From assembly GCA_030832455.1 (NCBI GenBank), contig JAURJB010000007.1, positions 1 through 47,365 of the forward strand: DNA of 47,365 bases, in the 5' to 3' direction. The position numbers and the translations under genes were made by a program. The DNA comes from Acidimicrobiales bacterium. Lineage in GTDB: Bacteria > Actinomycetota > Acidimicrobiia > Acidimicrobiales > Ilumatobacteraceae. The number at the start of each line of letters is the position of its first letter. Position 1 is the first letter of the stretch. Below, piece by piece: positions 1 through 47,365 of the stretch. The notes under the pieces are model-generated. The model was not told where the DNA came from. It was given only the letters and a program-made list of their open reading frames with translations, and did no database searches.

Positions 1-873
1 TGCCCAGTTGTACAAAAATTCAGAAGATTCTTTGGTTCGTTGCAAACACCAATCCAGACCACCGTTGTTCAGCATCCACTGCAATTGATTGTCAAGTAAC
101 ACAAAGGTGGACAGTGAAGGAGTATTGAACGTTTGCTGCGCACGCGAGTTTTCGAGCGCCACTGCAAGGTTGAGCGAAGTTGGACACCATCTGTTTGATT
201 GTGCGATGGAGCTAATGCGTTCGACTGCGCGTGGCGAGCACAACGCAATCCATGTTCCGCCCTCCGAACCAAAACCCTTTTGTGGCGAAAAGTAATACAC
301 GTCTACTTGTGATGTGTCCCACGCAATGCCTCCTGCTGCAGATGTTGCATCAACAATGACAAGTGCGTCACCTGGTGATGATGGTCGAACGAGTGGCATT
401 GCTGCACCCGTGCTTGTCTCGTTGTGCGTGAAGCAATACGCATCAACATCGGCCAGTTGGGGCTCAGCAATAGATCCAGGTGTAGCCTCAATGACGACAG
501 GATCTTGTAGGTGCGGAGCGCTACGCGTGACATCGGCAAACTTTGAAGAAAACTCACCTAACACCACATGTTCACTGCGCGCAGTAATGAGCCCAAACGA
601 TGCAGCATCCCAAAACATGCTGGCGCCGCCATTTCCGAAAACCACTTCCCAGTCTGTGGGTAACGAAAACAATGTCCGAAGTTGATCTTGCACACTGCCA
701 AGGACATGTTTGACGGGTGCCTGACGGTGCGATGTGCCGAGCACATGCTTTCCTGCAGACATCAACGCTTCAAGTTGTTCGTGTCGAACCTTGGATGGGC
801 CACTCCCGAAGCGCCCATCGGTGGGAAGAAGCGTTGATGGGAGAGTGAGTTGACGGGGTGACTGCGAAACCAT
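1..873 (-). CDS. serC: Phosphoserine aminotransferase, 3'-truncated by window edge
   Basis: PLP-dependent class V aminotransferase that converts 3-phosphohydroxypyruvate and glutamate to phosphoserine in cytosolic serine synthesis. Reading from ATG 873 the frame stays open for 291 codons to base 1, so the C-terminus (about 80 residues of a roughly 370-residue family) lies outside the window. Visible signs are the start LPTDGRFGSGPSKVR, GNGGASMFWDAA, CFTHNETSTG, VDATSAAGG and the cofactor lysine in SPQKGFGSEGG at about residue 199. This wording fits the actinobacterial SerC branch rather than the E. coli type. It lies 51 bp downstream of the receiver gene on the same strand, so the two may be co-transcribed. 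No in-frame upstream start precedes the stop near 927 except non-canonical codons. Confidence 0.93.
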   Translation of the reverse strand, partial: MVSQSPRQLTLPSTLLPTDGRFGSGPSKVRHEQLEALMSAGKHVLGTSHRQAPVKHVLGSVQDQLRTLFSLPTDWEVVFGNGGASMFWDAASFGLITARSEHVVLGEFSSKFADVTRSAPHLQDPVVIEATPGSIAEPQLADVDAYCFTHNETSTGAAMPLVRPSSPGDALVIVDATSAAGGIAWDTSQVDVYYFSPQKGFGSEGGTWIALCSPRAVERISSIAQSNRWCPTSLNLAVALENSRAQQTFNTPSLSTFVLLDNQLQWMLNNGGLDWCLQRTKESSEFLYNWA

Positions 874-924
874 GCCTTCAGTGTTGCCTGAATGAGCGGC
901 AATACCGCAGTCGTTTACAAAAAA

Positions 925-1338
925 TTAGTGAGCAACTGGCGCGGCGCCAGCAGTGGTGCCTTCATGCCAAGTGTCGCCATCGACAATTGCGCGAACAGCA
1001 CGCTGAATGCGCAACGCATCAAGTGGCTTCACAATCCAACCTTCTGCCCCGCTGCGGCGAGCCAGATGGACGTCAGCATTTCGATCAAGCAACATGAGGA
1101 CCGGAATATGTGGGATGCGTTGATCACTGTGGTCAAGTCGCAGGTTCATGGTGACCGCCATTCCACCCATCGTTCCAAATTGCAAGTCGAGGATGGCAAT
1201 GTCGGGCGTGCGAGTTTCGATTGCTTTGGGAACATCGCGACCATTGCTGCACACTGTGAAGGAATTTTCAGGAGAACTCAGGGCACCGAGAATGTCATCA
1301 AGTACCCACTGAGCATCAGTTCCAATCAAAATATGCAC
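925..1338 (-). CDS. Stand-alone response-regulator receiver domain protein
   Basis: A 137-residue protein made of one CheY-like receiver domain without an output domain. The likely phosphoacceptor is Asp51 in AILDLQFG and the conserved switch lysine is Lys104 in IVKPLD. The usual acidic pair after strand 1 is not clear: the segment reads HILIGTDAQW, with a single Asp8. The C-terminal 15 residues are Ala/Thr-rich and probably disordered. I chose GTG 1338 because translation from there begins exactly at strand 1 and a -10-like TATAGT lies 6 nt upstream; the frame stays open to 1563, but that extension has no domain character and runs under the divergent nfeD gene. Partner kinase and target are unknown. 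It may share a transcript with serC. Confidence 0.8.
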   Translation of the reverse strand: MHILIGTDAQWVLDDILGALSSPENSFTVCSNGRDVPKAIETRTPDIAILDLQFGTMGGMAVTMNLRLDHSDQRIPHIPVLMLLDRNADVHLARRSGAEGWIVKPLDALRIQRAVRAIVDGDTWHEGTTAGAAPVAH

Positions 1339-1344
1339 AAGAGA

Positions 1345-1350
1345 ACTATA
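1345..1350 (-). promoter_or_regulatory. -10 box of the receiver gene (leaderless type)
   Basis: On the minus strand TATAGT is followed by 6 nt and then GTG 1338. The spacing puts the transcription start at or next to the start codon. Confidence 0.55.
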
Positions 1351-1441
1351 CCTTCCAGCACTTGTTGGGATTAGGAGATGACTGGATAGTCGTCGCGCAG
1401 ATACCGTACAGGTGCAGTTCTGCAAACCCCGGAGGTTTTTC

Positions 1442-2785
1442 GTGCATAGGTTGTCGCGTGTTTCACGATTGGGCTTGGTGGCTCTGGCTGCCGGTGCGTT
1501 GTTGCTTTCCGTCGGAACTAATGCGTCAGCCGAGACCGCGTCCGACCTTGCGCCTGTGGACATTGTTGCCGTGAGCGGATTAATTGACGAAGTGGTCGTT
1601 GCCTCAATTGAGAATGCGATTGAGCGTTCGGAATCAAATGGTGCTCAAGCAATGGTCTTGCAGCTCAACTCTCGTGGTGCAGTTGTTTCACACGAACGCA
1701 TGGCTGGCTTGCTTGAAAAAATCGCTGACGCTCGCATCCCGGTTGCCGTGTGGGTTGGGCCGTCAAGTGCTCGCGCATTTGGATTGTCGGCTCAGTTATT
1801 AACCGTTGCAGATGTGCGCGCGATGGCACCGGGTGCTCTCATTGGGCTCACCGGACCAGCACTGCAGGTCAACGGAGAAGAGACGTCGTTTGGTGACAGC
1901 AGTGCAATATTGCGCACATCAAGCATCGGGTTTAGCGAAGCACGTAAAGAAGGAATCCTTAACTTTGCGGGTGATGACGAAGGCGTGCCGGTAGTACGCA
2001 ATATGTTGTTGGCACTAGACGGCATCACCGTAGGTGGCACCGAGCTAAATACGGTTGTCGAAACAGTTGACGAAACGGGACAAATTGTTCGTGACGCAAC
2101 TCAGGCACGTTTTTACAAGTTGGAACTCACCGATCAGTTGATGCACACAGTGGCCAGCCCGCCTGTTGCATATTTATTGTTTGCAATCGGGTTGTCGCTT
2201 TTGATCTTCGAGTTTTTCACCGCTGGAATTGGTATCGCCGGAGTTGTTGGCGCGATATGTTCGATGCTCGGCATTTACGGTTTGGCAGCATTGCCAATTC
2301 GTGGATGGGCAGTTGCGCTGTTGGTGATGGCGATTGTTGCCTTTGCTGTAGACGTTCAGGTGGGGGTTCCACGATTTTGGACTGGAGTTGGACTCACTGC
2401 ATTTGTTATTGCATCGTTTGCGTTGTACCAACCGATTGATGGATCCAACATGCGAATGTCATGGATCACGCTCGTATCGGGAATTGGCATGATGGCACTT
2501 GCATTCATCGTTGGCATGCCGAGCATGGTGCGCACTCGATTTGCAACACCAACGATTGGTCGCGAATGGCTGATTGGTGCTGAAGGCATTGCCATGAGCG
2601 ATGTGAATCCCGAAGGAATCGTGACAGTGCACAACGGTCAGTGGCGAGCACGCACCAACCGTTCAACACCGATCAACACCGGCAGCCCGTTTCGTGTTGC
2701 TGCCATTGATGGAATCACGTTAGAGATCGAACCATTGGAAGGCGCAGCTCGCGACTATCGCGAAAAGCGAAAAGGTAACGAGTGA
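1442..2785 (+). CDS. NfeD-like membrane protein with degenerate ClpP-class protease domain
   Basis: Long-form NfeD family: signal peptide, ClpP/SppA-like domain, a cluster of membrane segments around residues 240-370, and a C-terminal OB-fold (IGREWLIGAEGIAMSDVNPEG...). From GTG 1442 it has 447 residues, with a hydrophobic signal ending near NASA|E. A strong ribosome site GGAGGT at 1431-1436 stands 5 nt before GTG 1442, which decides against ATG 1412. Family members (e.g. PH1510) cleave stomatin-like partners with a Ser-Lys dyad in a segment like GASAASAG; here the matching segment reads GPSSARAFG and the oxyanion-type PGG is NSRGA, so proteolytic activity is doubtful. No stomatin gene is next to it. 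The 3' end overlaps the next start by 4 bp. Confidence 0.82.
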   Translation: MHRLSRVSRLGLVALAAGALLLSVGTNASAETASDLAPVDIVAVSGLIDEVVVASIENAIERSESNGAQAMVLQLNSRGAVVSHERMAGLLEKIADARIPVAVWVGPSSARAFGLSAQLLTVADVRAMAPGALIGLTGPALQVNGEETSFGDSSAILRTSSIGFSEARKEGILNFAGDDEGVPVVRNMLLALDGITVGGTELNTVVETVDETGQIVRDATQARFYKLELTDQLMHTVASPPVAYLLFAIGLSLLIFEFFTAGIGIAGVVGAICSMLGIYGLAALPIRGWAVALLVMAIVAFAVDVQVGVPRFWTGVGLTAFVIASFALYQPIDGSNMRMSWITLVSGIGMMALAFIVGMPSMVRTRFATPTIGREWLIGAEGIAMSDVNPEGIVTVHNGQWRARTNRSTPINTGSPFRVAAIDGITLEIEPLEGAARDYREKRKGNE

Positions 2786-3711
2786 GCACCGAGGCAGCCA
2801 TACGAAGAGAGCTGTCTGAAACCACCCAGCTACAACCCATTGATTGGTTGTTATTGATGGTGCCAGGAGTGGTCTGGGGATCATCGTTTTATTTCATCGA
2901 CATTGGTCTTGATTCATTTGCTCCAGGATTGATTACGCCAATGCGCGTGCTGTTTGGATGTATCACGCTCAGTCTGATTCCACGCGCTCGGCAAAGCGTC
3001 CCCAGTCAGGCATGGCTGCAAATTGTGATCCTGTCTTTGGTGTGGCTGGTGATTCCGTTAACAGCCTTTCCATTTGCCGAACAGCATGTGTCGAGCAGCG
3101 TGACGGGCATGTTGAACGGTGCGACTCCGCTGTTTGTTGCTGTAGTTGCCTCTGTCATTGCAAGGCGCTTGCCACCTGGTGGTCAGATATTTGGTTTGGC
3201 TATTGGTTTTTTGGGCGTCGTGTTTATTGCATTGCCTTCAATTCGCGAGAGCTCATCAAGTTCCTTTGGCGTGTTTTTGATTCTTGGAGCATTGGTGATG
3301 TATGGCTTTGCATTAAATGTTGCAGCACCGCTCCAACAACTCTTTGGTTCATTGCCTGTGTTGTTTCGCGCCGAGATTGTGGCTGTGCTGTTTCTTGCCC
3401 CGCTTGGTGTGTACTCACTGATCAACAATGATCGCCCATTTAAGTGGACGGCATTCGCCGCGATGCTCGCACTGGGAGTGCTAGGAACGGCAGTTGCGCA
3501 CTACGCAATGGTCACGCTGTCTGGTCGAATTGGATCGACGCGTGCATCAGGAAGTTTGTATTTGATGCCGGCAGTATCTCTTGCGCTAGGCGTGTTTGTA
3601 AACAACGAATCCGTTGCGCCGCTAGCGGTGCTCGGTAGCGCCGTTGCGGTGCTTGGCGCATATGTGTTGGGACGAAGCAAACGATTGGCTCCCTCAGAAA
3701 CCACAGCATGA
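2782..3711 (+). CDS. EamA/DMT-family transporter
   Basis: A 309-residue integral membrane protein with about ten hydrophobic segments in two EamA-like halves; the first half begins DWLLLMVPGVVWGSSFYFI and the second near FGVFLILGALVMYGFALN. EamA proteins export or import small metabolites (amino acids, nucleobases, nucleotide sugars); the substrate here cannot be read from sequence. The GTG start at 2782 overlaps the nfeD stop (GTGA), and its own end overlaps the Nudix gene by 4 bp, so nfeD-eamA-nudix form one translationally coupled operon. Confidence 0.85.
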   Translation: MSTEAAIRRELSETTQLQPIDWLLLMVPGVVWGSSFYFIDIGLDSFAPGLITPMRVLFGCITLSLIPRARQSVPSQAWLQIVILSLVWLVIPLTAFPFAEQHVSSSVTGMLNGATPLFVAVVASVIARRLPPGGQIFGLAIGFLGVVFIALPSIRESSSSSFGVFLILGALVMYGFALNVAAPLQQLFGSLPVLFRAEIVAVLFLAPLGVYSLINNDRPFKWTAFAAMLALGVLGTAVAHYAMVTLSGRIGSTRASGSLYLMPAVSLALGVFVNNESVAPLAVLGSAVAVLGAYVLGRSKRLAPSETTA

Positions 3712-4532
3712 CCGCGCAAGACTTTGATCCAACAACGGTGCCAATTAGGCCCGCTGCAACCGTGATGTTGTTGCGCGATCATCCGATCAACGGTGTTGAA
3801 GTGTTTATGTTGCAACGTACGTTGAGTGCCGCGTTTGCTAAAGGAATGTATGTCTTTCCTGGCGGGCGAGTAGATGCAAATGATGCAGAAGAAACGCTTG
3901 AAGCACATTGCGATGGAATGACTGATGAAGAAGCCAGTGCATTGTTGGGGCTATCACATGGCGGGTTGTCGTATTGGGTTGCGGTAATCAGAGAATGCTT
4001 TGAGGAAGCAGGAGTGCTGCTAGCTCGTTATGGCGAGACCACAGACCTCATTCGTTTTGAAGGCGATGAACTCATTGCTCGCTACATGACCGCACGACAC
4101 GCTGTGCATGAAGGTTCGATTTCAATGATGCAGTTGTGCGCAGATGAAGACCTGCACCTGATCACAGACAATATTCACTATGTAAGTCATTGGATTACAC
4201 CACTTGGCGAGGCACGAAGGTTTGACACCCGATTCTTTGTTGCGCGGGCCCCCGATGGACAAGAGCCACTTCATGACGACAACGAAACCATCGACAGCCT
4301 GTGGGTAACGCCCGCAGATGCACTCGAGCGACATAGCAACGGAAGCTTGGCAATGATGCCACCGACTATCCGTAATCTTGAGTTCTTGCTTCCTTTCGGC
4401 ACCACAGCCGATGCATTAGTTGCAGCAAAAAAGATTGGGACTCCAACTGCAATTGTTCCGCAATTGCGTGTTGATGAAGAAGGTCGGGTTATTGGCGTGT
4501 CGTTTCCCGGGGACGCAGACTTTAAGAACTAG
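3708..4532 (+). CDS. Nudix hydrolase with split Nudix box (NUDT19-like layout)
   Basis: A 274-residue Nudix-fold hydrolase. The Nudix box is recognisable but interrupted: the GG(R) element sits at residues 52-54 (FPGGRVDAND) and the metal-binding half RECFEEAG at 95-102, leaving about 40 residues between them instead of the usual few. This is the arrangement of NUDT19-type CoA diphosphatases, so a CoA or acyl-CoA substrate is possible but not shown. The inserted segment (DEEASALLGLSHGGLSYW) is amphipathic. The stop overlaps the convergent mrp stop within the palindrome CTAG. Confidence 0.82.
   Translation: MTAQDFDPTTVPIRPAATVMLLRDHPINGVEVFMLQRTLSAAFAKGMYVFPGGRVDANDAEETLEAHCDGMTDEEASALLGLSHGGLSYWVAVIRECFEEAGVLLARYGETTDLIRFEGDELIARYMTARHAVHEGSISMMQLCADEDLHLITDNIHYVSHWITPLGEARRFDTRFFVARAPDGQEPLHDDNETIDSLWVTPADALERHSNGSLAMMPPTIRNLEFLLPFGTTADALVAAKKIGTPTAIVPQLRVDEEGRVIGVSFPGDADFKN
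4529..4532. other. Shared bidirectional stop palindrome CTAG
   Basis: The four bases CTAG give TAG on the plus strand (4530-4532, Nudix gene) and TAG on the minus strand (4531-4529, mrp). No terminator fits between the two convergent genes. Confidence 0.9.
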
Positions 4533-5713
4533 TTGCGTTGCGAAATTGACACTTGCACTACGTCTTCGGTGCGTGCAGAGCAACCGATCATGTCTTGAGT
4601 CGACACTGTTTCATCGATGATGCGTTGGGCAATTGTCGTAAAGGCTTGCGCAGCAGCACCCGATCGCGACAGCACAATTGGTTCACCAGTGTCACTGCCA
4701 TGGGCAACTGCAGATTCAATTGGAATGTTGCCAAGTAACGGTGCGCCAATCTCGGTGGCAAGTGTTTGCCCGCCGCCTTTGCCAAACAGTTCGTACTCGG
4801 TGCCGTGTTCGCACGTAAACGACGTCATGTTCTCGATCACACCGGCAACACGAAGAAAACTACGACGCGCCATATCTGCCGCACGAATGGCAACCTTCTG
4901 TGCCGAGACTGCAGGGGTGGTGACAATAATTAGGTCAGTGCGCGGCAACATGCGGGCTAATCCCATTTGCACATCGCCCGTACCGGGTGGCATATCGATG
5001 AGCAAGTAATCAAGGTCGCCCCAATGAACATCGTGCAAAAACTGTTCGACCGCTTTAGTCAACATCAGACCGCGCCACATCAGTGCAGTCCCTTCGTCTT
5101 CAACAAGCATTCCTGTTGACACAACTTTCAGAAGTCCTGCACCAACGTGGCGTTCATTAGGAATGATGCGCGCCTTGTCGCTGCCATCAGCTCGATGAGC
5201 CTCAAGTCGATCGGGCATGTTCAACATGCGCGGGATCGAGAACCCCCAAATGTCTGCATCCAATACTCCAACGACATGTCCTTGTGCTGCAAGTGCGGCA
5301 GCCAAGTTGACGGTTACTGAACTTTTGCCCACACCACCTTTGCCACTGGCAATCGCAAGCACTCGAGCATTGAGCGGGATTTGTGTTTCGTTCGCCTGCT
5401 CGCGAGCATTCCACCGTGCACGGGTCATCACCGCACTGCGTTCGTCTGCAGTCATCTCGCCCCAGTCGATGGTTACCTTGCTCACTCCAGGATGAACGAG
5501 CACACGTGATTCGATGTCGTTCTTGATCTGGACGCGCAACGGACAGCCCTTAATGGTCAGTTTCATGCCAATTGCAACAACGCCTTCGGCGCTGACTGTG
5601 ATGTCGCCTGCCATGCCCAAATCGACAATATTGTCGCCTAGTTCGGGGTCCATGACGGCCCGAAGCAGTTCACGCACCACATCAGCAGTGGGCGGGTGGG
5701 CCTTGCTGGTCAT
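4529..5713 (-). CDS. mrp: Mrp/ApbC-type Fe-S cluster carrier ATPase
   Basis: A 394-residue cytosolic P-loop ATPase that is thought to carry or deliver Fe-S clusters. The N-terminal MIP18/DUF59 domain occupies residues 10-95 (MDPELGDNIVDLGM, IKGCPLRVQI). The deviant Walker A GKGGVGKSS is at 124-132, Walker B-like LDAD near 151 and DMPPGTGD at 240-247. The CxxC that holds the bridging cluster in many Mrp proteins is reduced here to a single Cys301 in TCEHGTEYELFG, which I believe is common in Actinobacteria. It stands next to and divergent from an ErpA-type carrier, which fits a role in Fe-S assembly for the nuo and bc genes. A -10 box TAGGTT lies 6 nt before the ATG. Confidence 0.9.
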   Translation of the reverse strand: MTSKAHPPTADVVRELLRAVMDPELGDNIVDLGMAGDITVSAEGVVAIGMKLTIKGCPLRVQIKNDIESRVLVHPGVSKVTIDWGEMTADERSAVMTRARWNAREQANETQIPLNARVLAIASGKGGVGKSSVTVNLAAALAAQGHVVGVLDADIWGFSIPRMLNMPDRLEAHRADGSDKARIIPNERHVGAGLLKVVSTGMLVEDEGTALMWRGLMLTKAVEQFLHDVHWGDLDYLLIDMPPGTGDVQMGLARMLPRTDLIIVTTPAVSAQKVAIRAADMARRSFLRVAGVIENMTSFTCEHGTEYELFGKGGGQTLATEIGAPLLGNIPIESAVAHGSDTGEPIVLSRSGAAAQAFTTIAQRIIDETVSTQDMIGCSARTEDVVQVSISQRN

Positions 5714-5719
5714 AGTTAA

Positions 5720-5725
5720 AACCTA
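5720..5725 (-). promoter_or_regulatory. -10 box of mrp (leaderless type)
   Basis: TAGGTT on the minus strand, 6 nt (ttaact), then ATG 5713. Confidence 0.55.
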
Positions 5726-5758
5726 CCGTGATGATCGAAACAATGTTGGGCTGTGCCC

Positions 5759-5787
5759 TTTACCTTGTGCAAGGTCGGGGGTATCAT
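5759..5787 (+). promoter_or_regulatory. Promoter of the ErpA-type gene
   Basis: TTTACC at 5759-5764, a 17-bp spacer, TATCAT at 5782-5787, then 7 nt to ATG 5795. This is the only start in the window with a fair -35 as well as a -10, and it favours ATG 5795 over the in-frame ATG at 5786, which falls inside the -10. Confidence 0.6.
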
Positions 5788-5794
5788 GAGGAAC

Positions 5795-6115
5795 ATGATC
5801 ACACTTACCGACAACGCAGCATCAAAGGTAAAGCAATTACTCGAGGCTGAAGGCGCAACCGATTTAGCATTGCGCGTTGCAGTACGACCTGGTGGTTGCT
5901 CTGGGTTTTCATACGAGATGTTTTTTGATGGCGACTTCACACCAGAAGATCAGACACTTACATTCGGTGATGTGAAAGTTGTTGTTGACCAAGCCTCATC
6001 GCAGTTGTTGGTAGGCGCAAGTCTTGACTACCAAGATGGTTTGCAAGACGCAGGTTTCAAGATCAACAACCCAAATGCATCACGCACATGTGGTTGTGGC
6101 AACAGCTTTAGCTGA
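5795..6115 (+). CDS. erpA: A-type Fe-S cluster insertion protein (ErpA/IscA family)
   Basis: A 106-residue HesB-like fold protein that binds and passes on Fe-S clusters. The three conserved cysteines are present: RPGGCSGFSY and the C-terminal CGCG (RTCGCGNSFS). It begins MITLTDNAASKVKQLL, typical for the family. The start at 5795 is chosen from the promoter spacing; 5786 would add three residues (MRN). Divergent from mrp with 81 bp between the two starts, so the two Fe-S factors share a promoter region. The gene ends 4 bp before the convergent lipoprotein stop. Confidence 0.92.
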   Translation: MITLTDNAASKVKQLLEAEGATDLALRVAVRPGGCSGFSYEMFFDGDFTPEDQTLTFGDVKVVVDQASSQLLVGASLDYQDGLQDAGFKINNPNASRTCGCGNSFS

Positions 6116-6119
6116 TTGA

Positions 6120-6995
6120 TTACAGAACTCCGAGCGCCCTCAGCGCTTCGGTGACTTCAACTGAATCAAAAATTGCGTCAAAGCGTTCAACGATGATGCC
6201 TTGTGCATCGGTGATAAACAGCGCAGGCTCATAACTCATTCCCACTGCTTCGACAGCAGGGGCAACAATCGTTGCTGTGTCGTCCGTGTAGATCTCGGCA
6301 TGCAACATGATGATGCTGTCGCCAAGTGTCTCGCGCAGTGACAACAGCGCGTCTAGTGCGGGTGCACATGTTCCTGTTTGGCAATGAGCAGGTGTGCCCA
6401 CCAAGTATGCAATCGGTTTGCCACGTTGCAGTGCTTCGTTCAGTGTGATGTCGTGCAGTGGGCATGGCTCGGGTGAACGTGTGCAGATGGGGTTTACGCC
6501 ACGTGGGTTTTCAGGTGTCGGTGTATCAAAGCCTGGAAGTGCAGTGCCAATGAGTGGCACAGAGATCGAAGCCGGATCCATGATCTGTACTCCTGCTCCT
6601 TCGGGTGTTCCGCCCTCGACGATCAGTGAGTAGATACCAACATCTGAAACCGTGATTCGAAATGGCCAGTACGGCGGGTCAATGTTTGCATCGTGTCGTG
6701 TGGCGACGGCGTTTTCCACGACGACCTCGCCCGTATCGGAGTTAACCAACGTGGCACGTAACTCGGTAGGCAAATCAATACCACTGGTTTTACCGAGCAT
6801 CCCTGCTTGATGAGCAAGTGAAATTGGTAGCCGAACTTCACCGGGAACAAGTACTTGAGGAAAGCGCTGTACCACTTGGAAGAGTTCGTCAGTGCTTGCT
6901 GACGGGCCAGTTGAACATGCAGTCAGAAAACTCAGTGACCCGCCAAATCCAAATGTTGCAAGTGTTCCGGTTACAAACTGGCGGCGGGAGATCAT
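6120..6995 (-). CDS. Tat-exported lipoprotein with thioredoxin-like C-terminal domain
   Basis: A 291-residue envelope protein. The N-terminus has a twin-arginine motif (SRRQFV at 3-8), a hydrophobic stretch and a lipobox (FLTAC), so it should be Tat-exported and lipid-anchored at Cys27. Residues 45-140 look like a beta-rich domain (VPGEVRLPISL, GIYSLIVEGG). Residues from about 190 on resemble a thioredoxin fold: GKPIAYLVGTPAHCQTGTCAPAL carries cysteines in the active-site region (CQTGTC, CX4C rather than CXXC), and FITDAQGIIVERFDAIF is the usual second half. Redox or metal handling is plausible; a fully canonical active site is absent. Divergent from ridA; TACGAT stands 6 nt before the ATG. 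Confidence 0.75.
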   Translation of the reverse strand: MISRRQFVTGTLATFGFGGSLSFLTACSTGPSASTDELFQVVQRFPQVLVPGEVRLPISLAHQAGMLGKTSGIDLPTELRATLVNSDTGEVVVENAVATRHDANIDPPYWPFRITVSDVGIYSLIVEGGTPEGAGVQIMDPASISVPLIGTALPGFDTPTPENPRGVNPICTRSPEPCPLHDITLNEALQRGKPIAYLVGTPAHCQTGTCAPALDALLSLRETLGDSIIMLHAEIYTDDTATIVAPAVEAVGMSYEPALFITDAQGIIVERFDAIFDSVEVTEALRALGVL

Positions 6996-7001
6996 GTCTT
7001 C

Positions 7002-7007
7002 ATCGTA
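7002..7007 (-). promoter_or_regulatory. -10 box of the Tat lipoprotein gene (leaderless type)
   Basis: TACGAT on the minus strand, 6 nt, then ATG 6995. The divergent ridA gene uses the same hexamer at the same spacing. Confidence 0.55.
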
Positions 7008-7039
7008 TAAGAAGTTTTCAGGTTGCTGGCATCGGCGGA

Positions 7040-7045
7040 TACGAT
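7040..7045 (+). promoter_or_regulatory. -10 box of ridA (leaderless type)
   Basis: TACGAT, 6 nt (gaaggc), then ATG 7052. No clear -35. Confidence 0.55.
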
Positions 7046-7051
7046 GAAGGC

Positions 7052-7498
7052 ATGGCCACCGCTAAAAAGTCTGCAAAAAAAATCGCGAAAAAAACCGTAA
7101 AGAAAGCCGTAAAGAAAACAGCAAAGAAAGCTGTAAAGAAAACGGCGACGGCACCGTTGGGGCCCTATACGCCGGTTGTGCGTGCAGGTGACTGGGTCAT
7201 TGTGTCCGGACAACTTGGTGTTGTTGACGGCAAAATCGTTGCAGGTGGCGTCGCCAAACAAACTGCTCAGGCTGTGGTCAATCTGAAGGCCCAACTCGCA
7301 TCAGCAGGATGCAGTATCCACGATGTCAAAAAGACCTTGTGCTTCTTGACCGACATGGACACCTTTGCCACATTTAATACGGCATACGTTGCTGGATTTG
7401 ACGGAAGCCGCCCAGCACGCAGCACGATCGGTGTGGCCTCGTTGCCATTCGGCGGTGCAGTGGAGATCGAAGCCTGGGCTTTCAAGCCACTACGGTAA
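7052..7498 (+). CDS. RidA-family protein with N-terminal lysine/alanine-rich tail
   Basis: A 148-residue protein in two parts. Residues 1-33 are a histone-H1-like tail with repeats of the AKKTVKK / AVKKTAKK type, about half lysine. Residues 35-148 are a RidA (YjgF/YER057c) domain; RidA enzymes hydrolyse reactive 2-aminoacrylate imines in the cytosol. Conserved residues are present: GPYTPVVRAGDWVIVSGQ, the carboxylate-binding Arg in SRPARSTIGV and VEIEAWAF at the end. The start at 7052 is supported by the -10 box; the open frame further upstream runs through the divergent gene. RidA proteins are normally about 125-130 residues without such a tail. The tail could bind nucleic acid or another polyanion. 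It is followed after 5 nt by a small membrane-protein gene. Confidence 0.85.
   Translation: MATAKKSAKKIAKKTVKKAVKKTAKKAVKKTATAPLGPYTPVVRAGDWVIVSGQLGVVDGKIVAGGVAKQTAQAVVNLKAQLASAGCSIHDVKKTLCFLTDMDTFATFNTAYVAGFDGSRPARSTIGVASLPFGGAVEIEAWAFKPLR
7061..7146 (+). repeat. Degenerate A-rich tandem repeat coding the RidA lysine tail
   Basis: Imperfect tandem units of the type gccgtaaagaaa, varied at third codon positions (gccgtaaagaaa, acagcaaagaaa, gctgtaaagaaa). Protein-level repetition is kept while the DNA drifts, which suggests selection for the lysine pattern. Confidence 0.7.
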
Positions 7499-7503
7499 TC
7501 ATC

Positions 7504-7659
7504 ATGCCTGGAGCCATACTGATCGTTCTCGCCCTCATCGGGTTTCCTGTTGTTGTTGGCTTGTCCACTGCTGGTCTTGCTGCGTTAATCGGATTTTTCT
7601 TGCAGAAAGATGCTGATAAGCGCCACGCGGGTAGCGAACTCATTGACACCAATATCTGA
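7504..7659 (+). CDS. Small single-span membrane protein (51 aa)
   Basis: ATG 7504 to TGA 7659 codes a 51-residue peptide beginning MPGAILIVLALIGFPVVVG, with hydrophobic residues to about 35 (probably one long or two short spans) and a charged tail QKDADKRHAGSELIDTN. It begins 5 nt after the ridA stop and its last 50 bp overlap the next gene in another frame, as expected for a coupled operon member. I recognise no family. The clear hydrophobic/charged division and the placement argue for a real gene, but there is no strong ribosome site. Confidence 0.5.
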   Translation: MPGAILIVLALIGFPVVVGLSTAGLAALIGFFLQKDADKRHAGSELIDTNI

Positions 7660-9019
7660 CCTTCTCATCCGTAACGCGACGCTTGTCGCAACAGTCGACA
7701 ACCAGCGCAGCGAGATTGCTGGTGGTTGGGTTTCCATTACCGATGGTCTGATCTCAGGTGTTGGTAAATCGGGAAGCGAACCCGTAGCAACACGAGTGAT
7801 TGATGCAACTGATTGCTTGGTGACTCCAGGACTCATCAATACGCACCATCACATGTATCAAAACTTGACGCGTGCGTTTCCACCCATGACTAACGCGGCA
7901 TTGTTCGGTTGGCTCAAGACGTTGTATCCACTGTGGAGCACACTGAACGAAGAATCCGCCCATGTATCGACGTGGGTTGGTCTTGCCGAACTGGCATTGT
8001 CGGGTTGCACTACTTCGACAGATCATCTGTATGTGCATCCCGCGGGTGCTGGTGATCTATTGACCGCCTCAATTACGGCAGCACAAGACATCGGAGTGCG
8101 ATTCCATCCAACTCGTGGGTCAATGTCGTTGTCAGAAAAAGATGGTGGTCTACCACCCGACAATGTGGTGCAGGATCACGATGTGATCTTGGCCGAATCA
8201 AAACGAATGGTAGAGCTGCATCATGATCGTGCATTCGGCGCGATGGTACGTGTGGCCTTGGCTCCATGCTCGCCATTTAGCGTGACAAAAAAGTTGATGA
8301 TTGAATCAGCAGAACTTGCAGAAACGCTTGATGTACGACTGCACACACACTTTGCTGAAAACTCTGAAGACGATGATTTTTCGATTGCAACGTTTGGTTG
8401 TCGACCAACGCAATACCTGGAAGAAGTTGGCTGGCTCAGCAGTCGCACATGGGTTGCTCATTGCGTGATGCCACATCACGACGAGATTCACACGTTGGGT
8501 GCTGCGGGTATTGGTGCGGCACACTGTCCAAGCAGCAACCTCATTTTGTCGTCTGGAATTTCACCTGTGGTTGCATTGCGCAAAGCTGGGGTTCATGTTG
8601 GTCTTGGTGTTGATGGTTCGTCGTCTGCTGACTCGGCTTCGTTGTGGCTGGAGGCACGACAAGCGATGTTGTTGGCAAAACTAAAAGATGGTGCCGACGC
8701 CGGCACCGCTCGGATGGCGTTAGAAATCGCAACACGTGGCGGGGCGGGTTGTTTGGGTCGCGTTGGGGAAATTGGCGAGATTTCGGTTGGCGCTGTTGGC
8801 GATATCGCGGTGTGGTCGTTAACAGGCCCTGCATTTGCCGGCGCGATTGCTGACCCGATTGAGGCATGGTTGCGCTGTGGTCCTGTCAGTGCAAAGCATA
8901 CGATTGTGCACGGGCGATCAATAGTTGAAAATGGTCAACTGGTGAGCAACAAAGTCGATGAGATGTTGCGTACTCATCGCGTTCTTGCTCAGCGGATGCA
9001 AGCTCATTACGTCGCTTAG
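7610..9019 (+). CDS. Amidohydrolase, probable 8-oxoguanine deaminase
   Basis: A 469-residue metal-dependent deaminase of the ATZ/TRZ (COG0402) group. Metal ligands are visible: NTHHHMYQNLTRA, RLHTHFAEN, AHCVMPHHDE and GLGVDGSSSAD. The stretch after the first His cluster (LFGWLKTLYPLW) is typical of 8-oxoguanine deaminases, which convert 8-oxoguanine to urate; guanine or isocytosine-type substrates are the main alternatives. The start is uncertain: ATG 7610 overlaps the small membrane gene by 50 bp, and TTG 7643 would begin just before the conserved SDLLIRNATLV. Neither has a good ribosome site. With RidA nearby, the cluster could concern detoxification of damaged or reactive nitrogen compounds (inference). 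Confidence 0.83.
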   Translation: MLISATRVANSLTPISDLLIRNATLVATVDNQRSEIAGGWVSITDGLISGVGKSGSEPVATRVIDATDCLVTPGLINTHHHMYQNLTRAFPPMTNAALFGWLKTLYPLWSTLNEESAHVSTWVGLAELALSGCTTSTDHLYVHPAGAGDLLTASITAAQDIGVRFHPTRGSMSLSEKDGGLPPDNVVQDHDVILAESKRMVELHHDRAFGAMVRVALAPCSPFSVTKKLMIESAELAETLDVRLHTHFAENSEDDDFSIATFGCRPTQYLEEVGWLSSRTWVAHCVMPHHDEIHTLGAAGIGAAHCPSSNLILSSGISPVVALRKAGVHVGLGVDGSSSADSASLWLEARQAMLLAKLKDGADAGTARMALEIATRGGAGCLGRVGEIGEISVGAVGDIAVWSLTGPAFAGAIADPIEAWLRCGPVSAKHTIVHGRSIVENGQLVSNKVDEMLRTHRVLAQRMQAHYVA

Positions 9020-9022
9020 TTC

Positions 9023-9604
9023 ATGTTGCAACATGCGTTAGTCACGTTCCTCGCAATCTTTCTTGCCGAACTTCCGGATAAAACGATGTTTGCCACGCTG
9101 TTGTTGTCAACTCATTTCCGTCGCCGTCTTCCCGTGTGGATCGGTGTGTCATGTGGTTATGCAGTACACGTTCTTATTGCGGTGATCTTCGGTTCTGCGT
9201 TGACACGGTTGCCCGAGCGACCAATTCAATTACTCGTGGGAGTGTTGTTTGTTGTGGGTGGGTTGCTGACATGGCGATCCGGCACAGATGACGATGACGA
9301 AGCAACCGACAAATGGTCTACATCGCTGAGCAATACTCGAGTTGCATGGACGGCTGCGTCGGTCATCCTTGTTGCTGAATTTGGTGATCTCACTCAACTT
9401 GCCACCGCAGGTTTTGCAGCTCGATTTTCAGACCCACTCGCAGTGGGCATTGGCGCAGTTGTGGCGCTTTCTAGCGTGTCGGGTGTTGCTGTGTTAACCG
9501 GTTCGTGGCTAACTACAAAAGTTCCGCTGCGGGTAATTCAACGCTGTGCTGCAGTGCTGTTTTTTGGCATTGGTATTGCCACATTGATTACTGCTGCAAT
9601 TTAA
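9023..9604 (+). CDS. TMEM165/GDT1 (UPF0016) family cation exporter
   Basis: A 193-residue membrane protein with six predicted spans in two homologous halves. Each half carries the family signature E-x-x-D-(K/L)-T: AELPDKTMFAT near residue 15 and VAEFGDLTQLAT near 118. The second motif has Leu where the first has Lys. Family members transport Mn2+ or Ca2+ in exchange for protons; bacterial ones are mainly linked to Mn2+ export. It begins 3 nt after the deaminase stop. Its stop shares TTAA with the convergent regulator gene. Confidence 0.87.
   Translation: MLQHALVTFLAIFLAELPDKTMFATLLLSTHFRRRLPVWIGVSCGYAVHVLIAVIFGSALTRLPERPIQLLVGVLFVVGGLLTWRSGTDDDDEATDKWSTSLSNTRVAWTAASVILVAEFGDLTQLATAGFAARFSDPLAVGIGAVVALSSVSGVAVLTGSWLTTKVPLRVIQRCAAVLFFGIGIATLITAAI
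9601..9604. other. Shared bidirectional stop palindrome TTAA
   Basis: TAA on the plus strand at 9602-9604 ends the TMEM165-like gene; TAA on the minus strand at 9603-9601 ends the regulator gene. Confidence 0.9.
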
Positions 9605-10314
9605 CGAGTGCTCGCAGACCATTTGGATTGGCCAAAGCGGTATCCAACACTGCGCACAGTTTGAATGAGGTTGGCGTGTTCTTCGCCAAGCTTGGCGCGC
9701 AGACGCCGAATGTGAACGTCAACTGTTCGTGCTCCGCCGAAATACTCATAACCCCATACTCGAGACAACAAAGTTTCGCGTGAAAACACTTTGCCAGGGT
9801 TTTGAGCGAGAAACTTCAGCAACTCATACTCCATGAAGGTGAGATCGAGTGCCTGACCGCCAAATGATGCCTGATACGTTTCGACATTGAGTACAAGGCC
9901 GCTGTATTCAATAAGTGACTCGCGGTTGCCTTTGATTTCAAACCAGAACATGTGGCGAATGCGAGCTTCGAGTTCGCGTGGGTGAAACGGCGCGAGGCAG
10001 AAGTCGTCAAACAGATCGTCGCGTAACTCGAGATCGGGAAGTTGACCGCCATTGACGAGTACCAAGATGCGTTCAACAGGAACATCTCGTTTGCGCAACG
10101 AGCGACACAACGACCAACCACCTTCTGGGTCTTCATCGCACATAATGATCGCCCCGGACCAGCCTTCGGTAGGTTCACATTTGGCAGCCTCTTCGGCAGA
10201 AGACACTGCTTTCCAGCGAAATCCAGCCAGGTCGAGAGTTCGTGCCATATCAATCGGCGCAGGCGATGGAAAGACTGCGAGCATATTGCTGAGGCGGTCG
10301 GTGGTATTGGCCAT
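9601..10314 (-). CDS. glnR: GlnR-like OmpR-family orphan response regulator
   Basis: A 237-residue two-domain regulator: N-terminal receiver-like domain (about 1-115) and C-terminal winged-helix DNA-binding domain (LTFMEYELLKFLAQNPGKVFSRETLL, RTVDVHIRRLRAKLGE, IQTVRSVGYRF). The receiver lacks the usual pocket: no early acidic pair, and the switch lysine is replaced (CLAPFHPREL in place of KPF). Loss of the phosphorylation pocket is a hallmark of actinobacterial GlnR, the nitrogen regulator. The gene follows glnA with 2 nt between stop and ATG 10314, and glnII lies just upstream, which strongly supports a nitrogen role. No kinase gene is nearby. The frame is open further upstream inside glnA, but the domain begins here. 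Confidence 0.78.
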   Translation of the reverse strand: MANTTDRLSNMLAVFPSPAPIDMARTLDLAGFRWKAVSSAEEAAKCEPTEGWSGAIIMCDEDPEGGWSLCRSLRKRDVPVERILVLVNGGQLPDLELRDDLFDDFCLAPFHPRELEARIRHMFWFEIKGNRESLIEYSGLVLNVETYQASFGGQALDLTFMEYELLKFLAQNPGKVFSRETLLSRVWGYEYFGGARTVDVHIRRLRAKLGEEHANLIQTVRSVGYRFGQSKWSASTR

Positions 10315-10316
10315 GT

Positions 10317-11663
10317 TTAGATGGATTTGAGGTAGCGACCGAGTTCGTATTCGCTGATATGGGTTTTGTACGAACGCCATTCAGCACGCTTATTACGCAA
10401 GAACCATTCAAAAATGTGATCACCAAGCGCATCGGCAACAAGTGACGAATTCTCCATCACGCGTAAAGCATCTGATAGTGATTGAGGAAGTTGTTGAATT
10501 CCCATTTTTTCCAAGGCAGCATCGTCCATCTCAAATAGGTTTGCATCTGCTTCGGTGGGTAGTTCATAGCCCTGTTCGATGCCGCGCATTCCTGCCGCCA
10601 AAATGACAGAGAAGGCCAAGTATGGGTTGCATGCCGGATCGGGTGATCGGTATTCAATTCGTGTTGCCTGATCGCTTCCACGTTTTGGAATAGGAACTCG
10701 AATCAGACCACTGCGGTTATTACGTGCCCAAGAGATGTGAACTGGTGCTTCAAAGCCAGGCACCAGTCGCTTATACGAGTTAACCGTTTGATTAGTAACC
10801 GCAGTAATTTCTGCAGCATGGCGCAACAGTCCCGCCATAAAACTTTTAGCGGTTGGTGACAAGTTGTACGCATCATCAGGACTATGGAAGGCATTGTTCT
10901 CACCTTCAAATAGTGAGAGGTGCAGGTGCATGCCCGAGCCCTGAATTGTTTCGAGTGGCTTGGGCATAAACGTTGCGTGTACATCATGAAGTGCAGCAAT
11001 TTCTTTGACAACGAATCGAAATGTCATCACACTGTCGGCCATGGTCAGCGCATCGGTGTGACGGAGATCGATTTCATGTTGGCTCGGTGCATCTTCATGA
11101 AAGCTGTACTCGACAGGAATGCTCATGGTCTCGAGTGTGCGAATAGTTTCTTTGCGCAGTGAACTTGCAATATCGGCACTCGTGAGATCGAAGAAACCAC
11201 CTTGGTCAAGGAGAACGGGTTTGTTTGAACCTACAGGTGGAGCGAAATAAAAGTATTCAATGTCTGGTGCGATGTAGAACGAGTAACCCTTGTCCCGCGC
11301 AGCATTGAGATTGCGGCGCAACACCTGACGAGGGTCGCCATCAAAAGGAGTTCCATCTAGTTTTGCGATATCGCAAAACACACGGGCTTCTGCACCTTTT
11401 GCATCTGCCCAAGGCAATACCTCAAATGTGTTGGCATCAGGAATCGCGAGCACATCGCTTTCTTGCACGCGGCTGAATCCATCAATTGAAGAACCATCAA
11501 ATGACATGCCGTCATTAAGTGCGTTCTCCATTTCGGCGGGGCTAATCGCAAATGACTTGAGGTTGCCAAGAACATCGGTGAACCACAGGCGAACAAGGCG
11601 AATGCCGCGCTCTTCAACAGTGCGAAGCACATAGTCACGCTGGTGCTCATGCATGGTGGACAT
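10317..11663 (-). CDS. glnA: Glutamine synthetase type I
   Basis: A 448-residue GSI that makes glutamine from glutamate, ammonia and ATP in the cytosol as a dodecamer. Visible motifs: FDGSSIDGF near 54, EYFYFAPP, HEDAPSQHEIDLR, the ATP loop KPLETIQGSGMHLHLSLF, and NRSGLIRVPIP with RIEYRSPDPACNPYLAF. The length and the absence of the NLYDLPP-type adenylylation tyrosine match the GSI-alpha class (GlnA2-like in mycobacteria) rather than the adenylylated GSI-beta class. ATG 11663 is used, with ggagg 12 nt upstream; ATG 11654 is also possible. Only 27 bp separate the start from the glnII terminator, so part of its transcription may be read-through from glnII. Confidence 0.93.
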   Translation of the reverse strand: MSTMHEHQRDYVLRTVEERGIRLVRLWFTDVLGNLKSFAISPAEMENALNDGMSFDGSSIDGFSRVQESDVLAIPDANTFEVLPWADAKGAEARVFCDIAKLDGTPFDGDPRQVLRRNLNAARDKGYSFYIAPDIEYFYFAPPVGSNKPVLLDQGGFFDLTSADIASSLRKETIRTLETMSIPVEYSFHEDAPSQHEIDLRHTDALTMADSVMTFRFVVKEIAALHDVHATFMPKPLETIQGSGMHLHLSLFEGENNAFHSPDDAYNLSPTAKSFMAGLLRHAAEITAVTNQTVNSYKRLVPGFEAPVHISWARNNRSGLIRVPIPKRGSDQATRIEYRSPDPACNPYLAFSVILAAGMRGIEQGYELPTEADANLFEMDDAALEKMGIQQLPQSLSDALRVMENSSLVADALGDHIFEWFLRNKRAEWRSYKTHISEYELGRYLKSI

Positions 11664-11690
11664 ATCTACAGTCTGCCTCCATAAATAAAC

Positions 11691-11724
11691 AACGGCACCG
11701 AGGAACCGGATCCTCGGTGCCGTT
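11691..11724 (-). terminator. Intrinsic terminator after glnII
   Basis: A perfect 14-bp inverted repeat (AACGGCACCGAGGA at 11691-11704, complement at 11711-11724) with a 6-nt loop. On the minus strand the stem is followed by gtttatttat, an imperfect U tract. It lies between glnII (stop at 11752) and glnA (start 11663). Confidence 0.88.
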
Positions 11725-11751
11725 GAGGCTTATTTGCGCCTATTTGGCGAG

Positions 11752-12849
11752 TTACTTCTTCTTCTTTTTTGGAGCAACCTTTTTCTTTGAGGTGGCTTTC
11801 TTAGCCGCTTTCTTTGGAGCCTTTTTGCTTGCCGCAGGTAGTTTTGCGGCGCCGCAGACGGTCTCCATGATTAAGCGTGTGACGACGTATGGGTCGACGT
11901 TGGCATTAGGACGACGATCTTCGGCGTAGCCCTTGCCATCGCGAGCAACCTGCCATGGAATGCGAACTGATGCACCACGGTTTGATACGCCGTAACTGAA
12001 CTTGTCCCACGGGGCAGTTTCGTGCTTGCCAGTAAGGCGGCTCTGAATGTCATCGCCATAGTTGTTGACGTGTTCCATCACACGTGAACCAAGTGCATCA
12101 CATGCTGCTTCGATTGCTGCGTAGCTTTGACGCATTGCTTTGGTTGAGAAGTTGGTGTGTGCACCCGCGCCGTTCCAGTCGCCCTTTTGTGGCTTGGCTG
12201 CATACGAGATCACCACGTTGTGATCTTCCGCGATGCGATCAAGCAACCAACGGCCAACGATCAGATGATCGCTCACGGTAAGTGCATCTGCCGCACCAAT
12301 CTGGAACTCCCACTGACCAGGCATTACTTCTGCGTTTGTTCCTTCAATCATGAGTCCTGCTTCAATGCACGCCCATGTGTGCTCTTCGATGATGTCGCGT
12401 CCCATGACACGACCTGCACCAACGCCGCAGTAGTACGGGCCCTGTGGACCAGGCTCTCCGCCTGCTTCAGGAAAACCATACGGACGACCATCAAGTCGCA
12501 TCATCGTGTATTCCTGTTCGATTCCGTAGATCATGCCGTGCGCTGCATATTGCTTTGAAGCTTCTGCACACAATGAACGTGTATTCGTTGGGTGTGGCTT
12601 TTCGCTTTGCGCAAGCATTACTTCGCACAGCACCAAAATGTTTTTGCCACCGCGAAGTGGATCAGGACAGGTGAACACTGGCTTGAGCATGCAGTCAGAT
12701 GCATCTCCAGTTGCTTGCTCGGTTGATGATCCGTCGAAGCCCCAGATTGGTGGAGTCTTGACGCTGTTGTCGAGAATTTTTGTCTTTGATCGCAGCATCG
12801 GTGTTGGCTGATGACCGTCGATCCAGATGTATTCCGCTTGATATGGCAT
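11752..12849 (-). CDS. glnII: Glutamine synthetase type II with C-terminal poly-lysine tail
   Basis: A 365-residue eukaryote-like GSII. The enzyme part (1 to about 340) has FDGSSTEQATGDASDC, GIEQEYTMMRLDGRPYGFP, PGQWEFQIG, GAGAHTNFSTKAMR and NRGASVRIP, all typical of GlnII. After the normal end (LIMETVCGA) comes a tail of about 25 residues made mostly of Lys and Ala (SKKAPKKAAKKATSKKK... ending KKKKK), which I do not know from other GlnII proteins. A good ribosome site ggaagga precedes ATG 12849. The upstream region, shared with nadE, holds a 9-bp palindrome and a candidate GlnR box. Many nitrogen-responsive actinobacteria carry both GSI and GSII, the latter induced under nitrogen limitation. 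Confidence 0.92.
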   Translation of the reverse strand: MPYQAEYIWIDGHQPTPMLRSKTKILDNSVKTPPIWGFDGSSTEQATGDASDCMLKPVFTCPDPLRGGKNILVLCEVMLAQSEKPHPTNTRSLCAEASKQYAAHGMIYGIEQEYTMMRLDGRPYGFPEAGGEPGPQGPYYCGVGAGRVMGRDIIEEHTWACIEAGLMIEGTNAEVMPGQWEFQIGAADALTVSDHLIVGRWLLDRIAEDHNVVISYAAKPQKGDWNGAGAHTNFSTKAMRQSYAAIEAACDALGSRVMEHVNNYGDDIQSRLTGKHETAPWDKFSYGVSNRGASVRIPWQVARDGKGYAEDRRPNANVDPYVVTRLIMETVCGAAKLPAASKKAPKKAAKKATSKKKVAPKKKKK

Positions 12850-12868
12850 TGCTTGTCCTTCCGGTTGG

Positions 12869-12893
12869 GAATTCGGGCCATAACCCCGAATTC
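12869..12893. promoter_or_regulatory. Perfect 9-bp inverted repeat upstream of glnII
   Basis: GAATTCGGG at 12869-12877 and CCCGAATTC at 12885-12893, with a 7-nt spacer. It stands 20-44 nt before the glnII ATG, so it is either an operator or a hairpin at the 5' end of the glnII leader. Confidence 0.6.
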
Positions 12894-12932
12894 GGATATG
12901 GCTACATTCTCAACGATGGGGATTTCGCCCCC

Positions 12933-12959
12933 GTTGCCCAAATGTGAACGCTTTGTGAA
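12933..12959. promoter_or_regulatory. Candidate GlnR box (three half-sites, 11-bp period)
   Basis: On the minus strand TTCAC-n6-TTCAC-n6-GCAAC, i.e. two overlapping AC-n9-AC units, the pattern reported for actinobacterial GlnR. It lies between glnII and nadE, about 84-110 bp before the glnII ATG and 25-51 bp before the nadE GTG. A poor -35 for glnII fits an activator-dependent promoter. Confidence 0.5.
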
Positions 12960-12971
12960 GTTGTTGACCCC

Positions 12972-12977
12972 TAGCCT
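12972..12977 (+). promoter_or_regulatory. -10 box of nadE (leaderless type)
   Basis: TAGCCT, 6 nt (gaaacc), then GTG 12984. Confidence 0.55.
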
Positions 12978-12983
12978 GAAACC

Positions 12984-14675
12984 GTGGAGCAGAAATCGCG
13001 AAAAGTGAGGGTGGGGTTGGCTCAGATCAATCCGTCTGTGGGCGATATTGACGGCAATTCACGGCGCATCCTCGATCACTACGCCACAGCCGAAGCGGCG
13101 GGGTGCGACATAGTGGTGTTTCCCGAATTATCGGTGACGGGGTATCCGCCAGAAGACCTGGTCTTAAAACCAGGGTTTGTGAGTGCCAATCAGACAGCCA
13201 TGCGTGAAATAGTTGCCACCACACGATCGTGTGTAGCGGTCTTTGGGTTTGTCGATGGCCAACTTGGGTCGTTGCGCAACTCTGCGGTAGTTGCGAGTAA
13301 CGGTGTCGTGCATGGCACCTATAACAAACAGCTCCTGCCCAATTACAGCGTGTTTGACGAAGAGCGATATTTCGTGCCGGGAGATGGATTCTCGCTATTC
13401 ACGATTGCTGGTGTCACGGTGGGTATCACGATTTGTGAAGACATCTGGCAACCAGATGGCCCTGTGCAAACACAGGCGCAAGCGGGTGCTGCTCTCAACA
13501 TCAACATCAACGGTTCACCATTCCATCGTGGCAAGTTTGCCGAACGTCAAGCAATGGTGAGCGCACGAGCACAAGCAAATAGCTGCGCAATCGTTTATGT
13601 CAATCAGGTATGTGGCCAGGATGAATTGGTGTTCGATGGCGGAAGCATGGTGTTTGATCAGCAAGGTGAGCTGAAACTACGGATGAATCAATACGTCGAA
13701 GATCTTGTTGTCATCGATCTTGATGTAGTTGATTCAGATGTACCGGTCTCGGCTCCACTTGTTGCAGTCTCTTCGACCATGCGAAGCAATTCGGACACCC
13801 ACACTGGTCACATCGCACCTCTTGCAAGTGATCTTGAACAAGTTTTGGGTGCGTTGGTGATTGGTACACGCGACTACGTTCGAAAAAATGGATTCACGGA
13901 TGTGGTCATTGGTCTTTCTGGTGGAATCGATTCTGCGCTCGTGGCAGCGATTGCCGTTGAGGCACTTGGCGCACAACATGTGCACGGTGTTTCGATGCCA
14001 TCGCGTTATTCAAGTGAAGGATCGCGAACTGACGCCGCATCACTTGCTCGAAATCTTGGCATTGATATGCAGACGATTTCAATCGAGCCGGCGTTCTCGG
14101 CTTACCTCGACATGACTGCGCGGAGTTTTGCTGGTCGTGATGCCGATCTGACAGAGGAAAATCTTCAAAGCCGAGTGCGCGGTACGACACTGATGGCGTT
14201 GTCGAACAAGTTTGGTTGGATGGTGCTCACAACGGGTAACAAGAGCGAACTCGCTGTTGGTTATTTCACGCTGTATGGCGATTCGGTTGGTGGATATGCC
14301 GTGATTAAGGATTTGCTAAAGACCACCGTGTACGACTTATGCCGATTTGTCAATCAGCGGGCGGGTCGTGAATTGATTCCTGAAGCAGTGATAGTTAAGC
14401 CACCTTCTGCCGAGCTTCGTCCCGATCAGCGCGATGATCAATCATTGCCACCATATGAAGTGTTAGATCCCATCTTGGAGTTATATGTTGAGCAAGATCG
14501 CACAGCTGCAGAAATCATTGCGCTAGGCCACGACGAACAGATCGTGAGACGAATCGCGCGACTGGTTGACACCAATGAATACAAACGACGCCAAGGGCCA
14601 CCAGGTGTTCGGGTGTCGTTGAAGGCGTTTGGTAAAGACCGTCGATTGCCAATTACGAATGCCTACCGTGGTTAA
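12984..14675 (+). CDS. nadE: Glutamine-dependent NAD+ synthetase
   Basis: A 563-residue fusion enzyme that amidates nicotinate adenine dinucleotide to NAD+, the last step of NAD synthesis. The N-terminal nitrilase-type glutaminase domain (residues 8-270) shows its Glu-Lys-Cys triad in FPELSVTGYPPEDL, NKQLLPNYSVFDEERYF and ITICEDIW. The C-terminal synthetase domain begins with the ATP pyrophosphatase loop GLSGGIDSALVA near residue 310 and includes TTGNKSELAVGYFTLYGD and the late PPSAELRPDQRDDQSLPPYE. The GTG start is supported by TAGCCT 6 nt upstream. Because the enzyme uses glutamine as amide donor, the divergent pairing with glnII over a possible GlnR box is functionally reasonable. The stop shares TTAA with the convergent MFS gene. 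Confidence 0.94.
   Translation: MEQKSRKVRVGLAQINPSVGDIDGNSRRILDHYATAEAAGCDIVVFPELSVTGYPPEDLVLKPGFVSANQTAMREIVATTRSCVAVFGFVDGQLGSLRNSAVVASNGVVHGTYNKQLLPNYSVFDEERYFVPGDGFSLFTIAGVTVGITICEDIWQPDGPVQTQAQAGAALNININGSPFHRGKFAERQAMVSARAQANSCAIVYVNQVCGQDELVFDGGSMVFDQQGELKLRMNQYVEDLVVIDLDVVDSDVPVSAPLVAVSSTMRSNSDTHTGHIAPLASDLEQVLGALVIGTRDYVRKNGFTDVVIGLSGGIDSALVAAIAVEALGAQHVHGVSMPSRYSSEGSRTDAASLARNLGIDMQTISIEPAFSAYLDMTARSFAGRDADLTEENLQSRVRGTTLMALSNKFGWMVLTTGNKSELAVGYFTLYGDSVGGYAVIKDLLKTTVYDLCRFVNQRAGRELIPEAVIVKPPSAELRPDQRDDQSLPPYEVLDPILELYVEQDRTAAEIIALGHDEQIVRRIARLVDTNEYKRRQGPPGVRVSLKAFGKDRRLPITNAYRG
14672..14675. other. Shared bidirectional stop palindrome TTAA
   Basis: TAA on the plus strand at 14673-14675 ends nadE; TAA on the minus strand at 14674-14672 ends the MFS gene. 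Confidence 0.9.
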
Positions 14676-15847
14676 CGGCTAGCAACTTTTTTGTGAGCAG
14701 TAATCACCACTGCGCCGAGTAGACCGAATAAGGCGCCCATGAGCGCTGGGCCACCAACGCCGAATCGTTCAAAGAGCCGCGTTGCAACAACTGCCATAAC
14801 TGCACGCCCAAGTGTTCCTGCACCAAGCACCCAACCAAGGCCGGTACCTGGGCTATTTGGAACGAGGGTTGTTGCAAGTGGCAACAAACTGACAACAGAA
14901 AATTCAAAACCAAGGAAATAGACGAAGACAGCAATGATTCCCAGTGCAAAGTTGCCTGATGCAACACTCAACAGAATGCCCGCGGGAATGATTAATAGTG
15001 CGCCAAATGCAATGCTGCGTTCTTTGCCCCAACCATCAGTAAGCCGTGAGCTGCCAACTGATGCAACAAGCTCGACGAGTCCGATTGAAAACCCCGCGAC
15101 CGCAAGTTGGGCTGCACCAAAACCGAACTCTTCTTCAAGCCAGGCGCCAAATGTAACGAACAGATTTTGTGCACTACACATAATGCAGAACATGGCGGCC
15201 ACGACATACCACGACTTTCCCGTTACTCGTTGTGGCGTCGATGTGTGGTTTTCGTGCAAGATGCGCGGGGCGTTGGTGACGCGACCATAGATAGCGATCA
15301 TTGAGATGATCAAACACAACACCGCAAATGCGAAACCAACGCGCCACTGAAAAACTGCAGTAATCAAACCCATGAGTGACACACCGACCAACAGTCCAAG
15401 TGCCCATGCGGTTTCGGTAAGTCCAACAATTTTTCCGCGTTGCTCATAAGGAACAAAGTCGGCAATCCATGCACCAAGACCAAGATCAAAACTCTGTTTG
15501 GTAAGCGCCAGCACGGTGACACCAACGGCAAACAGAATTGGTGTTGTGGAAAGTGCGGCAATGGTGCACCCAAGTGCCGAACCAGCCAACCCGAGCATCA
15601 TGCTGTTGCGGTGAGTGAGCCGGTCAACTATTCGTCCAGCAAGTGGTGAACAAAATCCGGTGAGTTCACTGGCAAAGATTGCGACACCAAGTGTGGATAG
15701 TGAAACATCAAATCCGCGCGCGATGGTCGCCAGAAACAGCGGTGCAAATCGATACGCAGCGTTGGCAACAAGACGTGCAAACGTGACGATCGTGATGTTG
15801 CGACGGATTTCGGAGTCAAATGACTCATCAAGCAAGCGGTGCAACAC
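14672..15847 (-). CDS. Major facilitator superfamily transporter
   Basis: A 391-residue inner-membrane protein with about 12 hydrophobic segments in two halves joined by a polar loop near residues 190-215. The signature loop between spans 2 and 3 reads GRIVDRLTHRN (the G-x-x-x-D-R-x-x-R-R pattern of MFS), and the second half has the matching SRLTDGWGKERS. YEQRGKIVGLTETAWALG near 140 is also typical of drug/sugar-type MFS proteins. The substrate is unknown. The GTG start at 15847 lies 2 nt after the stop of the histidine phosphatase gene, so they form one operon. Confidence 0.85.
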   Translation of the reverse strand: MLHRLLDESFDSEIRRNITIVTFARLVANAAYRFAPLFLATIARGFDVSLSTLGVAIFASELTGFCSPLAGRIVDRLTHRNSMMLGLAGSALGCTIAALSTTPILFAVGVTVLALTKQSFDLGLGAWIADFVPYEQRGKIVGLTETAWALGLLVGVSLMGLITAVFQWRVGFAFAVLCLIISMIAIYGRVTNAPRILHENHTSTPQRVTGKSWYVVAAMFCIMCSAQNLFVTFGAWLEEEFGFGAAQLAVAGFSIGLVELVASVGSSRLTDGWGKERSIAFGALLIIPAGILLSVASGNFALGIIAVFVYFLGFEFSVVSLLPLATTLVPNSPGTGLGWVLGAGTLGRAVMAVVATRLFERFGVGGPALMGALFGLLGAVVITAHKKVASR

Positions 15848-15849
15848 GG

Positions 15850-16455
15850 TTACAACGATTCAGTTGTGAGGTCGTCGTCGACGAGCGTGACAAGTTCGCC
15901 AGCAGTGATGCGATTGTCGTGATGAACGTGAAACCAACATCCGCCAAGATTTGGCAGGCGAGGGTTTGATGCTCCGAGCACATGTCGCAAGGTACGAATG
16001 ACTCCGCTGTGGCTAATGATGAGAGCCGAACCCCCCGCACATCGTGTGCCGATGTCGATGAATGCATTCGTAAGTCGGGAAATGATTTGCCCATCCGATT
16101 CAAAACCCTCTGGCTTGTTCCGCGCAGCGAGAAACCCAGGCCACTGCTCTTCAATCTGATCGCGAGTGAGTCCTTCCCATGGGCCAACATGAGTCTCTTG
16201 TAGTCGCTCATCGGTTTCGACCGGACCAATGCCATGAGTTTCAGAAATGATCTGCGCGGTATGCAGTGCACGTGTGAGTGTGCTTGACGCAATGTAATCA
16301 AACGTACCCAATCGTTGCGCAGCCTGCTGGGCCTGAGCAATGCCAAGATCACTCAACTCAATATCAGCGCGACCCTGCCAGCGCTCTTCAACATTCCACA
16401 GCGATTGCCCATGTCGAATCACAAGCAGATTTGCAACAATGTTGGTGGCAGACAC
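15850..16455 (-). CDS. Histidine phosphatase (phosphoglycerate-mutase-like) family protein
   Basis: A 201-residue member of the branch-1 histidine phosphatases. The catalytic motif is LLVIRHGQSLWNVEERWQG near the N-terminus, with the second-shell Arg/Glu/His in SSTLTRALHTAQ, ETHVGPWEGLT and IISHSGVIRTL. The WNVEERWQGRADIELSDLG wording is common in broad-specificity phosphatases and in actinobacterial Gpm2-like proteins rather than in glycolytic mutases, so I do not give it a glycolytic role. I prefer GTG 16455, which begins just before strand 1 and has TACCCT 8 nt upstream; the frame stays open to 16500. Divergent from moaD with 36 bp between the starts. Confidence 0.82.
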   Translation of the reverse strand: MSATNIVANLLVIRHGQSLWNVEERWQGRADIELSDLGIAQAQQAAQRLGTFDYIASSTLTRALHTAQIISETHGIGPVETDERLQETHVGPWEGLTRDQIEEQWPGFLAARNKPEGFESDGQIISRLTNAFIDIGTRCAGGSALIISHSGVIRTLRHVLGASNPRLPNLGGCWFHVHHDNRITAGELVTLVDDDLTTESL

Positions 16456-16463
16456 GTCAACGC

Positions 16464-16469
16464 AGGGTA
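16464..16469 (-). promoter_or_regulatory. -10 box of the histidine phosphatase gene
   Basis: TACCCT on the minus strand, 8 nt, then GTG 16455. It lies 10 bp from the opposing moaD -10 box. Confidence 0.45.
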
Positions 16470-16479
16470 GTGGCAAAGG

Positions 16480-16485
16480 TACGCT
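16480..16485 (+). promoter_or_regulatory. -10 box of the MoaD-like gene (leaderless type)
   Basis: TACGCT, 6 nt (gagttg), then GTG 16492. Confidence 0.5.
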
Positions 16486-16491
16486 GAGTTG

Positions 16492-16734
16492 GTGGCTCAA
16501 CTGCGATTGTTCGCATCTGCTCGTGAAGCGGCGGGGTGTGCACGCGACGTGGTTCCGGGCGCCACGGTGCGCGAAGTGATAGCCGAGGCGAATCGCCGGT
16601 TTGGTAGCGACTTTGAGCGTGTCCTTAACTCATGCAAAATCTGGGTTAATGGTGAGGTCGCCGATTTGGCAACTGCCGTGAACGACAATGATGAGGTGGC
16701 AATTCTTCCTCCGGTATCTGGCGGTGACGCATGA
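16492..16734 (+). CDS. MoaD/ThiS-type sulfur carrier protein
   Basis: An 80-residue ubiquitin-fold protein, beginning AQLRLFASAREAAG, with VNDNDEVAILPPVSGG at the end, the usual MoaD C-terminus. In active sulfur carriers the Gly-Gly is the last pair, which is adenylylated by MoeB-type enzymes and thiocarboxylated. Here two residues, Asp-Ala, follow the Gly-Gly. Either they are trimmed or the protein works differently. No other molybdopterin gene is nearby. GTG 16492 is chosen from the -10 spacing; TTG 16489 would add one residue. The stop overlaps the next ATG by 4 bp (ATGA). Confidence 0.8.
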   Translation: MAQLRLFASAREAAGCARDVVPGATVREVIAEANRRFGSDFERVLNSCKIWVNGEVADLATAVNDNDEVAILPPVSGGDA

Positions 16735-17213
16735 GTGATCTATCGCACCTCGACCTCGCGGGGATTCGTGCGGCTCGCGCAGCATTGCAAGCTCAAGAAG
16801 ACGCCGTGTCATTTGTTCGCCGTATGGCTCAAGGTCGACTCGACATTGCTCGCGATGAACAGCGTCGTCGAGCAGAGAATCTGCCAACCTCGCAAACAGC
16901 AACCGACTTAGCTGGAGTGTTTGGACAAGAACACGGTGGTGGTTCTGCGCGTCCACCTCGTGAGACAAACATTTCTACCGATCATCCATTGGTCATTGAG
17001 CTCGAACAACTGTGCGACCGAGTTGGGTTTGGTTCTATTCGCACGCTTGATGAAACTGCGTTGCGCGCTGTGATTGATGAGTTAAGCGTATTTGAAAATG
17101 CTCGTTCAGGTGAGCGCCGGGCATTGTTTGACCAGATCGATGCACTCACTGCCGAATTAGTACAGCGCTATAAACAGGATGGCGCAGACGTCGACTCGCT
17201 TCTCAACGACTAG
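16731..17213 (+). CDS. RsiG-like protein (c-di-GMP-type anti-sigma factor candidate)
   Basis: A 160-residue, mostly helical cytosolic protein. Residues 23-38 fit exactly the RsiG signature E-x3-S-x2-R-x3-Q-x3-D (E23, S27, R30, Q34, D38). A second copy occurs at 122-137 (E122, S126, R129, F133, D137) with Phe in place of Gln. In Streptomyces RsiG these motifs, one on each helix of an antiparallel coiled coil, bind c-di-GMP and hold the sigma factor WhiG. The linker 50-85 is Gly/Ser/Thr-rich. Homologues are often mis-labelled 'aerial mycelium formation protein'. No sigma factor or c-di-GMP enzyme is in this window. Translationally coupled to moaD and followed after 8 nt by an XRE regulator. Confidence 0.72.
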   Translation: MSDLSHLDLAGIRAARAALQAQEDAVSFVRRMAQGRLDIARDEQRRRAENLPTSQTATDLAGVFGQEHGGGSARPPRETNISTDHPLVIELEQLCDRVGFGSIRTLDETALRAVIDELSVFENARSGERRALFDQIDALTAELVQRYKQDGADVDSLLND

Positions 17214-17221
17214 GAATCAAT

Positions 17222-17584
17222 GTGGCCGTAGATAAACGATTAGCTGATGTTGGCAATTTCATTCGTCAACAACGCGAGCTTGCTCAACAATCAATTCGTG
17301 ATTTAGCAAAGGTTGCGGGTGTATCAAATCCATATTTGTCTCAGATTGAGCGCGGGCTACGTAAACCGTCGGCAGAAATCTTGCAGCAACTTGCGCGAGC
17401 AATGAAAATCTCCGCCGAATCTTTGTATGAACGTGCTGGCATTCTTGATCCAAGCGACGAACCGCGCCCTGGTGTAGTTGATGCCGTGTCGTCAGATGAA
17501 CGGCTGACGATTGAACAAAAACAAACACTTCTCTCGGTATATCGCAGTTTTGTTGGGGAAGAACCCAATTCAACTCCGCGCTGA
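17222..17584 (+). CDS. XRE-family helix-turn-helix regulator
   Basis: A 120-residue DNA-binding protein. The HTH domain spans residues 8-68: VGNFIRQQRELAQQSIRDLA, then AGVSNPYLSQIERGLRKPS as recognition helix region, then LARAMKISAESLYERAG. The C-terminal 50 residues (DERLTIEQKQTLLSVYRSFVG) are short and helical; no ligand domain is visible. This layout (HTH plus a short tail with QK.LL..Y..F) is common next to RsiG-like genes and mshA in actinobacteria as far as I recall. GTG 17222 start, 8 nt after the previous stop. The target is unknown. Confidence 0.82.
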   Translation: MAVDKRLADVGNFIRQQRELAQQSIRDLAKVAGVSNPYLSQIERGLRKPSAEILQQLARAMKISAESLYERAGILDPSDEPRPGVVDAVSSDERLTIEQKQTLLSVYRSFVGEEPNSTPR

Positions 17585-17610
17585 ACAAGCGGAATATTGT
17601 TCCTCGCAGA

Positions 17611-17616
17611 TAGGTT
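17611..17616 (+). promoter_or_regulatory. Possible -10 box of mshA
   Basis: TAGGTT, 9 nt, then ATG 17626; there is no ribosome site, so a leaderless or near-leaderless transcript is likely. Confidence 0.35.
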
Positions 17617-17625
17617 GAATATGTA

Positions 17626-18837
17626 ATGCAGCGCGTGGCAATTCTCTCAATGCACACATCGCCATTGGCACAGCCTGGCGTGGGTGATGGCGGCGGGATG
17701 AATGTCTATGTGCGCGAGTTGGTGTCATCACTTGCAAGCAGCGGAGTGCAGTGCACTACATATACGCGTTCGTGGCGTGAAGGTCTGCCGGAGGAGATTG
17801 AAGTCGAACCCAATCATCGGGTGGTTCATGTTCGAGCAGGTGACATTGCGCTTCCGAAGGAAGACATGCTCTCTGTAGTCGACGAATTCACCGATGGAGT
17901 GGCGTGGCATTTGCGCCAACACGGCAACGCCGATGTGCTGCATGCCAATTATTGGTTGTCTGGTCTTGCAGGTCATCGACTCAAGCACGAATTAGGCTTG
18001 CCATTGGTAACGACCTTTCACACCTTTGCCCGCGTAAAAAGTTTGGGCGGTGATGCTGAATCACCGATCCGCGATGCGTCCGAACTCGAGATCATTGGTT
18101 GCGCCGATGCGATCATGGTCAGTTGCACCGAAGAGCAGTCGCAATTCCAGTCGTTGTATGGCACTGCTCCTGGCACCATCGAAGTTCTTGCCCCCGGAGT
18201 TGAACGAGCATTCTTTTCACCTGGCGATCGTCGCGGGGCCCGACATGCGCTTGGACTTGGTTCCGGTCCAATCTTGTTGTTTGTTGGTCGCATTCAGCCA
18301 CTCAAAGGACTTGATGTTGCAATTCGCACGCTTGCCGAATTGGGTCGGCCTGATGCACAACTGGTGGTTGTTGGTGGTGCAAGCGGTGTTGAAGGTGAGT
18401 CTGAATTCTCGCGCATCACTGCATTAATCACCGAATTGGGTTTAGTTGGACGTGTCAAGTTCTTTGCGCCACAGCCGCATCATTTGTTGTCGACGTTCTA
18501 CCGTGCAGCAGATGTCGTGCTTGTTCCATCACGCAGCGAAAGTTTTGGATTGGTTGCACTTGAAGCAGCAGCATGCGGAATCCCCGTCGTTGCAACAGCG
18601 GTTGGTGGTTTGTTGAATTTGATTGTGGATGGCAAGACAGGTTTTCTTGTACCTGGACGAGATGTTTCGGGCTTTGTGCGTTTCACGCGCAGATTGCTTG
18701 ATGATTCATTGCTCGCGTTGTCAGTAGGAACTGCCGCCGCCGAACGCGCAAAAATGTATTCATGGCGTTCTGCGGCTCTTAAGGCTCGCAGCGTGTACAC
18801 CGAATTGCTTGCTCGCGACTTGGTTGCGTGTAACTAG
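17626..18837 (+). CDS. mshA: D-inositol-3-phosphate glycosyltransferase
   Basis: A 403-residue GT4 enzyme that joins GlcNAc from UDP-GlcNAc to 1L-inositol-1-phosphate, the first step of mycothiol synthesis. The N-terminal domain has the family start SMHTSPLAQPGVGDGGGMNVYVREL and LHANYWLSGLAGH. The C-terminal nucleotide-sugar domain has LFVGRIQPLKGLDVAI and the E-x7-E motif in SESFGLVALEAAACGIPVVAT. Length matches the family. The presence of mshA implies mycothiol as the main thiol and is one of the best lineage markers in the window. The stop TAG overlaps by one base the GTG of the next gene, a pairing also seen in mycobacteria. Confidence 0.92.
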   Translation: MQRVAILSMHTSPLAQPGVGDGGGMNVYVRELVSSLASSGVQCTTYTRSWREGLPEEIEVEPNHRVVHVRAGDIALPKEDMLSVVDEFTDGVAWHLRQHGNADVLHANYWLSGLAGHRLKHELGLPLVTTFHTFARVKSLGGDAESPIRDASELEIIGCADAIMVSCTEEQSQFQSLYGTAPGTIEVLAPGVERAFFSPGDRRGARHALGLGSGPILLFVGRIQPLKGLDVAIRTLAELGRPDAQLVVVGGASGVEGESEFSRITALITELGLVGRVKFFAPQPHHLLSTFYRAADVVLVPSRSESFGLVALEAAACGIPVVATAVGGLLNLIVDGKTGFLVPGRDVSGFVRFTRRLLDDSLLALSVGTAAAERAKMYSWRSAALKARSVYTELLARDLVACN

Positions 18838-19298
18838 TGACCGACCTGTTTGACGACTCTGCGTTGGCGCGCATTGAGCGTCAGATTGATGAGTGGCTTG
18901 GACGAGCAAAAACCCAGAACCCGTTGATTCTTGCCGTAGATCGATCTACCGAACAAGAAATTCGGTGGTACGTGCGAATGTCGGGTGAAGAAAAAGAATT
19001 TACGACCGTGTGGCTGACGTTGGGTCAGCGAACCTTGCGCTTTGAAACGTACGTCATGCCTGCGCCAGAAGAAAACGAACAACAGCTGTATGAAAACCTG
19101 TTGCGCCGAAACGAAAAGCTTGTCGGGGCTCACTTTTCGATCGGTCAGGAAGATGCGGTGTTTTTACGAGGTGAACTGCCTTTGACCCTGCTCAGCGAGC
19201 AAGAACTCGACCGAGCAATTGGCACGCTGTACCAGACGGTGGAGCAGACTTTTGGCTTGTTGATTCGCATTGGTTTTGCCAGCCGTTTTGTTGAATAG
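18837..19298 (+). CDS. YbjN domain-containing protein
   Basis: A 153-residue cytosolic protein of the YbjN group (fold like type III secretion chaperones), with RWYVRMSGEEKEFTTVWLTLGQRTLRFETYVMPAPEEN and a long C-terminal helix. Molecular function is not known. In mycobacteria a YbjN gene directly follows mshA, and the same order holds here with a 1-base overlap, so a link to mycothiol or to MshA stability is possible (inference). No ribosome site is visible apart from coupling to mshA. Confidence 0.8.
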   Translation: MTDLFDDSALARIERQIDEWLGRAKTQNPLILAVDRSTEQEIRWYVRMSGEEKEFTTVWLTLGQRTLRFETYVMPAPEENEQQLYENLLRRNEKLVGAHFSIGQEDAVFLRGELPLTLLSEQELDRAIGTLYQTVEQTFGLLIRIGFASRFVE

Positions 19299-19315
19299 CC
19301 GCACACATTGTCCAC

Positions 19316-19361
19316 GGTTCGAGTTGTTGGCGCTTGGGGAAGTCGTCCGATAACTCGAACC
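19316..19361. promoter_or_regulatory. Spaced inverted repeat in front of proC
   Basis: Perfect 10-bp arms GGTTCGAGTT (19316-19325) and AACTCGAACC (19352-19361), separated by 26 bp. The second arm overlaps the expected -35 position of proC. It may be a two-site operator or a weak terminator for ybjN; there is no U tract. Confidence 0.55.
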
Positions 19362-19372
19362 AATCAAGTCGC

Positions 19373-19378
19373 TAGCCT
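19373..19378 (+). promoter_or_regulatory. -10 box of proC (leaderless type)
   Basis: TAGCCT, 6 nt (gtcgtc), then ATG 19385. Same hexamer and spacing as nadE. Confidence 0.55.
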
Positions 19379-19384
19379 GTCGTC

Positions 19385-20176
19385 ATGAATCGTCAGCCAA
19401 TCACTTTTGTGGGTGGTGGCAACATGGGCAGCGCCATTATTGAAGGTCTCGTGCGCTCCGGATGGGCGGCCACCGACATCACGGTTGTCGAGTTGTCAGT
19501 TGATCGACGAAACATTCTTGCAACCATGTTTCCTGGAATCGTGACCAGCGAGTCAGTATTGCCATGCTCTGCAGGTGTGATTGCCGTGAAACCAGGTGGA
19601 GCAGCACAAGCGTGTCAAGCACTTGCTGCAGCCGGAGCTCAGCGCGTGTTGTCGATTGCTGCCGGGATCAGTGTGGCGACATTGCAAGAAGCAGCTGGTG
19701 ATCGCACTGCAGTGGTTCGCGCAATGCCAAACACTCCCGCGTTGATCGGTGAAGGAATGGCAGGAATCTGCGCATCTGATTCCACATCGGTTGAGGTAGT
19801 GCAGTGGGCTGAAGAAATATTGGGCGCGGTGGGCAAAGTGGTGCGTGTTCCTGAATCATTGATTGATGCAGTGACGGCAATTTCTGGTTCTGGTCCCGCG
19901 TATGTGTTTTTGGTGGCCGAGGCACTCACGAATTCTGCAATTGAACAAGGCCTGTCACCAGAAGTCGCCGACCTGTTGGTCCGACAACTGTTCGTCGGCT
20001 CGGCGCAGCTACTGGGACAGTCGCCAGAATCTGCTCAGCAATTGCGAGCACACGTAACGTCGCCAAACGGAGTAACTGCGGCGGCCATTGCCACACTGGA
20101 GGCATCAGGTTTGCGGAGTGCTATATCGGAGACGGTAAAAAGTGCAGTGATTCGCAGCCGTGAGATGGGTAAGTAG
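19385..20176 (+). CDS. proC: Pyrroline-5-carboxylate reductase
   Basis: A 263-residue cytosolic enzyme that reduces P5C to proline with NAD(P)H. The Rossmann loop is VGGGNMGSAIIEGL at residues 9-22; RAMPNTPALIGEG and the signature TAISGSGPAYVFLVAEAL follow, then VTSPNGVTAAAI near the end, all typical of ProC. Length is normal. It stands alone as a leaderless-type transcription unit behind a spaced inverted repeat and is followed by a strongly structured non-coding stretch. Confidence 0.95.
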   Translation: MNRQPITFVGGGNMGSAIIEGLVRSGWAATDITVVELSVDRRNILATMFPGIVTSESVLPCSAGVIAVKPGGAAQACQALAAAGAQRVLSIAAGISVATLQEAAGDRTAVVRAMPNTPALIGEGMAGICASDSTSVEVVQWAEEILGAVGKVVRVPESLIDAVTAISGSGPAYVFLVAEALTNSAIEQGLSPEVADLLVRQLFVGSAQLLGQSPESAQQLRAHVTSPNGVTAAAIATLEASGLRSAISETVKSAVIRSREMGK

Positions 20177-20179
20177 TCG

Positions 20180-20291
20180 CTAGGGTATGCCCTAGGTCAC
20201 GAACTCCGGACGGGGTTACCCCCCAACCGGGAGTCGCGCTTGTAAAAGTGCGCCGTTTGGGCCGGTGCCGTCGGGGGGTTGGCACCGGCCC
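20180..20291 (+). ncRNA. Candidate structured RNA / leader before the SAM adenosyltransferase gene
   Basis: The 139-bp gap between proC and the next gene holds four inverted repeats in a row. (1) CTAGGG/CCCTAG at 20180-20195. (2) ACTCC 20203-20207 with GGAGT 20230-20234, continued by GG/CC past one bulged G, enclosing GGGG-TTA-CCCC at 20212-20222. (3) CGCGCTT 20235-20241 with AAGTGCG 20246-20252, one G-U pair, closed by GTAA, a GNRA-type tetraloop. (4) GGGCCGGTGCC 20259-20269 with GGCACCGGCCC 20281-20291. Stems 2 and 3 abut and could stack. CCAACC (20223-20228) can also pair with GGTTGG (20277-20282), which would open stem 4 or form a pseudoknot. The stretch is richer in G+C than its surroundings. 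I do not recognise a known riboswitch class. Strand is assumed from the downstream gene. Confidence 0.5.
20259..20291 (+). terminator. Strong GC hairpin, possible attenuator
   Basis: Perfect 11-bp stem with an 11-nt loop, followed by attcgtatctc, only weakly U-rich. It lies 24 nt before the ATG at 20316. It could end the proC transcript, act as a conditional terminator, or close the structured leader. Confidence 0.45.
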
Positions 20292-20315
20292 ATTCGTATC
20301 TCTCGAGAACTCACC

Positions 20316-21191
20316 ATGACACATCGCTTCGATCACATTTCGTTCCTTTCTGATTATGGAACTCGAGATGAATTCGTTGGCATCGTGAAATGTGTTGTTG
20401 CTGACATTGCTCCACATGTGAACGTCATCGACATCACGCATGACATTCCAGCATTTGATGTTCGCGCAGGATCACTTGCGTTAGCCAGAGCAGTTTCCTA
20501 TGTTCCAAAAGGTGTGGTGTTAGCAGTTGTCGACCCAGGTGTTGGCACTTCGCGGCGCGCCATTGCGGTCAGCGTTTCTGGCGGAGATGGTGTGTTTATT
20601 GGGCCAGATAATGGCCTTTTGGCAATGGGTGTTGCGCTTGCAGGCGGAGCCGAGTTTGCTGTGGAACTGACAAATACGAAGTATCACTTGCCATCACCGG
20701 GAACCACGTTTGCAGGTCGAGATATTTTTGGTTCCGTCGCCGCACACATTTGCAACGGAGTTGAACTGAGTGAACTAGGTAATGAAATTGATACCGCTTC
20801 ACTACTTCCCGGCATCATTCCGATTACCCGAGATGAAAATGGGCAGCTCGTTGGCGAAGTGACGTGGGTAGATCATTTTGGGAATTGCCAACTCAATATC
20901 GGACCCGAAGAAATTGCTCAATGGGGATCACCGGTGCGGGTTTCTATCGGTAATGCGGATTCGCCGAATCATGTTGTTCGCTCCGTTCCTATTGTGAATA
21001 ACTTCTCCCAAATTGGTGGAGGCCTTGGACTCGTCATTGACAGTTTTGGAATGTTGGCGTTGTGTACTGACCGGGGCTCGGCTGCGGCCGAGTTAGACCT
21101 CGGACCAACAAACATGGTGACCATTAGCCAGGACCCGAATGCCGGTGGTGGCGTAAGCACCACAGTGCGTTTGGGTTCCAAGCCCAACTGA
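20316..21191 (+). CDS. SAM hydroxide adenosyltransferase (DUF62 family)
   Basis: A 291-residue enzyme of the SAM-dependent halogenase/hydroxide adenosyltransferase family, which splits S-adenosylmethionine to adenosine and methionine with water. Characteristic motifs: LSDYGTRDEFVGIVK, IDITHDIPAFDVRAG, VVDPGVGTSRRAI, FIGPDNGLL and, in the C-terminal domain, WVDHFGNCQLNI. The chlorinase/fluorinase loop is not evident, so hydrolase is the best call. ATG 20316 is preferred over the in-frame ATG at 20265, which lies inside the hairpin region. No proper ribosome site is visible apart from cgaga. The structured segment directly before it suggests RNA-level control. Confidence 0.85.
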   Translation: MTHRFDHISFLSDYGTRDEFVGIVKCVVADIAPHVNVIDITHDIPAFDVRAGSLALARAVSYVPKGVVLAVVDPGVGTSRRAIAVSVSGGDGVFIGPDNGLLAMGVALAGGAEFAVELTNTKYHLPSPGTTFAGRDIFGSVAAHICNGVELSELGNEIDTASLLPGIIPITRDENGQLVGEVTWVDHFGNCQLNIGPEEIAQWGSPVRVSIGNADSPNHVVRSVPIVNNFSQIGGGLGLVIDSFGMLALCTDRGSAAAELDLGPTNMVTISQDPNAGGGVSTTVRLGSKPN

Positions 21192-21206
21192 AGTTGTAAA
21201 TAGGCG

Positions 21207-21212
21207 TAAAGT
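21207..21212 (+). promoter_or_regulatory. -10 box of the 25-aa membrane peptide (leaderless type)
   Basis: TAAAGT, 6 nt (cgtgac), then ATG 21219. Confidence 0.5.
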
Positions 21213-21218
21213 CGTGAC

Positions 21219-21296
21219 ATGCGCCCAGCGACCACTTTGGCAATTGCCCTTCTGCTGATCTCAATCTTTGCCGCTGGATTGATTTCTCTCCGGTAG
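21219..21296 (+). CDS. 25-residue membrane peptide
   Basis: ATG 21219 to TAG 21296. The peptide starts MRPATTLAIALLLISIF and ends GLISLR: one arginine near each end and a single hydrophobic span between, a clear transmembrane helix. A -10 box stands at exactly the leaderless distance, and the stop is 2 nt before the GTG of the acyl-CoA ligase gene. It could be an independent microprotein or a translated leader that couples to the ligase. No family is recognised. Confidence 0.55.
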   Translation: MRPATTLAIALLLISIFAAGLISLR

Positions 21297-21298
21297 TC

Positions 21299-22786
21299 GT
21301 GAACCTCGCAGAGATCATCGAGCAGCATCCGCAAGATGCAGTAGCGCTGATTAGTCGTGGACGACCTACGACATACGGAGAGCTACGACGTCAGACAGCA
21401 AGTTTGCGAGGACTACTTGTTGAGTGTGGAGTTGAGCGAGGGGACCGCGTAGCAATCTTGTGTGGCAACAGCCGCTATTTCGTTATTGCGTATCTTGCTG
21501 CGCTGGGTGTCGGTGCTGTTGCCGTGCCGCTCAATGTGATGAGTCCGTCATCAGAGATTCAACGAGAACTTGATGTGGTTCAGCCGCGCGTTGTATTTGT
21601 TGAACCGGCAGCCATGACCGCATGGAGCGAAGTTGATACATCGGGCTTCACTGAACTGCGATCGGTAATTGCCACTGAAGGGCATCAGATCGATGGCGCA
21701 ATCACGTTGTCGGAACAACTTATGCATGCTCCCGTTCCCATTTTGCAGATGGGTCCTCACGAGGTCGCGACACTTATTTTTACAAGCGGCACTGCGGGTG
21801 CGTCAAAGGCCGCGATGTTGTCACACCGCAATTTGCTATCCAACCTTGAGCAACTTGCTCAGCTCAATCAAATCCACAGCAACGACGTGGTGTACGGAGT
21901 GTTGCCGCTATTCCATATCTTTGGCCTCAACGTGGTGTTGGGGTTCACGTTGCATAGAGGTGCAACGGTTGTGTTGGTGCAACGATTTGACCCAGCAACT
22001 GCACTTGAGACACTTGCCGAACGCAACGTGACCGTTGTTCCAGGTGCACCACAAATGTGGGCGATGTTTGCACAAATGACGGGTGCTGAAACTGAAGTGT
22101 TGTCACGAATTCGGGTTGCGTTGACCGGCGCATCAAAAATGCCAGAACAGGTGACGAATGATCTCATCGCCAAGTTCGGACTGCATGTTCGCGAAGGTTA
22201 TGGATTAACTGAGTCCGCACCTGTATTGACCACCTCGCTTACAGGTAGCCACAAAATTGGTTCAATTGGCAAACCAGTGTTAGGTGTGCAATTGCGATTG
22301 GTTGATGAACATGGCGAAGATGCAGATCAAGGCGATTCAGGCGAAGTGTGGGCAAAAGGCGAGAACATTTTTCTTGGGTATTACCACGATCAAGACGCAA
22401 CAGACCGTGTACTCACCCACGACGGATGGCTGCGCACAGGAGACATTGCAGTATTTGACGACGAAGGTGATTTATTTTTGGTTGATCGTCTCAAGGATCT
22501 CATAATCGTGAGTGGTTTTAATGTGTATCCAGCAGAGGTAGAACAAGTGTTGTTAGCGCATTCATCAATTGCGCAAGCAGCAGTAGTTGGTTCACCACAT
22601 CCACACACGGGTGAATCAGTTCGCGCACACGTGGTGCTCAAACCTGGTGTTCACTTAGACGAAGACGCAATTATTGAGCACTGCCAAAAACAATTAGCGC
22701 GCTATAAGTGTCCGTCAAAGGTGTTGATTGTGCAGTCGTTACCAACTGGCAGCACGGGCAAGATACTGCGACGCGCGTTGCACTGA
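21299..22786 (+). CDS. Acyl-CoA synthetase (AMP-binding, FadD-like)
   Basis: A 495-residue adenylate-forming enzyme that activates a fatty or other carboxylic acid to the CoA thioester. Motifs: the P-loop LIFTSGTAGASKAAMLSHRN near residue 160, GYGLTESAP near 300, the hinge RTGDIAVFDDEGDLFLVDRLKDLIIVSGFNVYPAEVE, and the catalytic lysine in GSTGKILRRAL at the C-terminus. Length and motif wording fit medium/long-chain acyl-CoA ligases of the FadD group; the exact chain length is unknown. GTG 21299 start. The last 48 bp overlap the convergent membrane-protein gene, and the conserved GKILRRAL is still coded inside the overlap. Confidence 0.9.
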   Translation: MNLAEIIEQHPQDAVALISRGRPTTYGELRRQTASLRGLLVECGVERGDRVAILCGNSRYFVIAYLAALGVGAVAVPLNVMSPSSEIQRELDVVQPRVVFVEPAAMTAWSEVDTSGFTELRSVIATEGHQIDGAITLSEQLMHAPVPILQMGPHEVATLIFTSGTAGASKAAMLSHRNLLSNLEQLAQLNQIHSNDVVYGVLPLFHIFGLNVVLGFTLHRGATVVLVQRFDPATALETLAERNVTVVPGAPQMWAMFAQMTGAETEVLSRIRVALTGASKMPEQVTNDLIAKFGLHVREGYGLTESAPVLTTSLTGSHKIGSIGKPVLGVQLRLVDEHGEDADQGDSGEVWAKGENIFLGYYHDQDATDRVLTHDGWLRTGDIAVFDDEGDLFLVDRLKDLIIVSGFNVYPAEVEQVLLAHSSIAQAAVVGSPHPHTGESVRAHVVLKPGVHLDEDAIIEHCQKQLARYKCPSKVLIVQSLPTGSTGKILRRALH

Positions 22787-23530
22787 CCGAGTGCGAGTTG
22801 AGTTGCTCGCGACAAGGAAACCAAGAAACAACACAAATACTCCAACAAGCAATGTGACTGCGAAAGCACGGTCTTCGCCGAGTCTTCCGGCGAGTGATCC
22901 ACTTGCCGAAAGGATCAAGGTTCCAGTAGCGATCAAGATGTTGCCACCAGCGAGTCGGCCAGCAGAAACAACTGAACGTTGAGCCCCTGATGACAATGCA
23001 GGATTACGTCGGCGGATTACTCGATACGCCGACCACAACGCACCAATGATGATGACGAGGGCAGGAATACCCGACCCAACCGCGGCAAGTGCACGAGGTG
23101 CAACACCAAACACTTCTTTACCTGTTGGGAACTCTGATGGCACGATGCGTGATCTGGTTTCGGCAACCAACATGATTCCCGTAGCGAAACCCGAAAGCCA
23201 GATCAACCACGTGCGAATTCTGTTTCCTAGTCGTTGTCCACCGAGAAGATAAACAGTTCCGAGCCCTAACCATGCAACGTTGAGCACAGCGCCGCACAGA
23301 AAGAACAGGCGGAATACGAACATGTTCCATCCAATGCTTTCCGCCCACCACAAACTTGCCGAACCAACGGCGAATAAGAACATGGCAATCGTCCAGGCGA
23401 GTTCATGGGGTTGACGGCGCCGGAGCCACCGGTCGGCAGTACTCAATGTGAAAGCAGTCGCTATCAGGGTGGCCATCCCTGCGAGCGCACCATTGAGCCC
23501 CCCGAGAGCAAAAACTGATGAACCAAACAC
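22739..23530 (-). CDS. Uncharacterised multi-span membrane protein
   Basis: A 263-residue protein with about seven hydrophobic segments (first: GLNGALAGMATLIATAFTL; others near 45-60, 70-95, 105-120, 150-170, 195-215 and 225-245). Short basic loops (DRWLRRRQPHE, YRVIRRRNP) suggest cytoplasmic faces. The C-terminus is basic and polar. I recognise no family or catalytic motif. It is divergent from rex with only 56 bp between starts, over an inverted repeat, so it may be Rex-controlled. A -10-like TAGTCT lies 18 nt before the ATG. The last 48 bp overlap the acyl-CoA ligase gene on the other strand. Confidence 0.72.
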   Translation of the reverse strand: MFGSSVFALGGLNGALAGMATLIATAFTLSTADRWLRRRQPHELAWTIAMFLFAVGSASLWWAESIGWNMFVFRLFFLCGAVLNVAWLGLGTVYLLGGQRLGNRIRTWLIWLSGFATGIMLVAETRSRIVPSEFPTGKEVFGVAPRALAAVGSGIPALVIIIGALWSAYRVIRRRNPALSSGAQRSVVSAGRLAGGNILIATGTLILSASGSLAGRLGEDRAFAVTLLVGVFVLFLGFLVASNSTRTRSVQRASQYLARAASW

Positions 23531-23550
23531 GAATTGCAGACTAGTTGGAC

Positions 23551-23570
23551 TTCGTGAATTACTGCACGAA
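23551..23570. promoter_or_regulatory. Candidate Rex operator
   Basis: TTCGTG-n8-CACGAA, an inverted repeat of about the size of Rex sites (consensus near TTGTGA-n6-TCACAA). It covers the -35 position of rex, whose -10 is at 23575-23580, and the start of the divergent membrane gene. Confidence 0.5.
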
Positions 23571-23574
23571 CGCC

Positions 23575-23580
23575 TACCCT
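23575..23580 (+). promoter_or_regulatory. -10 box of rex (leaderless type)
   Basis: TACCCT, 6 nt (agagcc), then GTG 23587. This decides against the upstream in-frame ATG at 23545, which would place the operator inside the coding region. Confidence 0.55.
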
Positions 23581-23586
23581 AGAGCC

Positions 23587-24294
23587 GTGGCCGATACTGC
23601 CCAATCCCCAACCCCTGCTCGCCGGCGCATTCCAGATGCTGCGGTCGCGCGTCTACCGGTGTATTTGCAGATCCTCAACGCGTTAATTGTGGATGGAACC
23701 GGACAGCTGTCAAGCGATCAACTGGCAGCGCTTGCTGGAGTCAATGCCGCAAAGGTGCGAAAAGATTTGTCGTATCTCGGCAGTTATGGAACGCGGGGCG
23801 TTGGCTATGACGTTGCGTATTTGGTGTATCAAATCAAGCGCGAACTTGGTCAACACCATGAATGGAAAGTTGTGGTTGTTGGCGCAGGAAACCTTGGTAA
23901 CGCGCTGGCAAATTACAATGGGTTTTCCACCCGTGGGTTTCCGATTGCAGGCGTTGTGGACATCGATTCATCAAAGGTGGGCAAGAAGGTGGCCGGCGTT
24001 GTAGTGAGACACATTGATGACTTGCCGAGCATTGTTCGTGATGAGGTTGTCAGCATTGGAGTGATTGCGACTCCACCAGCATCTGCACAGCAGGCAGCCG
24101 ACCTATTGGTCAATGCAGGGATTCGTTCAATTCTCAATTTCGCATCAGTGGTGTTGTCGGTGCCTGACAACATTTCGGTACGCAGTGTCGACTTGGGTGT
24201 CGAATTGCAGATTCTTGGTTACTACGAACAGCTCAGTCGTGAAGATATGCCATCCACCAAAACAAAACGTGAAGTGGCAGCAACATGTCAATAG
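23587..24294 (+). CDS. rex: Redox-sensing transcriptional repressor Rex
   Basis: A 235-residue repressor that senses the NADH/NAD+ ratio. N-terminal winged helix: RLPVYLQILNAL and SDQLAALAGVNAAKVRKDLSYLGSYGTRGVGYDV. C-terminal Rossmann domain: VVVVGAGNLGNALANYNGF, with VDLGVELQILGYYEQL at the domain-swapped end. In Streptomyces rex is the first gene of a rex-hemACD operon and represses respiratory genes; the same order (rex, hemA, hemC, hemD) is seen here. It overlaps hemA by 10 bp. The candidate operator just upstream suggests self-control. Confidence 0.95.
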   Translation: MADTAQSPTPARRRIPDAAVARLPVYLQILNALIVDGTGQLSSDQLAALAGVNAAKVRKDLSYLGSYGTRGVGYDVAYLVYQIKRELGQHHEWKVVVVGAGNLGNALANYNGFSTRGFPIAGVVDIDSSKVGKKVAGVVVRHIDDLPSIVRDEVVSIGVIATPPASAQQAADLLVNAGIRSILNFASVVLSVPDNISVRSVDLGVELQILGYYEQLSREDMPSTKTKREVAATCQ

Positions 24295-25547
24295 TTGTGT
24301 TGGGTGTGAACCATAAGTCGGCTCCGATTGATGTGATCGAGCGTGTTGCGATCACTGGTGAGGCGATGACGAAAGCACTTCATGGCATTGTCACCCGCGA
24401 CAATGTTCGTGAAACCGTTGTATTGTCCACGTGCAACCGCACTGAGGTTTATGTTGTCGCCGAAAAGTTTCACGGCGCCTTTGCCGATGTTCGTGACTTT
24501 TTTTGTGAGCAGTCAGGATTGTCAGTCGATGAATTGTTGCCGCATTTTTACAGTCAGCATGACGATGCAGCCGTAACCCATTTGTTTGAAGTTGCTTCGG
24601 GCCTTGATTCGGCGGTACTTGGTGAGACCGAGATCCTTGGTCAGGTGAAAGATGCATGGGAGATTGCCCGAACAGAGTCGACGGCACGCACCTCACTCAA
24701 CTTGTTGTTTCGCCATGCTCTCGAAGTGGGTAAGCGTGCTCGAACCGAAACATCAATTAGCAAATCAACAACCTCGGTATCTCATGCCGCAGTAGAAATG
24801 GCTACCGACATTTTGGGGTCGCTATCAGATCGCCGAGTGTTGGTTATCGGTGCGGGCGACATGGGCGCTGGTATCGCACGGGCGCTAGCAAATGCCGGAT
24901 CACGCAGTGTCACCGTGATGAATCGCAGCCGAGAGCGAGCTGAATCGTTAGCAAATACCGTGGGTGCAACAGTGAGTCATATAGATGAACTTGATGCCGC
25001 ACTCACACAAGCCGATGTTGTGTTGACCTGCACGGGATCGGGTGAAGCCATTATTTCAATTTCGCAGGTGCAGAACGCACAAGGCATCCGCAAGAATGCT
25101 CCGCTCCTCATTGTTGATATCGCTGTGCCTCGCGATGTTGAACATGCGGTCGGAGAAGTTGCGGGTGTAACACTGCGCGACCTGCACGATTTGCGTGACT
25201 GGGCACAAGCAGGAATTGACGCCCGTCAACAAGAGGCAGAAGAAGTAAGGCGGATTGTGGGAGAAGAAGTGGAACGATTTAATCAGGAAGTGAAATCCCG
25301 CCAGGCAGCACCTCTTGTTGCAGAATTGCACGAGCGTGCCGAGTCCATTCGTCGTGCAGAAATTGATCGTTATGCGGCTCGTCTTGCAGCACTCACGCCA
25401 GAACAACGGGAAGCAGTTGAGGCAATGAGCAAGTCTGTGGTGGCCAAGTTGTTGCACAGCCCATCTGTTCAGTTGAAGAACAATGTAGGCACTCCTCAGG
25501 GAGAGCGCATCGCTGCGGCATTGCGTGACTTATTCGAAATCGAATGA
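24285..25547 (+). CDS. hemA: Glutamyl-tRNA reductase
   Basis: A 420-residue enzyme that reduces glutamyl-tRNA(Glu) to glutamate-1-semialdehyde, first step of C5 tetrapyrrole synthesis. It shows VLGVNHKSAPIDVIER, the catalytic cysteine in LSTCNRTEVYV near residue 50, GLDSAVLGETEILGQVKDA, the NADPH loop VIGAGDMGAGIARAL and the C-terminal dimerisation helices (HSPSVQLKN). Start overlaps the rex end by 10 bp and the gene overlaps hemC by 4 bp, so the whole cluster is translationally coupled. Confidence 0.96.
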   Translation: MSIVVLGVNHKSAPIDVIERVAITGEAMTKALHGIVTRDNVRETVVLSTCNRTEVYVVAEKFHGAFADVRDFFCEQSGLSVDELLPHFYSQHDDAAVTHLFEVASGLDSAVLGETEILGQVKDAWEIARTESTARTSLNLLFRHALEVGKRARTETSISKSTTSVSHAAVEMATDILGSLSDRRVLVIGAGDMGAGIARALANAGSRSVTVMNRSRERAESLANTVGATVSHIDELDAALTQADVVLTCTGSGEAIISISQVQNAQGIRKNAPLLIVDIAVPRDVEHAVGEVAGVTLRDLHDLRDWAQAGIDARQQEAEEVRRIVGEEVERFNQEVKSRQAAPLVAELHERAESIRRAEIDRYAARLAALTPEQREAVEAMSKSVVAKLLHSPSVQLKNNVGTPQGERIAAALRDLFEIE

Positions 25548-26410
25548 TCAGACTCGCCACGCGCTCTAGTGCACAGGCACGAACGCAAGCAGAAGTTGTC
25601 GCTCAAGCAATAACAACAGCAACGGGTAGTGATGTTGAATTGGTGTTCGTTGAAACACTGGGCGATATCAACAAAGATCAACCGTTGCATCAAATCGGTG
25701 GCCAGGGAATCTTTGTAAAAGAAGTTCAGCAAGCAGTGCTACGTGGTGATGCTGATATCGCAGTGCACTCAGCAAAAGATTTACCGTCCCAATCAACCGA
25801 TGGTTTGGTTGTTGCGGCATGGTGTGCCCGTCGCGATGCAGGCGATGCTCTCGTCGGTAGATCATTAGATGATCTTGAACACAATGCCACTGTTGCAACG
25901 GGTTCGGTGCGTCGCCGTGCACAACTTGTTGCAGTGCGACCCGACCTCAACTTCATCGAGTTGCGTGGCAACATCCCAACTCGTCTTGACAAAATTCCAG
26001 CATCGGGTTCAATTGTGATGGCGATTGCGGCCCTTGAAGTGTTGGGCCTAACAGACAGAATTACACAGCGGTTACCGGTTGGTGATTTTGTGCCAATGGT
26101 TGGACAGGGATGTGTTGCCGTGGAGTGTCGCGATGGCGACGATGCGATACATGACGCAGTTCGATCAATTGATCACCAGTCAACGCGATATGCACTTGAA
26201 ATTGAACGTGCATTTCTTGCCGAGCTTGGCGCCGGGTGTTCAATGCCCGTTGGCGCATACGTTGATGAACAGGGTGTGTTGCGGACGTTTATGGCAACGG
26301 GGCCAAACAACACTGATCGACACGTGACATTTACCGAGCAGTTACCTGCTCGCGAAGCCCAATCGTTTGCTCGCGAGATTGCGCGCAAGTCACGTTCCGC
26401 CTTGGCATGA
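25544..26410 (+). CDS. hemC: Hydroxymethylbilane synthase (porphobilinogen deaminase)
   Basis: A 288-residue enzyme that joins four porphobilinogen units. Motifs: RLATRSSAQARTQA, FVKEVQQAVLRGDADIAVHSAKDLP, TGSVRRRAQL, RGNIPTRLDKI, and the cysteine that carries the dipyrromethane cofactor in ELGAGCSMPVGAY near residue 228. Length is somewhat short but complete. 4-bp overlaps at both ends with hemA and hemD. Confidence 0.95.
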   Translation: MIRLATRSSAQARTQAEVVAQAITTATGSDVELVFVETLGDINKDQPLHQIGGQGIFVKEVQQAVLRGDADIAVHSAKDLPSQSTDGLVVAAWCARRDAGDALVGRSLDDLEHNATVATGSVRRRAQLVAVRPDLNFIELRGNIPTRLDKIPASGSIVMAIAALEVLGLTDRITQRLPVGDFVPMVGQGCVAVECRDGDDAIHDAVRSIDHQSTRYALEIERAFLAELGAGCSMPVGAYVDEQGVLRTFMATGPNNTDRHVTFTEQLPAREAQSFAREIARKSRSALA

Positions 26411-27126
26411 CTCTGACATCGCTTGCCGGAAAATGTATTGCAATTACACGCCCGCGCAGTCAATCGGCCGAGTTGGCCAATGAACTTGGCAACCATGGCG
26501 CATTACCACTCGTGATTTCATTGATAGAGATAACGGATCCATCGGATGAAGGTTTTGCTTTTGAACACGCAATGAAAAACATCAGTCAATATGAATGGGT
26601 CGTGTGTACCTCGGCAAATGGATCGCAACGGGTTGCTCCATACATCGCAAAGGACTTGAACCGCCCCAAGCTGGCTGCCGTCGGTGATGCAACTGCGGCA
26701 GGCTTTCAACAAGAGGTTGATTTTGTGCCAAGTCAAGCAACTGGCCAAACGTTGGCGAGTGAGTTTCCGTTAACGAACGGAAAAGTGTTGCTTGTGCAAG
26801 CAGAGAAAACAAGTGGTGATGTTGCAAAGACATTGCGCCAGCACGGCGTTGTTGTTGATGAGGTTGTTGCATATCAAACGGTTATCAGAAAACTTGAGAC
26901 AGAAGAGATTCAGCAACTGCTCGCCGCAGATGCAATTGTGTTTGCCTCAGGTTCGGCAATTCGCTCATTCGTGAGTCAGTGTGGCGCTCGGAACCATGGC
27001 GCAATTGTCGTGATTGGAGAACCAACTCATCTCGTGGCGAAAGAGTTGGGGGTCAACGTGTCAGCAGTTGCAACTGCATCCACCGTTCAGTCCATCGCTC
27101 ATGCGCTCGGTGGCGTATTCAGATAA
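26407..27126 (+). CDS. hemD: Uroporphyrinogen-III synthase
   Basis: A 239-residue cytosolic enzyme that closes the linear tetrapyrrole with inversion of ring D. The family is poorly conserved; recognisable parts are ITRPRSQSAELANEL, WVVCTSANGSQRV, KLAAVGDATAAGF, VLLVQAEKTSGDVAKTLRQHG, VVDEVVAYQTV and IVFASGSAIRSFV. Position between hemC and hemB supports the call. It is not fused to a methyltransferase or to other Hem domains as in some actinobacteria. The hemB gene follows after 22 bp with its own -10 box. Confidence 0.88.
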   Translation: MTLTSLAGKCIAITRPRSQSAELANELGNHGALPLVISLIEITDPSDEGFAFEHAMKNISQYEWVVCTSANGSQRVAPYIAKDLNRPKLAAVGDATAAGFQQEVDFVPSQATGQTLASEFPLTNGKVLLVQAEKTSGDVAKTLRQHGVVVDEVVAYQTVIRKLETEEIQQLLAADAIVFASGSAIRSFVSQCGARNHGAIVVIGEPTHLVAKELGVNVSAVATASTVQSIAHALGGVFR

Positions 27127-27135
27127 TTGCCCCCG

Positions 27136-27141
27136 TAGCCT
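27136..27141 (+). promoter_or_regulatory. Internal -10 box of hemB
   Basis: TAGCCT, 7 nt, then ATG 27149. It suggests that hemB-hemL can be transcribed apart from rex-hemACD. Confidence 0.5.
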
Positions 27142-27148
27142 TATTGGC

Positions 27149-28129
27149 ATGTCGTTTCCACAATCTCGACCACGTCGCTTGCGACACAGTCCGGCACTGC
27201 GCGAACTCGTTGCAGAGGTTCGTTTAGGGGTATCTGATCTTGTTGCTCCACTGTTTGTACGTGAGGGGATCACGTCACCACAACCTATTTCTTCTCTTGC
27301 CGGAGTTGATCAGCACACGATTCAGTCACTGAAAAGCGAAGTGCGGGAATTGTCAGACCTTGGAGTAAAGGCTGTCATTTTGTTTGGTGTTCCTGCGAAG
27401 AAAGACGCCGTTGGCTCGGGTGCATTTGACCCAAATGGGATCGTGCAAATTGCGTTGCGTGAGTTGAACGAAGAACTCGGTGACCGCATGGTGCTCATGG
27501 CAGATCTGTGTGTTGATGAGTACACATCACATGGCCACTGCGGAGTGTTGAACTCGTCGGGCGATGTTGATAATGACGCGACAGTAGAAATTTACTGCCA
27601 GGCTGCGCTAGCGCAAGCTCATGCCGGTGCACATGTTGTTGCGCCAAGCGGAATGATGGATGGCCAAGTTGGTGCAATTCGTGCCGCACTCGATGGTGCG
27701 GGTTATCAAGACGTAGCAATCATGGCGTATTCCGCTAAGTATGCATCGGGACTGTACGGTCCATTCCGTGATGCAGTCGATGTTCAGATTGCTGGCGGCG
27801 GAAATCGCAAGGGATATCAACAAGATTGGCGCAACGCGCGAGAGGCATTGCGTGAAGTTGACGCCGACATCGACCAGGGTGCCGACATCGTCATGGTTAA
27901 ACCAGCGATGAGCTATCTCGACATCATTTCCGCGGTACGAGCACGTGTTGACGTTCCGGTTGCCGCGTATCACGTGAGTGGCGAATACGCCATGATCAAA
28001 GCAGCAGCAGCAAATGGTTGGATTGATCACGACACCGTTGCAGTAGAGCAACTTACCGCGGTAAAGCGTGCGGGCGCCGACATTATCTTGACGTACTTTG
28101 CACGATGGTTCGCAGAGACGCAGCACTAG
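27149..28129 (+). CDS. hemB: Delta-aminolevulinate dehydratase (porphobilinogen synthase)
   Basis: A 326-residue enzyme that condenses two 5-aminolevulinate molecules to porphobilinogen. Both Schiff-base lysines are visible, in AYSAKYAS and MVKPAMSYLD. The metal site reads DLCVDEYTSHGHCGVL: first and third cysteines of the zinc type are kept but the middle one is Asp, a mixed form that I believe is common in Actinobacteria. The start at ATG 27149 follows from the family N-terminus (SFPQSRPRRLRHSPALREL) and a -10 box 7 nt upstream; the frame remains open further back inside hemD. Confidence 0.95.
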   Translation: MSFPQSRPRRLRHSPALRELVAEVRLGVSDLVAPLFVREGITSPQPISSLAGVDQHTIQSLKSEVRELSDLGVKAVILFGVPAKKDAVGSGAFDPNGIVQIALRELNEELGDRMVLMADLCVDEYTSHGHCGVLNSSGDVDNDATVEIYCQAALAQAHAGAHVVAPSGMMDGQVGAIRAALDGAGYQDVAIMAYSAKYASGLYGPFRDAVDVQIAGGGNRKGYQQDWRNAREALREVDADIDQGADIVMVKPAMSYLDIISAVRARVDVPVAAYHVSGEYAMIKAAAANGWIDHDTVAVEQLTAVKRAGADIILTYFARWFAETQH

Positions 28130-28137
28130 GAGCAGCA

Positions 28138-29475
28138 GTGACGATTCCATTTTGTGATCCTCGCTTATGCCCGTCCGCAGGTTGTACGGCAACTGTGTGC
28201 ACAGGAAAAGCAATTGCCTCTAACCATGATTTTTATATGCGTTCTTCAGCGGTTATCCCCGGGGGTGTTAACTCATCGATTCGTGCGTTTAAGTCGGTAG
28301 GTGGCGAGCCGTACATCGTTGCTCGAGGCGAAGGCGCACACATCATTGATGTTGAGGGCAAGCGATATATCGATCTCGTGCAAAGTTACGGCGCCGTTAT
28401 TTTGGGTCATGCATACCCTGCAATTACTTCAGCCTTGCAAGCTGCAGCAGTAGACGGAACGTCATTTGGCGCTCCAACTCCACGCGAAATGAAATTGGCT
28501 GAAGCAATTCGCGAGCGTGTGCCAAGTTGTGAGCGTGTTCGCTTAATGAATAGCGGAACCGAGGCAACGAGCACTGCGGTTCGTCTGGCTCGCGGTGCCA
28601 CAGGAAGAAAACGAATTATCACGTTTTACGGCAACTTTCACGGTGCAACTGATGCACTGCTCGCCGCTGGTGGAAGCGGAATTGCAACACTGGGAATTCC
28701 GGGAACCGCAGGTGTCCCAGAAGAAGCAGTTGCAAACACTCTGGTCGTGCCGTACAACGTTGTTCCCGAAATTGGAACAGATGTTGCGGCAGTGATTGTT
28801 GAACCAGTCGCCGCAAACATGGGCGTTGTCGCACCAGCGCCAGGTTTCTTAGAAGGACTCCGAGCTGCATGTGACAAAGCAGGCGCGTTGCTTATTTTCG
28901 ATGAAGTAATCACCGGATTCCGAATCGGTCCAGGAGGCGCTCAGGCCAAGTACGACGTCAAACCCGACATCACATGTTTTGGAAAAGTAATCGGTGGAGG
29001 ATTGCCAATTGGCGCAATTGGCGGATCGAAAGCAGTAATGGAAAATCTCACACCACTTGGCAAAGTGTTTCATGCAGGCACGCTTGCAGGAAATCCGTTG
29101 GCAACGGCTGCTGGTCTTGCGGCGCTCAATGAACTGACACAAGACGTATATATGGAGTTAGGTGCACGTGCACGCACACTTGCAACGTTGCTTCGTGATG
29201 CGTGCTCAAGTGCCGGAATCGTTGCGCAATTTCCTGTTGTCGGAACGTTGGTGGGTGCATTCTTTGGAGCACATACTCCAACCAATTTTGACGAAGCGAA
29301 GCAAACAGACGAGCAGATGTACGCCCGTCTGTTTCATGCGATGCTGGCCGAAGGTGTGGCGATGGCACCTGGGGCATACGAAGCATTGTTTGTTGGGCTT
29401 GGCCACGATGACACAGTGATGCAACAACTTGCAGAGCGCACACATCGTGCGGCACTAGCCGCAACACGCGCGTAA
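28138..29475 (+). CDS. hemL: Glutamate-1-semialdehyde 2,1-aminomutase with Cys-rich N-terminal extension
   Basis: A 445-residue PLP enzyme that makes 5-aminolevulinate. Motifs: VIPGGVNSSIRAFKSVGG, MNSGTEATSTAVRLARG, FYGNFHGATDALLA, DEVITGFR and the PLP lysine in CFGKVIGGGLPIGAIGG near residue 283. I take GTG 28138 as start because AGGAG lies 5 nt before it and it follows hemB by 8 nt. This gives an extra stretch of some 30 residues, absent from ordinary HemL, with four cysteines at exact five-residue steps (6, 11, 16, 21: CX4CX4CX4C). A later start is possible but has no ribosome site. HemL completes a full C5 route here apart from GltX and later steps. Confidence 0.92.
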   Translation: MTIPFCDPRLCPSAGCTATVCTGKAIASNHDFYMRSSAVIPGGVNSSIRAFKSVGGEPYIVARGEGAHIIDVEGKRYIDLVQSYGAVILGHAYPAITSALQAAAVDGTSFGAPTPREMKLAEAIRERVPSCERVRLMNSGTEATSTAVRLARGATGRKRIITFYGNFHGATDALLAAGGSGIATLGIPGTAGVPEEAVANTLVVPYNVVPEIGTDVAAVIVEPVAANMGVVAPAPGFLEGLRAACDKAGALLIFDEVITGFRIGPGGAQAKYDVKPDITCFGKVIGGGLPIGAIGGSKAVMENLTPLGKVFHAGTLAGNPLATAAGLAALNELTQDVYMELGARARTLATLLRDACSSAGIVAQFPVVGTLVGAFFGAHTPTNFDEAKQTDEQMYARLFHAMLAEGVAMAPGAYEALFVGLGHDDTVMQQLAERTHRAALAATRA

Positions 29476-29481
29476 TAGATT
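29476..29481 (+). promoter_or_regulatory. -10 box of the anchored unknown gene (leaderless type)
   Basis: TAGATT, 6 nt (gaggat), then ATG 29488. The 6 nt also contain gagga, so a ribosome-site reading cannot be excluded. Confidence 0.45.
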
Positions 29482-29487
29482 GAGGAT

Positions 29488-30084
29488 ATGCGCTATTTCT
29501 TCACTGCAAAACTGTGGGTAGCACTCGGCGCTTTGGCTGGTACGTCTGCACTGTTGTTGGTGTTGTTGCTCGTAGTCAATAGCGGCGGTTCGGCTCAGCA
29601 ATCACGGGTGCGCGTTATTGACTTGGTTGGTGCGGTTGCCATTGCCGAAGTGGGCGAGGGATGGCAGGTGAATAATGGGAAAACCAGTGGAGATATTGCG
29701 CTCACGCTTGATGACGGACGCACCATGCGCATTGTTGACGGAACCCCAGCGGAAGTGACGTGTCAGATACCTGTTGTGTCGTACGCATGTGTCATGGTTG
29801 CCGACACACTGGGAACAGGTGTTCTGTGGTTTGCGCTAGTTCCAGCAGACTCAACAAATGGAAAAGAAATGTTGACGCTGCCAACTCTTGTCGACATGTT
29901 GGACGCAGGAGATTTGGGTGTGCTGAGCAATGGTTGGGTAGTACCACTTGCAACACCAACCGTGCGTAATTGTGAAAGCGAAACGAGTTCGCTGAGAGAC
30001 TTCATTAATCAGTTCCCAGATGGAGCTGCGGTATCAATGCTGAACTTGTACGAAGATCAGATCACCGAAGTGATCTGTACGTAA
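29488..30084 (+). CDS. Membrane-anchored extracytoplasmic protein of unknown function
   Basis: A 198-residue protein with one N-terminal membrane anchor (residues 8-30, KLWVALGALAGTSALLLVLL) and a soluble outer domain of about 165 residues, beta-rich in its first half (GDIALTLDDGRTMRIVDGTP). Four cysteines lie in that domain (VTCQIP, SYACVMV, VRNCESE, EVICT at the very end), enough for two disulfides. I recognise no family. It lies between the haem genes and a cytochrome c gene and is convergent with the latter with no base between the two stop codons. Confidence 0.7.
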   Translation: MRYFFTAKLWVALGALAGTSALLLVLLLVVNSGGSAQQSRVRVIDLVGAVAIAEVGEGWQVNNGKTSGDIALTLDDGRTMRIVDGTPAEVTCQIPVVSYACVMVADTLGTGVLWFALVPADSTNGKEMLTLPTLVDMLDAGDLGVLSNGWVVPLATPTVRNCESETSSLRDFINQFPDGAAVSMLNLYEDQITEVICT

Positions 30085-30903
30085 CTACTTTGTTGCGGCG
30101 CGCGCTTCGGAGCCGACAAAAGTAGGTGGCTTCGGCAACATGGTGAAGTCTTTATCGATGGTGTCGAAGGATGTTGATCCACTTTGGAGTGCTGCAAAAA
30201 TTTCTGATTCAGGCGAACACCATGTTTCGTATTCTTCAATCCACTCTTCACTTGTTCGGTCGGCTCCACTCAAGACGTAGCGCGTGTGGCACACAACTCC
30301 GAGAATTTCGTATTCGGTGAGTCCTCCACCGGCTTTTTCACCTTGCATTGGCATTGGGTTTCCGTTGTACGAAAGAGGAGCATGCGCGCCGCCTTCGCGA
30401 TTCGGATCGCCGTAGTAGGGGATTTCCGCGGCGACAAATGCCTGGCTTCCGGTGTACACAAAGTTGAGCATGTCCTCAATCTTTGGGAATGTCTTCATTA
30501 CTTCACCACCCGAAAACACCCGACCTGCGCCACCTTGTCCGGCCGCACCATGGCAACTTGCACACGATCCGTAAATTTCTGCGCCCTTTGCCATCGGACC
30601 TTCGACGGTTTTTTCTTCTGGGCTCAGTGAGACGAGGTACATCAATGCCCACAAGGGAAGAAGACTCAACGTTGCCATTGCCCAGAATGGAATCTTCTTG
30701 CGCGTTTTAGCCGCGACAACGTAGGACGGATCTGGTGGTGGAGGCGGTGGCGCGGCAGAGGCTGATGCAACAGTTTGAGGAACTGCAGAAGTTGCAGAAA
30801 CAACTGCAGGTGCTGTCTCTGAGGAGCCCGAACTTGTGCCACCAGAAGCAGCTTCTCGTCGTTCCTTCGAACGCTTGAGTAGATGTTCGGGTATTTCAGT
30901 CAC
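30085..30903 (-). CDS. Membrane-anchored monohaem cytochrome c with IPEHLLKR N-terminus
   Basis: A 272-residue protein: a cytoplasmic N-terminus beginning MTEIPEHLLKRSKERR, a low-complexity Ser/Ala/Pro linker (20-60, with a run of six prolines), one membrane span (72-92) and an outer cytochrome c domain with CASCH at 114-118. A methionine in GNPMPMQGE is a likely second haem ligand. The first eleven residues are identical to those of the cytochrome b C-terminal subunit encoded at 32904. It faces away from the bc operon, 264 bp off, and probably passes electrons from the bc complex to the terminal oxidase (inference). GTG start at 30903 with gagga upstream. Confidence 0.87.
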   Translation of the reverse strand: MTEIPEHLLKRSKERREAASGGTSSGSSETAPAVVSATSAVPQTVASASAAPPPPPPDPSYVVAAKTRKKIPFWAMATLSLLPLWALMYLVSLSPEEKTVEGPMAKGAEIYGSCASCHGAAGQGGAGRVFSGGEVMKTFPKIEDMLNFVYTGSQAFVAAEIPYYGDPNREGGAHAPLSYNGNPMPMQGEKAGGGLTEYEILGVVCHTRYVLSGADRTSEEWIEEYETWCSPESEIFAALQSGSTSFDTIDKDFTMLPKPPTFVGSEARAATK

Positions 30904-31167
30904 AGTGTTCCTCGTATATATCGCATGCCAGAGAGGGGGTCACCCTCAAAATGATCCGACCCCACTCTAAATCACGGAGTGTGGTCTCTCTCAACACTAG
31001 GGATCAACCGATGTAATTCATAAATTTCTCGATCCGGATTACGGGGTAGGGCTCGTGGTCAAGGTCACAGAATCGCACGAATGCACAACCTCGCTCTTTG
31101 CGCCCTTTTGAAGATTGCCCGACTAGTCTCGTGAGTGATTTGACGAGGAAAGGGAACTCTGCGAACC
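30904..31167. promoter_or_regulatory. Divergent promoter region of cytochrome c and bc operon
   Basis: A 264-bp gap without a convincing gene. It holds a small inverted repeat GAGGG-n5-CCCTC (near 30935-30949), a directly repeated GGTCA (31057-31066) and a possible -10 TAGTCT at 31124-31129 for the rightward operon; no good -35 is seen. A purine-rich ribosome site gaggaaaggg is at 31145-31154. A short minus-strand frame at 31004-31213 looks accidental. Confidence 0.45.
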
Positions 31168-31644
31168 ATGCTGGCAATAGACATCCTTCGATGGCCGGGA
31201 ATGAATCAAGCATTCATCGCCTCGATCATCTTCACCGCTGTGCTTGCATATGGCGTGATTTGGGTTGGCAAGCGTCGCCCAGTTGATTCCAAGGCAACAT
31301 GGGGCGAGACGATGTTCGGCTCGGTGTATGTGTTCGGTGTGATGTTCGTAGCATTTGGCATTGTTCCGCATCAGTTCATCGATCATGCCGACAAAAACCT
31401 TGGCTGGCGCAAAGACAAATTGCTCTTTGGGCCGTTTGATCTTCTGAAGCCACAGGCGTATGGAGGTCAGTTTCCGTTCACGCTGAGCTATGAAGCAATA
31501 CGCGACACCATCGTGCTGGTCATTCACGTTGTTCTGGTGACAGTCATGGTGCTGATGTTTAATTGGTGGCAGAAGCGCGGCGAAGTGAAGCCAAAGGCAA
31601 TTGCGACCTCGACGTACGGTCGTCCATTGGTGCGTAAGGGCTAA
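31168..31644 (+). CDS. Uncharacterised membrane protein, first gene of bc operon
   Basis: A 158-residue protein with two or three membrane spans: AFIASIIFTAVLAYGVIWVGK, SVYVFGVMFVAFGIVPHQFI and TIVLVIHVVLVTVMVLMFNWW. Between the second and third is a polar loop (DKNLGWRKDKLLFGPFDLLKP), and three histidines lie near membrane boundaries (PHQFIDH, VIHVV). The segment VPHQFIDHAD near a membrane edge could bind haem or metal. I recognise no family. As first gene of an operon with ferredoxin, cytochrome b and Rieske genes it is probably a subunit or assembly factor of the complex. ATG 31168 is used; ATG 31201 is an alternative. Confidence 0.75.
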   Translation: MLAIDILRWPGMNQAFIASIIFTAVLAYGVIWVGKRRPVDSKATWGETMFGSVYVFGVMFVAFGIVPHQFIDHADKNLGWRKDKLLFGPFDLLKPQAYGGQFPFTLSYEAIRDTIVLVIHVVLVTVMVLMFNWWQKRGEVKPKAIATSTYGRPLVRKG

Positions 31645-31649
31645 TTGTT

Positions 31650-32063
31650 ATGACAAAGACAGACGCCAATCCGCCAATGCCCCTGTGGTCTGATGAGTAT
31701 CAACTCGTTGAGGTGGATGCTGACTACCTATCAAAGGCGGTTAAGCCAAAACAGTTCATTCACATTGATCAAAGTGAATGCATCATGTGCGAAGGTTGCG
31801 TCGATATTTGCCCATGGAAGTGCATTCACATGGTCTCGCCTGATGCGGTTGCTGAAGCGCAAGGCACAGAGATGCCGGGTGCAGACCCAAGCGACAACGT
31901 GTTGTTCATCATCGATGATGACGTGTGCACTCGTTGTGCGTTGTGCGTAGATCGTTGCCCTACAGGCGTCATCATTTTGGGCAAAGTTGGAGCACCTGTG
32001 GCAACAGGCGACTCTCACACACGTACACCTAATCACGGCTACGCATACGGCATGCGGTTGTAA
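31650..32063 (+). CDS. Two-cluster [4Fe-4S] ferredoxin-like protein of the bc operon
   Basis: A 137-residue cytosolic iron-sulfur protein with two [4Fe-4S] motifs: CIMCEGCVDICPWKC (about 45-59) and CTRCALCVDRCP (about 92-103), separated by an unusually long insert of about 32 residues. N-terminal 40 residues and the C-terminal 25 (THTRTPNHGYAYGMRL) are extra to a minimal ferredoxin. It follows the first gene by 5 nt and precedes cytochrome b. Ferredoxins are not normal subunits of bc1 complexes, so its place here suggests an extra electron entry or exit on the cytoplasmic side (inference). Confidence 0.85.
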   Translation: MTKTDANPPMPLWSDEYQLVEVDADYLSKAVKPKQFIHIDQSECIMCEGCVDICPWKCIHMVSPDAVAEAQGTEMPGADPSDNVLFIIDDDVCTRCALCVDRCPTGVIILGKVGAPVATGDSHTRTPNHGYAYGMRL

Positions 32064-32087
32064 CAGTTTCAGGACACGGAGAACATC

Positions 32088-32873
32088 ATGGCAAGCACAA
32101 TTGAAGAAAAACCTCGCCTTACTCTGAAGGAGCGTGCGGCGAAGTTTGGTGAAACAATGCAGGGCAGTCAGGCATGGAACTCAATTTTCCGACCTGGCTC
32201 AATTTTCCGCAAGGGTTACACCGACTCACCACGTAACCGCTCGTATGTGATCATGAACTCGGTGCTGTACCACTTGCACCCTGTGAAGGTGAAGCGACAC
32301 GCCGTCAAAGTGAGTTACACGTTGTGCCTCGGTGGATTGAGCTTTTTCTTGTTCATTTTGCTCACGGTTACCGGCATTTTCTTGATGTTCTTCTACCGAC
32401 CAACTGCAGCCAACGCATGGCAAGACATTCAGTCGTTGCAGACGTCGGTGACGTTCGGACTCATGGTACGCAACATGCATCGCTGGGGTGCTCACCTCAT
32501 GGTGCTCAGCGTGTTCTTGCACATGGCTCGCGTGTTTTACCACGGTGCATATAAAGCACCCCGCGAATTCAACTGGGTAGTAGGCGTGATTTTATTAACG
32601 CTCACTCTGTTGTTGTCATTCACCGGTTACCTCTTGCCGTGGGACCAATTAGCCCTGTGGGCCGTAGCGGTGGGTACCAACATGATGGGTTACTCGCCAG
32701 TGATTGGATCGCAGGTGCGCTTTGTGTTGCTCGGCGGTGTCGAAATTGGAGCGGAAACGTTGTTGCGTTGGTACGTGCTACACGTGCTGCTATTCCCATT
32801 TATTACCGTCATTTTCTTGGCCATTCACTTCTGGCGAGTGCGCAAAGACGGTGGAATCTCGGGCCCATTGTGA
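32088..32873 (+). CDS. Cytochrome b, N-terminal (b6-like) subunit
   Basis: A 261-residue membrane protein with four spans that bind two b haems. The ligand histidines fall in the expected pairs: NMHRWGAHLMV and LHMARVFYHGAY in the second span region, and YVLHVLLFPF with FLAIHFWRVRK in the fourth. The N-terminal 75 residues are cytoplasmic and longer than in plant b6. Splitting cytochrome b into a b6-like part and a separate subunit-IV-like part resembles b6f and Firmicute/actinobacterial bc types. ATG 32088 lies behind cacggagaacatc, a fair ribosome site. Confidence 0.92.
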   Translation: MASTIEEKPRLTLKERAAKFGETMQGSQAWNSIFRPGSIFRKGYTDSPRNRSYVIMNSVLYHLHPVKVKRHAVKVSYTLCLGGLSFFLFILLTVTGIFLMFFYRPTAANAWQDIQSLQTSVTFGLMVRNMHRWGAHLMVLSVFLHMARVFYHGAYKAPREFNWVVGVILLTLTLLLSFTGYLLPWDQLALWAVAVGTNMMGYSPVIGSQVRFVLLGGVEIGAETLLRWYVLHVLLFPFITVIFLAIHFWRVRKDGGISGPL

Positions 32874-32903
32874 TGAACAGTTCGATTGAAAGGATGATCA
32901 GTA

Positions 32904-33641
32904 ATGACTGAAATTCCAGAACACCTCCTCAAGCGCGCGCAAGCCGCACGCGAAAAGGCAGCGGCTGAAAGTTCTGCATCTGCAGACACTGGCGACGCTG
33001 CTGGTGACTCACGTATTCCTGCTCATTTGTTAGAGCGCAGCAAGGCAGCAAAGGCTGGCGGCGGAGTTGCCGTTGCCGATAAGCCAAGTGGTGCAGTCGT
33101 TACTGCTCCAGCACAAGGTGGCGTACCACTTGCTGCCGGTCCTGGTGGACACACTCAGCGATTGCTCACCGTTGTTAAGTCGGGCTCAATTCAAGATGTG
33201 AAGTCAGAGCCTGTTGACAAAGTGCACACATGGCCTCACCTGCTTGCAGTTGAGTTTGTTGCTGCACTTGCGTGTACCGCATTTCTGTTTGTGTTTTCGT
33301 GGGTGGTCAACGCACCGTTGTTGCAGGCCGCAAACTTCAACCAAACACCTAACCCATCAAAAGCACCGTGGTACTTCCTTGGATTGCAGGAACTACTCAC
33401 CATGTTCCACCCAATGATTGCGGGTGTGACATTGCCAACGATTGGTTTGATTGCTCTGATGTTTGCTCCGTACCTTGATAAAACGGTGTCAAATCATCCA
33501 GAAAATCGCAAGTTCATGACCAGCATGATGACGATCTTCTTGATGTTCTGGGCAGTTTTGGTCATCATCGGCTCATTCTTTAGAGGCCCTGGATTCAACT
33601 TCGTGTTTCCATGGATTGACGGAATTTTCTTCGAGTTGTAA
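32904..33641 (+). CDS. Cytochrome b, C-terminal (subunit IV-like) with duplicated IPxHLL motif
   Basis: A 245-residue protein. The C-terminal 130 residues are a cytochrome b C-terminal domain with three spans; NPSKAPWYFLGLQELLTMFHP matches the conserved PEWY/PWYF-type Qo site. Ahead of it stands an unusual 110-residue cytoplasmic extension beginning MTEIPEHLLKRAQAAR and repeating the motif as RIPAHLLERSKAAK at 38-50, followed by a Gly/Ala-rich linker. The same motif opens the divergent cytochrome c protein. The segment may be a docking or assembly tag shared by proteins of this complex (inference). Confidence 0.88.
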   Translation: MTEIPEHLLKRAQAAREKAAAESSASADTGDAAGDSRIPAHLLERSKAAKAGGGVAVADKPSGAVVTAPAQGGVPLAAGPGGHTQRLLTVVKSGSIQDVKSEPVDKVHTWPHLLAVEFVAALACTAFLFVFSWVVNAPLLQAANFNQTPNPSKAPWYFLGLQELLTMFHPMIAGVTLPTIGLIALMFAPYLDKTVSNHPENRKFMTSMMTIFLMFWAVLVIIGSFFRGPGFNFVFPWIDGIFFEL

Positions 33642-33655
33642 GGCAGCACGTATAT

Positions 33656-34501
33656 ATGACAACTACACAAATCATTACTATCGCAATCGCGATTCTGATC
33701 ATCGCGGGCGTTGGCGTTGTACTGACATCATCACGTCGTGATGGTGTTCGTGGCGTTGGAACGCTCGCACGTGAAACCCGCAAAAATGATCGCGGAGCAG
33801 TCGATCCAGAACAGCTCACCGGTCGCCAATTTGAGGCAGTGGCAAAAGCACGCAGTGCTGCAATCGTTGCTGCGCCGAAAGCAGAAGTTGAGCCATGGTC
33901 ACCACCAGATGCTGAAGCAATTGGAGTGTCACGTCGTCAGTTTTTCAATCGTGCAACGGTCACGTTGATGAGTGCCAGCCTCGGTGGCTTTGGTGCAGCG
34001 GTAATCGGTTTCTTGTGGACGAGTTCGTCGGGCGGTTTCGGATCCAAGATCAGTGTTGGCAATGTCAATGACGTGATCGGTCAAATTCGTGCAAATAAGG
34101 GCTTCTTGTATTTCCCAGAAGCGCGTTCGTGGATTACTGAATATCCAAAAGAGTCGTTGTCGAAAGGCAAGGCTGCTTACGGGCATCAAAGCACGGTGTA
34201 CAGCGGTTTGGAGTCGGGTCTCATTGCTCTGTACCAAAAGTGTCCGCACCTTGGCTGCCGCGTTCCTGAGTGCAAGAGCTCGCAGTGGTTTGAATGCCCA
34301 TGTCACGGTTCACAGTTCAATCGAGTTGGCGAGAAAAAGGGTGGTCCAGCGCCTCGCGGCATGGATCGTTTCGGAGTTTCGGTGACAAACGGCAACGTGG
34401 TAATTGATACCGGAACCGTGTTTGGTGGTCCGCCAATTGGAACGAACACTACGGGTCAAGAAGCTGAAGGCCCGCACTGCGTGGGTGGAGGTTCGCACTA
34501 A
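33656..34501 (+). CDS. Rieske iron-sulfur protein of the bc complex
   Basis: A 281-residue protein with an N-terminal span (6-24), a polar cytoplasmic part, then a second span (about 102-121) preceded by a twin-arginine motif SRRQFFNRA at 92-100, so the Rieske domain is probably moved across the membrane by Tat. The [2Fe-2S] ligands are Cys196 and His198 (CPHLGC) and Cys214 and His217 (CPCHGS); Cys201 and Cys216 can form the usual disulfide. Electron carrier from quinol to cytochrome c. It overlaps the next gene by one base. Confidence 0.94.
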   Translation: MTTTQIITIAIAILIIAGVGVVLTSSRRDGVRGVGTLARETRKNDRGAVDPEQLTGRQFEAVAKARSAAIVAAPKAEVEPWSPPDAEAIGVSRRQFFNRATVTLMSASLGGFGAAVIGFLWTSSSGGFGSKISVGNVNDVIGQIRANKGFLYFPEARSWITEYPKESLSKGKAAYGHQSTVYSGLESGLIALYQKCPHLGCRVPECKSSQWFECPCHGSQFNRVGEKKGGPAPRGMDRFGVSVTNGNVVIDTGTVFGGPPIGTNTTGQEAEGPHCVGGGSH

Positions 34502-35562
34502 TGGTCGCTGACATCACGACAAATATTGCGTGGTTCATTCTTATTTCGGCTGTCTTGGGATGGTTGTTGTATGGAATCTTCAACATCAAAAGGAGCCGTG
34601 CGGAAATCGGTTCTGAAATCAAGCTTGCAGCAAACCGCAAACCGTATTACGACGATGAGGTCCTTGAAGGCAAGAAGATTGAGCGCACTCAATTAATCGG
34701 CATTTTGTTCTTGGCAATCATCACGCTTGCACTTCCTGCATATTGGATCCTTGAACCAGGTCGGCAAGAAGGTGCGATTCGTGGATGGGATCACCGCTTC
34801 GAACGTTGGGGCGGCAATTTGTATGACGTAACGGCAAATGGTGGTTTCAACTGCGCCGGTTGCCATGGTGGTTCCAGCGGTGTTGGTGGTGCCGCGGTCT
34901 ACGCGCTTACTGATGCAAAAACTGGAGAAGTTCGTGAAGTGAGCTGGAAGGCTCCTGCATTGAACACGATTTACTATCGATTCAGCGAAAGCGAAGTACG
35001 TTTCATTCTTGAATACGGTCGCCCGTTCTCGCCGATGTCGCCGTGGGGCATCGTTGGTGGTGGACCAATGAACGAACAACAAATTGAAACCGTGATCGCA
35101 TATTTGAAGAGCATTCAAATTCCGCGTGAAAATTGCACGGTACCCGATGCTGATGCTCGTATCTGCGATGGTGGACACCTGCCAACAGATAAACAAGATG
35201 AGATTTCTGCCGAAGCAAATCGTCTTGTTGCTGCTGGTACCTACGCATCGTACGGTGAAGCGTTGTTCAACCTTGACTTGGGTGGCGGCACGTACTCATG
35301 CGCACGTTGTCACACAAAAGGTTGGTCATACGGCGATCCGCAGATCACGGGTGGTGGAGCATTCGGGCCAAACCTCACGGGAGGCTCTGCAGTTCGTCAG
35401 TTCCCTGTTAAAGAGGACATGATCAATTTCATCAAGGGTGGAAGTGAATATGGCAAGCGCTATGGCGAACAAGGCCAAGGCGGCGGTCGCATGCCAGGTT
35501 TCGGAGCCATGCTTACCGATGAGCAAATCAATGCCATTGTCGATTACGTGCGGGGTCTCTAG
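34501..35562 (+). CDS. Dihaem cytochrome c subunit of the bc complex
   Basis: A 353-residue protein with two N-terminal spans (about 10-28 and 64-84) and two cytochrome c domains outside, with haem motifs CAGCH (118-122) and CARCH (267-271). Possible methionine ligands are PFSPMSPWG and GRMPGFGAM. Dihaem cytochrome c of the QcrC type is the usual cytochrome c1 substitute in actinobacterial bc complexes, although QcrC has one C-terminal span while this protein is anchored at its N-terminus. It follows Rieske with a one-base overlap and ends directly before the next ATG. Confidence 0.91.
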   Translation: MVADITTNIAWFILISAVLGWLLYGIFNIKRSRAEIGSEIKLAANRKPYYDDEVLEGKKIERTQLIGILFLAIITLALPAYWILEPGRQEGAIRGWDHRFERWGGNLYDVTANGGFNCAGCHGGSSGVGGAAVYALTDAKTGEVREVSWKAPALNTIYYRFSESEVRFILEYGRPFSPMSPWGIVGGGPMNEQQIETVIAYLKSIQIPRENCTVPDADARICDGGHLPTDKQDEISAEANRLVAAGTYASYGEALFNLDLGGGTYSCARCHTKGWSYGDPQITGGGAFGPNLTGGSAVRQFPVKEDMINFIKGGSEYGKRYGEQGQGGGRMPGFGAMLTDEQINAIVDYVRGL

Positions 35563-36381
35563 ATGTTGTCAACGTTGCTAGCAATTGCATGGGAACCAGG
35601 AATACGTGGAATCGTTTCAGTTCTTGCGATGGTTGTTGTACTGATTGGTGGTAGCTACCTAGTCGTAGGAACCAACCTTGGTGCTCGCCTTGGCTTCCTT
35701 ATTATTTTGTCGGCCTTGTTTGGTTGGATGACGCTCATGGGAGCGGTGTGGTGGACATACGGAATTGGTCTGAAAGGCCCAGAACCATCGTGGAAACCTG
35801 CTGATCCAACAACGATTATTCGAGATGCCGAGTTGCTTACGAGCGCTGGCATTTTGGATGGACCGATAGCAGAAGGTTCAGTTCCTGCTCAGAAGGCTGA
35901 AGCAGCATCTGCCAAATTGCAAGAAGAAGGTTGGAGATTGCTTTCGGAGTCTGATCCTCAACGCGGACAAGCAATTGCATCATCAGATGCAATTCTGCAA
36001 ATTGAAGCCGAAGAGTTTGCCGCTGGTGACTATCTGAGCGTTGCTGTGTTTGATCGCGGAGGCGAGCGCTATCCAAAGATCAACGATGCGCTCGACTTTG
36101 TTGCCTTCTTCCATAAGCCGAGATATGCGTTAGTAGAAGTGGTTCCGGTAGTGCCGCAACGAACCGAGCCAGGTCGTGCACCGGCACGCGCAGTTGCAGA
36201 CGAAACCCAAGAACATCGCTACGTATATATGGTGCGCGATCTTGGTGCCAAGCGTCAGCCTGCAATTTTCATCACCTTTGGGTCAGGATTGATTTTTGCA
36301 ATCCTGTGCTGGTTGCTTCACCGTCGAGATCTTGCACTGCGCGAGAATCTTGCGGAGGACAACACGCTCGTTAAGGCATAA
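35563..36381 (+). CDS. Uncharacterised membrane protein, last gene of bc operon
   Basis: A 272-residue protein with two N-terminal spans (about 15-36 and 42-66), an outer or inner soluble domain of about 160 residues and one C-terminal span (PAIFITFGSGLIFAILCWLLHRRD). The soluble domain is acidic and Ala/Glu-rich with a helical region (EGSVPAQKAEAASAKLQEE) and a part near FAAGDYLSVAVFDRGGERYP. No cysteines or haem motifs are seen. No family is recognised. It begins at the base after the cytochrome c stop and precedes nuoA by 8 bp, so it probably belongs to the bc complex but joins both operons. Confidence 0.75.
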   Translation: MLSTLLAIAWEPGIRGIVSVLAMVVVLIGGSYLVVGTNLGARLGFLIILSALFGWMTLMGAVWWTYGIGLKGPEPSWKPADPTTIIRDAELLTSAGILDGPIAEGSVPAQKAEAASAKLQEEGWRLLSESDPQRGQAIASSDAILQIEAEEFAAGDYLSVAVFDRGGERYPKINDALDFVAFFHKPRYALVEVVPVVPQRTEPGRAPARAVADETQEHRYVYMVRDLGAKRQPAIFITFGSGLIFAILCWLLHRRDLALRENLAEDNTLVKA

Positions 36382-36389
36382 AGGCAACC

Positions 36390-36866
36390 GTGGGCCAGTA
36401 CCTACCGATCGTGGTGTTGGCCACACTTGCCGTTCTGTTCGGTGCAATCAGTCTTGTTGCATCCAAACTGCTGGCACCTCGACGACCAAATACCGCAAAA
36501 TCAGCACCGTATGAGTGTGGGATTGTTCCAAGCCGTGAGGCTCCAGAAAGATTCCCCGTCAGTTTCTACATCATTGCGATGTTGTTCATCATGTTTGATA
36601 TTGAAATCATCTTTGTCTATCCATATGCGGTTGCGCATGGCTCGCTCGGTGCGTATGCGTTCTTCGAAATGCTGGCGTTTAGTGCAGTGTTTTTCGTGGC
36701 ATTTGTGTATGCGGTTGCGCGAGGTGCACTTGATTGGGGCCCGATCAAGAAGGCAGTTCGTCTTGATGATGACCAGAACAACCCGATGAAGTCACATTTG
36801 CGAACCGCAAACAGCACGATTCGTCGTGTTGGTTTTGAAGGTCGCAATGAAGGAGCAGCTGCCTAA
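36390..36866 (+). CDS. nuoA: NADH-quinone oxidoreductase subunit A
   Basis: A 158-residue membrane subunit of complex I with three spans. The conserved inner loop is [37 protein letters not shown], with the family cysteine in YECG. The C-terminal 40 residues (after ALDWGP) are polar and longer than in E. coli NuoA. GTG start 8 bp after the bc operon. All nuo genes from here to nuoL are in the standard A-to-L order and on one strand. Confidence 0.95.
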
Positions 36867-37450
36867 TGGGTGTCGTTCGCAACGTACTGGACGATGGCCT
36901 TGAAGGAATCGATCACAACTTTTTAACGGGTCGAATTGAAGACTTAGTGAAATGGTCGCGTTCGCGCTCGAGCTGGGGCGCAACGTTTGGTCTTGCATGC
37001 TGCGCGATTGAAATGATGGGCACAGGAGCTCCTCACTACGACATTGCGCGCTTTGGCATGGAAGTGTTTCGAGCTTCACCTCGCCAGGCTGACATCATGA
37101 TCGTTGCGGGTCGTGTGAGCCAGAAAATGGCTCCAGTATTGCGCCAGGTCTACGACCAAATGATGGAACCTAAATGGGTGATCAGCATGGGAGTATGTGC
37201 GAGCAGCGGCGGCATGTTCAACAACTACGCAATCGTGCAGGGTGTCGATCAAGTTGTACCAGTCGATGTGTATGCACCTGGTTGCCCTCCAACACCAGAA
37301 ACGTTGATCCACGCAATCGAAACATTGCACCAACTGATTGAAGATGGCGAAATCATGCGTCGTCGCACAGCTAGTGGTGCAGGCGCAAACGTTCACATTC
37401 AAGAAATTCCTGCAGGGATCACTACGCCTGTCGTTCTAGGGTCGCGTTAA
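36866..37450 (+). CDS. nuoB: NADH-quinone oxidoreductase subunit B
   Basis: A 194-residue peripheral subunit that holds cluster N2. Its four cysteine ligands are in LACCAIEMM (two adjacent), [10 protein letters not shown] and [10 protein letters not shown]. The quinone-side segment [21 protein letters not shown] is conserved. The first base of its ATG is the last base of the nuoA stop. Confidence 0.96.
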
Positions 37451-37455
37451 TTACC

Positions 37456-37950
37456 ATGAGCACCCACGATCCCGTCACATCTGCGACTTTGCACGGCTGT
37501 TTGCTCGGAGACTCGCGCGGACAGGCGGTGCTTTTTGTTCCGAAGTCTTCGTACGTGTCAACTATGAAAAAGTTGGTTGATGACGGATTCGAAATGTGTG
37601 CTGATCTGACAGCGGTAGATTTTTTGACTCACGCAGCACGCTCGTTGCCCGAGTCAATTCAGCCGGAACGGTTTGAGATTGTGGTGAATCTGCTGTCACT
37701 GAGCAAGCGCGAGCGTTTGCGAGTGCGTGTTCAGGTTGGCGAGTCTGACCCGCAGATCAACTCGCTGTTCGATTTGTACCCCGGAACAGAAGCCATGGAG
37801 CGTGAAGTGTTCGACATGTTCGGTATTTCCTTTACCGGACACCCAGACCTCACAAGAATTTTGATGCCAGAAGACTGGCAAGGACACCCACTGCGCAAGG
37901 ACTATGCGCAAGGACGTATCCCGGTGCAGTTCAAGGGAGCGGCTTCATGA
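37456..37950 (+). CDS. nuoC: NADH-quinone oxidoreductase subunit C
   Basis: A 164-residue peripheral subunit (30-kDa type). The signature ERFEIVVNLLSLSKRERLRVRVQVGE and EREVFDMFGISFTGHPDLTRILMPEDWQGHPLRKDY are clear. Separate from nuoD, unlike the fused nuoCD of E. coli. Overlaps nuoD by 4 bp. Confidence 0.95.
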   Translation: MSTHDPVTSATLHGCLLGDSRGQAVLFVPKSSYVSTMKKLVDDGFEMCADLTAVDFLTHAARSLPESIQPERFEIVVNLLSLSKRERLRVRVQVGESDPQINSLFDLYPGTEAMEREVFDMFGISFTGHPDLTRILMPEDWQGHPLRKDYAQGRIPVQFKGAAS

Positions 37951-39299
37951 CCCCGCGCGAAACTGAAACCGTTGTTTCTGCGGCAGCAGGCACGAATGAA
38001 GGTAACCAAGAGTTGCGCTCGCGCTCTGAGTTGACCGCAAAAGAAGTAATGCGCGAAGTTGGTGCAGTGTTGCGTATGAGCGAAGCAGATGCTGCGCTTC
38101 TCGCCGAGGTGGAAGCCGATCCGGGCGAAGATCAGACCATGATCATCAACATGGGTCCTCAGCACCCAAGCACTCACGGTGTGTTGCGATTAATGCTGGA
38201 ACTTAAGGGTGAAACAGTGCTCCGCTGCAAACCGATCATTGGCTATTTGCATACCGGCATGGAAAAGACCGGAGAGTCACTCACCTTTATGCAGGGTGGA
38301 ACAAACGTGACGCGCATGGACTACTTGTCGCCACTCAATAGCGAGTTGGTGTTCAGCATGGCCACCGAGAAGTTGTTGGGAATTGATGGCGAGATCCCCG
38401 AACGTGCGGTGTGGATCCGAATGTTGATGTCCGAACTCAATCGCATGAGTAGCCACTTGTTGTTTATGGCAACAAATGGTATGGATATCGGTGCCGTTTC
38501 CATGATGTTGTATGGATGGCGCGAACGCGAAGTGGTGTTGCGCTTTTTCCAAAAAGTCACAGGCTTGCGGATGAATCACAACTACATCCGTCCGGGTGGC
38601 GTTGCGACCGATCTACCTGCAGGATGGCGCGATGATGTGATGTCAATTCTCGACATGTTGCCAGATCGATTGGGCGAATACGACGTGTTGATGACGAATC
38701 AACCAATTTGGCGTGAGCGTTTGCAAGGTGTGGGTGTAATTACTCAGGCCGAAGCAATTGCATTGGGTGCAACCGGTCCAATTCTGCGCAGCACGGGCTT
38801 GGCATGGGACTTGCGTCGTGACATGCCATACATGCATTACGACCAGCTGGAGTTTGATGTCATTGTGGGTAGTTATGGCGATGCATTTGATCGCTACGCA
38901 ATTCGCCTCAATGAGATTCGTGAGTCCATGCGTATCGTGCGGCAAATTCTTGATCGTGTTCCACGTGGCGACTTCCGTATTCAAGACAAGAAGGTGACAC
39001 CACCACCACGTGCTCGTATTGATGAGTCAATGGAAGCACTCATTCACCACTTCAAGATTTTCACCGAAGGTTTCAAAGTTCCTGAAGGTGAAGTGTATGT
39101 GGCCATCGAAAGCCCTCGCGGTGAAGTGGGTTGCTACATCGCAAGTGATGGCTCACCAACTCCATATCGCATGCACGTTCGCGCCCCATCGTTTGTCAAT
39201 GTGCAAGCGTTGCCGCACATGATGCGCGGTGGTTTGGTTGCAGATGCCGTTGCTGTCATTTCTTCTGTTGACCCAGTGCTTGGCGAGGTGGACCGATGA
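37947..39299 (+). CDS. nuoD: NADH-quinone oxidoreductase subunit D
   Basis: A 450-residue 49-kDa-type subunit that forms the quinone pocket with NuoB. Markers: MGPQHPSTHGVLRLMLEL, GYLHTGMEKTGE, MLMSELNRMSSHL and the C-terminal SPRGEVGCYIASDGSPTPYRMHVRAPSF. The first 60 residues before the MGPQHP segment form an extra acidic, helical extension compared with the family. 4-bp overlaps on both sides. Confidence 0.96.
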   Translation: MTPRETETVVSAAAGTNEGNQELRSRSELTAKEVMREVGAVLRMSEADAALLAEVEADPGEDQTMIINMGPQHPSTHGVLRLMLELKGETVLRCKPIIGYLHTGMEKTGESLTFMQGGTNVTRMDYLSPLNSELVFSMATEKLLGIDGEIPERAVWIRMLMSELNRMSSHLLFMATNGMDIGAVSMMLYGWREREVVLRFFQKVTGLRMNHNYIRPGGVATDLPAGWRDDVMSILDMLPDRLGEYDVLMTNQPIWRERLQGVGVITQAEAIALGATGPILRSTGLAWDLRRDMPYMHYDQLEFDVIVGSYGDAFDRYAIRLNEIRESMRIVRQILDRVPRGDFRIQDKKVTPPPRARIDESMEALIHHFKIFTEGFKVPEGEVYVAIESPRGEVGCYIASDGSPTPYRMHVRAPSFVNVQALPHMMRGGLVADAVAVISSVDPVLGEVDR

Positions 39300-39910
39300 G
39301 CCGTTTAACCGATGCCAATGTGGTCATTGCTAAAGAGATCATTGCTCGTTATCCACGAGCAAAATCTGCGCTTATTCCGTTACTTCATTTGTCACAAGAA
39401 CAAAACGGCTACATCACTCGTGAAGCAATGGTGCAGCTTGGAGAACTGGTGGGCGTCACCTCAGCCGAGGTATATGGAACCGCAACGTTCTACGAGATGT
39501 TTCGCTTCGAGCCAGTGGGCAAGTACCTCATCAATATGTGCGGCACCATGTCGTGTGCATTGATGGGTGCAGGCGAACTCATGCATCATGCCGAGCATAA
39601 ACTTGGTGTGAAAGCAGGCGGAACCACTGATGATGGAATGTTCACACTTGCTCATGCCGAGTGCCAAGCAGCATGCACCGAGGCACCTACGTTGCAAGTG
39701 AACTACCGCTATCGCTTCCGTGTTACACCAGCCGACTTCGACTCGTTGATCGATGATCTGCGCGCAGGAAAACTCGCCGATGAGATCCCGCAGCATGGTG
39801 TGTTGGCAAAAGTGCGCCAGCGGATTCCTGCAGACAAAGGTGTTGGTGCAGTAGCGCCAGAAGATGTCACCGAAGGCCCAGCGTGGCTTGATGGGAAGCC
39901 AGCATTATGA
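39296..39910 (+). CDS. nuoE: NADH-quinone oxidoreductase subunit E
   Basis: A 204-residue 24-kDa-type subunit with a thioredoxin-like [2Fe-2S] domain. The four ligands lie in NMCGTMSCALMG and AECQAACTEAP. The helical N-terminal domain (YPRAKSALIPLLHLSQEQNGYI) is normal; the last 40 residues are an extra tail. Works with NuoF and NuoG in the NADH-oxidising arm. Confidence 0.95.
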   Translation: MSRLTDANVVIAKEIIARYPRAKSALIPLLHLSQEQNGYITREAMVQLGELVGVTSAEVYGTATFYEMFRFEPVGKYLINMCGTMSCALMGAGELMHHAEHKLGVKAGGTTDDGMFTLAHAECQAACTEAPTLQVNYRYRFRVTPADFDSLIDDLRAGKLADEIPQHGVLAKVRQRIPADKGVGAVAPEDVTEGPAWLDGKPAL

Positions 39911-41304
39911 GTTCATACCCACACGCACCAGGATTTGTTGCCGGCGATCGTCCAAAGGTGGTGACATCGCGCTTTGAGTACACCGATTCGTTCACTATCG
40001 ATCGGTACTTGGCCACAGATGGTTACACCGCAATTCGTAAAGCATTGTCGAAACCAGCAGCCGAAGTACACGACGAAGTGAAAGGCGCAACGGTTCTTGG
40101 TCGCGGTGGTGCAGGGTTTCCAGCCGGCACAAAGTGGGGGCTGACGCCACAGAATGTGTGGCCTCGCTACTTGGTAGTTAATGGTGATGAAAGCGAACCA
40201 GGCACATACAAAGATCGCCTGCTCATGGAACGCGACCCACATCAGCTGATTGAAGGCTGCTTGATCGCGTGTTACGCAGCCGGCTTGTCGCAATGCTTCC
40301 TCTACATCCGTGGCGAGATGGCACTTGCACAAGAGCGCGTAGCGACTGCACTTAACGAGGCGTATGCCGCTGGCTATGTTGGCAAAAATGTTTTGGGTTC
40401 TAAATTCTCAGTCGACATCGTGTTGCACTGGGGAGCAGGCGCTTATGTCGTTGGCGAAGAAACAGCATTGATCGAAAGCCTTGAAGGCAACCGCGGAATG
40501 CCACGTTTGAAGCCGCCATTCTTTCCTGCAGCAAATGGTCTATACGGGCAGCCAACCATCGTTAACAACGTAGAGACGTTGGCTAACTTGCCATGGCTAA
40601 TTAACAACGGTGTCGAGGCGTACACGGCGATCGGAACAAAAACATCGCCAGGTACACGAATGGTTGCAGTGTCTGGGCATGTCAAGCGTCCTGGCGTGTA
40701 CGAAATCATTAACGGCATCACCACCTTCCGCGACTTGTTGTACGGCGAAGAGTTCTGTGGCGGCATTCGTAACGGCAACTCACTTAAAGCGTTTGTTCCA
40801 GGTGGCGGCTCTGCGCCATGGTTCACTCCAGATCAATTAGATCTTCCGTTTGAAGCAAGCCAAGTAGGGCCAGCGGGTTCAATGCTTGGATCGGGAGCCA
40901 TCATGGTGATGGACGAAACCACAGACATTCCTGCTGCTGCACTCACGCTGACACATTTCTATGCACACGAATCATGTGGCAAATGCACGCCATGCCGCGA
41001 AGGTGGCACATGGTTGGAGCGAATCCTTACTCGCGTTGTCAATGGCACAGGCACAGACGCCGACTTGCAACAGTTAATCGAAGTGGGAACCAGCATTTGT
41101 CCGGGCGATTTCCCGCATGCATCGAATGAAGCATTAGGTCTTGCAGCAGTTCCATTCCCATACAAGATGACCACGATTTGTTTCGTTGGGCCTTCTGCAT
41201 ATGCGCCAATTCACTCGGCGCTCACATTATTCCGAAGCGAATTTGAGGCGCGTGTTACGAAGCGCATAACGATTCCTGTTACTGCCGTTGGAGTAGCGCA
41301 ATGA
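39907..41304 (+). CDS. nuoF: NADH-quinone oxidoreductase subunit F
   Basis: A 465-residue 51-kDa-type subunit that binds NADH, FMN and a [4Fe-4S] cluster. FMN/NADH segments: GRGGAGFPAGTKWG, NGDESEPGTYKDR and GAGAYVVGEETALIESLEG. Cluster ligands: ESCGKCTPCREGG plus the later cysteine in TSICPGDFPHA. Overlaps nuoG by 4 bp. Confidence 0.96.
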   Translation: MSSYPHAPGFVAGDRPKVVTSRFEYTDSFTIDRYLATDGYTAIRKALSKPAAEVHDEVKGATVLGRGGAGFPAGTKWGLTPQNVWPRYLVVNGDESEPGTYKDRLLMERDPHQLIEGCLIACYAAGLSQCFLYIRGEMALAQERVATALNEAYAAGYVGKNVLGSKFSVDIVLHWGAGAYVVGEETALIESLEGNRGMPRLKPPFFPAANGLYGQPTIVNNVETLANLPWLINNGVEAYTAIGTKTSPGTRMVAVSGHVKRPGVYEIINGITTFRDLLYGEEFCGGIRNGNSLKAFVPGGGSAPWFTPDQLDLPFEASQVGPAGSMLGSGAIMVMDETTDIPAAALTLTHFYAHESCGKCTPCREGGTWLERILTRVVNGTGTDADLQQLIEVGTSICPGDFPHASNEALGLAAVPFPYKMTTICFVGPSAYAPIHSALTLFRSEFEARVTKRITIPVTAVGVAQ

Positions 41305-43673
41305 CCACTGTTGATCCAACGAACACAACACATGTCGATCCAAACGCGGTGAGCCTCACCATTAACGGAAAGTCGGTGTCCGCACGCAAAGGCGACCTGA
41401 TTATTGCGGCTGCCGACAAAGCAAACGAGTTCATTCCTCGCTTTTGTTATCACCCCCGCATGGCGCCTGCAGGTATGTGCCGTCAGTGTTTAGTTGAAGT
41501 TGAAGGACCACGTGGCCCGATGATGGTGGTGTCGTGCATGACACCAGTTGCTGAAGGACAGGTTGTGCGCACCGAAACTGAGCAAGTAAAGAAAGCACAA
41601 GAAGGCGTGCTCGAATTGCTGCTTGCTAATCACCCGCTTGACTGCCCCGTGTGCGATAAAGGTGGCGAATGCCCGTTGCAAGACCAGGCATTCAGCCATG
41701 GTCCTGGTGAAAGTCGTTATGTAGAAGAAAAGCGTCACTACGAAAAGCCAATTGCCATCAGCGACAATGTGTTTCTTGATCGTGAGCGGTGCATTCTGTG
41801 CGATCGATGCACTCGCTTTGCCGATGAAGTAGCAGGCGATGCACTGATCTCATTTACCAGTCGTGGCAACAACACTCAGGTGATGACGTTCCCTGACGAG
41901 CCATTCAGCAGCTATTTCTCAGGCAACACGGTGCAGATTTGCCCAGTTGGCGCACTGACCGCGAAGCCGTATCGCTTCAAGGCGCGTCCATGGGACTTAG
42001 ACCAGGTGGAAAGCACCTGCACAACATGCTCGGTTGGCTGTCGCACAGTGGTGCAAAGTAGTCGCGACGAGTTGGTGCGCTATCAAGGTGTTGATATCGA
42101 CCCTGTGAACTGGGGTTGGCTGTGCGATAAGGGCCGTTTCAATTTTGAAGCGATTAACTCCGAAGATCGATTGTCCACTCCGTATCTCAAGGACGCACAC
42201 GGCAATCATGTGGCAACCACGTGGTCGTCGGCTCTCGAAACTGCTGCACGAATGATTCGCACATCACTTGCGACTTCACCAGAGTCGGTTGCGATCATCG
42301 GTGGTGCTCGTGGAACAAACGAAGATGCATTTGCATGGGCGCAACTAGCCGATGCGATTGGCGTTGATCAACGGGATGCTCAGTTGGCTGATGGTTTGCC
42401 GGCTGAAGTGTTCTCGCTTGCACAAGCAACGATTGATGAGGCCATGGCGGCACAGACCATCATCCTGCTCGCACCGGATCTCAAAGAAGAATTGCCTGTG
42501 CTTCATCTACGTATTCGCGATGTTGCTCAAAAGCGCAAGGCGAAAGTGGTGGAAATCACTTCGCGACCAACCGGACTCACACCGAGTGCGTGGAAGTCAG
42601 TAATGGTCGAGCCTGGTAAAGCTGCTTCCACAATTCGCGCTGGTCTTGACCAAAGCATTCTCAAGCAAATTGGTTCGGGAACCGTTTCAGTTGTGGTTGG
42701 TCGAATGAACTTGGCAGAAAGCGCCGAATCAGTGGTGCTTGCACTTGCCGAAATTTTGCACGTTGCACCGCAGGCAAAGGTGTTGCCGGTGTTGCGACGA
42801 GGCAACGTGCGCGGCGCGATTACTGCCGGACTCACCCCGCAACGCGGCGCAGCAGACACAGCAGAGATTTTGGCGCTTGCTGCTGCAGGCAAAATTGACA
42901 CATTGGTCTTGCTTGGTTCAGACCCATTGAGCGATGTACCCGATGCAGATCTTGCACGTCGCGGACTTGCAGGTGCGCGCAACATCATTTCGATTGACAC
43001 GTTTATGACACCGTCAACTTCGCAAGCCGATGTGGTGTTGCCGGCTGCTGCGTACGGTGAGAAGAACGGCACGACCACCAACCTTGAAGGCCGCATCAGC
43101 AATATTGCCCAGAAGATCACTCCTGCTGGCACTGCACGACCCGACTGGATGATTGCGGTCGAACTTGCATCTGCACTTGGCAAAGATCTCGGTCTTGGAT
43201 CGGTTGAAGATGTCACCGCGAAACTTGCAAAAACCGTTGCACAGTTTGCTCCAGCAGCAGACACGAAGGCTCTGCGTCACGATGGCGTGGTCATGAATCG
43301 TCTAACACCGATCACGCTGAACCGCGCCGAAGCACCAGCCAATGATCGCAATTCATATGACTATCGAATCGTGTCGTTCCGAAAGTTGTACGACAGCGGA
43401 ATCTCAACCGCCAAGAGCCCATCGCTTGTAACGCTTGCTATAGGCGCAACTGTCGTTGTACATCCACTTGATCTTGACCGGATTGGTGTTCAGGCAGGCG
43501 CACATGTTCAAGTAATTGGCGAGAAAGCAACCGTGGTACTTCCGGTTTCAACATCTGAAGATGTGTTGCGCGGAACAGCATGGTTGCCGTTTAACCAGCC
43601 TGGCAATGATGCCCGAGAGATGTTTGATGTGAACGCAACTGTTGTTGATGTTCGAATCGAGAAGTTGTCGTGA
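41301..43673 (+). CDS. nuoG: NADH-quinone oxidoreductase subunit G
   Basis: A 790-residue 75-kDa-type subunit with several Fe-S clusters. The [2Fe-2S] domain shows RFCYHPRMAPAGMCRQCLVEV; the His-ligated [4Fe-4S] part shows CPVCDKGGECPLQDQ; the next has RCILCDRCTRF; and the molybdopterin-family domain begins with CTTCSVGC near residue 235, which would hold the additional N7-type cluster. The C-terminal half is the molybdopterin oxidoreductase fold without cofactor residues. No fusion or frameshift is seen. Confidence 0.95.
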   Translation: MTTVDPTNTTHVDPNAVSLTINGKSVSARKGDLIIAAADKANEFIPRFCYHPRMAPAGMCRQCLVEVEGPRGPMMVVSCMTPVAEGQVVRTETEQVKKAQEGVLELLLANHPLDCPVCDKGGECPLQDQAFSHGPGESRYVEEKRHYEKPIAISDNVFLDRERCILCDRCTRFADEVAGDALISFTSRGNNTQVMTFPDEPFSSYFSGNTVQICPVGALTAKPYRFKARPWDLDQVESTCTTCSVGCRTVVQSSRDELVRYQGVDIDPVNWGWLCDKGRFNFEAINSEDRLSTPYLKDAHGNHVATTWSSALETAARMIRTSLATSPESVAIIGGARGTNEDAFAWAQLADAIGVDQRDAQLADGLPAEVFSLAQATIDEAMAAQTIILLAPDLKEELPVLHLRIRDVAQKRKAKVVEITSRPTGLTPSAWKSVMVEPGKAASTIRAGLDQSILKQIGSGTVSVVVGRMNLAESAESVVLALAEILHVAPQAKVLPVLRRGNVRGAITAGLTPQRGAADTAEILALAAAGKIDTLVLLGSDPLSDVPDADLARRGLAGARNIISIDTFMTPSTSQADVVLPAAAYGEKNGTTTNLEGRISNIAQKITPAGTARPDWMIAVELASALGKDLGLGSVEDVTAKLAKTVAQFAPAADTKALRHDGVVMNRLTPITLNRAEAPANDRNSYDYRIVSFRKLYDSGISTAKSPSLVTLAIGATVVVHPLDLDRIGVQAGAHVQVIGEKATVVLPVSTSEDVLRGTAWLPFNQPGNDAREMFDVNATVVDVRIEKLS

Positions 43674-44896
43674 TTTCATTGCTAGCAATAGATCCCTTGT
43701 TGAAGGGCGATGTGCTGTGGGCTCCACTGTTCATCGTCATCCTCAAAGTGCTTGTGGTCTTTGTTACCGGCCTTGTTGCCACCATGTTGATGGTGTGGTT
43801 TGAGCGCAAGGTCGTTGCCGGAATGGGTAACCGCATCGGGCCAAACAAGGCGGGACCATTTGGATTGCTGCAAACCCTTGCCGATGGAATCAAATTGTTC
43901 TTTAAAGAAGATCTTGTTCCTGATCGCGCCGATCCATTTGTTTTTAAGATCGCGCCGTTCCTGTCCTTCGTCCCTGCGTTTTTGTCGTTTGCAATTATTC
44001 CATTGGGTGGAGACTTCCGAGATGGCAACAACGGCATCGTTACGTGGTTTGGCCAGGAGACACGGATTCAGCTTGCTGATCCATCCATGGGAGTTTTGTT
44101 TGCGCTTGCAATCTCCGCGATTGCCGTTTATGGAATCATGCTGGCAGGTTGGTCAAGTGGTTCAAAATATCCACTACTTGGCTCAGTTCGTGCTTCGGCG
44201 CAGATGGTCAGTTACGAAGCAGCGCTTGGTCTTTCACTGGGTGCTGTGATTTTGGTATCAAACACACTCTCAACCAGTGGCATCGTTGAGTCGCAGTCAT
44301 CAATTGGCAATTGGAACGTGGTAACCACCGGAGTTGTTCCGTTCATCATTTTCTTTATTGCTGCAACAGCCGAACTTAATCGCCCACCGTTTGACTTAGT
44401 AGAAGCCGAACAAGAATTGGTGGGTGGATTTAACACGGAGTATTCATCAATTCGATTCTCATTGTTCTTTCTTGCAGAGTTCATGAATACCGTGACGATG
44501 AGTGCATTGATGGTGACGTTATTCTTTGGCGGCCCACAGCCGATCGCATTTGGAAACACTGTGTTGGATATACCGCTGATTCCAAATGATCTTGAAGGAA
44601 CAGTGTGGTTGCTGCTGAAAACATTGGTGTTCCTGTACACCTACGTGTGGCTACGTGCAACGCTTCCACGGTTCCGCTACGACCAGTTAATGAACTTTGG
44701 ATGGAAGATTCTGATTCCTGCCTCACTGGGTTGGTTCATGTTGTTGTCGGCACAACGCCTTGGTCGCAATGAAGGTTGGAACACAATCGTTGTTACGGGT
44801 GTATCGGTGCTTGTGCTCGTCGTGTGTTACGCATTGTTGCAACGTTCGTTTAGTGTGAGCGCGAAGCAACGCGAGGCTGAAGGGTCGATGTTCTAA
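43670..44896 (+). CDS. nuoH: NADH-quinone oxidoreductase subunit H
   Basis: A 408-residue membrane subunit (ND1) with eight spans that forms the quinone channel entrance. Markers: [58 protein letters not shown] and [29 protein letters not shown] start inside the nuoG stop. Overlaps nuoI by one base. Confidence 0.96.
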
Positions 44897-45555
44897 TGGG
44901 CTATTTCGGTGGATTCTTGATCACTGCGCGTCAACGCGGTGGAAAAAATCAGGTCACAACTCAATACTCGGGCGGCCGAGTACGTCGTCGTGCGTTGAAG
45001 AAGTCGAAGACAGGCGACGTGAGCAAGCGTGCCGAGCTGATGGACGAAAAGATTCCAAAGCCAGAGCGGTTGCACGGCCGTCATGTGTTGAATCGTTATG
45101 AAGATGGCATGGAAAAGTGCATCGGCTGTGAGTTGTGTGCAGCTGTGTGTCCGGCAAAGTGCATTCACGTTCGTGGCGCAGACAACAATCCAGAGAACCC
45201 AACGTCACCAGGCGAACGATTTGGCTGGATTTACGAGATCAACTATCTGCGTTGCATCCACTGCGACTTGTGTGTTGAGGCATGCCCAACTGAGGCAATT
45301 ACCGAATCAAAACTGTTCGAGTTTTCATTCACGAATCGCCAAGACGCCATCTACACCAAAGCCGAACTATTGGTGGGTGACGATGGCAAGCCGCAGCATC
45401 TGCCGTGGGAAGACTGGCGTCCGGGTGAAGATGTGAATACCTCGGCGTGGATGCGGGCTACCGCACCTTCAGGCGATGCATCGTTCAACGGAGTTGTTGG
45501 TTGGAGCGGCGAACTTGGTTATGGCGTTCGTGCTCCCGAAAAGAGTGACGACTAA
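44896..45555 (+). CDS. nuoI: NADH-quinone oxidoreductase subunit I
   Basis: A 219-residue peripheral subunit with two [4Fe-4S] clusters: [15 protein letters not shown] and [15 protein letters not shown]. The N-terminal amphipathic part lies on the membrane arm; the C-terminal 60 residues after [11 protein letters not shown] are an extra tail. Adjacent to nuoJ without a gap. Confidence 0.96.
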
Positions 45556-46095
45556 ATGGAACTGTTTGTCTTTACCTGCGCTTCCATCATGGTGCTTGTC
45601 GGTGCGCTTGGCGTCATTTTTCGCAAGCATCCAGTTCACGCCGCGCTGAGTTTGGTGTTGACGCTGTTCGGTGTTGCTGTGTTGTTTGTTGCCCAAAGTG
45701 CAGAGTTCCTTGCTGCTGTGCAAGTGATTGTCTACGCAGGCGCAATCGTCATCTTGTTCCTCTTCGTCATCATGTTGCTTGGGGTCGATAAAGCAGAAGA
45801 TTTGCGGGTTGAGCCGCTTGCATCACAGCGTTGGATTGCGGCCCTGGTTGGAATCGGCATGGTGGGTTTGTTGTCGGCAGCGGTGGTCAGCAGTGCCGAT
45901 GTGTTGCGTGCACGTGGTGACGGAATTGCAAGCCCAGTTGCTGGAGACAATCCAGATGCCAATATTCAACAACTCGCGAACTCAATCTTTTCGGACTATG
46001 TATTTGCTTTCGAAATCACCTCTGTGTTGTTGGTGGTAGCGGTTGTCGGAACCGTGATGTTGGCCCGCCGTCGTACGGGTAAGGGTCTTGCCTGA
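45556..46095 (+). CDS. nuoJ: NADH-quinone oxidoreductase subunit J
   Basis: A 179-residue membrane subunit (ND6) with five spans. Characteristic are [21 protein letters not shown] and [27 protein letters not shown], which includes the pi-bulge helix. The loop between spans 4 and 5 is long and acidic. Its stop overlaps the nuoK ATG by one base. Confidence 0.95.
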
Positions 46096-46415
46096 TGTTG
46101 TCATTAGTGATCGCTCCAACAACCACGTGGTATCTCGTACTGGCGTCCGTGCTGTTCACCATTGGCGCTATGGGAGTGTTGGTTCGTCGTAATCCACTCG
46201 TCATGTTCATGTGTATTGAACTTATGTTGAATGCGGTCAACCTCACGTTTGTATCCCTCGGACGTGCGATGGCCGATATCAATGGTCAAGCCATCGTGTT
46301 TTTCGTGATGGTGGTTGCTGCCGCAGAAGTTGTAGTGGGACTCGGAATCATTGTTTCCATCATGCGACGCCGCAGCGGTATCAACGTCGATGATCTTGCG
46401 GAACTGAAGGGGTAG
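46095..46415 (+). CDS. nuoK: NADH-quinone oxidoreductase subunit K
   Basis: A 106-residue membrane subunit (ND4L) with three spans. The proton-channel glutamates are in [17 protein letters not shown] and [17 protein letters not shown]. Length and spans are normal. Confidence 0.96.
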
Positions 46416-46417
46416 TA

Positions 46418-47365
46418 ATGACAGACATGTTGTGGTTGCTGCCGGCGTTTCCGCTGTTTGGTGCGATGGTCATCATGGTGTTTGGTCGCCGTTTGGGCGA
46501 ACCAAAATCAGGCTGGCTGGCTGCCGCCATGCCGTTTGCTTCGTTCATCGTTGCGGTGAGTGTGTACTTCGACTTGTTATCGCGCGGTGAAGAAGATCGC
46601 CACCAAGTTGTCAGGTTGTTCTCATGGATCCCTGTCGGTGAGTTGCAGATCGACGTTGCATTGCTCGCAGACCCATTGTCCATCACCATGGCGTTGTTCA
46701 TCACAGGAATTGGATCACTGATTCATCTGTATGCCATTGGTTACATGCATGGCGACCCTAAGTTCTCCAAATTCTTCTTGTACCTCAATCTGTTCGTGTT
46801 CTCGATGCTGATGTTGGTTCTGGGTGAAAACCTGTTAGTTACCTTCCTTGGCTGGGAAGGCGTGGGTGCATGCTCGTACTTCTTGATTTCGTTCTGGCAC
46901 ACGCGCGACAGTGCGGCAGTTGCTGGTAAGAAGGCCTTTGTCACCAACCGAATCGGCGACTTTGGTGTGATGACGGCAATGTTTTTGGCCTTCAGCACGA
47001 TTGGCTCGGTTTCGTACGAGTCAATTAACGAGGCAGCACATACGGGTGTAATCGCCCAAGTAACCGCAACCGCAATTGCCTTGCTGTTGTTTGTGGGTGC
47101 GTGCGGCAAGAGCGCACAGCTTCCGCTGTATTTGTGGTTGCCCGACGCAATGGAAGGTCCGACTCCGGTTTCGGCACTGATTCACGCAGCAACCATGGTG
47201 ACCTCTGGCGTGTTTTTGATGACGCGCATGAGTCCTGTTTTGCATGCGTCGTATGAGTGGGCACCGATGATCATCGCAACAATTGGTGCAGCGACGGCAC
47301 TGTTCGCAGCATCGATTGCAGTTGCCCAGAACGACATCAAAAAGGTTCTTGCGTACAGCACGGTT
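46418..47365 (+). CDS. nuoL: NADH-quinone oxidoreductase subunit L, 3'-truncated by window edge
   Basis: ATG 46418 stands 2 nt after the nuoK stop; the frame stays open for 316 codons to the window end, about half of a normal NuoL. The antiporter-like fold is clear: LADPLSITMALFITGIGSLIHLYAIGYM, the glutamate in FLGWEGVGACSYFLISFW, and KSAQLPLYLWLPDAMEGPTPVSALIHAATMVTSGVF with its lysine and histidine. nuoM and nuoN presumably follow outside. Confidence 0.96.
   Translation, partial: MTDMLWLLPAFPLFGAMVIMVFGRRLGEPKSGWLAAAMPFASFIVAVSVYFDLLSRGEEDRHQVVRLFSWIPVGELQIDVALLADPLSITMALFITGIGSLIHLYAIGYMHGDPKFSKFFLYLNLFVFSMLMLVLGENLLVTFLGWEGVGACSYFLISFWHTRDSAAVAGKKAFVTNRIGDFGVMTAMFLAFSTIGSVSYESINEAAHTGVIAQVTATAIALLLFVGACGKSAQLPLYLWLPDAMEGPTPVSALIHAATMVTSGVFLMTRMSPVLHASYEWAPMIIATIGAATALFAASIAVAQNDIKKVLAYSTV

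Follow-up and report, generated by a model that had tools for sequence, protein, structure and literature searches.

The gap between proC and the gene for a SAM hydroxide adenosyltransferase (DUF62) very probably holds a stand-alone small RNA gene that would define a new sRNA family. Its predicted + strand transcript measures about 108 nt, is preceded by a separate promoter and closes with a 3′ hairpin resembling a terminator. As the best explanation of the observations as a whole, to which we assign a probability of roughly 0.55, this stand-alone sRNA would act in trans through a G6 loop, with a 6C-like RNA as its partner. The family would be near-universal in a widespread aquatic group of Actinomycetota, a phylum in which few sRNAs have been described, and the 6C-like RNA offers a specific and testable candidate partner. 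The window refers to the whole 47,365-nt stretch of DNA that was analysed, and the features of the locus are as follows.

19385..20176, + strand: proC (pyrroline-5-carboxylate reductase; Pfam P5CR_dimer, E 5.4e-34), upstream neighbour, outside the RNA gene
20181..20186, + strand: −10 box TAGGGT of the putative small RNA promoter, lying inside hairpin 1 of the initial annotation; TANNNT is kept in aligned relatives
20193..20301, + strand: predicted small RNA transcript of about 108 nt, its start placed from the −10 box and its end from the terminator hairpin
20203..20234, + strand: hairpin P1, a bulged stem with an inner GGGG/CCCC; sequence and shape differ among genera
20235..20252, + strand: hairpin P2, a 7-bp CGC...GCG stem with a GUAA loop here and a GNRA loop in many members
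20258..20292, + strand: hairpin P3, terminator-like, 12 pairs
20270..20280, + strand: P3 loop GUCGGGGGGUU with the invariant core GGGGGGUU, the proposed pairing site
20316..21191, + strand: SAM hydroxide adenosyltransferase (DUF62; Pfam SAM_HAT_N, E 3.7e-45), downstream neighbour and non-obligate partner of the RNA

Structure and conservation of the RNA

The initial annotation had described four inverted repeats in the proC–DUF62 gap, and all four were located there. The first, CTAGGG/CCCTAG, occupies 20180-20195, and the 11-bp GC stem of the last (20259-20269/20281-20291) ends 24 nt upstream of the ATG at 20316. The fold of 20160-20310 was better than that of all 200 dinucleotide shuffles (z −4.0), and the RNA alone gave a folding z of −3.2 in the shuffle comparison. 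The proposal of a structured RNA outside the known classes agrees with the Rfam 15 search, in which no family reached its gathering threshold across the whole window. Permissive filters likewise yielded no significant match in the window, the best local matches being insignificant, and RF01066 (6C RNA) had no match in the window's genome.

Orthologues of DUF62 were collected from related genomes, and reading and aligning the gaps upstream of them revealed a shared RNA. Its common architecture consists of a variable 5′ P1, the CGC...GCG stem P2 and a long P3 with the loop RUC-GGGGGG-UU. A covariance model built from the RNA of the window's family (R1) found matches in 139 of the 150 Ilumatobacteraceae genomes, typically one strong match per genome; the match in the window lies at 20228-20304 (E 1.8e-20). 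The additional matches seen in a few genomes were weak, fragmentary or on the mirror strand. Those at L200, L206, L207, L215 and L216 lack the loop and were discarded, and the weak minus-strand matches were rejected as mirror matches of the palindromic stem. In the rest of the order and phylum the R1 search found the RNA almost absent, with first-look filters that lower sensitivity there. Two R1 matches in other families (L078 and L080) were also set aside, as they resemble 6C-like RNAs on the wrong strand; no Rfam match was obtained at these loci.

Covariation in relatives, which the initial annotation had named as the check on its proposal, was found. Changes on both sides of a pair occurred at 14 of the 19 pairs and amounted to 118 cells among 76 distinct sequences; the shuffle mean was 27.8, none of 500 shuffles reached the native count, and sliding the partner gave at most 17. 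A smaller MAFFT alignment agreed with this result. Among the same 76 sequences, P2 showed both-side changes at 6 of 7 pairs with 90% of cells paired, and P3 at 8 of 12 pairs with 99.3% of cells paired. Since the P3 cells include many G-U pairs and almost no mismatches, the + strand is taken to be the transcribed RNA. The opposite-strand reading, with a 6C-like RNA encoded on the minus strand, was rejected on the same grounds, as the G-U cells of the + strand would turn into A-C mismatches. No row of the 77-row alignment and none of the 75 loci tested departs from the core GGGGGGUU, and the bases 5′ of it are slightly variable (RUC, or an extra U in one subgroup).

As an RNA structure, the set of four repeats stood in part. 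Across the 76 sequences, repeats 3 and 4 are retained and show compensatory changes; repeat 2 is present but variable, whereas repeat 1 is not conserved: CTAGGG/CCCTAG is lost in relatives, and TANNNT at the same place is retained. Judged from these alignments, the conserved RNA comprises hairpins 2–4 (20203-20292), and hairpin 1 is the predicted −10 promoter region.

A 5′ CCCCCC run was observed in 9 of the 75 loci, and in the window's genus P1 carries ACCCCCC. This P1 segment might base-pair with the G6 loop of the same molecule, a possible self-inhibition limited to the CCCCCC-bearing genomes.

Promoter, terminator and gene context

A promoter motif, GTGACNCTTTTCWCA-N17/18-TANNNT, was identified upstream of the RNA in 53 of the 75 loci, compared with 0.27% of random windows from the same loci. 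The own promoter expected of a stand-alone sRNA gene was thereby found, with the −10 box as its only recognisable part in the window. The same applies to the window's genus, in which the upstream part of the promoter is not recognisable and the −10 box alone remains. The P3 stem is present in all members; the U-tract following it is clear in many, absent in many GC-rich members and weak in the window.

An element similar to TGTGA-N6-TCACA, with a CRP/FNR-type resemblance, overlaps the −35 region at most loci of the family (L074, L089 and L161 among them). The GTGACNCTTTTCWCA part of the promoter motif, which resembles this inverted repeat, may be a candidate regulator site.

In most genomes the gene order is proC, RNA, DUF62, and several departures from it were observed. 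An Asp/Glu racemase gene lies next to the RNA in L071, L072, L183 and L190, where DUF62 starts 720-780 nt beyond, and L044 has just a racemase-matching fragment between the RNA and DUF62. The neighbour in L170 is a CoA-transferase family III gene, and DUF62 was not found nearby. In L162 proC is divergent and the RNA is still present. In L198, L202, L204, L209 and L210, the weakest family matches (31-35 bits), the RNA lies 3′ of DUF62 and convergent with proC; these loci keep the stem, GGGGGGTT and a region resembling the promoter.

This variation bears directly on the function that the initial annotation had favoured, namely a leader that senses a metabolite and controls the SAM hydroxide adenosyltransferase gene. 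A cis-acting riboswitch or leader would fit the position of the RNA directly 5′ of DUF62 in most genera, and in the window's genus no separate promoter is visible for DUF62. We nevertheless regard this reading as highly improbable: the next gene is elsewhere a racemase or a CoA-transferase, or the RNA lies 3′ of DUF62, arrangements that a cis-acting DUF62 leader does not explain, and the RNA has its own promoter motif in the 53 loci mentioned above. A riboswitch is expected to lie always 5′ of, and codirectional with, the gene it regulates, and neither the L202 group nor the racemase and CoA-transferase loci follow this arrangement. The suggested pairing of CCAACC with GGTTGG, as a switch or pseudoknot, did not hold up either. 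CCAAC was present 5′ of the last stem in at most 11 of the 75 loci, all near the window's genus, so that this pair does not show the conservation expected of mutually exclusive pairing in a riboswitch. A SAM riboswitch was rejected from the gene context together with the lack of conserved switching by this pair.

Many relatives also carry a separate promoter-like hexamer for DUF62, which argues further against a leader. This −10-like hexamer, TASCRT, was detected between the RNA and DUF62 in 23 of 63 loci, nearly always 11-30 nt 5′ of the start codon, against a background of about 0.02 per 70 nt. No such hexamer was found in 20292-20316 of the window or in its nearest relatives, and transcription of DUF62 there may depend on read-through from the RNA. 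Such read-through could contribute to DUF62 expression in the window's genus.

The least probable of the readings is a plain proC terminator accompanied by chance repeats, which the initial annotation had given as its alternative. The last hairpin does resemble an intrinsic terminator, and the end of proC lies just 5′ of the RNA. However, the conservation of P2 and the loop exceeds what a terminator needs, a promoter separates proC from the RNA, and the RNA is kept in genomes with proC in divergent (L162) or convergent (the L202 group) orientation.

A 6C-like RNA as candidate partner of the G6 loop

For a stand-alone sRNA of this kind, trans action through the invariant G6 loop as a base-pairing seed is the most likely mode of function. 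The sRNA would be transcribed from its own promoter between proC and the RNA and would end at P3, leaving GGGGGGUU exposed in the P3 loop as a seed for pairing in trans. The G6 loop would pair with runs of five to seven C in the hairpin loops of a 6C-like RNA, and this loop–loop pairing would withhold 6C from G-rich mRNA targets, giving the new RNA the role of a sponge or counter-regulator.

In many Acidimicrobiales, a 6C-like RNA whose loops contain C5-C8 runs was identified upstream of a HAD-acyltransferase fusion gene (L218-L247). A family-specific covariance model of this RNA (R3; match cut-off E 0.01) gave matches in 139 of the 150 family genomes, about a dozen of them weak. The copy in the window's genome (L235) lies on contig C48 at 4467-4579. 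One family locus scored 32.3 bits against RF01066, under the gathering score of 47; the 6C-like RNA is probably missed by current annotation, this sole family locus scanned falling below the Rfam threshold.

Between the G6 loop and the 6C-like loops, including the copy in the window's genome, 6-7 bp are possible, at −12.4 to −16.0 kcal/mol. This pairing is a lead and not a proof, because complementary C and G tracts always pair, and 11% of the shuffled G6 loops equalled the native loop in pairing with a 6C loop. A sponge is expected to expose unpaired G-rich sequence that complements a C-rich sRNA encoded in the same genome; this arrangement was observed, each of the two RNAs being present in 139 of the 150 family genomes. 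6C-like loci also occur in several families of the order in which a search with a first-look filter, of limited sensitivity outside Ilumatobacteraceae, did not find the G6-loop RNA. A matched sRNA pair in Ilumatobacteraceae, in which the C-run loops of the 6C-like RNA and the invariant G6 loop would regulate one another by loop–loop pairing and the new RNA would serve as a sponge for 6C, is a tentative proposal to which we give somewhat less than even odds. The RUC and UU flanks of the G run are conserved, which 6C pairing does not fully explain and which stands against a sponge.

These flanks are also what favours a stand-alone sRNA with a protein, and not an RNA, as the binding partner of its G-rich loop: RUC-GGGGGG-UU is nearly invariant, more than C-run pairing alone requires. 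We consider protein binding improbable, and less so the possibility that the G6 loop pairs directly with mRNAs or with an RNA other than 6C, an unlikely but appreciable alternative. Direct targeting is backed equally by the findings that point to an independent gene whose exposed loop never varies. That mRNAs are the usual targets of sRNAs also speaks for it. Against it, the genome contains very few perfect complements of GGGGGGUU when full-length matches are counted: the octamer AACCCCCC has 9 sites, one of which is the opposite strand of the RNA itself. Several of the full complements fall within coding frames or tRNA-like sequence, and the potential mRNA targets among the 9 sites are few and scattered, with no obvious set of leaders.

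Known systems and a related RNA in a second family

The 6C RNA of mycobacteria binds several mRNAs via its C-rich loops. Its interaction with mRNA targets has been described, as has the inhibition of growth upon its overexpression (PMC8628891). Like the RNA described here, 6C RNA (RF01066) is an actinobacterial sRNA with a homopolymer run in hairpin loops, but it has two hairpins with C6 loops, whereas the present RNA carries a G6 loop, lies at a different locus and does not match RF01066. In Bacillus subtilis, the G-rich regions of RosA bind and control the C-rich sRNAs RoxS and FsrA, and RsaI of Staphylococcus is similar (PMC8216469). RosA and RsaI, both sponge sRNAs, share with the present RNA a stand-alone gene and G-rich regions complementary to C-rich sRNAs. 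RosA differs in its length of about 229 nt and its three G-rich regions, two of them predicted to be single-stranded (PMC8216469), whereas the G6 of the present RNA lies in a terminator loop. Both belong to another phylum, and the comparison concerns gene type and G-rich regions. If the pairing with the 6C-like RNA is true, opposing homopolymer loops would form a simple RNA–RNA control comparable to Bacillus RosA. SAM and SAH riboswitches resemble the present RNA as structured RNAs 5′ of a SAM-consuming enzyme gene, but the present RNA has no Rfam match and its gene association is not conserved. The literature searched contained nothing relevant on ncRNA in Ilumatobacter or Acidimicrobiia, nor did it yield an RNA that counteracts 6C.

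In genus g42 of family f27, a three-hairpin RNA with G5-6 loops (L248-L254) was observed just 3′ of a CO-dehydrogenase-type flavoprotein gene, a locus unrelated to that of the window's RNA; searches of other f27 genera did not find it. Two g42 members fold with z of −5.2 and −7.2, and 9 pairs are changed on both sides between them. R1 finds the g42 RNAs weakly. A covariance model from these two g42 sequences only (R2) also matched L291, inside a polyketide synthase-like frame, which was rejected as a chance match; its E-value was similar to those of the Ilumatobacteraceae matches given below, and values near 1e-5 with this two-sequence model are thus unsafe alone. R2 finds the window's RNA at 20195-20307, together with two other Ilumatobacteraceae members, and the g42 RNA is likely homologous to that of the window's family.
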